Below, in pieces: positions 1-50,389 of a stretch of DNA of 50,389 bases (the first letter of the stretch is position 1; each line of letters opens with the position of its first letter). Source of the stretch: Synergistaceae bacterium. Its GTDB lineage: Bacteria; Synergistota; Synergistia; Synergistales; Aminobacteriaceae. Both the position numbers and the translations under genes were made by a program. The DNA lies in the NCBI GenBank assembly GCA_017454625.1, contig JAFTCP010000093.1, positions 1 to 50,389 on the forward strand, read 5' to 3'. The notes under the pieces are model-generated. The model had not been told where the DNA came from and made no database searches. It was given only the letters and a program-made list of their open reading frames with translations.

Positions 1-2
1 AG

Positions 3-106
3 ATGTTAAGCACCAATCACGATGTCAAATACGCCGTAATGTTAAGCATACCAATTACGATATCAAATACGCCGTAATGTTAAGCATACTAATTACGATA
101 TCAAGC
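3..106. repeat. Tandem direct repeat, about 36-38 bp x 3
   Basis: Three adjacent copies begin at 3, 39 and 77, each opening with ATGTTAAGCA. The first two continue to a shared AAATACGCCGTA end. The third breaks off after GATATCAAGC. Copies 2 and 3 differ at one base over about 28 positions; copy 1 lacks two bases. There are no unique spacers, so this is not a CRISPR array. The rest of the gap up to 280 is AT-rich, with no gene seen. The repeat may be a degraded copy of a gene end lying outside the window, as at other gaps here. Confidence 0.8.
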
Positions 107-220
107 AAAAATCGTGATAAATCATGATGCCAAGCACAACACAGCAATATCACGGCAACAAGCAATACAGAAATATCATGAGTTTCTCGCGTAAAAATTG
201 GGAAGCTCATTTTTTATGAC

Positions 221-248
221 TTGCAATTTATCATCTTAAGGTTAAAAT
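221..248 (+). promoter_or_regulatory. Possible sigma-70-type promoter of dnaJ-like gene
   Basis: TTGCAA (221-226) and TAAAAT (243-248) are separated by 16 bp, ending about 30 bp before the start codon. No CIRCE-type inverted repeat is visible, so heat-shock control by HrcA is not supported. Confidence 0.4.
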
Positions 249-280
249 TAGTCAAGTAAAATCAAAGGGGGAAATTATGA

Positions 281-1138
281 ATGCAATACAAAGATTATTA
301 TAAAATTTTAGGTGTCTCACGAGACGCAAGCACAGACGACATCAGGAAGGCTTATAGAAAACTGGCTAAACAATATCATCCTGACATTAACAAAGAGGCT
401 GGAGCTGAAGAAAAGTATAAAGAGATTAACGAGGCTTACGAAGTCTTGAAGGACAAGGACAAACGCGAGAAATACGACGCATTCGGAACATATCAAGCCG
501 GACAAGATTTTACGCCCCCGCCTGGTTATCAGCATGTCGAGTTCAACGGGGATTTAGGAGGTTTCAGCGACTTTTTCCAGACTTTATTCGGCAATTCAGG
601 AGCAGGAGGCTTCGGAGGTTTCAGCGATATTTTCTCCGGAGCTAGACAGCATCCAATGAAACGCGACACTGAGGCTGATTTGACACTCTCACTCGATGAC
701 GTAATCAAAGGCGGAACTTACACGCTCACAATCGGCAAAAGAAAATTAAGTGTCCGACTTCCTAAGGGCATAACCGAAGGCACGCAGATTAAATTGCCGG
801 GAAAATCCGAAGGCGGAGGCGATATTTACGTCAATATTCATCTGGAGAAAGACGCAACTTTTGATGTCAACGATTATGATTTAACACGCGAAGTGAAAGT
901 TCCGGTTTATAACGCTGTACTTGGAAAAGATATTCACGTTGAAACTCTTGACGGCTCAGTTACGGTCAAAATGCCTCCGGGAATACAGGACGGACAAAAA
1001 TTAAGATTACGCGGAAAAGGAATGCCCAAACGCGATGGAACTTACGGAGATATGTTCGTGAAAATTAAAGTTGAAATTCCCAGACACCTGAACTCGAAAC
1101 AAAAAGAATTATGGGAAGAAATTGCGAAATTAGGATAG
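281..1138 (+). CDS. DnaJ/CbpA-type co-chaperone without zinc finger
   Basis: This is a J-domain Hsp40 that would stimulate the ATPase of DnaK and deliver unfolded clients in the cytoplasm. The J domain spans residues 1-70, with the diagnostic HPD triad at 33-35. A Gly/Phe-rich linker (about 88-122) and the two C-terminal beta-barrel substrate-binding domains follow. The CxxCxGxG zinc repeats of classic DnaJ are absent and the protein is 285 aa, so it is a type II (CbpA/DjlA-like) protein rather than DnaJ proper. An ATG at 277 is out of frame and stops at once. The ATG at 281 has an AAAGGGGG Shine-Dalgarno about 8-10 nt upstream. No grpE or dnaK lies nearby. pgsA follows after 52 bp on the same strand. 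Confidence 0.9.
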
Positions 1139-1190
1139 TTTATTCTATAATTTTTTCACTGAACTTATTTTTTTGAAGGGGTGAAACATT

Positions 1191-1748
1191 TTGCGCTCAA
1201 AGATTTTTAACGTCCCTAACACTTTAAGCCTAATTCGTGTTTTTCTCGCTCCGTTAGTCCTGTTGTTCTTATCGCTCAGGATTACCCGGCCAATTTCCCC
1301 GAATTACGACGTAAGCTGGGGAGATGCAATCGCGGCGGCTGTGTTCATCGTGGCTTCACTGACTGACGCGTTCGACGGCTATATTGCACGAAAGTATAAG
1401 CTCGTTACGACACTGGGAAAGTTCATTGACCCGCTCGCTGATAAGGTCCTCGTGATTGCGGCAATGTTGGCTTTAATCGAACTCGAAAGATTACCGGCTT
1501 GGATTGCTATGGTGATTATTACGCGTGAGTTCGTCGTTACGGGATTAAGACTTGTTGCGGCGGCTGAAGGTGTTGTGATTGCGGCATCAAAGGGCGGTAA
1601 ACTCAAAACTTGCTGTCAAATTGCGGCGTTGATAATGCTCATTCTGAAAATTCCGGGCGGAATGGCTGTAATGTGGGTTGCTATGCTTTTAACTGTCTGG
1701 TCTGGAATGGATTATCTCATCAAGGGAAGCAAGATTATCACAGGCTAA
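1191..1748 (+). CDS. pgsA: CDP-diacylglycerol-glycerol-3-phosphate 3-phosphatidyltransferase
   Basis: It makes phosphatidylglycerol phosphate from CDP-diacylglycerol and glycerol-3-phosphate, the committed step to acidic phospholipids, in the inner membrane. The CDP-alcohol phosphatidyltransferase signature D-x2-D-G-x2-A-R-x8-G-x3-D-x3-D is complete: D59, D62, G63, A66, R67, G76, D80, D84. Hydrophobic segments flank it and the length (185 aa) is normal. The start is TTG at 1191, behind a GAAGGGGTG ribosome site. The N-terminal NxPNTLSLIR stretch matches the family start. It probably shares a transcript with the dnaJ-like gene and ends at the hairpin just downstream. Confidence 0.93.
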   Translation: MRSKIFNVPNTLSLIRVFLAPLVLLFLSLRITRPISPNYDVSWGDAIAAAVFIVASLTDAFDGYIARKYKLVTTLGKFIDPLADKVLVIAAMLALIELERLPAWIAMVIITREFVVTGLRLVAAAEGVVIAASKGGKLKTCCQIAALIMLILKIPGGMAVMWVAMLLTVWSGMDYLIKGSKIITG

Positions 1749-1756
1749 AAATTTTT

Positions 1757-1790
1757 CCCCCAAGTCAAAGCGACAAGGGGGATTTTCTTT
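1757..1790. terminator. Rho-independent terminator between convergent genes
   Basis: CCCCC (1757-1761) pairs with GGGGG (1777-1781), with an inner GTC/GAC pair across an AA/AA bulge. A T-rich run follows on the plus strand. Upstream A/T runs suggest it may also work for the minus-strand gene that ends at 1791. Confidence 0.7.
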
Positions 1791-3620
1791 TCACTCATGT
1801 TGAAACTCCGGGACTAACTTTTTCAACAGTCTTAATGCCTCGTCTGGATGTCTCAAAGCGTATTCAAGCGTCGTATCAAGCTCCGAATATTCCGTGAGGT
1901 TGCCGGACTTAATATTGCTCACGAAGATTTTCGGGTGAAGTGTTCCGTGAACAGCGTTCTCATCATAAAATAATTCTTCATATAACTTTTCGCCCGGACG
2001 CATTCCCGTGTAAATGATGTTAATATCTTTGTATGGCTCATAACCGCTCAACCGGATTAAAAGCTCGGCCATATCCTTAATCAATACCGGTTCGCCCATA
2101 TTCAACACGAATAATTCTCCGCCATGTCCCAAAGCTCCGGCTTGAATGACTAAACTCACGGCTTCAGGGATTAACATAAAATATCGCTTCATTCCCGCGT
2201 CAGTAACCGTAACAGGCCCGCCCGAAGCAATTTGACGCTCGAACTTCGGAATTACGCTCCCGCGACTGCCTAAGACATTCCCGAAACGAACAGCCATAAA
2301 CTTTGTCTCAGGATAATTTTTCTGCTCGTGTTCAAGAATTTTTTCGGCTAAACGCTTACTTGCTCCCATTATGCTTGAAGGGTTTACGGCCTTATCGGTC
2401 GAAATCATAACCATTCGCTCGGCATGATATTTTCCTGCACAACGCGCAATCGTACGAGTTCCTAAGTCATTTACGCGCATAGCTTCACGAGGACAGAACT
2501 CCATCAATGGAACATGCTTATGTGCCGCCGCATGAAAGATAACTTGAGGGAGCTTGTCAGCAAAAAGTTTCTCAATCGCGACTACATCTGCAACGTCAGC
2601 AATAATGGGATAAACGGGAATTTTCACGTTCGCATTGAGTTTTTCCATCAATAAATATATAGATTGCTCGCCGTGTCCAAGTACGTAAACTTCTGAAGGA
2701 TTATTCTGCAAAACTTGATGAACTATCTCACTGCCTATTGAGCCTCCTGCTCCCGTTATTAAAATTCTTTTTCCCTCAATGTAATTCATCGAAGGCTCTA
2801 AATTTATTCTCACGGGTTCACGACCTAATAAGTCCTCAAGTTTAACTTTGCGAAGTCTCGAAACAGATACTTGACCTCCGGCCAATTCTCGCAAACTCGG
2901 CAAAATTCGTACTTGAACGTTCAGAGGCGATAATGTGTCAAAGATTTCACGGATTTTTTTACCGTTGACGCTGGGGATTGCGATTAACACGACTTCAATC
3001 TTCTCACGCTCGCAAATTTCCGGCAAATCCTCAGTGCTTCCCAGAACTCTTAAGCCCGAAACATGACGGCCAATTTTCGCAATATCATCATCAATGAAGC
3101 CTGCCGGATATAAATCGCTCTCGTTACGCATTAAGTCCCGTGCTAAGAATGCTCCAGCCTCGCCAGCTCCGATTATTAAGGCTCGTAAACGCTGAGATTT
3201 CGGTTTCAAGTGAAGAGATTTCGCCATTAACCATGAAAAACGCAAGCCTCCGCATAAAAATAATCCTGCGAAGAATGAAATTGCAAAGGAAGTTCTCGGG
3301 AAAATTGCAAGTTTCAAGACGCTGTTGACGAGCAAAAACGCCAAGATTGAGACGATGTAAAGCCACAAAAATTTGCTGTAATCCTCCGTGCCGGCATGTA
3401 TCCATATTGTAGAATATTGGCCGAAGAGAGCGAACATTATTACGCAGACTAACGGAAGCTCAAAGCTGATTTGAAGCCAGTCATCGACATAGCGGGGAAT
3501 TACAATTCCAAGTCTGATTGCATATCCCAAATATACGGCTAATGCCAGCAAAATAAAGTCAAGAACTGCGATTAACCAGCCATGACCTGAGACTTTCCGC
3601 CAACTCTCTTTGATGCTCAT
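1791..3620 (-). CDS. Membrane-anchored nucleotide-sugar 4,6-dehydratase (FlaA1/CapD/PglF family)
   Basis: The 609-aa protein has an N-terminal block of four predicted membrane helices (about 1-110). A Rossmann-like domain follows (GAGEAGAFLARDL near 150), then a C-terminal extended SDR domain opening with TGAGGSIGSE near 290. The long-chain members of this family convert UDP-GlcNAc or a related sugar to the 4-keto-6-deoxy form used for capsule, O-antigen or protein glycans. The STDKAVNPSSIMGASKR stretch carries the family's modified catalytic motif, Met-x3-Lys instead of Tyr-x3-Lys. Its start overlaps the upstream 140-aa gene by 4 nt (ATGA), so the two are translationally coupled. No other glycan gene is adjacent, so the exact sugar is unknown. 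Confidence 0.85.
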   Translation of the reverse strand: MSIKESWRKVSGHGWLIAVLDFILLALAVYLGYAIRLGIVIPRYVDDWLQISFELPLVCVIMFALFGQYSTIWIHAGTEDYSKFLWLYIVSILAFLLVNSVLKLAIFPRTSFAISFFAGLFLCGGLRFSWLMAKSLHLKPKSQRLRALIIGAGEAGAFLARDLMRNESDLYPAGFIDDDIAKIGRHVSGLRVLGSTEDLPEICEREKIEVVLIAIPSVNGKKIREIFDTLSPLNVQVRILPSLRELAGGQVSVSRLRKVKLEDLLGREPVRINLEPSMNYIEGKRILITGAGGSIGSEIVHQVLQNNPSEVYVLGHGEQSIYLLMEKLNANVKIPVYPIIADVADVVAIEKLFADKLPQVIFHAAAHKHVPLMEFCPREAMRVNDLGTRTIARCAGKYHAERMVMISTDKAVNPSSIMGASKRLAEKILEHEQKNYPETKFMAVRFGNVLGSRGSVIPKFERQIASGGPVTVTDAGMKRYFMLIPEAVSLVIQAGALGHGGELFVLNMGEPVLIKDMAELLIRLSGYEPYKDINIIYTGMRPGEKLYEELFYDENAVHGTLHPKIFVSNIKSGNLTEYSELDTTLEYALRHPDEALRLLKKLVPEFQHE

Positions 3621-4039
3621 AATATGATTTTCTTGTTCTTGTTCGTCGCTCGGTCTAACTCGTTCAGAACTCCCGCAGGCGCAACGTCAATTCTCGGCTT
3701 ATTCTGTTTTTCCTGCTCCTCCTGTATTCTCTTCTGCAATTCCTCAATCGAACGCTTAATCTCCTTTGCATCACCTTTTATCCACAGCATTAAATTATCA
3801 GCGGCAGCTTGAAGTGTCTTATCGTCGGGCATAGCCTTAATCAAGCCAAGTTCAAGCAGAATTTTATTCTCCTCTTTTATCGCGTCAAGTGCATCTTTGT
3901 CCGTGAATAAGCCCTTTTTGTAAAGCATACGAAACATGATATTAAAGCGGCTTTTCTGGTTGTCCATGTCAAGGCCCATTTCCTCAACGCGAGATACTAA
4001 CATTCCTAATAAATCTTCAAGTCCAATTTGCATCGGCAT
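3617..4039 (-). CDS. Hypothetical protein, coupled to the sugar dehydratase
   Basis: I do not recognise this family. The 140-aa product is soluble. It has a helical N-terminal half and a strongly charged segment rich in Lys/Glu/Gln (about 93-117) that looks like a coiled coil. There is no signal peptide or membrane segment. The start ATG at 4039 has an AAGGAG site 12 nt upstream, and the stop overlaps the start of the dehydratase by 4 nt. Tight coupling suggests a job linked to that enzyme, but this is inference only. Confidence 0.7.
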   Translation of the reverse strand: MPMQIGLEDLLGMLVSRVEEMGLDMDNQKSRFNIMFRMLYKKGLFTDKDALDAIKEENKILLELGLIKAMPDDKTLQAAADNLMLWIKGDAKEIKRSIEELQKRIQEEQEKQNKPRIDVAPAGVLNELDRATNKNKKIIL

Positions 4040-4128
4040 AACTCGTTAATTCTCCTTTGTGAATGTGAAATTTTTCTTAAATTCTAGCATATTATTATAT
4101 TCGGATAGCTGACTTCATAATGAAGAAC

Positions 4129-5550
4129 TTAAAAATGCATCTCATCATCAATTACAGGACCTTTCGCACTCGGTCGGGCTTGCTTCACTGTGTTAATAAT
4201 TTTTCTTATCCATCCGCCATGAAATAACTCGCATAAATCCGGTGATTTTCCCATGAGATTATTTTCATCGTTTAATAAAGCAACTCCCCGACAGCCTGTA
4301 GAGCAATGTTTGATGAATTTACAGTTTCGGCATTCATCGTTATGACGCAAAATATCGTTGACTTTTAGATTTATAAAGCTCAGATATTCAGAATATTTCA
4401 GGCATTCACTCAGGCCCTTATCGATAATAAACGGGAAATTTTCCTGCATCTTTATCTCAGAAATCGGGATACACATTAAGGCTCGGCCTTCTGGTGTTAT
4501 GTATATTGAGCTTAGAACGTGTGTGCATGAATAAGTCTTGTCGTGGTCATAACTTTCTCGATAACCCGATATGAAATATTTATCCGGCTCGCTCGGTGAA
4601 GCCGTGAAAAACGAACCTAATAATATTGTTAATGGCATCCCGTCAGAATAATAATATGGCAGATAATCTAAATAAATTTGGAATAATTCAGGTTTCGTGA
4701 TTGATTGCGTGTTAAAATTCTTCTTCCATTCGCCGACGTTTGAAACTGGTGAAGTCTTGAGTGAACGCACTCCAACCGAAGCAAGGTAATTTATGCTCTC
4801 ACGCAGGACATGTTTATTGTCATTATGAATTGCCATCTCTGAACCAGTCGGAAATCCCATATCCCGGCACAGTCTAAACGCCCTATCAACTGCCTTCTCA
4901 GCTCCGGGAATTCCTCTCAGCCAGTCATGAAAGCCAACGCCGTCAAAGCTCATGTTGAACTCCGGATGAATTTTTCTATCGTCAAGCTCACGTAATAATT
5001 TCTCGTTTACTAAGCAGCCATTCGAGTAAATCTGAGTGATATTAATATTTCGCGATAAAAGCTCATCAACAATATCAAGAAAGTCATCACGAATTAACGG
5101 CTCTCCGCCTGTTAAACTCACATTCATAACTCCGCAAGCCGCAAGCTCATTAATAATCTTCATAATGTCATCATGGCTTAATTCCTGAGAACTTGCATCA
5201 GGAGCTGACATGTAACAATGTCGGCATCGATAATTGCATTTTCCAGTTATTGACCAGTGAACACGATTTAGATAACGCGATGGGAATTTTTTATATTCCT
5301 GATTGGGCATGAGTTTTTCTCCTGGTTCGCACGGCTCGATTATTCCGGCTTGGTGAGCTTGCTTAATGGTTGATTGGGTTTCACTGTCGATAAATGGCAT
5401 TGATAAATCTACTTTTCCATTACAATATTTCATGGCCTGGAACTGTCGGGCACTCAAATATGATGTTAATCCTGTCCGAGTGTCAATTAGCGCATATGGT
5501 AAATTTTCCCAGCCTCGTAAAATATATTTCTCGTTCAGCTTGTAATACAT
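4129..5550 (-). CDS. Radical SAM-SPASM peptide maturase (RiPP enzyme)
   Basis: Counted from the ATG at 5550 (473 aa), residues 1-80 resemble a PqqD-like leader-recognition (RRE) domain. The radical SAM cluster motif C105-x3-C109-x2-C112 follows, with the TGGEP SAM-binding motif downstream. The C-terminus carries a full seven-Cys SPASM pattern, CX12GX4C then CX2CX5CX3C then C, which in this family binds two auxiliary 4Fe-4S clusters. Such enzymes cross-link or otherwise modify ribosomal peptides. The likely substrate is the Gly-Gly leader peptide encoded immediately upstream. A TTG 72 nt further upstream (5622) is also open, but it lies inside the terminator hairpin. The ATG at 5550 has AAGGAG 12 nt upstream, so I prefer it. 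The chemistry (thioether, C-C or other) cannot be read from the sequence. Confidence 0.88.
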   Translation of the reverse strand: MYYKLNEKYILRGWENLPYALIDTRTGLTSYLSARQFQAMKYCNGKVDLSMPFIDSETQSTIKQAHQAGIIEPCEPGEKLMPNQEYKKFPSRYLNRVHWSITGKCNYRCRHCYMSAPDASSQELSHDDIMKIINELAACGVMNVSLTGGEPLIRDDFLDIVDELLSRNINITQIYSNGCLVNEKLLRELDDRKIHPEFNMSFDGVGFHDWLRGIPGAEKAVDRAFRLCRDMGFPTGSEMAIHNDNKHVLRESINYLASVGVRSLKTSPVSNVGEWKKNFNTQSITKPELFQIYLDYLPYYYSDGMPLTILLGSFFTASPSEPDKYFISGYRESYDHDKTYSCTHVLSSIYITPEGRALMCIPISEIKMQENFPFIIDKGLSECLKYSEYLSFINLKVNDILRHNDECRNCKFIKHCSTGCRGVALLNDENNLMGKSPDLCELFHGGWIRKIINTVKQARPSAKGPVIDDEMHF

Positions 5551-5577
5551 AAACTTTTTCAGCTCCTTTAAGTCAAT

Positions 5578-5610
5578 AAAAAAACTGCCATTCCGATTAA
5601 AGAATGACAG
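5578..5610 (-). terminator. Hairpin attenuator between RiPP precursor and maturase
   Basis: On the minus strand CTGTCATTC and GAATGGCAG form a 9-bp stem (one G-U pair) around an 8-nt loop. Seven T-strand positions (5578-5584) follow directly. It sits 26 nt after the precursor stop and ahead of the maturase ribosome site. It should end most transcripts after the precursor and let a fraction read through, giving substrate in excess over enzyme. Confidence 0.75.
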
Positions 5611-5635
5611 CACAATTTGCAAAACGGCGTATTAA

Positions 5636-5971
5636 CTATTTGAACACTGGAAACGGGAACGAAATTCCCGATGGACAAGGACCATCGCCTAAAATTCCGC
5701 AGGGGTCTTTATCGACTCCAAATGGACATGATTCAATAAAACCGCCCGCAACCGCACCAAGCTGGCCATCGTTGAGTTCGGTCATCTCGTCTGTTTTATA
5801 GCCGTGAGCCTCTGCAACTTTCTCGATTGCTTCTGCATTGACTTTCTCGGCTTCGTCCTTGAAACCTTTTGAGATCGCTAACTCCGCTAATGCTTTATAA
5901 CCCGCCGTTAAAACTTCAATTTTCACTTTGTCGTCGCTGGAAACAAGTTCCATAAAACTTTTCTCTGCCAT
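5636..5971 (-). CDS. RiPP precursor with Gly-Gly leader and Cys-rich core
   Basis: The 111-aa peptide has a long charged helical leader (1-77) ending in TELNDGQLGAVAGG, the double-glycine form typical of Nif11-like and related leaders. Its predicted core is residues 78-111. The core holds C82, C91 and C99 in a Gly/Pro/Asp-rich setting; C82 and C91 are each followed by Asp at +5. It ends in an aromatic/Pro tail (SFPFPVFK). The next gene is a radical SAM-SPASM enzyme, so the core is probably cross-linked (ranthipeptide- or sactipeptide-like; inference). The start ATG at 5971 has AGAAGG 8 nt upstream and a strong promoter. No C39 peptidase/ABC exporter or immunity gene is adjacent, so processing may occur elsewhere. 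Confidence 0.82.
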   Translation of the reverse strand: MAEKSFMELVSSDDKVKIEVLTAGYKALAELAISKGFKDEAEKVNAEAIEKVAEAHGYKTDEMTELNDGQLGAVAGGFIESCPFGVDKDPCGILGDGPCPSGISFPFPVFK

Positions 5972-6010
5972 GATGAAAACCTTCTTTCGCGTAAATGTAT
6001 TGTGTTTGTA

Positions 6011-6038
6011 ATTATACGAAAAAAAGAAAATACGTCAA
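6011..6038 (-). promoter_or_regulatory. Strong sigma-70-type promoter of RiPP precursor
   Basis: On the minus strand TTGACG (6033-6038) and a perfect TATAAT (6011-6016) are 16 bp apart. They lie about 40 bp before the precursor start. It is the best consensus promoter in the window. Confidence 0.75.
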
Positions 6039-6092
6039 CTACCAATAAAGCAAATTTTCATATTGCCGAAAAAATAATTCTCATGTAAAGTT

Positions 6093-6101
6093 TGCTATAA
6101 T
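6093..6101 (+). promoter_or_regulatory. Extended -10 promoter for dnaX operon
   Basis: TGCTATAAT (6093-6101) is a consensus extended -10 element; no good -35 is seen. Transcription would start near 6108 and include the short reading frame at 6130. It is divergent from the RiPP precursor promoter about 60 bp away. Confidence 0.55.
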
Positions 6102-6129
6102 CATAAATTCTTAACAAGGGAGATTGCAT

Positions 6130-6249
6130 ATGAGCCTGTCATTAATGCTTGCAGGGTTTCGCTTTGCTTGTACGGAGCAATGTATGAGCTTATCGTTACT
6201 GCCTCATGAACTTTGCTTTATGTCATCACGTAAAAACAGGAGAGATTAA
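6130..6249 (+). CDS. Possible 39-codon leader ORF ahead of dnaX
   Basis: An ATG with AAGGGAG 7 nt upstream opens a 39-codon frame ending 3 nt before the dnaX start. It begins MSLSLML and contains a second MSLSLL start (6184), also preceded by a GGAG site. dnaX itself begins MSVSLY, so the frame appears to consist of two diverged copies of the dnaX initiation region. It may be translated and could couple to dnaX, or it may only be a duplication relic. No function is claimed. Confidence 0.3.
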   Translation: MSLSLMLAGFRFACTEQCMSLSLLPHELCFMSSRKNRRD

Positions 6250-6252
6250 TTC

Positions 6253-7938
6253 ATGAGTGTATCTCTTTATCGCAAATACAGACCTCAAAACTTCGCTTCA
6301 GTCGTGGGCCAGAAATCAGCAATCGACGTTATCACGAACTCTATCTTGAAAAGTCGCGTCGGTCATGCTTACTTATTCTCAGGCTCTCGAGGATGCGGAA
6401 AAACTTCACTCGCTAGAATTTTCGCTAAAGCCCTGAACTGTGAAAATCGCGGTGAAAATTACGAACCATGCGAAGAATGCCGAAACTGTCGGGAAATTAC
6501 AGCCGGTGAAAGCCTTGACGTTATCGAGATTGACGGAGCCAGCAATAACGGTGTCGAGAATATTCGCGGCCTCAAAGAAAATGTAAATCTCGCTTCGTTC
6601 AACTCAAAGTATAAAATTTACATCATTGACGAAGTTCACATGTTATCAACAGGAGCTTTCAACGCGCTATTAAAAACTCTCGAAGAACCGCCCGAACATG
6701 TAATTTTCATTCTTGCGACGACTGAGCCTCACAAAGTCCCGGTTACAATTCGCTCACGATGTCAACATATTCCGTTTCACAGCATTCAACCGGAAGACAT
6801 TTTCACGAGGCTTAAGGAGATTTGCGGGTTTGAAGGCGTAAATGCTGAGGATGAGGCTTTGCGTGAAATTTCAAGATTGGCCGACGGAGCTTTACGTGAT
6901 GCGTTATCTTTGCTTGAACAAATTATCTCGTCAGGGGATATTACGTTAAAGAATGTCGAAGCTGTTTTCGGTGCTGGGAGCCGCCCGGCCTTTGAACGAT
7001 GGATTAAGAATTTGCGGGAAAATCCGGCTGAGGCTTATTCGGCGTTGAAAAATATGTTCGACGCTGGAGCTTCAGGCGTGAGAGTTTTTGAGGAGTTATT
7101 CGCCGTCGTTAAGGACTTATGGCTCGTCTCAAAATGGCAGAATATCGCTGATAGTCTCAATTTATCGCAAGTAGAGAAAAATTTTCTCGTCGATGAAGCT
7201 CGTAACTGGAAGCACGAAAGGTTACAAACTATTTTGCACGTAATCTTGAAGATGTTGATACAGGCACGATTTGGAATTAAGAACGATATTTTGCTAGGGA
7301 TGTTCACTCTATATCTTGCCGGTGCGCCTCAAAAGCTCGAAGATTTACAGCCATCCGCGCAAATTCCCATGAAACTCCCGGAAAAATCCAAGCCCGAAGT
7401 TAATAAACCAGAAATTTCAAGTTTGGAGCTTAAAGAAAATTTATTGAAGACTGCTCACGAGAATGATTTTTTGATTTACTGCGGATTGTTCGATGCTGAT
7501 TTTTACGAACAGGACAGAACTTTATTTATCGACTTCAAGCATGAATATTGCTATAACGTAATGAAAATTGACCGAAGAGCCGCAACTTTGCAATCAATAC
7601 TTTCAAAGTATGAACGAATAATCCTTCGTCATGGAAAACTTGAATGCATATGCCCGAAAATTAAAGTCTCACAATCGCAAAGTCCTGAAAGCCGCACGTT
7701 TAATCCGAAAGTTGAGCCTAAGCCCGAAGTCTCAATACAGGAACAGGGACAAGAAACAAGACATGATGAGCCGGTAAAAAGCCAAAAAGTTGAAGATTCA
7801 CTGTTCAATACTTTTTTTAAGGAATTATCATCATTGGGAGCAAGACCTGAAATATTATTTACACGAAAAACTCAGCAGGAACAGGATCAAGAGTTGGAGC
7901 TGGAGCAAGAACAGGAACAAGAAGGAGATAATGAATGA
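6253..7938 (+). CDS. dnaX: DNA polymerase III subunit gamma/tau
   Basis: This is the clamp-loader ATPase of the replisome. The AAA+ module has Walker A GSRGCGKT (44-51), the DnaX zinc knuckle C63-x9-C73-x2-C76-x2-C79, a DExH-like Walker B (IIDEVHM near 125) and sensor/Arg-finger stretches. Domain III follows. The tau-like C-terminal part is variable and ends in a Gln/Glu repeat (QEQDQELELEQEQEQE), unlike a normal tau tail. The length of 561 aa is usual. An AGGAG site lies 10 nt before ATG 6253. The stop overlaps the dnaE start by 4 nt, so clamp loader and polymerase are co-translated. Confidence 0.95.
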   Translation: MSVSLYRKYRPQNFASVVGQKSAIDVITNSILKSRVGHAYLFSGSRGCGKTSLARIFAKALNCENRGENYEPCEECRNCREITAGESLDVIEIDGASNNGVENIRGLKENVNLASFNSKYKIYIIDEVHMLSTGAFNALLKTLEEPPEHVIFILATTEPHKVPVTIRSRCQHIPFHSIQPEDIFTRLKEICGFEGVNAEDEALREISRLADGALRDALSLLEQIISSGDITLKNVEAVFGAGSRPAFERWIKNLRENPAEAYSALKNMFDAGASGVRVFEELFAVVKDLWLVSKWQNIADSLNLSQVEKNFLVDEARNWKHERLQTILHVILKMLIQARFGIKNDILLGMFTLYLAGAPQKLEDLQPSAQIPMKLPEKSKPEVNKPEISSLELKENLLKTAHENDFLIYCGLFDADFYEQDRTLFIDFKHEYCYNVMKIDRRAATLQSILSKYERIILRHGKLECICPKIKVSQSQSPESRTFNPKVEPKPEVSIQEQGQETRHDEPVKSQKVEDSLFNTFFKELSSLGARPEILFTRKTQQEQDQELELEQEQEQEGDNE

Positions 7939-10900
7939 GCAGAAATTTCGTACATTTACACGTTCACACTGAATACAGCTTACTTGACGGCGCAATCAGG
8001 ACAAAGAAACTCGCCGAAAAAGTTTCACAATGGGACAATAAAGCCGTAGCTATGACAGATCACGGAGTTTTATACGGGGCTGTAGAATTTTACGAAAATT
8101 GCAAGGCTCAAGGCGTAAAACCCATTTTAGGCTGTGAGACTTACGTAATCCCGGAAGGCATTACCTCACAGAATAAGAAATATCACCACTTAATATTACT
8201 CGCTGAAAATTTAACGGGCTGGCATAATCTCATAAAATTAATATCAATCGCCAACACGAAGGGATTTTATTACAAGCCGAGAATTGACCACGATTTACTA
8301 GGTGAATATCACGAGGGATTAATCGCTTCGTCAGCATGTTTAGCCGGAGAAATTCCACAGTTGATATTGGCCGGAAATCTTGAACAGGCTGAAGCTCAAG
8401 CTATTTGGCACCGCGACACAATGGGAGAAAATAATTTCTTTCTGGAACTCATGCCGAACTCTCTGCCTCAACAAAAACAGGTAAACTCAGAGTTAATAAA
8501 TATTTCGCAAAGAACAGGCATTCCCTTAATCGTAACGGGAGACGCGCATTATCTTAATAAGGAAGATTACGAATGGCACAAAATTTTGTTGAAGATTAAC
8601 ACGCATTCAACAGCTGATGATGACGCGTTCGGATTTTCAAGCAATGATTTTTACCTGATGTCCCCTGATGAGATTTACGAGAGATTAAGCGGGGAAATTG
8701 ACGACGATATTATCAACGAGGCCTTCACGAACACGGCTAAAATCGCTGACAGATGCAATGTTGAACTTTTATCGAAAGAGAAACATTATTTACTGCCGAA
8801 TTTAGACTTGAAAGCGGGAATTACTCCAGATGAGGAATTAAAATCACGAGCAAGAAAGGGTTTAGCTGAACACGGGAAATCTGAGCTTAAAGAATATGTT
8901 GACAGGCTTGAATATGAACTCGGCGTGATTACTCAAATGGGATTTTCTGCGTATTTTCTGATTGTGTCGGGAATTATTCAGGCCGCTAAAAATCGCAATA
9001 TCCCCATCGGACCCGGTCGAGGTTCTGCGGCTGGAAGTCTCGTTGCTTGGAGCTTGAGAATTACGGAACTTGACCCGCTGAAATATAATTTGCTGTTTGA
9101 ACGTTTTCTTAATCCTGAGCGTGTTTCAATGCCCGATATTGATACGGACGTTAGCGATAAAGGACGCGAAGAATTACTAAAATATATCTCAGATACTTAC
9201 GGAAGCGATCACGTAGCACAAATCATAACTTTCGGAAGAATGAAGGGCCGGCAATCTGTCAAGGATGTGGGACGAGCTAAGAAAAAAGATTTTGCTTTGA
9301 TGGACAAGACCGCAAAATTAATCCCCGTTATGTGTAACAGCCTGAGAGCCGCAATTGAAGAAACTCCCGAACTCAAAGAGCAATATGATAACGATGAAGA
9401 AATTCATGAAGTAATCGATATAGCAATAAGCGTTGAAGGATTAGCCCGGCATACTTCACAGCATGCCGCAGGTGTCGTGATTACGCCGGGACCTATAACT
9501 GATGTTGTTCCGGTTAAGCGCTTGAGCTCTGAGGGTGAAAGCGGACAGGTCGTTACTCAATTCACGATGGAACCCGTCGAGAAATTAGGGCTTGTCAAGA
9601 TGGACTTTCTCGGATTAAGCACACTTTCAATCATCGAAGAAGCTATGAGAAATATCGCGAATAATCATAAAAAACTTCCTGACTTGAACAAGATTAACGA
9701 CGCTATGAATGATGAGCCAACTTTTAAGCTCTTGCAAGAAGCCGATACAATGGGAGTATTTCAGCTTGAAAGCAGCGGCATTCGTTCAATGTTACGCAAG
9801 CTGCGAATTGACCGTTTTGAGGACTTAATCGCCGCACTCGCTATGTACAGACCAGGCCCGTTAGATTCAGGAATGGTTGAACAATATATTGACTGCAAGC
9901 ATGGAAGAAAACAGCCGCATTATCCTCATCCTTTGCTTGAAAACGTTTTGCGCGAGACTTACGGCGTTATTCTCTATCAAGAACAAGTTATGCAATGTGC
10001 AAGCGTCTTAGCCGGATATTCTCTCGGAGAAGCTGATATTCTGCGTCGTGCAATGGGAAAAAAGAAAGTCGAAGTTATGCAGGCCCAGCGTGCGAAATTT
10101 TTAGAGGGAGCCGAGAAAAATAATATCAATCCTGATACAGCCGGAGCAATCTTTGATAACATAGAGAAGTTCGCGGGGTACGGATTTAATAAGTCTCACA
10201 GCGCCGCTTATGCATTAATCTCTTATGACACGGCTTATCTTAAGGCCAATTACAAGGCTGAATTTATGGCCGCGTATTTATCAAGTCAGATGAAAGCAAA
10301 AAAAGAAGTCTTAGGTCATTACGTTTTAGAGGTCAGACGTTCAGGAACTCCAGTTTTGCCTCCGGATATTAATTCTTCAATGGAAAATTTTACGGCTGTC
10401 GGCGAGGTTATACGTTTCGGCTTGGGCGCGGTCTCGAGAGTTGGACATAACACGATAGAGATGATTATTAAAGAGAGGCGAACGAACGGAAAATTTTTAT
10501 CACTCTGGGATTTCTTGAAGCGCATTGATATGAGCCTGATGAAAAAAACCGTGTATGAGAATTTAATTCATGCCGGAGCTTTTGATGAACTCGACCCCAA
10601 CCGCGCAAAATTAGTGAAAGCCCTTCCGAAATTACTTGAAGCCGCTCAAAGTGTTAGTGCCAGCAAGAAGACTAATCAATTATCAATTTTCGACTTTGAC
10701 GATGAGCCTGCATCAGGGTTCGGAGAGCCGGATATTCCTGACGCTAAGCCTTATGATGAACATGAAAAGCTGGCGCTTGAAAAAGAGGTTACAGGGCTTT
10801 ACATCTCAGGACATCCATATGAAAGCCAGGAGGAGAAGTTAGAACCTTACACGAACTGCCGAATTTCAGACTTACAATTTTGGCATAGTATGAGCGCTAA

Positions 10901-11372
10901 AGTTTGCGTCGGAGGAATTATCGCATCAATCAACGAGAAAACTACGAAGAAAAACGAAACTATGTGCATAATTCAGCTTGAAGATAATGAACAAAGTATT
11001 GACCTTATAGCGTTTCCCGGAGCTTGGTCGGACTTCAAGGCGTATGTAAAAGTCGGTTTGGCCTGCATGGTTGAGGGCAAAATTGACGAACGCGGCCAGC
11101 TTATCCCAGATAAGATTATTCCGGTTGAAGGGATTAACAATCGCGGACAAAAATACGTGAAGATAATTCTCAACGTCAGCAATAATCTCAACATGAAGAA
11201 TTTCATACGCGCATTAAACGGTTGTAAGGGCAAAACAAAAGTTCTTCTTGAGCTGAGAACAGACGACGAGGTCGGAGTTTTTGCTCTGAATAATTGCAAT
11301 GTTGAGCTTGAAAAGTTAAACGAGGCTTTGAGCGGGATTATGCCTGCGGGAAGTTTTGAGATTGCCTCATGA
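7935..11372 (+). CDS. dnaE: DNA polymerase III subunit alpha
   Basis: This is the main replicative polymerase, 1145 aa, of the DnaE (not PolC) type. The N-terminal PHP domain opens with VHLHVHTEYSLLDG (5-18). The palm carries GPGRGSAAGS and the catalytic PDIDTD motif near 395. A helix-hairpin-helix region and a C-terminal OB domain (near 965-1045) follow. The metal-binding PHP residues look intact, so it may proofread or bind Zn/Mn. The start ATG overlaps the dnaX stop (ATGA). The 184-bp gap to pyk contains a diverged copy of the end of this gene. Confidence 0.96.
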   Translation: MSRNFVHLHVHTEYSLLDGAIRTKKLAEKVSQWDNKAVAMTDHGVLYGAVEFYENCKAQGVKPILGCETYVIPEGITSQNKKYHHLILLAENLTGWHNLIKLISIANTKGFYYKPRIDHDLLGEYHEGLIASSACLAGEIPQLILAGNLEQAEAQAIWHRDTMGENNFFLELMPNSLPQQKQVNSELINISQRTGIPLIVTGDAHYLNKEDYEWHKILLKINTHSTADDDAFGFSSNDFYLMSPDEIYERLSGEIDDDIINEAFTNTAKIADRCNVELLSKEKHYLLPNLDLKAGITPDEELKSRARKGLAEHGKSELKEYVDRLEYELGVITQMGFSAYFLIVSGIIQAAKNRNIPIGPGRGSAAGSLVAWSLRITELDPLKYNLLFERFLNPERVSMPDIDTDVSDKGREELLKYISDTYGSDHVAQIITFGRMKGRQSVKDVGRAKKKDFALMDKTAKLIPVMCNSLRAAIEETPELKEQYDNDEEIHEVIDIAISVEGLARHTSQHAAGVVITPGPITDVVPVKRLSSEGESGQVVTQFTMEPVEKLGLVKMDFLGLSTLSIIEEAMRNIANNHKKLPDLNKINDAMNDEPTFKLLQEADTMGVFQLESSGIRSMLRKLRIDRFEDLIAALAMYRPGPLDSGMVEQYIDCKHGRKQPHYPHPLLENVLRETYGVILYQEQVMQCASVLAGYSLGEADILRRAMGKKKVEVMQAQRAKFLEGAEKNNINPDTAGAIFDNIEKFAGYGFNKSHSAAYALISYDTAYLKANYKAEFMAAYLSSQMKAKKEVLGHYVLEVRRSGTPVLPPDINSSMENFTAVGEVIRFGLGAVSRVGHNTIEMIIKERRTNGKFLSLWDFLKRIDMSLMKKTVYENLIHAGAFDELDPNRAKLVKALPKLLEAAQSVSASKKTNQLSIFDFDDEPASGFGEPDIPDAKPYDEHEKLALEKEVTGLYISGHPYESQEEKLEPYTNCRISDLQFWHSMSAKVCVGGIIASINEKTTKKNETMCIIQLEDNEQSIDLIAFPGAWSDFKAYVKVGLACMVEGKIDERGQLIPDKIIPVEGINNRGQKYVKIILNVSNNLNMKNFIRALNGCKGKTKVLLELRTDDEVGVFALNNCNVELEKLNEALSGIMPAGSFEIAS

Positions 11373-11410
11373 GAAAATTTCATGAATTTTTGCGCTGAGA
11401 TTAAGAAGTC

Positions 11411-11515
11411 TAGATGTTGAGCATGAAGTCTTGAAAATGGCTTGTGCTAAAAATTCACGGATTAAGCCGGAAAAAATATACGCGCGCCAACACTCGCATG
11501 AAGTTTTGAGATTGC
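11411..11515 (+). repeat. Diverged partial copy of the dnaE 3' end
   Basis: The segment repeats pieces of dnaE 11297-11365. ATGTTGAGC-TGAA and GGCTT align near its start, and an exact 16-bp match, GAAGTTTTGAGATTGC, occurs at 11350-11365 and 11500-11515. It begins about 40 bp after the dnaE stop and fills most of the gap to pyk. A TATAAT (11517-11522) directly after the copy may serve pyk. Confidence 0.65.
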
Positions 11516-11556
11516 TTATAATTCATTTATTCTAATGAGGGAGGAAAAAATTTATC

Positions 11557-13329
11557 ATGTTCGTAAAAATAGTATGCACGATTGGCCCGGCCAGCGATAA
11601 CTATGATACTCTAAAGTCTATGGCTGAAGCGGGAATGAACGTAGCCCGTCTTAATTTCTCACACGGAGATTATGAAGGCCACGAAAAAAAGTTAAAATTA
11701 ATCCGCCGAGTTGAACGTGCTGTGAAGAAACCCATTGCGGCATTACTCGACACAAAAGGCCCGGAAATTCGTACGGGTCATATGCAGAACGGAGAAATTA
11801 ATTTAGTTCAGGGAGCAAAAATTATTCTTGTCTCTGGTGATATTGAGCCGTTTGACGGAACTCCTGAGAGAATTTACGTGAATTATAAATTGCTTGCTCA
11901 GGAAGTTACGCCGGGACAGAATATTTTTATTGATGACGGCGCGCTTAATCTTGAAGTTGAAAAAGTTGAAGGCGATGAAGTTCACTGCAAAATCATAGTC
12001 GGCGGGCCTCTTCGCAACACAAAGGGAATAAATTTACCTGGAGCCGATATAACAATGCCTGCTTTGTCTGAGAAGGATAAACAGGATATAGCATGGGGCA
12101 TTCAACACGGCATGGAATATCTCGCTGTTTCTTTCGTAAAAACTCGTCAAGATATTGTTGAGGTCAGGCGTTTAATTCAGTCTTACGGCGGAAGCATGAA
12201 AATTTTAGCGAAGATTGAGACTAAACAGGCCGTTGATAATATCGCGGAGATTGTTGACGTTGTAGATGGCGTAATGGTTGCGCGCGGAGATTTGGGCGTT
12301 GAGATTGCTACGGAGGACGTGCCTTTAGTCCAGAAGCGAATAATCGAAATGTGCCGCGTCAGGGGAAAAGTCGTAATCGTCGCTACTCAAATGTTGGACA
12401 GCATGATACGCAACCCAAGACCAACCAGAGCCGAAGCCTCCGACGTAGCCAATGCTGTGTTAGATGGAACGGATGCGGTTATGCTTTCTGGCGAGACAGC
12501 TTCAGGAAATTATCCGATTCAAGCCGTTTCTACGATGAGAAGGATTGTTGATAAAGCCGAGAAAGATTTAGGACTTTGGGGAAATCATAAGAACAACGAA
12601 CAGAACCCGTTAGAGTTATCGGGAATTCCTGTTCCTGATGCCGTCTCAGGTGCTGCCGTCTTAATTGCTAAACAGATCAAAGCTCCCGCGATAATTTCAC
12701 TTTCACGTTCGGGATTGACAGCAAGAATGATTAGCAAACATCGCCCGGAGTGTCCAATTTTAGGCGTTACGCCCTCACAGCAGACTTGGCGCGAGTTAGC
12801 TTTATGGTGGGGAGTTCAGCCTGTGCGTCTTTCTGAGATGTCGGATATTAACGTTGCCGCGCGTGAAGCCGTTAATGTCTGTGTCGCTCAAAAACTTTTG
12901 CCCGAAGGTGAACTTGTTGTAATCACGGCTGGTGTCCCAGTTGGAAGGCCGGGAAGTACGAACGTCGTCGAAGTTTTGACAACGGGAACAATTTTACTCT
13001 CAGGAACTCCCTTATCGCATAAAAATGCAACAGGTAAAGTCTGTATAGCCCGAACTCCTCAGGAAGCATTAACGAAAGCAACAGAAGGCTGTATTCTCGT
13101 CGTGAGGCAATTAAACGAGGAATATCGGCCAATTCTTGATAAGGTCGGAGCTGTCTTGTTCGAGAGCGGATTGTTATTCTCAGAGGGAAATTCATTAGCG
13201 ATTGATTATAACTTGCCTGCAATCGTCGGAGTTGCTGATGCTTTCTCAACTTTGATGGACGACGATATAGTTTCGATTGACGGCACAAGGGGCCTTGTAT
13301 ATCGCGGAGTTGTCAGGCTGGTGGAGTGA
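11557..13329 (+). CDS. pyk: Pyruvate kinase with C-terminal PEP-utiliser-like domain
   Basis: It converts phosphoenolpyruvate and ADP to pyruvate and ATP, the last step of glycolysis. The catalytic core has the N-terminal TIGPASDNYDTL stretch, the KIETKQAVDN active-site segment near 218 and the MVARGDLGVEI metal/PEP region near 243. The 590-aa length includes an extra C-terminal domain (about 490-590), known from Bacillus-type enzymes and related to the PEP-synthase swivelling domain. The catalytic-His segment of that fold (T-S-H-A in active enzymes) reads LLFSEGNS here, so the tail is structural. The GGGAGG site is 12 nt before ATG. The stop overlaps the cdaA start by one base (TGATG). Confidence 0.94.
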   Translation: MFVKIVCTIGPASDNYDTLKSMAEAGMNVARLNFSHGDYEGHEKKLKLIRRVERAVKKPIAALLDTKGPEIRTGHMQNGEINLVQGAKIILVSGDIEPFDGTPERIYVNYKLLAQEVTPGQNIFIDDGALNLEVEKVEGDEVHCKIIVGGPLRNTKGINLPGADITMPALSEKDKQDIAWGIQHGMEYLAVSFVKTRQDIVEVRRLIQSYGGSMKILAKIETKQAVDNIAEIVDVVDGVMVARGDLGVEIATEDVPLVQKRIIEMCRVRGKVVIVATQMLDSMIRNPRPTRAEASDVANAVLDGTDAVMLSGETASGNYPIQAVSTMRRIVDKAEKDLGLWGNHKNNEQNPLELSGIPVPDAVSGAAVLIAKQIKAPAIISLSRSGLTARMISKHRPECPILGVTPSQQTWRELALWWGVQPVRLSEMSDINVAAREAVNVCVAQKLLPEGELVVITAGVPVGRPGSTNVVEVLTTGTILLSGTPLSHKNATGKVCIARTPQEALTKATEGCILVVRQLNEEYRPILDKVGAVLFESGLLFSEGNSLAIDYNLPAIVGVADAFSTLMDDDIVSIDGTRGLVYRGVVRLVE

Positions 13330-14171
13330 TGCTTGCTGATTTTCGCAGTTTAATAGACATAGCGATAGTTTCATTCATAATTTACAGGATACTTGTGCTT
13401 CTCGTTGGAACTCGTGCGGTTCAGCTTGTGAAGGGAGTATTTATTCTTGCTGTGCTGGCGTTTGGAGCAAGTTTTCTGAGATTGAGGCTGTTGCAATGGT
13501 TCATAGGGAATGCGTTATTAGCGTTGAGTTTTGCGATACCGATTGTGTTTCAGCCAGAGTTGCGCAAAATGCTTGAAGAGTTAGGAAAAGGCCAATTTTA
13601 TTTGTTCAAGCGTAAGATGAGTTCAGATGAGGCGGAAATGCGGGTACATCAGATTACGGGGGCATTGAATTATCTCAAGGCTCACAAAATCGGAGCGTTA
13701 CTTGTGTTTCAGCAGGAAGTCGGATTAGGCGATTACTACAAAACGGCGATACACCTTAACGCCAAAATCACGCAGGAACTCTTAATCTCAATATTCTGGA
13801 AGGATAACCCTTTGCATGACGGCGCTGTAATTCTCGATAAGTATAACTTAATCGCTGGCGGCTGTTATCTTCCGTTGATTGATGCTCCCGAAATTTCCCG
13901 TTGGTATGGAACGCGTCATCGTGCGGCTTTGGGAATTTCCGACGTTTCGGACGCAATGGTCTTCATCGTCTCAGAAGAACGCGGGGATGTCTCGTTAGCT
14001 TTCAAGGGAAAACTTTCAAAAAATCTCAAGGAGTTCCAAGTTGAAAAGTTATTGATGCATTACTTCGTCGGTGAGCAGATAGTAACGGGCTGGGAGAAGT
14101 TTACGCGTTCAATGATGCGTTTATTCTGGGTACGACCGACTGAGAATAAAGCCGGAGGAATTCTCGAATGA
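13329..14171 (+). CDS. cdaA: Diadenylate cyclase
   Basis: It makes cyclic di-AMP from two ATP at the membrane; the product controls potassium, turgor and wall homeostasis. Three hydrophobic helices lie in residues 1-80. The DAC (DisA_N) domain follows with both signature motifs, DGA (PLHDGAVIL) and RHR (TRHRAALG). ATG 13329 overlaps the pyk stop; a GTG three bases earlier is also open, but ATG is preferred. The gene order cdaA-cdaR-glmM is the conserved c-di-AMP/cell-wall module. The 4-nt overlap with cdaR shows translational coupling. Confidence 0.95.
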   Translation: MLADFRSLIDIAIVSFIIYRILVLLVGTRAVQLVKGVFILAVLAFGASFLRLRLLQWFIGNALLALSFAIPIVFQPELRKMLEELGKGQFYLFKRKMSSDEAEMRVHQITGALNYLKAHKIGALLVFQQEVGLGDYYKTAIHLNAKITQELLISIFWKDNPLHDGAVILDKYNLIAGGCYLPLIDAPEISRWYGTRHRAALGISDVSDAMVFIVSEERGDVSLAFKGKLSKNLKEFQVEKLLMHYFVGEQIVTGWEKFTRSMMRLFWVRPTENKAGGILE

Positions 14172-15415
14172 AATTTATCACTAAGCTGAAAAATTTTGAC
14201 ATTGACGATTTATTGACATCTCCGTTATTCCTATGGATATTTTCGATAATTCTAGCTGTATCAATGTGGATTTACGTTACGGGAATGGACGAGAGCGCAT
14301 TTATCACGCGTAAATTCTCGGTTTCGCTTGAATATCGGGGACTTGATGCACAAGGAGTATTACGCAACAGGACTTCTGAAGTTGATATAGAAATTCGCGG
14401 CCCTGAACGTGCAATGATGGGGCTTGATTACAATTCGATTAATGCTTATGTTGACGCGAGAAATCTAGCGCCCGGCAAAAAATATACTGTCAATGTCAAT
14501 GTTGGAGTTCCTGCAGATATTACGCTTTTATCTTGTGTCCCGTCTCAAATCACGCTTGATTTAGTCCGTCAAGTTACGCGTTTAATGAATGTTGAGATAA
14601 TTTTGCCTCAAAATTTACCCGAAGGCCAATACATTGAAGGAGTTGAAATAATCCCTAAGGAAGTTGCAATCAGGGGAGCCGAAGACGACGTTGCGAAGGT
14701 TGGCAGTGTTAATATTCGTCCGACTCTTCAGGAGTTACAATCGACCGAGAATTTGTTAATGCCCGTGAGATTTAATCAGTCCCAGCCGTTTGATGGGAAT
14801 GTAGCGATTGAGCCGGCGCAGGTGAGATTTCGCGGGAATTTAGTACGCGGCCTTCCGAGAAAGCGAGTTCCTGTGAATGTGAGGTTGACGGGCAAACTTG
14901 ATGCTGATTACGAAGTCCGAAGCATAATCACCGATCCTTCGGAAATTCAGGTTGAGGGCAATGCTGACGAATTAGCGAAGATTGAAACGGTTGACACTGA
15001 ATATATAGATGTCTCATCGATGAACTCGGACACCGTTGTAGTTGCTCCGTTGAGAATGCCTGATATTGCGGGGATAAGTTTTGTGAATGCTTCGAGCGTG
15101 AAAGTCAGCGTATTGTTGAGTGAAGCTAGAGCCGAACGAATGTTAGCGAATATTCCCGTTGAGTTGCGAGGAGCTGAGGCCGGGCAAAACTGGTTGTGTT
15201 CACCTGCGAACGTAACAGTAACGATTGAGGGCAGACCGTCATTAATTGAGAGCTTTGATGTTGGAGCGTCGGGCTTGAATGCTTACGTTGACATGAGCAA
15301 TATTTTCATGGCACCTGTAACTTTACCCGTCAGGACTGAATTATCGGCTGATGTTTTCCGCGTAACGAGGATTGAGCCGGCGAACGTAACAGTGAACAAT
15401 TTATCGGCACAATAG
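14168..15415 (+). CDS. cdaR: CdaA regulator, YbbR-domain protein
   Basis: This is the membrane-anchored partner of the diadenylate cyclase. One N-terminal membrane helix (about 18-35) is followed by four YbbR-type beta domains of about 80 aa that would lie outside the cytoplasmic membrane. The typical SxxxVDxRGxE-like repeat edges are visible (EVDIEIRGPE, EVAIRGAEDD, EIQVEGNADE, VTVTIEGRPS). CdaR homologues bind CdaA and tune c-di-AMP output. The length is 415 aa. A strong hairpin follows the stop, so the pyk-cdaA-cdaR unit ends before glmM. Confidence 0.9.
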   Translation: MKFITKLKNFDIDDLLTSPLFLWIFSIILAVSMWIYVTGMDESAFITRKFSVSLEYRGLDAQGVLRNRTSEVDIEIRGPERAMMGLDYNSINAYVDARNLAPGKKYTVNVNVGVPADITLLSCVPSQITLDLVRQVTRLMNVEIILPQNLPEGQYIEGVEIIPKEVAIRGAEDDVAKVGSVNIRPTLQELQSTENLLMPVRFNQSQPFDGNVAIEPAQVRFRGNLVRGLPRKRVPVNVRLTGKLDADYEVRSIITDPSEIQVEGNADELAKIETVDTEYIDVSSMNSDTVVVAPLRMPDIAGISFVNASSVKVSVLLSEARAERMLANIPVELRGAEAGQNWLCSPANVTVTIEGRPSLIESFDVGASGLNAYVDMSNIFMAPVTLPVRTELSADVFRVTRIEPANVTVNNLSAQ

Positions 15416-15424
15416 CAAATATTT

Positions 15425-15471
15425 TTCCCTTCTGAATGTGATAATAAAATTGCATAGGAAGGGAATTTTTT
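15425..15471 (+). terminator. Rho-independent terminator after cdaR
   Basis: TTCCCTTC (15425-15432) and GAAGGGAA (15458-15465) form an 8-bp perfect stem with a long 25-nt loop. Six T residues follow. Confidence 0.75.
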
Positions 15472-15480
15472 ATATTTAAC

Positions 15481-15534
15481 GAAGAACGCAAATTATTCGG
15501 CACCGACGAAGTTTATGATTTATGAACATGACAA
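15481..15534 (+). repeat. Diverged copy of the glmM 5' coding end
   Basis: The segment aligns with 15575-15638 inside glmM. It would encode E-R-K-L-F-G-T-D-E-V-Y-D-L before a stop; glmM encodes E-R-K-L-F-G-T-D-G-V-R-D-L at the matching place. The first differences are synonymous (CGC/CGT, ACC/ACT). A 9-base gap follows, and then a GAACATGACA match. It lies immediately before the real glmM ribosome site. Confidence 0.8.
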
Positions 15535-15568
15535 CTAAAACGCTATTAAAATTTGGAGGAAAAATATT

Positions 15569-16954
15569 TTGACAAGAGAACGTAAATTATTCGGCACTGA
15601 CGGAGTTAGAGATTTAGCAAATTCCGGGAACATGACACCAGAACTCGCCTTAAAACTTGGACGAGCATTTATCAGGTTCAATCACGGCAGGAAAATTATC
15701 ATTGGCCGGGATACGCGCTTAAGCTGTCGTATGTTGGAAGGAGCTTTATCATCCGGGATGAGTTCCGAAGGTGCGAATGTCTTATTAGCCGGAGTAATCC
15801 CCACGCCGGGAATTAGCTATGCTGTAAAGGAACTTCACGCCGACGGGGGAGCAGTAATCAGTGCTTCACACAATCCAGCCGAATACAACGGGATAAAATT
15901 TCTAGGCTCAGACGGCTGTAAACTCTCTGATGATGAGGAACTTGCAATTGAGGACTTTATTTTTTCCTCATCTCCCAATCCCGCCCAAGTGAATGACGGC
16001 CCGCGCCCCCAAGTTCCCAGTAAAGACGCTGACAGTGAAAATTATAAAGCGAGTTTAGACATTGGCCGAATTAACGATGCTCCCGAATTAGTTCGTGATT
16101 ACGCGAGACATATCGCCCATATGTTAAACAATGAAGCCGTGATTGATAACGTCGTATTTGACTGTGCAAACGGAGCTTCAAGCGCGAGCGTTCCCGTCTT
16201 AATTGAACATTCATTATTCTCACGCCTGAACACACAGATAATCGCAAATCGTTACGACGGCTTAAACATCAACAAACTCTGCGGAGTAATGCATATGCAG
16301 AATTTATGTGATTACGTCGTGAAGAATAATTTATCGCTGGGATTTGCATTTGACGGCGACGCTGACAGGGTATTAATTAGTGATAAATTCGGAAGGATTA
16401 TTGACGGCGACATAATTTTATGGGTATTAGGCCGCTGGCTTTATAGCTTGAACGGGAATAATCAAGTTGTCGTTACCGTGATGAGCAACATGGCGCTTGA
16501 GACACATTTAGCCGACGAGGGAATTAAAACTTTGCGTTGTCCTGTGGGAGATAGATACGTTCTTGAAACAATGAGGGCATCAGGCGCGGGCTTAGGCGGA
16601 GAACAGTCAGGCCACATCATAGCTAGCGAGTTCACAAGCACGGGCGACGGACTTTGTACGGCTGTATTATTCCTGAACGCGATTAAAGATTTAGGCGAAG
16701 ACATTTCAAGTTTAATAGATAGGTTCGGACGTTATCCGCAAAAACTCACGAACTTAACGCTGAAGAAATCCCGTGAACTCGTTGACATGACAAGTATTAA
16801 TGAAATAGTTCACGAATACGAAGCAAAAATCACGCATGGCCGAATTTTCATCAGGACATCCGGGACTGAGCCATTATTAAGAATACTTGTTGAAGCTCCG
16901 GAGAAAAATTTAGTTGATGAACTTTCGGAAATATTATCATCTAGGCTTGAATAA
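15569..16954 (+). CDS. glmM: Phosphoglucosamine mutase
   Basis: It converts glucosamine-6-phosphate to glucosamine-1-phosphate on the route to UDP-GlcNAc and peptidoglycan. The N-terminal RKLFGTDGVRD, the phosphoserine loop ISASHNPAEYNG (catalytic Ser near 102), the metal-binding FDGDADR and the C-terminal phosphate site RTSGTEPLLR are all present. The length is 461 aa. The start is TTG at 15569 with GGAGG 9 nt upstream. The gene follows cdaA-cdaR, the usual context, though a terminator separates them here. Confidence 0.95.
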   Translation: MTRERKLFGTDGVRDLANSGNMTPELALKLGRAFIRFNHGRKIIIGRDTRLSCRMLEGALSSGMSSEGANVLLAGVIPTPGISYAVKELHADGGAVISASHNPAEYNGIKFLGSDGCKLSDDEELAIEDFIFSSSPNPAQVNDGPRPQVPSKDADSENYKASLDIGRINDAPELVRDYARHIAHMLNNEAVIDNVVFDCANGASSASVPVLIEHSLFSRLNTQIIANRYDGLNINKLCGVMHMQNLCDYVVKNNLSLGFAFDGDADRVLISDKFGRIIDGDIILWVLGRWLYSLNGNNQVVVTVMSNMALETHLADEGIKTLRCPVGDRYVLETMRASGAGLGGEQSGHIIASEFTSTGDGLCTAVLFLNAIKDLGEDISSLIDRFGRYPQKLTNLTLKKSRELVDMTSINEIVHEYEAKITHGRIFIRTSGTEPLLRILVEAPEKNLVDELSEILSSRLE

Positions 16955-17039
16955 TTTTGCTGATTTTCCCCCTGAAAAAGTTTTGCGTTTTTGTTGAAGC
17001 CGTTATTGTCGAAGAATTTTTTGAAGAGGAGAATTAATC

Positions 17040-17897
17040 ATGACTGTAAAAAAGTGTTTATTTCCGGTTGCCGGCTTAGGGACGCGATTTTTGCCGGTTA
17101 CAAAGGAAATTGCGAAGGAGATGTTACCGCTTGTTAATCGTCCGATAATCTCATACGGAGTTGAAGAGGCTTTAGGTTCCGGCTGTGAAGAAATCGTGAT
17201 GATTACGGGCCGTGCTAAGCGTTCAATTGAGAATTATTTTGACCGTTCATTTGAGCTTGAGGATTTATTGTTACGGCGAGGCAAGAAGGAATTATACGAC
17301 AAGATGATAGCAATCTCGGAACTTGCAGAAATTCTCTATATTCGTCAGCGTGAGCCTTTAGGACTTGGGCATGCCGTATTATGCGGGGAGCCTGTATGTT
17401 CGAGTGAATATTTCGGAGTAATTTTGCCTGATGACGTATTTATTCACACAGAGCCTGTTTTGTCGCAATTGATAAAAGTCCATGAGAGATTAGGCGGAAG
17501 CGTGATAGCCCTTGAGCTTGTAAGTGATGAGGACGTTTCACGTTACGGCATAGCTTCCGGAGTTGAAATCGAGCCGGGAATATTCAGGATTAATGACATG
17601 ATAGAGAAACCCAAACTCAGCGAAGCGCCATCAAATTATGCGATAATGGGACGTTATGTTTTGTCGCCTGAAATTTTCCCGATATTGCATTCACAGGGAA
17701 CAGGAGCCGGCGGGGAAATTCAGCTTACTGATGCGTTGCGAACATTAGCGAAGAATGAGCCTGTTTACGGAGTTGTTTATAAGGGCAGAAGATTTGACTG
17801 CGGAACACAAAAGGGCTGGTTGAGTGCAAATATTCAGCTGGCATTAGAGGACCCGGAACTCCGCAAGATGGTATTGAAAGTTGTAGAAGGGAAATAA
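17040..17897 (+). CDS. galU: UTP-glucose-1-phosphate uridylyltransferase
   Basis: It makes UDP-glucose from UTP and glucose-1-phosphate for envelope glycans. The nucleotide-binding motif GLGTRFLPVTKEIAKEM lies at residues 12-28, followed by the family motifs LPDDVF and GMIEKP-like NDMIEKP. The length (285 aa) is normal. An AGGAG site lies 8 nt before ATG 17040. It probably feeds galE (48.5 kb) and the sugar-modifying enzymes elsewhere in the window. A terminator follows. Confidence 0.94.
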   Translation: MTVKKCLFPVAGLGTRFLPVTKEIAKEMLPLVNRPIISYGVEEALGSGCEEIVMITGRAKRSIENYFDRSFELEDLLLRRGKKELYDKMIAISELAEILYIRQREPLGLGHAVLCGEPVCSSEYFGVILPDDVFIHTEPVLSQLIKVHERLGGSVIALELVSDEDVSRYGIASGVEIEPGIFRINDMIEKPKLSEAPSNYAIMGRYVLSPEIFPILHSQGTGAGGEIQLTDALRTLAKNEPVYGVVYKGRRFDCGTQKGWLSANIQLALEDPELRKMVLKVVEGK

Positions 17898-17920
17898 AGA
17901 TTTGAAGCTGGAAAAATTTT

Positions 17921-17952
17921 CCTGGCGGTTTTTCTGACTGCCGGGAATTTTT
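17921..17952 (+). terminator. Rho-independent terminator after galU
   Basis: CCTGGCGG (17921-17928) pairs with CTGCCGGG (17938-17945) with two G-T pairs. A T run follows from 17948. Confidence 0.65.
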
Positions 17953-18042
17953 GTGCATAATAAAAAACGTGAGGAGAAAAATATTCTCCCCATTAACTCG
18001 ATAAAAGAAGTAATGCATCAATAACCGATTATCGTTTTCGTT

Positions 18043-18094
18043 CTGGTTTCGTCGGTTAAGGGTGCGACCTTATAGATGATTATAGCAAAATATT
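18043..18094 (+). repeat. Left copy of a diverged direct repeat flanking the peptide cassette
   Basis: CTGGT, TCGGTT, AGGGTG, CCTTA, GATGAT and AAATATT occur in the same order here and at 18340-18393, with small gaps. The two copies bracket the hairpin region and small ORF (about 245 bp between them). The pair could be an insertion footprint or another duplication of a gene leader. Confidence 0.65.
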
Positions 18095-18151
18095 CCATTA
18101 TGATAAAATTATGAACAGTTCGTGATAATGTATCTCACGTTACTAGGGAAG

Positions 18152-18216
18152 CCCCCGACAAGCTAAGCCGGGGGATTGTCGCTGAGGATTTTATCTTCCC
18201 CCGGCTCGAAAGGGGG
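18152..18216 (+). promoter_or_regulatory. Mutually exclusive hairpins that could mask a ribosome site
   Basis: Four GC-rich blocks stand out in AT-rich DNA: (1) CCCCCG 18152-18157, (2) GCCGGGGGA 18167-18175, (3) TCCCCCGGC 18197-18205, (4) GGGGG 18212-18216. Block 1 pairs with 2 and block 3 with 4. Alternatively 2 pairs perfectly with 3 over 9 bp. Block 4 is the Shine-Dalgarno of the small ORF at 18225, so the 3:4 fold hides it and the 2:3 fold exposes it. A possible extended -10 (TGATAATGT, 18123-18131) would start the RNA just upstream. The AAGCCCCCG-hairpin form also resembles IS200/IS605 right ends, an alternative reading. Confidence 0.55.
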
Positions 18217-18224
18217 TGCAAGTC

Positions 18225-18338
18225 GTGAGGCTCGCAGTTGAGTTCTTGAAAGCCCTAGCATCAGTGTTAAAACATGGTGCGGAAATTATCAAGGCAATCA
18301 CAGAATTAATCAGAACAATAAACGAGATACGCCGCTAG
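18225..18338 (+). CDS. Small amphipathic helical peptide, 37 aa
   Basis: GTG 18225 has AAAGGGGG 8 nt upstream and opens a 37-codon frame. A second in-frame GTG (18216) overlaps that site and is less likely. The product is rich in Ala/Leu/Ile with Lys, Arg and Glu. It has a clean heptad spacing of hydrophobics (L11, V14, G18, I21, I25, L28, I32, I35), predicting one amphipathic or coiled-coil helix without a clear membrane span. I do not recognise it. The hairpin leader that can mask its ribosome site recalls type I toxin mRNAs, but no antisense RNA is evident. It may also be a chance frame. Confidence 0.45.
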   Translation: MRLAVEFLKALASVLKHGAEIIKAITELIRTINEIRR

Positions 18339-18339
18339 A

Positions 18340-18393
18340 CTGGTGTCAAATTCATCGGTTGAGGGTGGAAGCCTTAATCGATGATCAAATATT
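18340..18393 (+). repeat. Right copy of the direct repeat flanking the peptide cassette
   Basis: This is the counterpart of 18043-18094. It begins two bases after the peptide stop codon and ends about 60 bp before the CDC48-like gene. It may belong to the leader of that gene. Confidence 0.65.
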
Positions 18394-18454
18394 TTGTCCG
18401 ACGCTTCCCCGGACGCTTTCAATTATAGCATATCGAAGGGACAACAAATCATAT

Positions 18455-20548
18455 ATGCAGAAAGTTTTCAAAGTTCAAGAAGCCTATTCCGGCGACGCAA
18501 TGAAAGGACACGCCCGCATTCATCCGGACGACATGAGGGAATTAAATTTAAGCGAGGGTGATTTAGTCGAGATTACGGGCAAAAAAACGACGAGCGCACG
18601 AATTTTCACAGGCGACAAGGAAGCCGGACGGGGAATAATTCAGATTGACGGGTTAATCCGTGAAAACTCCGGTTCATCACTCGACGAGAATATCACGCTC
18701 GAAAGCAAGATTGCGTATCATTTTGCCGGAAGTGCGACATTACAGCCATTAGGCGACGTGAAATTAACGACAAAGGAGAACGACGCGGCTTATATTTCAT
18801 CGATGCTTGAGGGTCAATCCGTGAGAACAGGCGACAGATTACGCGTAAACTTTTTCGGAACTCGTGTATGCGACTTCCAAGTTACAGCGACGACACCCGA
18901 AGGCACAGTGATAATCAACAAGTCGACATATTTGAACGTTCTGAAGCCGTTAGAGATTAAACAGGTTCACAAAGTTTCGTATGAGGACATAGGCGGCTTA
19001 AGTTCACAAATTCGCAAAGTTCGTGAGATGATAGAGCTTCCGTTGAGATTTCCTCAAGTCTTCGAGCGATTAGGTATTCAGCCTCCGCGCGGAGTTTTAT
19101 TATACGGACCTCCCGGAACAGGAAAAACTGTAATTGCCCGTGCAGTCGCGAATGAAACAGATGCATGGTTCACTCACATATCCGGCCCGGAGATAATCGG
19201 AAAATTCTACGGAGAAAGTGAGGAACGTTTACGCAAAATCTTTGAGGAAGCCCAAGACCGCGCGCCTTCGATAATATTTATTGATGAGATTGACGCGATT
19301 GCTCCCAAACGTGAGGACATGGGCGGGGAAAAACAAGTTGAACGCCGTGTTGTCGCGCAATTATTAGCTTTGATGGACGGTTTGAAATCGCGGGGACAAT
19401 TAATAGTCATAGGAGCTACGAACATTCCCAATTCACTTGACCCAGCTTTGAGGAGGCCGGGACGTTTTGACCGTGAAATTTCTATTCCAATTCCAGACAG
19501 AAAAGGCAGACTTGAAATTTTACGTATTCACACGCGCGGAATGCCCTTATCACAGGACGTTGACTTGAAGCGAATAGCTGATTTATCGCATGGATTTGTC
19601 GGAGCCGACCTTGAAGCCCTCGCCAAAGAAGCCGCAATGTCCTGTGTTCGTGATATTTTGCCGTATGTAAATTTTCACGAGCAGGAAATTCCTTATGAAC
19701 GCGTCGCCAATCTCGAAGTCAGCATGAAACACTTCATGAATGCTTTACTTGAGACTGAGCCGTCGACAACACGAGAAGTTTTCGTTGAGCTTCCTGATGT
19801 GAGCATGAACGACATCGGCGGTTTGGAAAATATCAAGACGGAACTAATGAACGCTGTAACGTGGCCATTGAAACACTCAGAAATTTTCGAGCGTTACGAA
19901 ATTCAGCCTGTCAGAGGGATTTTGCTTTACGGGAAATCCGGAACTGGCAAAACTTTATTAGCGAAGGCATTAGCTCACGACAGCGGAGTAAATTTTATCA
20001 GCGTCCAAGCCTCTAATATTTTGTCGCGTTATCTTGGTGAGAGCGAGCGGGCTTTACGCGAAATCTTCAGGATAGCCAAACAGGCCGCACCGTCGATAAT
20101 TTACATTGATGAAATCGATGCGTTATTCCCTGAACGAAGCGAGAATTTATCAGCTTTTGCGTCGACCGAGAGCAGATTAACCGGCCAATTTTTAGCGCAA
20201 ATGCGAGGCATCGAGGAACTTAACGGGGTTACGGTTTTAGCTTCGACGAATAGAATTGACTTGCTCGATAAATCATTGTTGAGTTCGGGAGTGTTTGACC
20301 TGAAATTTGAGCTGCCCTTGCCCGACGTGAAAGCCCGCGAGGAAATTTTCAGGATAATTTTACGCAAGAAGCCGTTATCCGACGACGTGAATATCTCGAA
20401 ATTGGCCCAGTTCACAGCAAATTTCACTGGAGGAGACATAGCGTTAATATGCCGGCGTGCCTCAATGGAAGCGTTGAAAGCCGACACGAATAATTTCATG
20501 ATTACGCGCAAAAATTTTGATGATGCGTTAAAAATGTTTCAGGCATGA
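18455..20548 (+). CDS. CDC48/VAT-type AAA+ ATPase with two AAA modules
   Basis: The predicted unfoldase has an N-terminal CDC48_N double-psi barrel (KVQEAYSGDAMKGHARIHPD onward) and a CDC48_2-like domain. D1 has GPPGTGKT, IIFIDEID and the Arg-finger box RRPGRFD. D2 has GKSGTGKT and IIYIDEID. The D2 second-region-of-homology box reads SLLSSGVFD, lacking both arginines of the usual RPGRFD, so D2 hydrolysis in trans may be impaired. The frame is open from 18359, but homology begins at the ATG at 18455 (697 aa), which has an AAGGGA site 13 nt away. rluD follows after 15 bp. Bacterial members of this family are uncommon. Substrates are unknown. Confidence 0.88.
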   Translation: MQKVFKVQEAYSGDAMKGHARIHPDDMRELNLSEGDLVEITGKKTTSARIFTGDKEAGRGIIQIDGLIRENSGSSLDENITLESKIAYHFAGSATLQPLGDVKLTTKENDAAYISSMLEGQSVRTGDRLRVNFFGTRVCDFQVTATTPEGTVIINKSTYLNVLKPLEIKQVHKVSYEDIGGLSSQIRKVREMIELPLRFPQVFERLGIQPPRGVLLYGPPGTGKTVIARAVANETDAWFTHISGPEIIGKFYGESEERLRKIFEEAQDRAPSIIFIDEIDAIAPKREDMGGEKQVERRVVAQLLALMDGLKSRGQLIVIGATNIPNSLDPALRRPGRFDREISIPIPDRKGRLEILRIHTRGMPLSQDVDLKRIADLSHGFVGADLEALAKEAAMSCVRDILPYVNFHEQEIPYERVANLEVSMKHFMNALLETEPSTTREVFVELPDVSMNDIGGLENIKTELMNAVTWPLKHSEIFERYEIQPVRGILLYGKSGTGKTLLAKALAHDSGVNFISVQASNILSRYLGESERALREIFRIAKQAAPSIIYIDEIDALFPERSENLSAFASTESRLTGQFLAQMRGIEELNGVTVLASTNRIDLLDKSLLSSGVFDLKFELPLPDVKAREEIFRIILRKKPLSDDVNISKLAQFTANFTGGDIALICRRASMEALKADTNNFMITRKNFDDALKMFQA

Positions 20549-20563
20549 CGAAATTTATTAATT

Positions 20564-21484
20564 ATGGAAATTGTTGCTGAAGAAAATTATTCTCGTCTTG
20601 ATGTATTTTTGTGTGATGAGTTAGGGTTATCGCGAAGTCAAGTTCAACGTTTAATCAAGAATAAAAATATAACATGTTATATTAATGCGAATGAAAATAT
20701 AACACGTTCTATTAAGCTCAAGCCGTCGATGAAAGTTTTGCGGGGAGAAAAATTTTTTGTCGAAATCCCCCCATCTGAGAATTTAACGCATCTTGAAGCA
20801 GAGAATATAAATTTTGAGGTTGTCTATGAGGATGAATATTTGCTCGTCATCAACAAACCTGCGGGATTAGTCGTTCATCCGGCTCCCGGCAATTGGCACG
20901 GAACATTAGTAAACGGCCTTGTCTATCGTTATCCTGAGTTAAAAAACTTGCCGAATTTTCTTCGTCCCGGAATTGTTCACAGGCTCGACGCTGGGACTTC
21001 CGGCTTAATGATTGTCGCTCGTACGCAAAAAGTTACGTTGATGCTTCAAGAAATGCTTAAATTGCGAGAAGTTCACAAGAAGTATATTGCGTTAGCTCAC
21101 GGAAGCCCCGCAAAACACGAGGGAATTTTATCCGGGCCAATTGACCGAGATCCGAATAACTTTATGCGAATGGCTATAATCGAAAACGGTCGGCCTTCAT
21201 TAACCGGCTATAAAGTTCTATGGAGCATGAATAAATTTTCGTTGATTGAGTGCAATTTGTTCACTGGTCGAATGCATCAAATCCGCGTTCATCTCTCAGC
21301 GCTGGGCTGTCCTTTGGTCGGCGATAATCTTTACGGAACGAACGACGAGAATTTACCGCGAGTATATTTGCATTCTTGGAAGCTGGATTTTACACACCCA
21401 GTTACGGGCGAAAATATGAATTTCCGGCAGAATATCACGCAAGATTTTATTGATATTATTTCGCGGCTGGCAAAACAAAGCTGA
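20564..21484 (+). CDS. RluD-family 23S rRNA pseudouridine synthase
   Basis: It isomerises uridine to pseudouridine in large-subunit rRNA. An N-terminal S4 RNA-binding domain (about 10-70) is followed by the RluA/RluD catalytic domain with the motif HRLDAGTSGL; D142 is the catalytic Asp. The length (306 aa) is normal. RluC/RluD members differ in target site and cannot be separated by eye, so no symbol is given. It lies 15 bp after the AAA ATPase and is probably co-transcribed. Confidence 0.9.
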   Translation: MEIVAEENYSRLDVFLCDELGLSRSQVQRLIKNKNITCYINANENITRSIKLKPSMKVLRGEKFFVEIPPSENLTHLEAENINFEVVYEDEYLLVINKPAGLVVHPAPGNWHGTLVNGLVYRYPELKNLPNFLRPGIVHRLDAGTSGLMIVARTQKVTLMLQEMLKLREVHKKYIALAHGSPAKHEGILSGPIDRDPNNFMRMAIIENGRPSLTGYKVLWSMNKFSLIECNLFTGRMHQIRVHLSALGCPLVGDNLYGTNDENLPRVYLHSWKLDFTHPVTGENMNFRQNITQDFIDIISRLAKQS

Positions 21485-21513
21485 CGGAATATTTCACCTG
21501 AAAGACTTTGAGA

Positions 21514-21519
21514 TATAAT
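21514..21519 (+). promoter_or_regulatory. -10 element of dnaN promoter
   Basis: TATAAT at 21514-21519 lies 46 bp before the dnaN start, with no convincing -35. The 81-bp gap has no other feature apart from the AAAGGA ribosome site. Confidence 0.4.
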
Positions 21520-21565
21520 TAGCAAAAACTTTTCAGAATTTTAATTGCTATGAAAGGATATAAAT

Positions 21566-22831
21566 ATGAAATTACAAATAAAACGTCAAGATTTCCTCAA
21601 AAGCTGGCAGATTGCCGAAAAAATTACGAACGCCAAAAGCACGATTGAGGGAGTTAGAGCCGTATTAATCAAGGCGGACGAGGACGGGACAGTAACACTT
21701 GAAGCTACTGATATGAAGTCTTACGTTAGGAGCAAAGCTGAAGGAGTTACAGTTGTTGAGCCTGGTTTAGCTTTGGCCAATGCGGCTATTCTCGGAAGCA
21801 TGATGAAAAAATATTCTTCGGATGATTTAGAGCTTGAATTTTCCCGTGAACGCGGTTTGCTTGTTTCCGGCTCCAGCAAAATAAGAGTAGCAGGAATTGC
21901 CCGTGAGAGTTTTCCCGGAGTTCCTGACAGCAAAGACGCTGAACTAGTCTGCGAGATTATGGCTTCAGACCTTGCCCGGATAATTTCTGAAGGAAGCAGC
22001 GCGAGTTCCATGCCTCAAGATTTTCCGAGATATATGGGGACATGCCTGCTCCGAACAGAAGATCAAGTGTTAAAAGTTATCTCGACTGACGGCAGAAGAT
22101 TATCCCGATCAAAAACTTTCTGCACGACAATGAGTAATAGAGATTTATTGTTGTCAGCTCCTGCAGTGAAAGAACTCGGAAAAACTATAGCTTCATACGG
22201 CGAGGCTCAAGTGTCGATATTGGCCGAGAGTTCAATGGTTTGGTTCAGGCTTGAAAACGTAGAATTTGCGATCAGGCTCATCGATTCAAATTTTCCAAAT
22301 TATGAACGCATACTTAACGACGAAAAGCATACCGTGATGCGTATAAATTGCGCAGATTTGTCAATAGCTCTTGACCGTGTAGATATTATTGCGAAGAATA
22401 CTCCGGCTCACATTATGGCTATGGCTATTCAACCGACGGGAGAAATCAGGATTACAGCACGTGCCCCTGAGGTTGGAACTGCCGCAGAAACTGTGTTTGC
22501 TAATGTTGAAGGCAGCTATATTCAATTAGGCTTCAACGTTGGATATTTCCAGGACGGATTAAAAGCTCTTGGACAGGGTGATATTGTTATAGAGTTCAGC
22601 GGCGAGGAAGAGCAGGCTAGAATGTATCGGGACGGCTCACAAGATTTTCTGTATATGCTTATGCCCGCGAGATTGACTATGCAAGATGCCATGACAGAAG
22701 AGGAAATTGGAGACTTCAGCAATCACAGAGACGAGCAGGATTATCAGCCTGAGCCGGAATCCCCAGAACAGAATTATTCGGAGCAGGAAAATTCGGAACA
22801 AAATAATTTTGGCCAGGAAAATAATTATTAA
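21566..22831 (+). CDS. dnaN: DNA polymerase III beta sliding clamp
   Basis: This is the ring clamp that tethers DnaE to DNA. The three-domain clamp core ends at LYMLMPARL near residue 370, the usual end with the conserved MP-x-R-L motif. A 51-residue tail follows, rich in Gln/Asn/Glu and ending EQNNFGQENNY. It is absent from ordinary clamps (about 366-380 aa) and lies next to the partner-binding pocket. An AAAGGA site lies 7-8 nt before ATG. The stop is 2 nt from the recF start. dnaA is not in the window. Confidence 0.95.
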   Translation: MKLQIKRQDFLKSWQIAEKITNAKSTIEGVRAVLIKADEDGTVTLEATDMKSYVRSKAEGVTVVEPGLALANAAILGSMMKKYSSDDLELEFSRERGLLVSGSSKIRVAGIARESFPGVPDSKDAELVCEIMASDLARIISEGSSASSMPQDFPRYMGTCLLRTEDQVLKVISTDGRRLSRSKTFCTTMSNRDLLLSAPAVKELGKTIASYGEAQVSILAESSMVWFRLENVEFAIRLIDSNFPNYERILNDEKHTVMRINCADLSIALDRVDIIAKNTPAHIMAMAIQPTGEIRITARAPEVGTAAETVFANVEGSYIQLGFNVGYFQDGLKALGQGDIVIEFSGEEEQARMYRDGSQDFLYMLMPARLTMQDAMTEEEIGDFSNHRDEQDYQPEPESPEQNYSEQENSEQNNFGQENNY

Positions 22832-22833
22832 CG

Positions 22834-23946
22834 TTGAGATTTGATTGCAGCGTCGTAAAAAATTTCAGAAACTGCCCGGAACTTAAAATAAATTGGGATC
22901 CGGGCATTAATTTAATTCTTGGCCGCAACGGTTCAGGAAAGACAAATTTACTTGAGAGCTTGAGCATATTAACCGGCTGGGGGGCTTTCGGACGAACACG
23001 AAACGTAATATCCTGGACGAGCGAAAAATTACACGCTTCAAGTTTACGCGCTTCAATCGGTGCGGAAGTCTCAGGCGAAGAAAGATTTAATATCACCGCA
23101 GAAATTTCATCAAAAGTTTCAATGAGGCTTGATAATAAGGCAATTTCATTTACAGATTTGCGATTAAAATTCCCGTCAATAATTTTTCTCACCAGCAATA
23201 TAAATCTAATTGACGGCTCACCCTCAGCGCGAAGATTATTTATTGATAGATTATGTTCGTTATTCTTCCCGATTTATGCTAAGAGGCTTGCTGACTTCAA
23301 ATATATCATGAGAACACGTACGCTTCTGCTTCGTCAAGGAAAATCTCCGGCCAGAACAGAAATTCCGTTTTGTGAACTCGGCGGCTGGATTATGGACAAA
23401 CGCAGAGAAGTAATTTTGCAATTAATGAGCCTGATAGACCGGGAGAAAATTACTCTTTCATTCATTCCATCATTGACAATCCCGCAGACAAAAAAAAATT
23501 CATTGGCAAGTTTACAGACGAGTTCGCAAAATATCACGGAAGAATTATCTTGTGAATTTTCAGGTCAAGAATATCTGCATAACTTTTTACAGGCCAATTC
23601 AAAACGTGAACTTTACGCTCAGCGTCCTTTGTGCGGGCCTAATTATGATGATCTTGCAATAATAATTTCCGAGAATGGACGTTCAGCTTCTGAGGCCTTA
23701 AGCAGGGGACAAAAACGAAGGCTTATACTTTACATGATAATCACGGCAGGAAAATTAATAGCGGCGAAACTCAAGCGCAACCCAGTATTATTATTCGATG
23801 ACTTGACGGCAGAACTTGATGCAGAAGGCCGGGAATGGACGTATACACAGCTTGCAAAAACGAAGTGGCAGATTTTCATCACAGCTCCGGAAAAGCCATT
23901 CAAGACGCGAAAGAAATTCGGGGGAATAACTTTAAGTCTCGTGTAA
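22834..23946 (+). CDS. recF: DNA replication and repair protein RecF
   Basis: This SMC-like ATPase loads RecA at single-strand gaps together with RecO and RecR. It has Walker A GRNGSGKT (30-37), an ABC signature (LSRGQKRRL) and Walker B LLFDDLTAELD near the C-terminus. The 370-aa length is normal. The start is TTG at 22834, 2 nt after the dnaN stop, with no ribosome site in usual range; coupling to dnaN is likely. The end of the gene and its flank are partly repeated twice in the gap to mnmG. Confidence 0.92.
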   Translation: MRFDCSVVKNFRNCPELKINWDPGINLILGRNGSGKTNLLESLSILTGWGAFGRTRNVISWTSEKLHASSLRASIGAEVSGEERFNITAEISSKVSMRLDNKAISFTDLRLKFPSIIFLTSNINLIDGSPSARRLFIDRLCSLFFPIYAKRLADFKYIMRTRTLLLRQGKSPARTEIPFCELGGWIMDKRREVILQLMSLIDREKITLSFIPSLTIPQTKKNSLASLQTSSQNITEELSCEFSGQEYLHNFLQANSKRELYAQRPLCGPNYDDLAIIISENGRSASEALSRGQKRRLILYMIITAGKLIAAKLKRNPVLLFDDLTAELDAEGREWTYTQLAKTKWQIFITAPEKPFKTRKKFGGITLSLV

Positions 23947-23973
23947 ATTTTCATCATAGAAGCCAATCAAGAT

Positions 23974-24115
23974 AAAAAGAAACTCGATGTAAATTTGCAT
24001 TATAGAAACAAATTAAGATGCTAAAAACTTTATCATATCTCTAACAAGCTCCATTCAAGACGAAAAAGAAAAATTTTAGCTCTCGTGTAAAATATATTCA
24101 TTCTAGATTAAGGAG
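23974..24115 (+). repeat. Two diverged copies of the recF 3' end and flank
   Basis: The recF end and flank (23884-23972) recur as copy A (23974-24019, the CTCG-TGTAAATTT-CAT-ATAGAA part) and copy B (24046-24115). Copy B includes GCTCC, ATTCAAGACG, AAAGAAA and CTCGTGTAAA. Copy B runs into the mnmG ribosome site and supplies a promoter-like block that also resembles the sequence before nhaC (41376-41410). No DnaA boxes (TTATCCACA) are visible, so this is not an evident origin. Confidence 0.75.
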
Positions 24116-24126
24116 CAAAAAATTTC

Positions 24127-26016
24127 TTGTTTCGCGACAAATATCAAGTTATCGTAATCGGCGGAGGTCATGCAGGATGTGAAGCCGCGCTAGCTTCTTC
24201 TCGAATTGGATGCAGAACTCTCATGCTCAATCTCAGTGTCGACAACACAGCGTTAATGCCCTGCAATCCTTCAATTGGAGGACCGGCAAAAGGCCACTTA
24301 GTCCGTGAAGTAAGCGCACTCGGAGGAGAACAAGCAAGAGCTGCCGATGCTTCGACGTTAATGGTGAGATGGCTCAACACTTCAAAAGGGGCGGCTGTTC
24401 GTGCTTTACGTGCGCAATGTGATCCGGGAAAATACGGAATTTATTACAGAAAGTTATTGACGACGCAGGAAAATCTTGACGTTAACCAGGACGAAGCAAT
24501 CGAACTTCTCACGGACGGCGGCAAAATTTCAGGAGTTCTCACTAGGCACGGCGCGGAATATGAGGCTCAAGCTGTAGTTCTCTGCGGAGGAGTTTACTTA
24601 GAAGGACGCGTTTTTGTCGGCGAAAAGTCCTTCAAGTCCGGGCCAATGGGACAAAATAATTCTGAGGCTCTCGCAAAATCCCTCGCGAAATTGGGCGTTC
24701 AAACCGGCAAAATGAGAACGGACACAACTCCGCGCTTGAATATTAACACTATAGATTTCTCGCAAATGACCCCGCAATTATCCGAACAAGAGCCGTTATG
24801 CTTTGACCTTTGGGGCGAAAGAAAACTTTACACAAACACGGGTTATGCCTGCTATTTTTCGCGAACAACTGAAGCTACGTATGAAATCCTTTCACGCAAC
24901 ATTCAGCGTTCTCCGCTTGTAACTGGCGACGTGAAGGCTAACGGTCCGCGATATTGCCCGTCGATCGAGGATAAATTTTTGCGTTTTCCGGATCATATTA
25001 CTCATCCGATTGTCTTTGAGCCGGTATCGCTGAACACTAACGAAGTCTACGTGCAGAATTTTTCTACAAGCCTGCCTTATGACGTGCAAGTTGAGATGAT
25101 AAAAACTCTTCCGGGCTGTGAACGCGCAAAGATTATCAAGCCTGGCTACGGAATTGAATATACGTATCTGCTCCCTGACCAGTTGAAGCATAATTTAGAG
25201 AATAAAAATATTCCGGGCTTCTTCTGTGCGGGCCAGGTCAACGGAACTTCAGGTTACGAAGAGGCGGCGGCTCAAGGATTATTAGCTGGAATTAACGCGG
25301 CAATGTTCGTGTTGAATAAAGAGCCTGTAATTCTCGGACGCGATGACGGATATTTAGGCGTGTTAATCGACGACTTGACGACGAAAAGCACCGATGAGCC
25401 TTATAGAATGCTGACGAGCCGATGTGAACATAGATTGTTATTGCGATGGGATAACGTCGCTCACAGACTTTCACGTTACGGACGAGACGCGGGCTTAATC
25501 GACAACGAAAAATGGGAATTCTTAGAGAATAGATTTGCGAACGAGGACGAGGAATTTTCACGGCTTAAGACGACAAAAATTACGCCTTCACCTGAGATTG
25601 AGAGATTATGCGCTGAACATGAGGCCGAAATTTTGAGTGAGACAATGAGCCTCGCGGACTTTCTCCAGCATAAAGGAGTTCGCTATGATTTAATCTCGCA
25701 AATTTCACCGTCAACAAAAATTTTGACACCGGAAGAGATTGCTCATGTTGAGACGGAATTACGTTACAAGGGCTATCTTGAACGCGAAGTTAGGAACGTT
25801 GAGAAGATGAGAAATCTTGACAACGCAAAAATCCCTGACAATTTCGATTACGACGCTGTAATTGGCCTTCGTGCTGAATGTCTGCAAAAGTTGAAATATT
25901 TCCGTCCTTCGTCGCTTGGTCATGCGTTGAGAATTTCGGGCGTAACTCCTGCTGACGTGCAATTAATCTCCGTAATATTAGCTCGCAATGAGAAGATTAA
26001 GAATAAACATCAATAA
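24127..26016 (+). CDS. mnmG: tRNA uridine-5-carboxymethylaminomethyl modification enzyme
   Basis: Together with MnmE this FAD enzyme modifies the wobble uridine of several tRNAs. The N-terminal GGGHAGCEAA FAD-binding motif (11-20), CNPSIGGPAKGHL and CAGQVNGTSGYEEAAAQGL are hallmark sequences. The length is 629 aa. The start is TTG at 24127 with AAGGAG 11 nt upstream. The 3' end overlaps dciA by 29 nt. mnmE is not in the window. Confidence 0.95.
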   Translation: MFRDKYQVIVIGGGHAGCEAALASSRIGCRTLMLNLSVDNTALMPCNPSIGGPAKGHLVREVSALGGEQARAADASTLMVRWLNTSKGAAVRALRAQCDPGKYGIYYRKLLTTQENLDVNQDEAIELLTDGGKISGVLTRHGAEYEAQAVVLCGGVYLEGRVFVGEKSFKSGPMGQNNSEALAKSLAKLGVQTGKMRTDTTPRLNINTIDFSQMTPQLSEQEPLCFDLWGERKLYTNTGYACYFSRTTEATYEILSRNIQRSPLVTGDVKANGPRYCPSIEDKFLRFPDHITHPIVFEPVSLNTNEVYVQNFSTSLPYDVQVEMIKTLPGCERAKIIKPGYGIEYTYLLPDQLKHNLENKNIPGFFCAGQVNGTSGYEEAAAQGLLAGINAAMFVLNKEPVILGRDDGYLGVLIDDLTTKSTDEPYRMLTSRCEHRLLLRWDNVAHRLSRYGRDAGLIDNEKWEFLENRFANEDEEFSRLKTTKITPSPEIERLCAEHEAEILSETMSLADFLQHKGVRYDLISQISPSTKILTPEEIAHVETELRYKGYLEREVRNVEKMRNLDNAKIPDNFDYDAVIGLRAECLQKLKYFRPSSLGHALRISGVTPADVQLISVILARNEKIKNKHQ

Positions 26017-26455
26017 ATTATTTCCTGCGGCGGCTTATCGCGTAAAAATTCTTGACGGGCTTAAAAGGAGCTGGGCGAGTGTCGTGGGGCCTGCGCTTGT
26101 TCGGCATTCTTTTCCGTGCAATTTGGGAGTTGATGAAATTACCGTAGCTGTTGATGACAAAAACGCCGCTAACATGATTACGAGAATGAAAGGGAACATA
26201 ACGAGGGCTTTGACTTCGCGCTGGAGTTACAACGTCAACGAAAAGTTTTCAGTGAAAATTATCATCGGAGCCCCTAAGCAAACTAAACGCCGTGAGATTG
26301 AGCCAAAGAAAATTATTGAAGTTAAAGTTGATGAAGAAAAGGTTAATGAATACATGAAGAATGCGCCTGCGGGTTTGCCGGAGGATATAAATTTTGCTAT
26401 CTCACACTTACGGGTATTCATGGAAGCGAGGAGGAAAATATGTCTGAAAGCGTAA
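25988..26455 (+). CDS. DciA-like (DUF721) helicase-loading protein
   Basis: The 155-aa protein has the DUF721 core in residues 10-95: a basic start, W29-x4-G-x2-L, and the KH-like fold with alternating strands (DEITVAVDDKNAANMI). The C-terminal tail is charged. DUF721 proteins are the ancestral loaders of the DnaB helicase in bacteria lacking DnaC/DnaI. Its place in a block with dnaN and recF fits that role. It overlaps mnmG by 29 nt and abiH by 16 nt. The match is by pattern, so the family call is likely and the function inferred. Confidence 0.75.
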   Translation: MRRLRININKLFPAAAYRVKILDGLKRSWASVVGPALVRHSFPCNLGVDEITVAVDDKNAANMITRMKGNITRALTSRWSYNVNEKFSVKIIIGAPKQTKRREIEPKKIIEVKVDEEKVNEYMKNAPAGLPEDINFAISHLRVFMEARRKICLKA

Positions 26456-27615
26456 AAATTCTCATAACAGGCAACGGCTTTGACATCGCACATGGACTTC
26501 AAACGGGGTATACGGATTTTCTGGATTTCTGCAAGCATGTCAAAAATTTTTGCTGGCATCTCGATATAAATAGTCAGGAGGGAATTTTTCTCGGTGATAT
26601 TAAAACTTGGAAGCTGAACGAACAAATCAAAGATGAGTTTATTGAAGCCTTCAAGACGCGCGAGAATTTAGGGATATTCAATGAGATTAAGAGGCTGACG
26701 GTTAATAACGTATGGATTGACTTCATGAGCAGAGTATCAAACTCTCAAGCTAAGCGCGGAATAAACTGGGTAGATTTTGAGACGGAAATTAAGAACGTAA
26801 TATCTTTTGTCGACAGAACAGAAAGTGATTTAACCTCATCTTGCGTGGATTTGATGAATAAGTTCGCGCTTAAGAATTACATTCAAGATTTATCTGCCGG
26901 CGATATTGAGAAACTTTCAATATTCAACGAATGCTTGCGTAATGCTTATTACGACGAACACAAGCACGAAGAAGTAAAAAAGTATTATCCGTTAACTGTA
27001 CGGGACTTCAGAAAATATATTTATGATGAGCTTGAAGACCTTATCCGCGCGCTTGAATTATATCTTGCTCACTTCATAAATCATATTGAGTGTAAGCCGC
27101 TCCCGTTAATTGCGAAAATCCGGCCTGATTACGTCCTGAACTTTAATTACACTAACACTTTTGAGCGCGTGTATCCTGATGTTAAGCCTGAAATAATTTA
27201 CGTTCACGGAAAATGCGACGAAGCTGAACACGAAAATAATATGATACTCGGAATAAATGAATACTGGCGAACTGACGAGGAAATTATGAGCAATGTTAAT
27301 TACGCGATATTCAAGAAATACGTTCAGCGAATAAGAAAGCGTACAGTTTATCAATACAGGCCGCTGAAAAAACTTGTGAAAGCTAATGAGGCTTCATTAT
27401 TCTTTGTGCATATTTTCGGGCATTCTTTAGACGTAACGGATAAGGACATACTCGCGGACTTTCTGAGTTCTCCGCGTGCTGATATAACGGTGTATTATCA
27501 CAATAAAGAGTCTGAGGGTGAATTAATCGCGAAGATGATTGCGCTGACCGGAGCCGAATACGTGATTGAAAGCGTGAATAATAATCGGCTGAGATTTTGC
27601 AAAAGTTTTGAGTGA
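26440..27615 (+). CDS. AbiH-family abortive phage infection protein
   Basis: The N-terminus carries the AbiH hallmark GNGFDIAHGL (11-20). Further family features are the conserved LNFNYTNTFE-like (VLNFNYTNTF) and YVHGK segments in the middle, and HIFGHSLDVTDKDIL near the C-terminus. AbiH proteins give abortive infection against phages in lactococci; the mechanism is poorly known. The length (391 aa) is typical. ATG 26440 has AGGAGG just upstream, inside dciA, and overlaps it by 16 nt. This is an unusual setting, since a defence gene is coupled to replication and tRNA modification genes rather than in an island. A terminator follows. Confidence 0.85.
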   Translation: MSESVKILITGNGFDIAHGLQTGYTDFLDFCKHVKNFCWHLDINSQEGIFLGDIKTWKLNEQIKDEFIEAFKTRENLGIFNEIKRLTVNNVWIDFMSRVSNSQAKRGINWVDFETEIKNVISFVDRTESDLTSSCVDLMNKFALKNYIQDLSAGDIEKLSIFNECLRNAYYDEHKHEEVKKYYPLTVRDFRKYIYDELEDLIRALELYLAHFINHIECKPLPLIAKIRPDYVLNFNYTNTFERVYPDVKPEIIYVHGKCDEAEHENNMILGINEYWRTDEEIMSNVNYAIFKKYVQRIRKRTVYQYRPLKKLVKANEASLFFVHIFGHSLDVTDKDILADFLSSPRADITVYYHNKESEGELIAKMIALTGAEYVIESVNNNRLRFCKSFE

Positions 27616-27625
27616 GTAAAAAATT

Positions 27626-27672
27626 CCCCTCTTGTCAAGAACTTGGCCGGAGGGGACAGACTTAATTTTTAC
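27626..27672. terminator. Bidirectional terminator between abiH and hpt
   Basis: CCCCTC (27626-27631) pairs with GAGGGG (27650-27655), with an inner CAAG/CTTG stem. A-runs precede it and T-runs follow it, so it can serve both convergent genes. Confidence 0.7.
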
Positions 27673-27701
27673 TAAGTAGCCCTACTTTTCTGCGCAATTA
27701 T

Positions 27702-28238
27702 TTATTCTTCAATCACGTACTTAATATCCTTAAGATGTCTCCACATTCCCGCGCAGTCCAAGCCGTAGCCTACTACGAATTTATCAGGAATTCTGAACCC
27801 GCAGTAATCAACGTTGACTTCTGTCTTGCGTCTCTCATATTTATCCAGAAGCACGCAGACTTTCAAGCTCGCCGGATGTCTCCCGTTCAGAAGCTCAATC
27901 AAGTGTGAAAGCGTCAATCCTGAATCAACAATATCTTCAACGACTAAGACATTTTTCCCTTCAATGCTGGACTTCAAATCATGAAAAATTCTCACAACTC
28001 CGCTGCTGGTCGTGTTGTCGCCGTATGAAGCTACTGACATGAAATCAACTCGAACATCCATATCTTCGGGCATCTCACGCACTAAATCCGTCAAGAAAAA
28101 AGCCGCTCCCGTCAAAATTCCGACAACAACAATTCCTTTGTCGCGTCCGTTATCATTCGCAATCTCGGCGGCCATCTCCTTAACCCTTCGTGAAATAGTC
28201 TCACGCGATAAAATTACTTCTCCCAGTCTATAGGACAT
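27702..28238 (-). CDS. hpt: Hypoxanthine phosphoribosyltransferase
   Basis: This purine-salvage enzyme joins hypoxanthine or guanine to PRPP. The PRPP-binding motif VLVVEDIVDSGLTL, the flexible-loop MSVASYGD and the C-terminal DKFVVGYGLD are present. The frame is open from a GTG at 28256, but that codon lies in the AAAGGAG ribosome site. ATG 28238, 8 nt downstream of that site, is the likely start (178 aa). It lies 38 bp after yedF and is probably in its operon. Confidence 0.93.
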   Translation of the reverse strand: MSYRLGEVILSRETISRRVKEMAAEIANDNGRDKGIVVVGILTGAAFFLTDLVREMPEDMDVRVDFMSVASYGDNTTSSGVVRIFHDLKSSIEGKNVLVVEDIVDSGLTLSHLIELLNGRHPASLKVCVLLDKYERRKTEVNVDYCGFRIPDKFVVGYGLDCAGMWRHLKDIKYVIEE

Positions 28239-28276
28239 TAATATTTCTCCTTTCACAAGTTCCGAATGAGCAATAA

Positions 28277-28930
28277 TTATACGCTGATAACTTTATCGCA
28301 CGCAAAAATTTCATCAAGTATCTCGCTCATGTCGATAATCACTCCTGCTCCGATTGCTCCGGTCATAGCTAACCTGTCAGCGCATGCTTCGGATATAAAG
28401 ATTTTCACGCCTTGAGCTTCTAATTTCTTGAGGAAGTCGCAAGTTTGAGAGTTATACGCGGCCAATTTCACAGCACCATTAATTAATGCTAAAATGTCAG
28501 GTTTATTTTCGGCTTTGATTAGGGATGAGAGAAAATTTCTATAGAATTTCTGAGTATATTTTCCAGTCTCGCATGAGATTAATACTCCCGTTGAGTTTTT
28601 AATAGCGGCAAACTTTTTCTCTGGTTTAGGAGCGGGCTGTTCTGTTTCTTGTTCAAGTTTATCCTGCTTGTATTCTTTATCGTCAGCGTCTGTTTTGGCT
28701 TTCTTCTCTTGCTGCTTAGGACGTGAGGCCATTAGATATAATAATCCTTCGTCATCTTCAGGAAGAATATTATCAAAGCCCTGAGTAGCAAGAAAATTTT
28801 TGATGTATTCAGCTTGAAGAGGGCCTTCAATTAATATCTTTAACTCGTTTTCGCTGTTCTTCATGACGACTTCACGCACGAGATTTACAGCTTCAGTTTC
28901 GGACTTGCCAGCAGTGTTTAATGTCAGCAT
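28277..28930 (-). CDS. yedF: YedF-like sulfurtransferase-family protein (TusA-like + DsrE-like)
   Basis: The 217-aa protein has an N-terminal TusA/SirA-like fold (1-68), a charged linker (about 70-108) and a C-terminal DsrE-like domain (112-217) ending EIFACDKVISV. This matches the two-domain layout of YedF, linked in other bacteria to selenium metabolism. The N-domain lacks the CPxP Cys motif; the matching place reads GKSETEA. Cysteines remain at 120, 164, 183 and 211, with C183 in the position of a conserved DsrE-type Cys. A sulfur or selenium role is therefore uncertain. ATG 28930 has an AGGTGA site. hpt follows 38 bp downstream. Confidence 0.7.
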   Translation of the reverse strand: MLTLNTAGKSETEAVNLVREVVMKNSENELKILIEGPLQAEYIKNFLATQGFDNILPEDDEGLLYLMASRPKQQEKKAKTDADDKEYKQDKLEQETEQPAPKPEKKFAAIKNSTGVLISCETGKYTQKFYRNFLSSLIKAENKPDILALINGAVKLAAYNSQTCDFLKKLEAQGVKIFISEACADRLAMTGAIGAGVIIDMSEILDEIFACDKVISV

Positions 28931-28962
28931 AATATTTTGTCATCACCTGAATTTTTTATAAT

Positions 28963-28968
28963 ATTATA
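28963..28968 (-). promoter_or_regulatory. -10 element of yedF-hpt promoter
   Basis: TATAAT on the minus strand lies about 33 bp before the yedF start; no good -35 is seen. The 272-bp divergent gap to nudC is AT-rich. I see no hairpin, repeat or further gene in it. Confidence 0.4.
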
Positions 28969-29202
28969 CGATATTTAATTGCTGATAACGAAAAGGCTTG
29001 TTGACAGCTTAATATCCTAATGTGAAATTGTTCAATGTTATAGAATGAATTAGGCTTATTGATGACGACAAAAGATGTTTATATGCGAGTTTGTAATTGT
29101 GAGTGAGATAATTCAACAGTAAATAAAGTAAACTTTTTAACGTGAAAGTTTTATGTGTGAGGGAAAAATTAATTGTTATGATAAAATTTCGTGAGGTGAA
29201 AC

Positions 29203-29946
29203 ATGATGTTAATATTTTGCGGCAATAAAATTCTTGTTAATAACAATAGATACGACTTCGACGAAGAATATATTTCACATTTTGACGTAATTCAAAGCTC
29301 AAAGGCTTTACCTGAAAACTGGCAGACGTTATCAAACTGGGTTGAGTGTGAGAATATCACGGATGAAAATTTAGTGAACTTGCGTGAGTTATGGCATATT
29401 GCCGGAGATGAAGCCTTCACGAAAGCGTCCGGAGCTTTGCAGTTCATGAGCTGGTTTCGGAATGTAAAGCTGTGTTCGTCATGCGGCGGAAAATTAATCC
29501 CTAATTCTCACGACTTCGGACGAAAATGCGAAGATTGCGGGAAAATATTTTATGCTCCGATTTCTCCAGCTGTAATTACGGCAGTCGAACGAGACGGAAA
29601 ATTATTACTCGCTCATAATGCCGCTTGGCCGGATAATCGCTATAGTATAATCGCGGGCTTCGTTGAACCTGGCGAAAGACTTGAAGAAGCTGTGAAACGC
29701 GAAATTCATGAGGAAGTTGCGCTTGACGTTGACGAGATAAAATATTTCGGCTCGCAGACTTGGCCGTTTCCGAACTCGTTAATGCTGGGTTTTAACGCAA
29801 AATATTCTTCAGGCGAGATTAAGCCCGACGGTACGGAGATTACGCACGCAGGATTTTTCGCGCCCGAAGAGATTAACAATATGAATATCCCTGATAAAGC
29901 GAGTATTGCGAGAAAGTTAATCGATAATTTCTTGAATACTCACTAA
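29203..29946 (+). CDS. nudC: NAD(+) diphosphatase (Nudix)
   Basis: It hydrolyses NADH to NMNH and AMP and can remove NAD caps from RNA. A zinc ribbon with two Cys pairs (CSSCGG near 91, CEDCGK near 109) precedes the Nudix box GFVEPGERLEEAVKREIHEEV. The family signature SQPWPFPxS follows as SQTWPFPNS. The length is 247 aa. GAGGTG lies 4-6 nt before the tandem ATG-ATG start. The 3' end is echoed by degenerate copies in the following gap. Confidence 0.92.
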   Translation: MMLIFCGNKILVNNNRYDFDEEYISHFDVIQSSKALPENWQTLSNWVECENITDENLVNLRELWHIAGDEAFTKASGALQFMSWFRNVKLCSSCGGKLIPNSHDFGRKCEDCGKIFYAPISPAVITAVERDGKLLLAHNAAWPDNRYSIIAGFVEPGERLEEAVKREIHEEVALDVDEIKYFGSQTWPFPNSLMLGFNAKYSSGEIKPDGTEITHAGFFAPEEINNMNIPDKASIARKLIDNFLNTH

Positions 29947-29947
29947 T

Positions 29948-30099
29948 CACGCCCGAAGAAATTAATAGTCGGCATCGTGAGAAAGTTGATTGATAATTTC
30001 TCGGATACTCAAGGGATTTTTTATGTATGAAAAAAGTAACGGCTTGCATGACGAGAAACTCATTGACGATATTTTCACGCCCGATAAGAGACATTGCGG
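29948..30099 (+). repeat. Diverged copies of the nudC 3' end
   Basis: Copy 1 (29948-30013) repeats pieces of 29859-29945: CGCCCGAAGA-ATTAA, then GAGAAAGTT-AT-GATAATTTCT and GATACTCA. Differences from nudC are mainly at third positions (GAA/GAG, AAT/AAC, TTG/TTA, ATT/ATC). Shorter, weaker copies (GAGAAACTCATTGACGAT, TTTTCACGCCCGATAAGAG) occupy 30049-30099, reaching the 3' end of the convergent gene. Confidence 0.7.
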
Positions 30100-30106
30100 G
30101 GAAATT

Positions 30107-32329
30107 TTAGAAAGTCTTGTAATTCTCAAAAATGAACCACTCAGGATTTACAAGCCCGTTAAGCTCGATAAACTCCTTAACCCTTTTCGGAACCTGCGAG
30201 GTCAAATCATTTTGTCTCGTGTCGAACAATCCCGCATTCCCGAAGGCCAGAACCCATTGTGAGATTGCAAGCCCCGTGATATAAGGAGAATAAGCCAGGT
30301 CCGAAAGTCCGGAGTCAACTCGCGCTAAATCTATGCTGACAACAGGCACGTAATCTTGAAAGAGTTTATGCCAGTCTAATTTTTGCGTAATGTTCAGATT
30401 TGAAGGAGCGATTAAAATATTTTCGTCGCCTATAACGGGAAGATTTATGCATTCAAACGGGGAAACTTGACCGGAAAAAAGCCACTCATAACGAGAAATT
30501 TCTCCGTCGGGAAGATATTCAAGCGCGAGATTGTGAGCAAGACGAGAAAATAATTTCAAGCTCTGATTACGTTCAGCCCCCAGCAAAATAATCTTGCGTT
30601 TTCCGTTAAGCGCATCAAGTGAGAAAAATTTTGTACGAAATTCACGCTCTCGCATCGACGTAATCAACGACGACAAAATATTTTGGGTTTGAGTTTTCGG
30701 AGTAATCACGCTTTCGCTGAATGAATAACCTGAAGGAATTTCCGGGATATTTTTCCCAGCTGCCAATAACTTTTTGAGATTGCTTATTACGTCCTGAATG
30801 CGCCATCTAGATGATCCCGTAACTTCCCGCCTGTTGATTACGCCCTCTAAAATTTTCAGTGTTCTTTCAGCTCTGAGGATTAAAGCCCTCGTGAAAGAAT
30901 TTCTGCTTAGAGGCTCAAAATATTTCACAACGTCTTCAAGATTAGCATCAATCCAGGCTTGAGATTTTTTGTCGTAAAATTTCTCGCGCGCAGTCTTCGC
31001 TGAAACTGGGATAACGTCAAAGTCAGAGCCGCAGAATTTTTTCATGTCGTTTCTTATCGCGTTAATGTCGCCTAAAATTTTGTCGTGAGCCGAATGAATA
31101 ACTTTTCCCGCTTCGGTGTCGTCTCGTTCCAAGTCAATTTGTGATAACACGAATACGATTTTTCCGTTGATATTCATAATATTTTTCAGAAGGTCATAAT
31201 CCGAAGCCTTAAATCTCGCACGAACAGGAGTTACGTAAATCAGCATGTCGAGTTCAGGCAAAATATTTCTCAGCATAGCTCCTCCCGAACTCGCTAAAGC
31301 ATCAGAACCCGGCGTATCAACAAAGCAAATTCCTTCTGGTATCATTGCGCCCGGAATAATCATCTCAACGCGTGCAATCCCTGACCTGTTGCCCGGATTA
31401 AATCCCTCTGAAGCTATATCTTTAACATAATTTTCCGTTAATCTCCTGCTTGGGATAACGTCAACTCTTCCGTCCTGATAAAAAACTTTTGCGCTTCTCA
31501 TCTCACCTTCGCGGCAGATAATCGGAATGTTCGTTGTCGCTTTGGTCTGTTCTGGGATTAATTTTTCGCCTAAGAGTGAGTTCATGAATGATGATTTCCC
31601 GCTGCTCGTTAAGCCCACAATTCCGACGGTTAAACTTGTCTCGTTCAGTGAACGCCGAAGAGCCTTAAGCTGATTGTTTCCCGTCAAGACGTTCAAGGCT
31701 GAGTTTATGCAGTCTTCGAGTTTCGAGCGCATAATGTCGTCATTTTCCGAGTAATCCGGGAGTTTAAACGGGTAAGAATTGGCCGAAAAAATACGCCTCT
31801 GAATTTCACGCCGAAGCCTCATATTCTCACTCTGCATGTCGTCAATCATTCCGGCATCAAACAGCGTTATAATCCCCTGAACTCTCACGGCCTCAAGGAT
31901 TTTCACATTTCCGTTCTCGTCTTTGCATTCGATTTTGTCTCCTTCGGAAGCGTTCATGAGCCAGGCATTAAGCGCAGAGATTTCACGTCCCGTTAATTTT
32001 TCCGGTTTTCCTCTGAAGCCTCGATGAATTACAGCCTCAAGCCGAAAATTCCGATAATAGCCGTCGCCGCAAAAAAGCCTCCGCGTAATCGTGATGAAAC
32101 TTTCTTTACTCTTAATCGCCTGTTCAAGTCTGGAAATTTCAGCGTGGTCCTCAGGATGACAAAGTTCATTAAGCTGGTCTAAAGTCTTCGGACATGTCGA
32201 GGCATCAAAGCGCAGAAGGCTTAACGCTTCGTGGGAAAAATAAATCTCTCTAGACGGGAAATTTACGGTTATTCCTGGATTTGATGAGGCTGTGAAATTT
32301 TCGCGTTCCCAGTCAGAGAGTTTCAGCAT
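30107..32329 (-). CDS. Dynamin-family GTPase with N-terminal PAS-like domain
   Basis: The 740-aa protein opens with a PAS_3-like domain (about 18-105; LLRF, LCHPEDHAEI and the GDGYYRNFRLEAVI strand). A helical stretch follows, then a dynamin-type GTPase domain: G1 GLTSSGKSS (239-247), G2 Thr near 267, G3 DTPGSD near 337 and G4-like SQID near 395. The C-terminal part has helices and a second domain with a degenerate GAERNQS loop near 590. No clear membrane paddle is visible. Dynamin-like GTPases remodel membranes; a sensory PAS fused to one is unusual and suggests signal-controlled assembly (inference). The start of this gene is repeated in the gap to lysA. Confidence 0.8.
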   Translation of the reverse strand: MLKLSDWERENFTASSNPGITVNFPSREIYFSHEALSLLRFDASTCPKTLDQLNELCHPEDHAEISRLEQAIKSKESFITITRRLFCGDGYYRNFRLEAVIHRGFRGKPEKLTGREISALNAWLMNASEGDKIECKDENGNVKILEAVRVQGIITLFDAGMIDDMQSENMRLRREIQRRIFSANSYPFKLPDYSENDDIMRSKLEDCINSALNVLTGNNQLKALRRSLNETSLTVGIVGLTSSGKSSFMNSLLGEKLIPEQTKATTNIPIICREGEMRSAKVFYQDGRVDVIPSRRLTENYVKDIASEGFNPGNRSGIARVEMIIPGAMIPEGICFVDTPGSDALASSGGAMLRNILPELDMLIYVTPVRARFKASDYDLLKNIMNINGKIVFVLSQIDLERDDTEAGKVIHSAHDKILGDINAIRNDMKKFCGSDFDVIPVSAKTAREKFYDKKSQAWIDANLEDVVKYFEPLSRNSFTRALILRAERTLKILEGVINRREVTGSSRWRIQDVISNLKKLLAAGKNIPEIPSGYSFSESVITPKTQTQNILSSLITSMREREFRTKFFSLDALNGKRKIILLGAERNQSLKLFSRLAHNLALEYLPDGEISRYEWLFSGQVSPFECINLPVIGDENILIAPSNLNITQKLDWHKLFQDYVPVVSIDLARVDSGLSDLAYSPYITGLAISQWVLAFGNAGLFDTRQNDLTSQVPKRVKEFIELNGLVNPEWFIFENYKTF

Positions 32330-32440
32330 GATAAATCAACTTTCGACATGATAAAAAATTCCGTTCTTGCTCAGAAAAATTCAACATGAGAAATTTACGT
32401 CTTTCACCGTCAAGATTTCAGGAAAAACATACGGTAAACT

Positions 32441-32490
32441 TGATGCGATGAAATTTTCCCGTTTCCAGTCAGAGAGTTTTAACATGATAA
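32441..32490 (-). repeat. Diverged copy of the PAS-dynamin 5' end
   Basis: Read on the minus strand, the segment encodes MLKLSDWKRENF from an ATG at about 32484. The GTPase starts MLKLSDWERENF. Eleven of twelve residues agree, with synonymous changes at TTA/CTG and CGG/CGC. The source lies at 32283-32340. The copy keeps its ATG but runs to a stop after about 34 codons. Confidence 0.8.
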
Positions 32491-32518
32491 AAATTTTCAT
32501 TTCGGCGATAAAGTTTTA

Positions 32519-32524
32519 TATAAT
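32519..32524 (+). promoter_or_regulatory. -10 element ahead of lysA
   Basis: TATAAT (32519-32524) lies 20 bp before the ATG at 32544. A second -10-like TGCTAATAAT (32531-32540) is nearer still. Starts from the second would give a nearly leaderless mRNA. No lysine riboswitch is recognised upstream. Confidence 0.4.
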
Positions 32525-32543
32525 TTTGTATGCTAATAATATC

Positions 32544-33854
32544 ATGAAAAAGGAGTGTTCAAAAATTTCCAGATCTAATAATTTAACATGGGGCGGAGTT
32601 GACTGCCGAAAATTAGCCGAAGAGTTCGGAACTCCACTTTACGTTTACGACGCTGGAATAATCAAATCAAGATGTCGTGAACTTCGCGAGACGTTTTTAG
32701 AGCGCTGGCCGAACACGAGAATACGTTATGCGGGTAAAGCATTTTTGACGCGAGCGATTGCAAAATTGATTGAACGTGAGGGATTAGGGCTTGATGTCGT
32801 CTCAATGGGAGAGTTATACGCGGCTTTGAGTGTGAATTTTCCTGTTGAACGAATAGAGATGAACGGCAACGCAAAAAGTTATGAGGAGATTTCTTACGCC
32901 GTAAGCTCCAAAGTCGGCAGAATTATTGTTGACCATCCTGACGAGTTGAAAGTTATCGAGGAGTGCGCGAAAAAGTTCGGAGTTGTGCAGAAAATTATGA
33001 TTAGGGTAACGCCGGGCGTTGATGCTCACACTCACGCTTATATCTCTACAGGACACACGGATAGCAAGTTCGGACTTCCATTAGACGGGCCAATGCTGAC
33101 TGACGCGATTAATTACGCTATGAAGAGTGAATTTATTGACTTGAGGGGATTGCATTTTCACGTCGGCTCACAGTTATTCGACACTGACGATTATTTGAAG
33201 TCGCTCGCAAAAATTCTTGAACTCATGAAGAAGCTCAAAGATGAGATGAACTTCACGACGCATGAGCTTAATATCGGCGGAGGCTTCGGAGCTGTCATTA
33301 ATCCTTCAATTCCCGCAATGCGTGCTGAGTTCTACACCGACAAAATCATGAACGCTTTAATCAATGGCTGTCAAATTTACGGTCTTGAAGTTCCCTGCGC
33401 AATTTTTGAGCCGGGCCGCTGGGTAATCTCTGAAGCATGCTTAACTCTTTACCGCGTCGAGAATATTAAAGAGCTTCCGGGAATTACGTATATTGCCGTC
33501 AATGGAGGAATGGCCGATAATCCCCGCTTTGCATTATACAACGCCGAGTATGACGCTGTAGCAATCGCTAATCCTAAGGGGAAAATCTATAACCGTGAGG
33601 GAAATACGAAAGTCTCAGTTGTCGGCAAATGCTGTGAGAGTGGAGATATTTTGATTGACAACGCCAAACTCCCATTATTGAAAGCCGGAGACATCATCGG
33701 ACTTTACAACTCAGGAGCTTACACCTTCAGCATGTCCAGCAATTACAACTATCTTCAGAGGCCCGCAGTCGTTTTCGTCGAGAACGGAGAAGCTAAACTT
33801 GTTGTTGAACGTCAAAGTTTGGAGGACTTAATCAGAGGACAATATGATTATTAG
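32544..33854 (+). CDS. lysA: Diaminopimelate decarboxylase
   Basis: It decarboxylates meso-diaminopimelate to lysine using PLP. The PLP-Lys segment YAGKAFLTRAI, the HFHVGSQ motif, GGGFG, EPGRW and the C-terminal CCESGDIL are present. The frame is open from 32367, but homology begins near TWGGVDCRKLAEEFGTPLYVYD. ATG 32544 gives 436 aa but has no ribosome site before it. An AAGGAG lies just after it, 9 nt before an in-frame ATT (32565), so an ATT start is possible. The 3' coding end is repeated directly after the stop codon. Confidence 0.93.
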   Translation: MKKECSKISRSNNLTWGGVDCRKLAEEFGTPLYVYDAGIIKSRCRELRETFLERWPNTRIRYAGKAFLTRAIAKLIEREGLGLDVVSMGELYAALSVNFPVERIEMNGNAKSYEEISYAVSSKVGRIIVDHPDELKVIEECAKKFGVVQKIMIRVTPGVDAHTHAYISTGHTDSKFGLPLDGPMLTDAINYAMKSEFIDLRGLHFHVGSQLFDTDDYLKSLAKILELMKKLKDEMNFTTHELNIGGGFGAVINPSIPAMRAEFYTDKIMNALINGCQIYGLEVPCAIFEPGRWVISEACLTLYRVENIKELPGITYIAVNGGMADNPRFALYNAEYDAVAIANPKGKIYNREGNTKVSVVGKCCESGDILIDNAKLPLLKAGDIIGLYNSGAYTFSMSSNYNYLQRPAVVFVENGEAKLVVERQSLEDLIRGQYDY

Positions 33855-33938
33855 GCTCGTAATCGTCTTCGTCGAAAATGGAGAAGCCGCGAAGATAAAA
33901 TCAGCATAAAAATAGAACGTGTTATATTTTGGAGGCTG
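33853..33938 (+). repeat. Diverged copy of the lysA 3' coding end
   Basis: The segment aligns to lysA 33759-33830 and begins inside the lysA stop codon. It would encode RLVIVFVENGEA; the matching stretch of lysA is RPAVVFVENGEA, with synonymous changes at GTC/GTT, GAA/GAG, AAT/AAC and GCC/GCT. GAACGT and TTTGGAGG also recur downstream in the right order. Confidence 0.85.
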
Positions 33939-33968
33939 GGAAAAAATTTTCATGTTTAATCCAGTCTC

Positions 33969-33996
33969 TAATATTATTCCCTGAATTCGCCGATAT
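33969..33996 (+). promoter_or_regulatory. Sigma-28 (FliA/SigD)-type promoter of fliD
   Basis: GCCGATAT (33989-33996) matches the full sigma-D -10 consensus. TAAT (33969-33972) lies 16 bp upstream, close to the TAAA -35. It is 42 bp before the fliD start and fits late flagellar gene control. Confidence 0.65.
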
Positions 33997-34038
33997 TTTC
34001 ATCAGGATAGTATTACGAAACAGGAGGTTTAATACATC

Positions 34039-37000
34039 ATGGCATCAATGAGTATCAACGGTGTAGTTTCCGGCATGGACTGGGAAAGCATGATTGATGA
34101 GATCATTACTGCCGCCGCAAAACCCGCACAAGTCCAAGTCAACAAGAAGACGAATTTGCAGAACAAAAAGAGCCTCTTTGAAGAAATGAAGGTTATGATG
34201 AACAGTCTGCAATCTTCATTGACGACACTCAAACTCCCGTCAACTTACACGGCAAAAGAGATTGAGATTGAGAATTTAGACGGAGGCTCGTACAAGAAAA
34301 TTCTGACGGCTACGGTTAATGCTGATGCTGAAGTCAGCGTTCATGATATTAATGTCAAGCAGATTGCTACGGCTCAAACTGTACGCTCTCGGCAGATGAC
34401 GGGTTCGACAATTTCAAGCTATGTCGGCGGAAAAGATAAAGTTATGACGATTACCGCAGGAGGCCAGACTATTGACGTTGACGTGAAAGCCTCAGACAGT
34501 CTGCAATCCCTGAAGTCCAGAATTAACAACGTCATAAAATCCCTCGATAATCCCATGAATTTAACGGCTTCGGTCGTCGATAACAAACTCGTGCTTAAAA
34601 GCGACAGCACAGGATTAGGCCAGACGAAAATTGAAGGGACTGTTAGGGGCGGTTACAGTTCAAGCGGAGTTACCAGCTTAAAGGGATTAATCACGAATGC
34701 GGACTCCGGCGCAACGGCGGATATTTCCGTAACGAAAGATAATTACGACAATCTCAAGATTTCAAGCGGAAGCACGACTTATACACGCGGAACTGATTAC
34801 GTTATCGTGAATAACAATGAAATTCGCTGGAAACAGTACGAGGACACCGACAACGAAATAAAACTCGGCAAAAGCATCAACAGCATGAAATACACGATGA
34901 ACTCAAATGATGTCTACACTGTTACAGGAACTCAGGGGACAAGTGAAGCTGACCTCTCAGCATTAAATATAATTGACAACGGAACTTTGAGCTCACGAGT
35001 GAAGATTAAGGACGATAACGGAGTTGAATATACATACGGCCAGGACTTTACGATTGAGGACGGAAAAGTTGTATGGCTTGATGCTCCTGCTGAGACGAAA
35101 GAACCTGACACTTACACGGTGAATTACAGCAAGACTGAAGCGTTGACATCAACAATCAGCGGCACAAAAGCTAGTTCAACCGGAGGCCCGGCTTCTTTCA
35201 CTGTGAATTACACAAAGACGATTGCAAACGAAAATTTCACGGACACCCTGAACTACAATAATGCCACGACAATACCAGGATTAGGCATGTCCACGTTTGA
35301 AGGCTATGACGGCGTAGAAATTGTTACGTCAAATGCAAGCGGCCGTGATGTAAGATACGTAAAATTCGATGACCCCAGCGAAGTATCATTAACTTTCACA
35401 CCTTCGGACGGCGGTGATGCAACAAGCTACACTTACGGGCCTCAAGTTGTTTTGCGTGAAAGCGGCTCAGCAACTTCGGAAACGGCTTATCTTGTATGGT
35501 CCCGCGACAGCGTTTACACTAACATTCAGGGCGGAAGCGTAACCAGTACAGCGATGCCGACAGCAGGAAGCAATCAATCTTCAGCAGGAACTTACACGTT
35601 CACTTACAAACATAAATACACGTCTCAAAACGGAGTTTCTCAAGAAGTCCTTAATGCGGCAGGTTCTGACCTCACGAATATAAGTATCACTGACGCGAGC
35701 GGAAAAACTTATACGAACGGAACGGATTTCACAATTTCATCTGACGGAACAATCAACTGGGCAACAAGCGCACCTTCAGCAGATGATGAGATAAGTGATA
35801 CTAAATTTGATGACTTTGCGGCGAATTACAGGGAATATTACAGCCTTGATGATGACGCTGACCTCCCGACAATAACGCTGACTGACGGCGAAGGAGTTAT
35901 GAGAACGTATATTGACCCTGCCGATACTTCGCTGTTCACGATGACGAACACGACAACCGGCGAAACTTACGAATACGGGAAAGATTACGTTATTCGCGTC
36001 AATGACAATGGCGATGGTTATGTTTTCTCGTGGGCAATCTCGTCTGATAAGAACGGCGACGGTTATAGAAATATTCTTGATGCTAATGCTTCTGTGATTG
36101 CTTATGCCAGAGAAAAAGGCTTCACAACTTACGGAATGAAGGCATCTCCCACTTCTGCTGAGGAATATAATTTTACGTTCAGCGGTGAAGTTACGAAGAC
36201 TGACTCCGGAACCGTAAACAAAACCGACGCTGACGACGATAAAACGCTCGCTAATGTCCTGAAAAACGTAACGGTTGATAGTGAGGATTACGACGATGAT
36301 ACTATACTCAGCATCACCGACGGAACTACGACTTACGTAATGGGAACTGATTACAAGATTGACAGTTCGGGAAAAATTGTTTGGCTCAATCAGAGTGATG
36401 AAGCCCCGACATCATACACAGCAACATATTCTAATCCATCAATCACTGTTACAGGCTCAAACGCAAACGCAAGATCTTATAACCTTACAACAGCCCAGAA
36501 CGGTTTCCCGAAATATACGGACTTTCAGGCGTTGTATAAAGCAACAAAGGGTACTGATGTTCCAACAGTAACAGCCTCAGGATTAGTATATATAGCTGAT
36601 GAGGATTTCTTTTCTGTCGAGGGTTACGAATACGGCAAAGATTTTGTTGTTATCAGAGGCGGCGGCGGACTAGTTTCAACTATAGGGGATTACAGCCTCG
36701 TTATTGCTTGGGCACCTGACGGAATAGTGAGGAATTATCCCAATCAAACGATGTCTGATATTACATCACATTCAAATCCCTATACCGTTTCGATGCAGTC
36801 AATAATTTCCGACGAAATCAGCACGGACAGCACAGAAAAGCTCACGGATATTCTTGGTCTGACGAGTTTATCCGACATGTCAAAAGTTGTTATCACAGCC
36901 GGAGGAAATATATATCAATATAATTCTACAGCAACTACGGTTAATGACTTGGCCGAAGATGAATATTTTCTTGATGACGGCGTTGTGAAATTGGGAGTTC

Positions 37001-40000
37001 CTGACTACACAACCCCTAAACGTCCAACAGGAAGCTATACTCTGACTTATGAGGCTTTCGATGACCTCACAGCTTCAGATACTTATGCGGGAGCTTCTCA
37101 GCAGGATATTGCTATAACTGTCGATTCGGGTTACGGCGATATTGGAGGAAATCAATTAAGCTATGAGCAAATTTTAGAGAACACGGGATTATCAAGCTCA
37201 TCAAGCAATGCCAACTTCGCAAAATATTTCTCGCTCGTTGACGAGGACGGCAATACTTACACGTACGGGACTGATTACAAGATAATTCAGGGGTCAACGT
37301 ACGGAACAACAAGCAGTCATTACGCGGCTGTAAGCTGGCTTGACGACGGAACAACTCCAACGACCGGCAAGACTTTTACGCTAACTTACACCGGCAGTGA
37401 GACAATGGAACTCACCGATGCAATAACCCGTTCTGCTCAGGACACAATAACTTCAACGTCAACAGTCATGCCCACATACGGAACGTTTATCAGCGCCGAC
37501 GCAATCAGAATTACTGACGGCAAGAATAATTATTATCTGGGTCAGGACTTCACGATTGACATTGACGCTTACACATATAGAAACGGAAGCGTTGTTCTTG
37601 ACGAGAATAATAATTTCGTTGGCAATGCAGTAATCAAATGGAACACAGCAACCGTAGGCGAGCCGAATTTCCGGACAAGATTTGAAGACGCAAGCTCAGT
37701 GATAATTACGGCCTCCGACGGAACAACTTACTCTCTCGAAAACGAAGACTTTGACGTGTTCTCTTACGGCGACGGTTACGCGATAATTAACTGGGCCGAC
37801 GATGTTACTCCGGATAGTTCGCTGACTTACACGGTAACGGCTGTTAAAGACGGAATTACTAAGACTTACGACCTCAACAGCGATTTACAGAGAATGACCC
37901 AGAGAGCCGCATGGTTCGAAGATGAACATTCTGACAGCTACGATATTATCGTTACGACTAACGACAACACAAATATCACTTTCACGGGGAATTACAACAA
38001 TGATGAGCTTGAAATTCTGCCGACAGGTTTACCGGATATTTCGGACTTTGACGACGGAACAGTAACGATTACTCAGGGCACGAAAACTTTTTATGACGGC
38101 GTTGACTTCACAATCGAAGAGGACGACGACGGAAATGCTGTAGTTCAGTGGATTACGGACAGTGAAGGCGGCTACGAATGGTATTATCCGAACTCCGGCA
38201 TAAACTCAACTTACACGATTAATCTCACTAGTTCAGACGGAACAGTAAAAACTTACTTAGCCACTCGCAACTACAAAGAAACGCTTGACATGAGCGATTA
38301 CGGCTTCACGTCTTACAACGGGAATATCAGCGTGAAAACGACCGATGAAGACGGCAATGAAGTTTACGTTGATGCTTCGACTACGGAAGTTGCAAGGGAC
38401 GCGAGCGGAAACATAATTTATCAGCAGGAGAGAAAATCCCGGCAGGTTCCGGATTTGGACGAGGACGGAGATTATCAGTTTGACTTGAGCGGGAATATCC
38501 TTTACAAGACGGAATATTATTACGAGAATAAACTTGACGAAAACGGTAATCCCATTCCCGTAATGGTCTCGTCCGGAAATAATGCGCTCGCTGATGCCTA
38601 CTCCTTCAACGTTACAACAGGAAAAACCGGCGGCGAAAATACACTGTTCAACTTCAACTGGCTCACACCGTCAAGAACTTCAAGAACAGGACTTCCAGCA
38701 TACGGCGATGAACTCAATATTAATTATGAATACGACGCTAACACGTTCTCTTTGAGCGGCACGGATGACGTTCTTGATGATTTAGGCCTCGACGAGTCTT
38801 ACTGGTATAACTCGGACGGAACGGAGAACAACGCGTATTACACGGGAGCTCACAACGCGATATTTGACCTTGACGGAGCCGAAATTGAACGCGACACTAA
38901 CGACATCGGCGAAAGTTACGGCAATGAAGTTGCGAACTTGAAGGGAGTAACTCTTCACCTTAAAGGGCCCGGAAGCGTCTCACTTGATATTTTCCATGAT
39001 GCCGAGAAAGCCGTCGAATCAATCAACACTTTCAAGGACAATTACAATGACCTCATGAGCTGGATGAATACGCGAATGACTGAAAGCCAAGTTGACGAGG
39101 ACACAGCCGCAACGGTTGATAGCGACGATTTCAGAATGAGATGGGGACTTCTTCACGGCAATTCATTATTACGCAACACGAAAAGCCAGATGCGAAGTAT
39201 TACGTCTCAGAACTTCACTTTCTCGTTCAACGAGCGCAAAAGTTCGCAGGAAATTTACGGAACTATGGCCAATAACGGCTTGAGGTCCGACGCGACTTTG
39301 AGGCTCCGCATAGGGTCAACTTATTCTGACTTGACAATTTCGCCGTATTACACTCTTCAGCAGATTGTTGACATGATTAACGACAGCACTAATCCCGCAA
39401 TGAGAAATATGTATTACGACGAAGAAGGCAAACTCAGAGACCAGCCATTGCTTAAAGCCTCAATTGTTGATGACAAACTCGTGATTAACTCGACTTCCAA
39501 CGACACAATCACAGTCTCAGGTTCTGCCGCGTTGAATGCCCTCAAGATGAATTACACTTACAAGGGAGTTTATCAGCTCGGATTAGGCGTGAATGCTTCG
39601 GCTGAATTAGGCTCATCATCAACTGTTGACTTCACGAAGGTTGAGAGCGGGGAGCTTGAGTTTAACGAGAGTAAATTCATGGAGGCCCTTGAAGATAATC
39701 CCGACGAGGTTCAAGAGTTAATGAGGATGTTCGCCAACCAAATGGACAGCTGGTGTAAATCGATGCTCTCAAGCGCGACGGAGGGCAACGCAAAAGGAAC
39801 GTTAACCCGCCAGATTGATGATATTGACACGCAGATACAATCGATTGACGAGTATTTAGAGAAGTATCAAGACAGATTAGACCGTCAGGAAGAGAGTTTG
39901 CGTTCAAAATTCTCGGCGGCTGAAAGTCAGATTGCTAAACTCTCGCAGCAGGCCAATTCAATAGCTTCAATACTGAACATGTTAAACGGCAACAACTCCG

Positions 40001-40029
40001 GAAGCTCAAACTACACGGCTCAGACTTGA
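34039..40029 (+). CDS. fliD: Giant flagellar cap / hook-associated protein 2
   Basis: FliD caps the growing filament and guides flagellin folding. The N-terminal FliD_N domain (1-100; MASMSINGVVSGMDWESMID), a Flagellin_IN motif (about 135-195) and the C-terminal FliD_C region (about 1634-1996, ending in a coiled coil with SIASILNML) are standard. Between them lies an insert of about 1400 residues made of a dozen or so diverged beta-rich repeats of 70-110 aa. Each has the pattern Y-x2-G-x-D-[FY]-x-I...[IV]-x-W. Ordinary FliD has 450-700 residues; this one has 1996. The insert is the surface-exposed, variable part of the cap. AGGAGG lies 11 nt upstream. The 3' end overlaps the opposing glycosyltransferase by 10 bp. 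No other flagellar gene is present here. Confidence 0.9.
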   Translation: MASMSINGVVSGMDWESMIDEIITAAAKPAQVQVNKKTNLQNKKSLFEEMKVMMNSLQSSLTTLKLPSTYTAKEIEIENLDGGSYKKILTATVNADAEVSVHDINVKQIATAQTVRSRQMTGSTISSYVGGKDKVMTITAGGQTIDVDVKASDSLQSLKSRINNVIKSLDNPMNLTASVVDNKLVLKSDSTGLGQTKIEGTVRGGYSSSGVTSLKGLITNADSGATADISVTKDNYDNLKISSGSTTYTRGTDYVIVNNNEIRWKQYEDTDNEIKLGKSINSMKYTMNSNDVYTVTGTQGTSEADLSALNIIDNGTLSSRVKIKDDNGVEYTYGQDFTIEDGKVVWLDAPAETKEPDTYTVNYSKTEALTSTISGTKASSTGGPASFTVNYTKTIANENFTDTLNYNNATTIPGLGMSTFEGYDGVEIVTSNASGRDVRYVKFDDPSEVSLTFTPSDGGDATSYTYGPQVVLRESGSATSETAYLVWSRDSVYTNIQGGSVTSTAMPTAGSNQSSAGTYTFTYKHKYTSQNGVSQEVLNAAGSDLTNISITDASGKTYTNGTDFTISSDGTINWATSAPSADDEISDTKFDDFAANYREYYSLDDDADLPTITLTDGEGVMRTYIDPADTSLFTMTNTTTGETYEYGKDYVIRVNDNGDGYVFSWAISSDKNGDGYRNILDANASVIAYAREKGFTTYGMKASPTSAEEYNFTFSGEVTKTDSGTVNKTDADDDKTLANVLKNVTVDSEDYDDDTILSITDGTTTYVMGTDYKIDSSGKIVWLNQSDEAPTSYTATYSNPSITVTGSNANARSYNLTTAQNGFPKYTDFQALYKATKGTDVPTVTASGLVYIADEDFFSVEGYEYGKDFVVIRGGGGLVSTIGDYSLVIAWAPDGIVRNYPNQTMSDITSHSNPYTVSMQSIISDEISTDSTEKLTDILGLTSLSDMSKVVITAGGNIYQYNSTATTVNDLAEDEYFLDDGVVKLGVPDYTTPKRPTGSYTLTYEAFDDLTASDTYAGASQQDIAITVDSGYGDIGGNQLSYEQILENTGLSSSSSNANFAKYFSLVDEDGNTYTYGTDYKIIQGSTYGTTSSHYAAVSWLDDGTTPTTGKTFTLTYTGSETMELTDAITRSAQDTITSTSTVMPTYGTFISADAIRITDGKNNYYLGQDFTIDIDAYTYRNGSVVLDENNNFVGNAVIKWNTATVGEPNFRTRFEDASSVIITASDGTTYSLENEDFDVFSYGDGYAIINWADDVTPDSSLTYTVTAVKDGITKTYDLNSDLQRMTQRAAWFEDEHSDSYDIIVTTNDNTNITFTGNYNNDELEILPTGLPDISDFDDGTVTITQGTKTFYDGVDFTIEEDDDGNAVVQWITDSEGGYEWYYPNSGINSTYTINLTSSDGTVKTYLATRNYKETLDMSDYGFTSYNGNISVKTTDEDGNEVYVDASTTEVARDASGNIIYQQERKSRQVPDLDEDGDYQFDLSGNILYKTEYYYENKLDENGNPIPVMVSSGNNALADAYSFNVTTGKTGGENTLFNFNWLTPSRTSRTGLPAYGDELNINYEYDANTFSLSGTDDVLDDLGLDESYWYNSDGTENNAYYTGAHNAIFDLDGAEIERDTNDIGESYGNEVANLKGVTLHLKGPGSVSLDIFHDAEKAVESINTFKDNYNDLMSWMNTRMTESQVDEDTAATVDSDDFRMRWGLLHGNSLLRNTKSQMRSITSQNFTFSFNERKSSQEIYGTMANNGLRSDATLRLRIGSTYSDLTISPYYTLQQIVDMINDSTNPAMRNMYYDEEGKLRDQPLLKASIVDDKLVINSTSNDTITVSGSAALNALKMNYTYKGVYQLGLGVNASAELGSSSTVDFTKVESGELEFNESKFMEALEDNPDEVQELMRMFANQMDSWCKSMLSSATEGNAKGTLTRQIDDIDTQIQSIDEYLEKYQDRLDRQEESLRSKFSAAESQIAKLSQQANSIASILNMLNGNNSGSSNYTAQT

Positions 40030-41144
40030 TGCATGCCAGCGCTTGACGCGATAATAATCTTTCTTGCGCTGTCAATATCTCCGGTTTTAATCACGCGAGA
40101 ATTTACATCATGAAGCGTTTCGGGACTTCCGCCGGTGTCATAGCTGAGTACGGGAGTTCCGCACGCTTCGGCTTCGAGATTAACAGTCGGGTAATTGTCC
40201 TCGTAAGTCGGGTTAAAGAAAACGTCGGCGGCAGTGTAAATTTCAGCGAGTTCACGTTGATTGTTCGTTCGTGAGATTGCAAGTATATTCTTGGGAAGAG
40301 TTTTTATCTGCTCAGGTTTTAAGCCGACAAGGAAGATTGCGAATTTTTCGGGGTCAAGCATTTTTGAGAGCTTCACGAAGTCTTCAAGTCCCTTGCGTTT
40401 ATCCCAGACGCTGGCGACACCTAAGACTATAAATTTCCCTGTGAGATTATATTTTTCGCGGAAGTCCGACGGCGACGGCTTGAAAATGTTCGTGTCAATC
40501 TTATTATTCCTGACCTCAACGGGATATTCCTTCAGAAAACTTTGCTTGACGAGTTCAGCTAACCACTGGGACGGCGTAATTATCCTCATGTCATGAACTC
40601 CGGTAAAAATTCTGCGCTTAGCCTCGTAATTCTCATAGCTTCCATCGTGAAAACTCTTAGGGTAAGAATTTTTCTGCGGGCAATTCTCACAGTGAACACG
40701 CCACTTTTCGCATTTTGCCATTGTAAAGAACGCGCAGTGTCCGGTAAAACTCCAGCAGTCATGGAGTGTCCAGAAAACTTTTAGATTATCGCGGGACTTT
40801 ATCCAGTCGAATAATAACTCAATATTGATATAATATCCGTGAATGTTATGAAGCCATAAGAAACTGGGATTATAAGAATTGGCCCAGCGTAAGAATTTTC
40901 GGGTTGCATGTTTCGAGTAAAAGCCGTGCCTATCCGTTAAGCGCGTCAAGAGAGCATGAGCGTAAACATCGAACTTTGAGCCGATTTGAACCGCAAAGCG
41001 TCTATATTTCTCCGGGACAAATGAGCTTCGACCGTAAGCGATTTTAACCTCGTGGCCTTCGCGTTCGTAATCTTCGGCCAATTCACACGTAATTTTTCCG
41101 GTGCTTCCTGTTCCGCAGACTTCATTTATGAATAATACTCGCAT
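40020..41144 (-). CDS. Glycosyltransferase family 4 protein
   Basis: The 374-aa GT-B enzyme begins MRVLFINEVCGTGSTGKI. Its acceptor-domain Cys-rich stretch (CEKWRVHCENCPQ) and WTLHDCWSFTGHCAFF recall colanic-acid/capsule-type GT4 transferases. The donor domain has GVASVWDKRKG, and the E-x7-E-like box is PTVNLEAEACGTPVLSYDTGGSPE in form. The donor sugar cannot be read from the sequence. It lies next to fliD, and a role in flagellin or surface glycosylation is possible but unproven. AAAGGA is 9 nt before ATG. It ends 10 bp inside fliD on the other strand. Confidence 0.85.
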   Translation of the reverse strand: MRVLFINEVCGTGSTGKITCELAEDYEREGHEVKIAYGRSSFVPEKYRRFAVQIGSKFDVYAHALLTRLTDRHGFYSKHATRKFLRWANSYNPSFLWLHNIHGYYINIELLFDWIKSRDNLKVFWTLHDCWSFTGHCAFFTMAKCEKWRVHCENCPQKNSYPKSFHDGSYENYEAKRRIFTGVHDMRIITPSQWLAELVKQSFLKEYPVEVRNNKIDTNIFKPSPSDFREKYNLTGKFIVLGVASVWDKRKGLEDFVKLSKMLDPEKFAIFLVGLKPEQIKTLPKNILAISRTNNQRELAEIYTAADVFFNPTYEDNYPTVNLEAEACGTPVLSYDTGGSPETLHDVNSRVIKTGDIDSARKIIIASSAGMHQV

Positions 41145-41158
41145 GAAATTTCATCCTT

Positions 41159-41240
41159 TCTGCATTTCGACTTGAGCGGGTGGGGCAAGGACACCTAATG
41201 TGTCGTTGCGCGTAGCCGGAGGGTGGGAGCGAAAGCCGAA
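41159..41240. other. GC-rich intergenic block of unknown nature
   Basis: About 80 bp between the glycosyltransferase start and the 30-bp repeats is clearly richer in G+C than the surrounding gap. It contains a GACAC/GTGTC hairpin (41189-41203) and runs such as GGGTGGGGC and GGAGGGTGGGAGC. It could be a dispersed intergenic repeat or a structured RNA; I cannot identify it. Confidence 0.35.
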
Positions 41241-41242
41241 CT

Positions 41243-41332
41243 GCTACAATATAGTGTGTGTAATTTCTTATAGCTACAATATAGTATGCGTAATTTCTTG
41301 TAGTTGCAATAGAGTACATGAGCTTTCTCTAT
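41243..41332. repeat. Tandem 30-bp repeat x 3
   Basis: The units begin at 41243, 41273 and 41303. The first two share GCTACAATATAGT and GTAATTTCTT and differ at three bases; the third is more diverged. No spacers exist, so this is not CRISPR. It lies between the divergent glycosyltransferase and nhaC. Confidence 0.85.
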
Positions 41333-41372
41333 ATATGTATGTAAACAATTTCATAAGAATACTTTACAAGTT

Positions 41373-41400
41373 TTGAAAAATTATAGCTTACGTGTAAAAT
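41373..41400 (+). promoter_or_regulatory. Promoter of nhaC-like gene
   Basis: TTGAAA (41373-41378) and TAAAAT (41395-41400) are 16 bp apart, about 50 bp before the gene. The stretch 41376-41410 is closely similar to 24069-24105 upstream of mnmG. Confidence 0.5.
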
Positions 41401-41447
41401 AAATCATTCAGAAAACTTTTACTATTTCAGGAGTGATAGTTAAGATT

Positions 41448-42902
41448 ATGATAGCTTTAATAAAGTTAAGTCCTGTCCTCGTTCTCGGCGTATTAATGAG
41501 GCTTGGGCTTGATATTCTCCTCGCGGCACCTCTCGCGCTCGTTTACGCAATTCTCGTAGGCATGATTACTTCACACATCCGCTTCAATGACCTCATGGAC
41601 GCAGCACTTGAAAACTTGAAGCATATTCTCGTTGTCTTCCTGATTTTGCAATTGGCCTATGCCGTCGCAACATGTTTCATGGAGACCGGAGTCGCGGCAG
41701 AGATTATCAGCATAGCTCTTTCACTGGGATTAACCGCAAAACTCGTAGCCGTTACAGCCCTAATCGTTACCGCAATTTTGTCAATCGCAACAGGAACTTC
41801 ATGGGGAACTTTCGCGGCCTGTGCACCGATTTTCTTATGGCTCAATCACATTGTCGGCGGAAGCGTCGTTCTCACAATCTCAGCAATCGCTGGCGGTTCA
41901 TGCTTCGGAGATAACATCGGCTTAATCTCAGATACAACCGTCGTCAGCTCAAGCCTTCAGGGAGTTCAAATCGTCGACAGAGTTAGACATCAAGGCGTAT
42001 GGTCGTTCTTATGTCTGGTCGCAGGAGCCTTTGCGTTTTACTTTGCGGCTGTGAATATGGGACTTCCTGACACAATCGGCAACGCTAACGAAGCAATCGC
42101 CCAAATCCCCGCGTCAGTCTGGGAAGCCCTCGAAGAAAAACGTCCTGCCGCCGTTACTTTGCTTAAACAAGTTCAGGCCGGAGGCTTGTCATGGTATATG
42201 ATAATCCCGTTAATCGTGGTATTAGTTCTCGCTGGAATGGGAACGAACACGCTTATTTGCTTAGGTGCCGGAATTTTAGGCTCGTTAATCTGCGGAATGT
42301 GTGCCGGAACAGTTACTGACTTGATGAAATTTCTTGAGATGGTCCAGTCAAGTTTTGCCGATGCCGGAAGCTGGGTTATCGTAATGATGCTCTGGATTGG
42401 AGCCTTCGGAGGTGTCATGCGGAGAATGAACGCTTTTGACGCAATCGCAACTCTCGTAATGAAATGCGTTCACCGTGTCAGAGGCTTAATGTTCGCTAAC
42501 GCTTTGTTATGCCTGGTCGGTAATGCCGCACTCGCTGACGAAATGGCCCAAATCGTTACAATGAGCCCGATAATTAAAGAGTTGACGGATAAAAACGTTA
42601 AGGGCGACGAAAAAGCCATGTACAAACTCGCGCTTAGAAACGCAACATTCGCCGACGCTATGGGAGTTTTCGGCTCACAGTTAATCCCTTGGCACGTCTA
42701 TTTAGCTTTCTTCGTGGGAATTACTTATGCCGTTTACCCCGTCGCCGAAGGAACCGTTAGCATAATCGATATTATCATGCATAATTACCTCGCATGGATA
42801 GCCGTACTCTCAATGCTGATATTAACCGTTACAGGACTTGACAGATTTATCCCGTTGTTCCGTCTTCCGTCTGAGCCTGAAGTTCAGTTGATAAAAGAGT
42901 AA
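41448..42902 (+). CDS. NhaC-family Na+/H+ antiporter
   Basis: This polytopic membrane protein of 484-489 aa has about 11-12 hydrophobic segments. The family signature region is clear (ATGTSWGTFAACAPIFLW, then GGSCFGDNIGLISDTTVVSS). NhaC-type carriers exchange Na+ for H+ or handle substrates such as malate-lactate, so the exact transport is not certain. The frame opens at a GTG (41433), which overlaps the AGGAG site; ATG 41448 is 14 nt from it. The first 15 bases of the long form look like a small duplicate of the next 15 (MIVKI/MIALI). A terminator follows. Confidence 0.85.
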   Translation: MIALIKLSPVLVLGVLMRLGLDILLAAPLALVYAILVGMITSHIRFNDLMDAALENLKHILVVFLILQLAYAVATCFMETGVAAEIISIALSLGLTAKLVAVTALIVTAILSIATGTSWGTFAACAPIFLWLNHIVGGSVVLTISAIAGGSCFGDNIGLISDTTVVSSSLQGVQIVDRVRHQGVWSFLCLVAGAFAFYFAAVNMGLPDTIGNANEAIAQIPASVWEALEEKRPAAVTLLKQVQAGGLSWYMIIPLIVVLVLAGMGTNTLICLGAGILGSLICGMCAGTVTDLMKFLEMVQSSFADAGSWVIVMMLWIGAFGGVMRRMNAFDAIATLVMKCVHRVRGLMFANALLCLVGNAALADEMAQIVTMSPIIKELTDKNVKGDEKAMYKLALRNATFADAMGVFGSQLIPWHVYLAFFVGITYAVYPVAEGTVSIIDIIMHNYLAWIAVLSMLILTVTGLDRFIPLFRLPSEPEVQLIKE

Positions 42903-42926
42903 ATCTTTCAGTCTGATATAATCTTA

Positions 42927-42960
42927 GCAGGGCTTAATTTTCGGCTCTGCTTTTATTTTA
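42927..42960 (+). terminator. Rho-independent terminator after nhaC
   Basis: AGCAGGGC (42927-42934) pairs with GCTCTGCT (42945-42952) with one G-T pair. A T-rich tract follows. It lies 24 bp before trpF. Confidence 0.75.
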
Positions 42961-42983
42961 CCCTGATGCATGGAGAATGAATA

Positions 42984-43607
42984 ATGGCAAAAGTAAAAAT
43001 CTGCGGAATTTCCCACGAAGTTGAGATCGGAATTATGAACGAGCTTCGGCCTGATTACGTCGGCTTTGTGTTCTATACTAAGAGTAAAAGATTTATCGCC
43101 CCTGAACATGCAGGAATGTTGAAATCAAAATTAAATCGAGCGATTAAAACCGTCGGTGTCTTTGTGAACGCGTCTATTGAGAACGTAGCTTTATGTGTTG
43201 AGACAGCCTCGCTTGACCTCGTTCAATTGCATGGCGACGAGACCAGCGAATACATAGCTTCCCTTCGTGAATACATTCACTGTCCCATAATAAAAGCCTT
43301 CAAAGTTTCGCGGGCAATCGACATTGAACGTGCAATGTATTCTCCGGCTGATTATGTCATGCTCGACAGCGGGGCAGGTTCTGGAAAAACTTTTGACTGG
43401 TCATTAATCGGAGCGACGAAACGCAAATATTTCTTGGCCGGAGGATTGACACCTGAAAACGTAGAACAGGCACTAGAGATTTCGCCACAGCCTTATGCTT
43501 TGGACGTGAGCACAGGAGTTGAGCTTAACAGGCTTAAAGATTATCGCAAAGTCATGAAGTTTATTTTAGCCGTCAGAAATTTCAAGAAGAAACCCGTAAA
43601 ATTCTAA
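42984..43607 (+). CDS. trpF: Phosphoribosylanthranilate isomerase
   Basis: It isomerises N-(5-phosphoribosyl)anthranilate in tryptophan synthesis. The TIM-barrel motifs KICGI (4-8), VQLHGDE and VMLDSGAGSGKTFDW, and the phosphate-binding FLAGGLTPENV, are present. The length is 207 aa. No other trp gene is near, so it is detached from its pathway operon. The start has a GGAGAATGA site. The EamA transporter begins 3 bp after the stop. Confidence 0.92.
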   Translation: MAKVKICGISHEVEIGIMNELRPDYVGFVFYTKSKRFIAPEHAGMLKSKLNRAIKTVGVFVNASIENVALCVETASLDLVQLHGDETSEYIASLREYIHCPIIKAFKVSRAIDIERAMYSPADYVMLDSGAGSGKTFDWSLIGATKRKYFLAGGLTPENVEQALEISPQPYALDVSTGVELNRLKDYRKVMKFILAVRNFKKKPVKF

Positions 43608-43610
43608 GTC

Positions 43611-44477
43611 ATGTTATATATTTTCACTGCCGGAGTTTTATGGGGAACAATCGGAATTTTCGTAAAATTATTAGCTTCACTCGGAGCAGACGGAAATTTA
43701 ACGAGTTTTCTGCGTATGTTATCTGCGTTCGTAATAATGTCAACTCTCGCATTAATCAAACATGGCCGTAATTTCTTTATTCATGTTCACGACAAGGAGA
43801 TTATAATTCCCTGCGCTTTGCTTGGACTTGTAAGTCATGGATTATTCAACATTTTTTACACGGCTTCGATAAAAATTAACGGAATGGCTATTGCTTGTGT
43901 ATTGATGTATACGGCTCCAGTTTTCACGGCTCTTGCGTCAAAATTACTCTTTCACGAGAAATTCACGGGCCTCAAAATCTCAGCTTTAATCATAAACATT
44001 CTCGGCTGTGTTTTAACCGTAACAGGCGGAAATATCTTCAACAACGACAACTTATCATTAATCGGAATACTCGCGGGCATCGGCTCAGGTTTCGGCTATG
44101 GAATGGCGGCAATCTTCGGGAAATCTGCGGGCGAGAAAACTGACGCGTTAATCATCAGTGCATATAGCTACTTTTTCGCGATGATATTTTTGCTGATATT
44201 CAGAACTCCTGACATTAATTTTGCATTGGCCAATCCGAAAATTTTATTGATGGGAATATTATACGGCTTAATTCCTACGTCTCTTGCATATTTGGTGTAT
44301 TATAATGGACTGCAAAAAATTCACGACACAAGCAGAGTTCCTGTGATTGCGTCGATTGAACCGGTTGCGGCCGTGTTAATCGGGATGCTGATATATAATG
44401 AAGAAATTGGATTTGCGAATTTTATCGGAGTTGCAGTTGTGCTTGTTTCGATTATTATAATGGTAAGAGCGAAATAA
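43611..44477 (+). CDS. EamA/DMT-family transporter
   Basis: The 288-aa protein has ten hydrophobic segments in two EamA halves (about 1-135 and 145-288). It has the family's PVIASIEPVAAVLIG stretch in the last helix pair. DMT carriers export metabolites or amino acids; the substrate is unknown. It is 3 bp from trpF and could be co-translated with it, but a tryptophan link is only a guess. Confidence 0.88.
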   Translation: MLYIFTAGVLWGTIGIFVKLLASLGADGNLTSFLRMLSAFVIMSTLALIKHGRNFFIHVHDKEIIIPCALLGLVSHGLFNIFYTASIKINGMAIACVLMYTAPVFTALASKLLFHEKFTGLKISALIINILGCVLTVTGGNIFNNDNLSLIGILAGIGSGFGYGMAAIFGKSAGEKTDALIISAYSYFFAMIFLLIFRTPDINFALANPKILLMGILYGLIPTSLAYLVYYNGLQKIHDTSRVPVIASIEPVAAVLIGMLIYNEEIGFANFIGVAVVLVSIIIMVRAK

Positions 44478-44504
44478 AAAATTTATATACAGGTGATTGA
44501 TAAC

Positions 44505-45194
44505 ATGTCTAAAATTGCAGTAGCGGTGTTCAACCGTAAAGGCGGAGTAGGCAAGACAACCATAGCGGTAATCCTTGCTCAGATCGCGTTAATCAGACGT
44601 AACAAAGTTTTAGCAATTGACCTTGACCCTTCCCGAAATTTTTCTGATGCATTAGGTTTCCTGAAAAATTATTTCAACGAGTCTCTCCGGATTAAAGATA
44701 CTCTCGAAGATGACGATGCTGGAGCTTCCGAAGAATGGATTGTTATTGACTGTCCGCCGAGTTTAAGTGATGCCTCGAAGAATGCTATTGATTTTGCTGA
44801 TATTGTCGTAGTTCCCGTAAGGCCGGATTTCTTCTCGTTATCTAACTTGGGCGTAATGTACCAGACTGCTGAAAAATTCGGCAAGGAAAAAGCACAATTG
44901 CCGCTCGTGAAAGTCGGTTATGATAATTCGGTGATGACGAAAATAGCCAATCAATTAATCTCCGAGCGTGATTATCCTGTTGCTGAGGACTTGCCTTTGC
45001 ATAAACACATTCCGTATAACATCACGTCAGGGCGAATTTGGTCAACTGGATTAATGGCGCGTTCAAGACAGCCGTTTGAGAGATTATACGAGAAGATTAT
45101 TAAAGCCGTCGACAAATTGAACGAGGGAGTATTTGACATTAACGAGGTCTGGACTGACAGAAAAGAGGACGAGACGAACGATGAAAACGTTTAA
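44505..45194 (+). CDS. ParA/Soj-like ATPase
   Basis: The 229-aa P-loop ATPase has the deviant Walker A KGGVGKTT near residue 14, an AIDLDPSRN segment, and Walker B/switch II VIDCPPSLSD. Such proteins position chromosomes, plasmids or large complexes. The frame opens at TTG 44493, but ATG 44505 with AGGTGAT upstream is preferred. It overlaps the E/P-rich partner by 14 nt and has no ParB-like gene or parS site beside it. It is therefore more likely an orphan cargo-positioning ATPase than the chromosomal Soj. Confidence 0.82.
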   Translation: MSKIAVAVFNRKGGVGKTTIAVILAQIALIRRNKVLAIDLDPSRNFSDALGFLKNYFNESLRIKDTLEDDDAGASEEWIVIDCPPSLSDASKNAIDFADIVVVPVRPDFFSLSNLGVMYQTAEKFGKEKAQLPLVKVGYDNSVMTKIANQLISERDYPVAEDLPLHKHIPYNITSGRIWSTGLMARSRQPFERLYEKIIKAVDKLNEGVFDINEVWTDRKEDETNDENV

Positions 45195-46332
45195 GGGACT
45201 GGAAAATATACATTCAGTAATAGACAAGCATATTGCGGAATGGAGAAAAGAACAGGGAGAGCCGCCGGCTGAGCCTGAGAGCATAAGCATTGAAGAGAGA
45301 GTTAAACGCCATTTGATTGAGCCTGAGCCTATTAAGCCTGACTTGAAGCCGAGAGATCCGAACAGGTTTATCAACGCCGAAGTTTCACATGAAGAGCCGA
45401 CCGCTCAACACGAAGAGGCTCACGAAGAACAACCCGACAATGAGCCTGAAATTATCTCGGTCATAAAGCAAAAGGAAGACGAACATCATTCATGGCTTTA
45501 CAACGAGGTCTTGAAGGCGATAAAAGATGCCGCCGGTGATGGACGTAACACTAAAGTTATCGCCGTAATCGTTCCTGTTGTCCAGAATGCTAAGGAGTTC
45601 GAGAATTTGCCGGTGAATGAGACTATAACTTTGTCGCCAGTCGAGGAAGAAACCGGAGAACTCGCGAGCGAAGAGCCGACGGATATAAATATTCCTGAAA
45701 GTGAGCCTGAAACTCCGGAAGAACCTGCCGAACCTGAACAGCCGGAGCCTGAACCAGTCCCCGAAGAGCCAGCGCCAGAGCCAGAACCCGAACCAGAACC
45801 GGAAGTGCCAGCGTCAGAACCTGAACCCGAAACTTCAGAGCCTGAACCAGAACCAGAAATCCCGGAGGTTGAACCAGAACTCGAAGAGCCAACGCCGGAG
45901 CCTGAAGAACCCCCCGAAGTCATTATCGAAGAGAACGAGGAGCCTTCGGACACTATTACTGAGGAAATTACGGAAGAACTCCCGGAACCTGAAGAGGCCG
46001 AGACTGTTGAAGATATTATCCCGGAAGGCCAGGACGAACCTGACGAGGAAGAAGCCGAAGCGTTCAGACAAATGGAAGAAAGTCTTGATGAAAGCCTGCG
46101 TGAAAAAGCCGAAGAGTTAGCTCAGATTGAGCCTGATGAAGACGAAGAAGAGCCTGAAGCCGTCGTTATGCCGGAAACTTTAGACGAAGACGAGGCCGGA
46201 GATTTAATTCCTGCTGACGACGAGGAAGAAGAAGTTTCTGAGGGAGAACCTTTAGATTTTACGGAAATAATCCCAGTTGACGAGGAAGAAACAGAAATAG
46301 AGATACAGCCTGACCCGGACGAGGAAAAATAA
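45181..46332 (+). CDS. Acidic Glu/Pro-rich protein coupled to ParA
   Basis: The 383-aa product starts MKTFKGLENIHSVIDKHIAE. It has a short basic/helical head (1-60) and a small folded segment (about 100-140; WLYNEVLKAIKDAAGDGRN). A long low-complexity region of EP repeats and acidic blocks then runs to the C-terminus (DPDEEK). It has no signal peptide or membrane helix. I do not recognise it. The 14-nt overlap with parA suggests it is the partner or cargo adaptor of that ATPase. An open frame on the other strand (Gly/Ser-rich) is only a shadow of the repeats. Confidence 0.75.
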   Translation: MKTFKGLENIHSVIDKHIAEWRKEQGEPPAEPESISIEERVKRHLIEPEPIKPDLKPRDPNRFINAEVSHEEPTAQHEEAHEEQPDNEPEIISVIKQKEDEHHSWLYNEVLKAIKDAAGDGRNTKVIAVIVPVVQNAKEFENLPVNETITLSPVEEETGELASEEPTDINIPESEPETPEEPAEPEQPEPEPVPEEPAPEPEPEPEPEVPASEPEPETSEPEPEPEIPEVEPELEEPTPEPEEPPEVIIEENEEPSDTITEEITEELPEPEEAETVEDIIPEGQDEPDEEEAEAFRQMEESLDESLREKAEELAQIEPDEDEEEPEAVVMPETLDEDEAGDLIPADDEEEEVSEGEPLDFTEIIPVDEEETEIEIQPDPDEEK

Positions 46333-46340
46333 AAAAGTTA

Positions 46341-46377
46341 TCCTCCGTGTGTGATTATTCATGCGGAGGAGTTCTTT
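46341..46377. terminator. Bidirectional terminator between E/P-rich gene and rsmA
   Basis: TCCTCCG (46341-46347) pairs with CGGAGGA (46364-46370). T-runs lie on both outer sides. The rsmA stop codon (46355-46357) lies in the loop. Confidence 0.75.
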
Positions 46378-47119
46378 TTACGCGCTCATAGATTGCAAGC
46401 CATTCTTCACACGTCAAATCTTCGGCCCGCATTTTCGCGTATTCTCCCAAAGTTGAAGCGTCAATGAAGCCGCGAAAATTATTCAGCAAAGTTTTTCGTC
46501 TGTGTGAAAATCCCTTGTGTAAAATCTCGCTCCATAAGGGATTATTAACGAGTTCAAAATTTTCTGTCAACTTAATCTCAACGAGTGCCGAGTCAACTTC
46601 AGGAATTGGCCGGAAACATTCACGCGAGACGTTTTTAACAATCTCAGCTCGTCCCATCGCCTCAATCGTAACTCCCAAAGGATAACGCGCTTTAGTGTCG
46701 GGCTTGGCTGTAAGTCTCAGGGCGGCTTCTTTCTGCAACATGAAGAGCATATATCTCACGTCGTAACGCAATAACTTCCAGATTAAAGGTGTCGTGATGT
46801 TATACGGGATATTAGCGATGATTTTATCAGGGAACGGCTTTAACGTTTCATAATCAAATTTTACGGCATCTCCCCAGTGAATAATCAACTTTTGCTCACT
46901 CAAAGCTAATTCCTCAAGTTCCGGCTTCAATCTCTCGTCAAGCTCTATAACATGAAGACATTTGACATTCTGAGCTAACAGCGCACGCGTCAAAACACCA
47001 TGACCCGGACCAATTTCAAGCACACAGTCATTCTCACAAGCTCCTGAACGAGAGATTATCTGAGCGAGTATGTTTTTATCGACTAAAAAATTTTGTCCAA
47101 AACGTTTTAATGCTTTCAT
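46355..47119 (-). CDS. rsmA: 16S rRNA (adenine1518-N6/adenine1519-N6)-dimethyltransferase
   Basis: This SAM-dependent enzyme dimethylates two adjacent adenines near the 3' end of 16S rRNA. The start KRFGQNFLVDKNIL, motif I VLEIGPGHGVLT and motif IV NIPYNITTPL are diagnostic. The length is 254 aa from ATG 47119; an upstream in-frame GTG (47131) is less likely. No clear ribosome site exists in the preferred range. The upstream gap consists of two diverged copies of this gene's own start. Confidence 0.94.
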   Translation of the reverse strand: MKALKRFGQNFLVDKNILAQIISRSGACENDCVLEIGPGHGVLTRALLAQNVKCLHVIELDERLKPELEELALSEQKLIIHWGDAVKFDYETLKPFPDKIIANIPYNITTPLIWKLLRYDVRYMLFMLQKEAALRLTAKPDTKARYPLGVTIEAMGRAEIVKNVSRECFRPIPEVDSALVEIKLTENFELVNNPLWSEILHKGFSHRRKTLLNNFRGFIDASTLGEYAKMRAEDLTCEEWLAIYERVKRTPPHE

Positions 47120-47144
47120 GATTAAGCGCACAAGCCCCCGAACT

Positions 47145-47235
47145 CGCGAGAATATTTATTTGACCGAAACGCTTGAACGCCGTCATGATTACACAAACAC
47201 GTTCGAGAATATTTATTTTGGTCCAAACGCTTCAT
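47145..47235 (-). repeat. Two diverged copies of the rsmA 5' end
   Basis: On the minus strand, copy 1 starts with an ATG at 47186 and reads MTAFKRFGQINILA. rsmA reads MKALKRFGQ, then NFLVDK, then NILA, so the copy matches apart from a deletion of about six codons. Copy 2 begins with an ATG at 47235, which overlaps the GGDEF-gene stop codon. It contains AAGCGTTTGG-CCAAA and AAATATTCTCG. The copies fill nearly the whole 112-bp gap. Confidence 0.8.
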
Positions 47236-48491
47236 GAATTGCCCGCAAGAACTGTTCTGTTTCCGCCTGAAGTCTTCGCTAGAGTCAATGCATCATATGC
47301 CGCTCCGATAAACTCACTCGTGCTTACATAGCCGCCATCTGTCAAGTCCGAAACTCCTGCGCTGAGTTCAATTCCGTCCGAGTTTTCCCGTATATCATCG
47401 GCAATAACGACCGCCCTTGCTCCAGAACAGTAAGCAAGAATTAATAACTCGTCGCCCTGCCATCGTGAAATTACGCACTTCATTTTATCCTTGAGAAAAC
47501 TTTTGATGTTGTTCACGACGTTTCTTATTGTGCGAGTTCCTGACATGTAGCCTTTATTCTTGTTAAAGCCGGTGAACTTGTCAATGTTAATCATGATTAA
47601 GCTCATTTGTCCCGAAGACTTGATAACCCGGCCAATCTCGCTTGAAATTATCTGCTCAATTCCCCTGCGATTAAGAATTCCCGTTGAAGCATCAAACGTT
47701 AATAATCGCCTCAGCTGGTCATGAGTTCGCACATAATCCGTAATATCCTCAAACGTAAGCATTGTGCAGTCCTTAGCGTTCCAGGTTATTGGGCTTGCGT
47801 GAATTTTCATCCGTCTAAGATTACCTTTTTCAGCAGTAATTTCATCGTTCAGCTCATCATCAAGATACGTCATAGCGACTTCATCATAGAAATTCTCACT
47901 AATATTAATATCATACATGAGGCACTCAAAATTTCCCGTCCGTCTGAGAATTATATTGACAACGTCAGCTTCAACTTCAGGCTTGATTAGCTCGAATATA
48001 TTTTTGCCCTGAAGCTCACTTCTAACGCACGAGGCCAGATATTTATTAGCGGCAAGAAACATCCCGTGTGTGTCAACAACTCCTGCCCTGAACGGTACAG
48101 CTTCGAGTATGTCAGGATTGCTTATGATTACGGGAGCGCTGGTGTTTTCTGCGTCTTGTCTGTCAACCTGAAGAAGTTTTATGACGACACCGGCAATTTT
48201 ATCTGGCTCAATTCTCAGCGGAGATGTTACGACTTCCCAGTTCTTAGGCTGTCCGGCAACCTCGAACGCGTCAATTTTTCCAAGTCCAGCCGAAGTTAAA
48301 GCCCCGTGTAAAATCTTGTCAAGCTCCGTAATCAACGGGGGATAAGTCCCGCCTTCCTCGCATTGATGGCCGAAAATTCTTGCGGCTACAACTTTGTAAC
48401 CATGAGTTGCGTAAATTAATTTACCCTGAAGATTTACGACACAGCAAAGAAGTCCGGGACAATTATCCAGTACTTTGCTCCATATACTCAT
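47232..48491 (-). CDS. PAS-GGDEF protein with a variant active-site motif
   Basis: The 419-aa soluble protein has PAS-like sensory regions (about 10-115 and 130-250). The C-terminal GGDEF domain (about 255-415) starts LTFDASTGILNRRG. The signature loop reads RWQGDEL instead of R-Y-G-G-D-E-F, so the first Gly is Gln and the Phe is Leu. The Asp/Glu pair is kept, so cyclase activity is possible, but a degenerate receptor role is equally open. I see no clear inhibitory-site RxxD. The ATG at 48491 abuts the galE stop. It probably belongs to the galE transcript. Confidence 0.8.
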   Translation of the reverse strand: MSIWSKVLDNCPGLLCCVVNLQGKLIYATHGYKVVAARIFGHQCEEGGTYPPLITELDKILHGALTSAGLGKIDAFEVAGQPKNWEVVTSPLRIEPDKIAGVVIKLLQVDRQDAENTSAPVIISNPDILEAVPFRAGVVDTHGMFLAANKYLASCVRSELQGKNIFELIKPEVEADVVNIILRRTGNFECLMYDINISENFYDEVAMTYLDDELNDEITAEKGNLRRMKIHASPITWNAKDCTMLTFEDITDYVRTHDQLRRLLTFDASTGILNRRGIEQIISSEIGRVIKSSGQMSLIMINIDKFTGFNKNKGYMSGTRTIRNVVNNIKSFLKDKMKCVISRWQGDELLILAYCSGARAVVIADDIRENSDGIELSAGVSDLTDGGYVSTSEFIGAAYDALTLAKTSGGNRTVLAGNS

Positions 48492-49484
48492 TTATTTATC
48501 AGCGTAACCGTTCGGATGGGACTTGTGCCATTTCCAAGCCGTAGCAATAATATCTTCCATTTTGGTAATTTCCGGCTTCCAGTGAAGAATTTCATGAGCT
48601 TTTGTGCTGTCAGCTACGAGACGTGCGGGGTCGCCTGGTCTTCTTGTGCCGATTTCGAGCGGGATTGCATGACCTGTAACTTTTCGTGCCGCGTCAATCA
48701 TCTCCATAACTGAATAACCGTCGCCGCTGCCAAGATTGAAAATGCTGCTTTCTCCGCCGTTGCGTAAGTATTCCAGAGCTAAGATATGCGCTCTCGCTAA
48801 GTCCTCGACGTGAATATAATCGCGTATACAAGTTCCGTCTTTGGTTGGGTAATCGTCGCCGTAAACCGTAATTTTCTCGCGCTTGCCTAATGGAACTTGC
48901 AAAATCAACGGGATTAAATGAGTTTCCGGATGATGGTCTTCACCGATTGTGCCGTCATGCCATGCTCCAGCTACGTTGAAATATCTTAACGAGACATAGC
49001 GAATATCATAACGTTTACTTACCCAGTTCATCATTTTTTCCATAATTCTCTTGCTCTCGCCATATGGATTTGTCGGGATTGTCTCGTCAGTTTCGAGAAT
49101 GGGAATGCGTTTAGGCTCACCGTAAGTTGCCGCCGTTGACGAGAAAATTATGCGCATGATGTTATGCCTCTGCATTGCTTCAAGAAGGGTAATCATTCCG
49201 CCGACGTTGTTGTTAAAGTATTTCAGGGGCTTATCGACGCTCTCGCCTACAAGTGAATACGCGCAGAAGTGTACGACCGCTTCAATTTTGTTCTCGGTGA
49301 AAATCTTATCGAGGACTTCAGCGTTGCGAATATCGCCCTCGTAAAACTTTATGCCCTCAGGAATTGACGCTTTATGTCCGGTTTCTAAGTTGTCAACGAT
49401 GATTACATCTTCGCCGTGAGCCTTGAATGCCCTGACGTTGTGTGAGCCGATATATCCTGCTCCTCCGCAAATTAATACTGACAT
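48492..49484 (-). CDS. galE: UDP-glucose 4-epimerase
   Basis: It interconverts UDP-glucose and UDP-galactose for envelope glycans. The NAD motif GGAGYIGSH (8-16), the catalytic Ser-Thr region FSSTAATYG and the Y-x3-K motif NPYGESKRIMEK are present. The length (330 aa) is normal. AGGAGG lies 12 nt before ATG. It lies 23 bp after the secreted-protein gene and ends directly at the GGDEF gene. Confidence 0.95.
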   Translation of the reverse strand: MSVLICGGAGYIGSHNVRAFKAHGEDVIIVDNLETGHKASIPEGIKFYEGDIRNAEVLDKIFTENKIEAVVHFCAYSLVGESVDKPLKYFNNNVGGMITLLEAMQRHNIMRIIFSSTAATYGEPKRIPILETDETIPTNPYGESKRIMEKMMNWVSKRYDIRYVSLRYFNVAGAWHDGTIGEDHHPETHLIPLILQVPLGKREKITVYGDDYPTKDGTCIRDYIHVEDLARAHILALEYLRNGGESSIFNLGSGDGYSVMEMIDAARKVTGHAIPLEIGTRRPGDPARLVADSTKAHEILHWKPEITKMEDIIATAWKWHKSHPNGYADK

Positions 49485-49507
49485 GTTTACTTATTTCCTC
49501 CTGTAAA

Positions 49508-50206
49508 TTAATTTCTCGGTCTGTTCGGAATTGGATCAAAGCGTATATCTCCGATTTCTAACTCCATATCAAAGCTGCTTCTCTTTCGTCCGACGTGCAT
49601 TTTCTCAGGTTTGCCGACTTCTGCGGGCTTGACTGAATCGTAAATACTTACCCTTCCGCTTTTAGTTGGAGCGTGTAAATCCGGCTGATTAACTCCGTGC
49701 CTGTTCAGAATTTCGCGCGCGGCTTGAGCTGTAAAATCCGGATTAGCCATCCACCATGAATTTTGGCCGGGAACGTTGAAGAAGATTTTTCCGTCTCCCT
49801 CCGAAGCTGAGAATTTCATCGGAACAAGTTTATTTTTCACGACATCAGCAATCTTCATCCAGGCGTAATCTCCGCTCATCCATTCGCGACCTTCGGGACT
49901 TTCCAGAATACCGAGCTCAGCAGCATGTGAACGCAAATAGCTTCTTGCTGTTGATGTTTTTCCGACTTCGATACCTGCCCAGATTGAGTTTTTGACGCGG
50001 TATAACTGCATATTTTTCGGAGTATTCGTGAAGAATTTTCCTAACTGGTTAATATCCGGCTTCACGTTTTCATTCATATCAACAGCCGCCGCAACCGAAT
50101 ACAAGCCGCCGATAATTTTATGAAGCTCGCTGTCCTGCTCAACATTGGCATAAACGCAAGAACTCATTGATACAATTAAAATCATAACAAGCAAAAGTTT
50201 ACGCAT
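49508..50206 (-). CDS. Secreted hypothetical protein
   Basis: The 232-aa protein has an N-terminal signal peptide (MRKLLLVMILIVSMSSCVYA) with possible cleavage after Ala20. The Cys17 could be lipidated, but the box MSSC is poor. The mature part has a globular middle (WAGIEVGKTSTARSYL, VPGQNSWWMANPDF) and a basic, Pro-rich tail. I do not recognise the family. AAGGAG lies 12 nt before ATG 50206. It may be the first gene of the galE-GGDEF unit. Confidence 0.7.
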   Translation of the reverse strand: MRKLLLVMILIVSMSSCVYANVEQDSELHKIIGGLYSVAAAVDMNENVKPDINQLGKFFTNTPKNMQLYRVKNSIWAGIEVGKTSTARSYLRSHAAELGILESPEGREWMSGDYAWMKIADVVKNKLVPMKFSASEGDGKIFFNVPGQNSWWMANPDFTAQAAREILNRHGVNQPDLHAPTKSGRVSIYDSVKPAEVGKPEKMHVGRKRSSFDMELEIGDIRFDPIPNRPRN

Positions 50207-50224
50207 GAAATTTATTTACTCCTT

Positions 50225-50303
50225 TTCATTGATAAATATCCCGTTAGCTTCAAGCTATCATGTTCATTGATTACTGAATAATAATATCCCATTAGCTTCA
50301 AGC
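50225..50303 (-). repeat. Diverged copy of the right-edge gene's 3' end
   Basis: On the minus strand the end of the truncated gene (50263-50303, GCTTGAAGCTAA-GGGATATT ... ATCAATGAA) recurs at 50225-50255 after a short gap. The second copy lacks about ten bases and differs by one base in the first 20. It overlaps the ribosome site of the secreted-protein gene. Confidence 0.75.
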
Positions 50304-50389
50304 AGTGTATAAATATTTTTCGGCATTGTTCCATCAGTCAGCTTATCACTCGGCATAATCACGAATACGCGCTCTTGTCCCGGCCATAA
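50264..50389 (-). CDS. C-terminal 41 residues of a gene cut by the window edge
   Basis: An open frame runs in from the right edge and stops with TGA at 50264-50266. The visible end includes PGQERVFVIMPSDKLTDG and LEANGILLFSNQ. I cannot name the family from this fragment. It is read in the same direction as the secreted-protein gene, which starts 58 bp downstream. Confidence 0.55.
   Translation of the reverse strand, partial: LWPGQERVFVIMPSDKLTDGTMPKNIYTLLEANGILLFSNQ

Follow-up and report, generated by a model that had tools for sequence, protein, structure and literature searches.

Does the pair of adjacent genes on the minus strand of this DNA form a working RiPP cassette and, if so, what does its enzyme do to its peptide? 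The stretch analysed (the window, 50,389 nucleotides) comes from the genome of an uncultured ruminant-gut Synergistaceae bacterium (2.47 Mb, 98% complete). A precursor gene of 111 codons (5971-5636) is followed, after a gap of 85 nt, by an enzyme gene of 473 codons. The initial annotation covered 5578-6038, which corresponds to the interval from the terminator hairpin through the −35 box, and had read the locus as a precursor with a radical SAM/SPASM enzyme. That reading was borne out: the genes are real, the enzyme is predicted to fold like peptide maturases and to carry an RRE-like domain, and the leader is related to Nif11. Paralogues, related leaders and predicted structure put the cassette far beyond chance, and it is a genuine, intact and highly paralogous RiPP cassette. 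Its features are collected in Table 1.

Table 1. Positions of the cassette features in the window and the basis for each assignment
Feature	Position	Strand	Basis or remark
Sigma-70-like promoter of the cassette, TTGACG-16-TATAAT	6011..6038	-	11/12 consensus matches; alone no proof of function
Leader, residues 1-77, diverged Nif11 type ending AVAGG	5741..5971	-	Profile search and leader similarity
Core, residues 78-111 (C82, C91, C99), and stop codon	5636..5740	-	One C-x3-G-x-G (C91-G95-G97) and two C-x2-G units
Terminator/attenuator hairpin and T-run, between precursor and enzyme	5584..5611	-	11 pairs, -14 kcal/mol
Radical SAM/SPASM peptide maturase, 473 aa	4129..5550	-	Pfam, alignment, predicted structure
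N-terminal RRE-like leader-binding domain (putative), residues 1-88	5287..5550	-	Predicted fold; matches to RREs
CxxxCxxC motif CNYRCRHC, radical SAM cluster	5215..5238	-	Three Cys invariant in 26 homologues
SPASM region, seven Cys, residues 342-440	4231..4527	-	Alignment of 26 homologues
Intergenic interval with the cassette, 140-aa gene to dnaX	4040..6252		Seven sibling species have the two genes side by side with no cassette between

The promoter box ends 39 nt upstream of the precursor ATG. Promoter-like sites were not above chance in total count, and this one is singled out by its place before that ATG. The intergenic hairpin gave a z of -6.15 over a 38-nt segment. Hairpins occupy the same position in four other cassettes of the same genome, one on contig C17 and three on contig C85, and their sequences differ. 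Partial termination between substrate and enzyme therefore looks like a conserved design, with the presumed function discussed below. A search of the window against Rfam returned no matches.

The open reading frame list extends the enzyme to a TTG at 5622. We place its start at the ATG at 5550, which has GGAG upstream and is aligned with the starts of homologues. The catalytic motifs named in the initial annotation were all recovered: the three cysteines of CxxxCxxC are C105, C109 and C112, TGGEP occupies residues 147-151, and the seven-Cys SPASM pattern consists of C342, C360, C407, C410, C416, C420 and C440. Across 26 homologues six of these seven never vary, C342 is kept in at least 90%, and TGGE is present in all rows of the alignment. 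The Pfam Radical_SAM model (PF04055) matched the enzyme with 71.5 bits (cutoff 29.5), and the Pfam SPASM model scored 15.2, below its cutoff of 21.5. None of the 25 curated NCBIfam models among the matches listed exceeded its cutoff, the best being ScmE with 98.7 bits (cutoff 400). None of these models claims the enzyme; the initial annotation had judged by eye that the core sequence fits no class known to it.

The predicted structure of the enzyme (pLDDT 88.7) had its best fold matches in SkfB (Z 26.3), anSME, ChlB, SuiB (Z 24.7) and CteB (Z 24.4). Residues 1-88, modelled alone (pLDDT 92), matched the RREs of TbiB1, lasso B1, TigE, TruD, MccB, PbtF and PqqD. These matches are moderate (Z 4-7.8, best Foldseek E 0.0075); RREs dominate them, although a few unrelated proteins are listed too. 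Together, the fold matches and the RRE-like domain argue for a peptide maturase rather than a non-peptide SPASM enzyme, and the enzyme does not group with the latter as far as sequence and fold tell.

The leader of the precursor ends in GAVAGG (residues 72-77), as first described. A GG cleavage-site motif and a hypervariable core are traits of Nif11-derived RiPP precursors, and both are present. The window precursor matched neither PF07862 nor TIGR03798. Its paralogues on contigs C150 and C50 pass TIGR03798 with 38.4 and 37.3 bits (cutoff 32.3), and when an HMM was built from non-Synergistales leaders only, the window precursor scored 16.7 bits (E 0.009), while the highest score among 300 shuffles was 5.3. 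Judged by family profile and paralogues, the leader is related to Nif11 and homologous to the other leaders of the family, and too diverged for either curated model.

The cassette is one of many in its genome. We found at least eight enzyme loci of the family: the window, C17, C50, three on C85, C150 and a broken one on contig C39. Eight precursors were identified by similarity and further ones by profile; they accompany each of the enzyme copies, share the leader type and differ in their cores. The precursors on C85 have leaders that are 78-92% identical and cores that are 10-28% identical. The flanking genes of the window site were not seen beside the other cassettes examined, which thus sit at other sites. 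Elsewhere in the genome, L054:4-1245 (G000:C107) holds four Nif11-like precursors in tandem, their tails rich in Cys (CSDYCTNYCSDITCCC), and no maturase of the window family was detected on that contig.

The initial annotation had remarked that no exporter or peptidase lies beside the cassette. This is true locally but misleading for the system, because a probable NHLM exporter with a C39 (Gly-Gly) peptidase is encoded at the C17 locus. That locus comprises a precursor, an enzyme, a response regulator, a short NHLM HlyD-like gene (154 aa, a partial match of 30 of 156 bits), an NHLM ABC gene with the C39 peptidase and a second NHLM ABC gene, together with MacB-, TolC- and adaptor-like genes recognised by eye. 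NHLM_micro_ABC1 (TIGR03796) scored 855.8 bits here (cutoff 853.3) and NHLM ABC2 (TIGR03797) 677 bits, short of its cutoff of 709. The C39 peptidase is the only strong one in the genome. The closest relative of the window cassette, in genome G065 (64% identity), has two precursors and, by eye, an adjoining gene resembling the HlyD-like gene of C17. Absence of an exporter is therefore a trait of the dispersed copy and not of the system. One or both NHLM ABC genes lay on the retrieved stretch in 38 of 80 related loci, many of them on short contigs. From genome content only, the C17 exporter could serve the window cassette in trans. No immunity gene was found for the window cassette. Leader-like sequences of the form LSxDxLxxVAGG also occur before tails that resemble zinc fingers or zinc ribbons (for example CPVAGCGFECKNFGELNIHMRTKH), often with the same exporters nearby (L018:6315-6512 in G000:C17, L098, L100, L134, L145 and L127).

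With the window enzyme alone as query, public genomes gave no matches. Relatives in GTDB genomes were recovered only when an alignment of the paralogues was used as the query, which yielded at least 329. The best 80 of these came mostly from gut Synergistaceae, Lachnospiraceae, Oscillospiraceae, Atopobiaceae, Coriobacteriales, Selenomonadaceae, Erysipelotrichaceae and Treponema; Coriobacteriia and Selenomonas are among the taxa with relatives. At 62 of the 80 loci a Nif11-type precursor lies on the same strand within 1.5 kb of the enzyme, and leader density around related enzymes was 0.325 per kb near them versus 0.041 far from them. Viral contigs yielded only distant radical SAM proteins, and no phage carriage was seen.

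The cores of these relatives show a strong and testable signature, CxCxxxGxG, which about half of the distinct ones carry, usually three times. Several CxC motifs occur in 66 of 136 distinct cores, and 179 of the 192 CxC sites in such cores read CxCxxxGxG (shuffles: mean 2.2, maximum 7); exactly three copies are present in 48 cores. Gly stands at +6 from any Cys in 91% of cases in CxC-class cores (z 30). In the enzyme tree the window falls in a clade of nine Synergistaceae enzymes (99% support) with shorter, diverse cores. This clade lies near ten enzymes that keep the CxC repeat, both within one set of 24 rows, and core class follows the tree closely, with 8 changes where shuffling gives 23.7. 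Precursors beside window-clade enzymes (L062:2918-3527 and L039:7251-7562) have cores with nearly or entirely no Cys (ESWWEIYKRLLESLGA), and could show whether enzymes of this clade act on something besides Cys.

The window core, FIESCPFGVDKDPCGILGDGPCPSGISFPFPVFK, has its cysteines where they were first placed, and D87 and D96 follow the first two at +5. This Cys/Asp spacing, which the initial annotation had singled out, did not hold up as diagnostic: Asp is missing from those positions in the closest relative, and the signature shared across the family is Cys followed by Gly at +4/+6. All three window cysteines have Gly at +3 or +4, with a shuffle p of 0.012. Two Asp at +5 gave the same value when the window core was shuffled, for an offset picked afterwards, and 0.088 for any common offset from 1 to 7. 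As the Gly and Asp rules thus score equally, the case for Gly is carried by the relatives and not by the window core alone. The core of the closest relative contains CNILGG, which matches CGILGDG of the C91 unit in the window. For C82 and C99 the Gly is at +3, a spacing also seen in streptosactin, whose Cys31-Gly34 link is a short-spaced Cys-to-Gly ring in a peptide with un-nested rings (PMC8172795). The window core is therefore best seen as a reduced family member with one clear CxxxGxG, in which Gly is a better candidate acceptor than Asp at +5, and Cys-to-Gly thioether rings are our best guess for its product. Sister enzymes in the window's own clade accompany cores that lack these Gly spacings, and some of them lack Cys, so the Gly acceptor rule may not be valid within this clade.

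The variability of those cores also favours a different chemistry, in which the enzyme introduces another radical SAM modification (a C-C or C-O link, epimerisation or other) not centred on Cys, the cysteines being otherwise modified or in disulfides. SuiB, a C-C linking enzyme that makes the Lys-Trp C-C bond of streptide, is among the top fold matches. However, the thioether makers SkfB and CteB match the fold about equally well, and Cys is the most constant feature of the family cores; we regard this alternative as unlikely, though it deserves consideration. Somewhat less probable again is a ranthipeptide-like link from Cys to a side-chain carbon of Asp at +5 (C82-D87 and C91-D96). The two Asp residues and the CxxxD pattern of freyrasin speak for it, and there is precedent for radical SAM enzymes joining Cys to a beta or gamma carbon (PMC8188230). 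Against it, the third cysteine, C99, has Ser at +5, the spacing by itself is weak by the shuffle values above, no Asp is present in the cores of the closest relative, and across cores Asp shows no enrichment at +5. Splicease (PlpX-type) chemistry, which requires YG, was rejected, as the window core has no Tyr and there is no partner gene. That the cassette is a decaying, no longer active copy is improbable: paralogues are often broken (C39, and copies in G005, G065 and G066) and the window core differs from the usual repeat, but both window genes are intact with all catalytic residues kept, and promoter, ribosome-binding sites and hairpin are in place. Among the broken paralogues, enzymes of two species, G000:C39 (L021:5667-5700) and G005:C57 (L042 minus, ~6450-6430), are each disrupted by an insert of ~22-23 nt at the same codon (GGCTGGCA.../TTGGTTACGAGG). 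The two inserts are alike in sequence and resemble hairpins; the one in C39 occurs only once in its genome.

On balance we think it probable that the cassette is a compact RiPP module in which Cys-Gly thioethers are formed under guidance of leader and RRE, cleavage at GG77 and export are provided in trans, and the products are competition peptides. The precursor would be transcribed from its own promoter, and the hairpin would probably pass part of the transcripts into the enzyme gene, giving an excess of substrate. The predicted RRE domain of the enzyme would bind the Nif11-like leader, and the radical SAM centre with the auxiliary SPASM clusters would probably install thioethers from core Cys to nearby Gly. 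C91-G95 is the most likely link; C82-G85 and C99-G102 are less sure. The product would contain small un-nested rings, each with a loss of ~2.016 Da. The C39 peptidase of the NHLM exporter encoded elsewhere in the genome would remove the leader, cleaving behind GG77, and the peptide would be exported. Such copies, with related leaders and different cores, are likely to supply a diversified repertoire of secreted peptides with which the bacterium competes in the ruminant gut.

For the family at large we suggest, tentatively and with more doubt than for the Cys-Gly module, a widespread gut RiPP class so far without description. Its product would be three mini-hairpins, each a CxCxxxGxG with nested C1-G9 and C3-G7 thioethers, and the Synergistaceae genus would have dispersed, diversifying cassettes sharing one exporter. 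C1/G9 and C3/G7 would be the pairs of a tight hairpin, by analogy with RumC2, whose nested CxC links join Cys22 to Asn35 and Cys24 to Glu31 (PMC8172795).

Several known systems share parts of this arrangement. The sactipeptide maturases SkfB, AlbA, RumMC2 and GggB of streptosactin have the RRE-radical SAM-SPASM layout of the window enzyme, with SkfB its best fold match. Unlike those systems, the window family has a long Nif11-type leader, an NHLM exporter and many dispersed copies, and includes relatives with tandem CxCx3GxG cores. Ranthipeptide maturases of the CteB type are likewise radical SAM-SPASM enzymes with an RRE; the class has a six-Cys precursor, whereas the window precursor is of Nif11 type and the acceptor pattern of the family does not fit Cys-to-Asp. 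SuiB matches over its full length, RRE included, but the window core has no Trp. TIGR04103 (nif11-class radical SAM maturase 3) shares the combination of Nif11 precursor and SPASM enzyme; membership was rejected at 67 bits (cutoff 725). The Nif11-derived (N11P) precursors with NHLM/NHLP export share the long GG-ended leader, the hypervariable core and paralogous expansion, and their export genes TIGR03794, TIGR03796 and TIGR03797 have probable counterparts at C17, with TIGR03796 over its cutoff (Haft et al. 2010, PMC2887384). The N11P partners described there are heterocycle and lanthionine enzymes, and the term 'radical SAM' is absent from the text. A literature search, with most subscription journals outside its reach, returned no description or name for a Nif11/radical SAM family like that of the window. 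The family is apparently unnamed in what we could find, a silence that is not proof of novelty.

An orphan two-gene cassette is tied to a large radical SAM peptide family of ruminant and other gut bacteria. One genome offers a panel of substrates with related leaders, very different cores and related enzymes, on which to follow how the chemistry of an enzyme lineage shifts as the substrate changes. Should the products prove antimicrobial, the family would provide ring-stabilised peptides from the rumen.

Members of the family (E 1e-50) occur in 13 of 43 species of the genus. The distance from the 140-aa gene to dnaX, 2.2 kb in the window, is 96-813 bp in seven sibling species that have no cassette between the two genes. 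A different small gene occupies this gap in one sibling, and its apparent remnant is found in another (L161 and L162 intergenic); the gap therefore seems to be a place of gene turnover. The cassette may have been gained between these two housekeeping genes in the window lineage, or repeatedly lost in the siblings; both are possible. Neither a transposase nor a terminal repeat was seen at the site. Elsewhere in the window, positions 34039-40029 hold an open frame of 1996 aa whose start and end resemble FliD, the flagellar cap protein, by eye, and whose middle is very long and repetitive.
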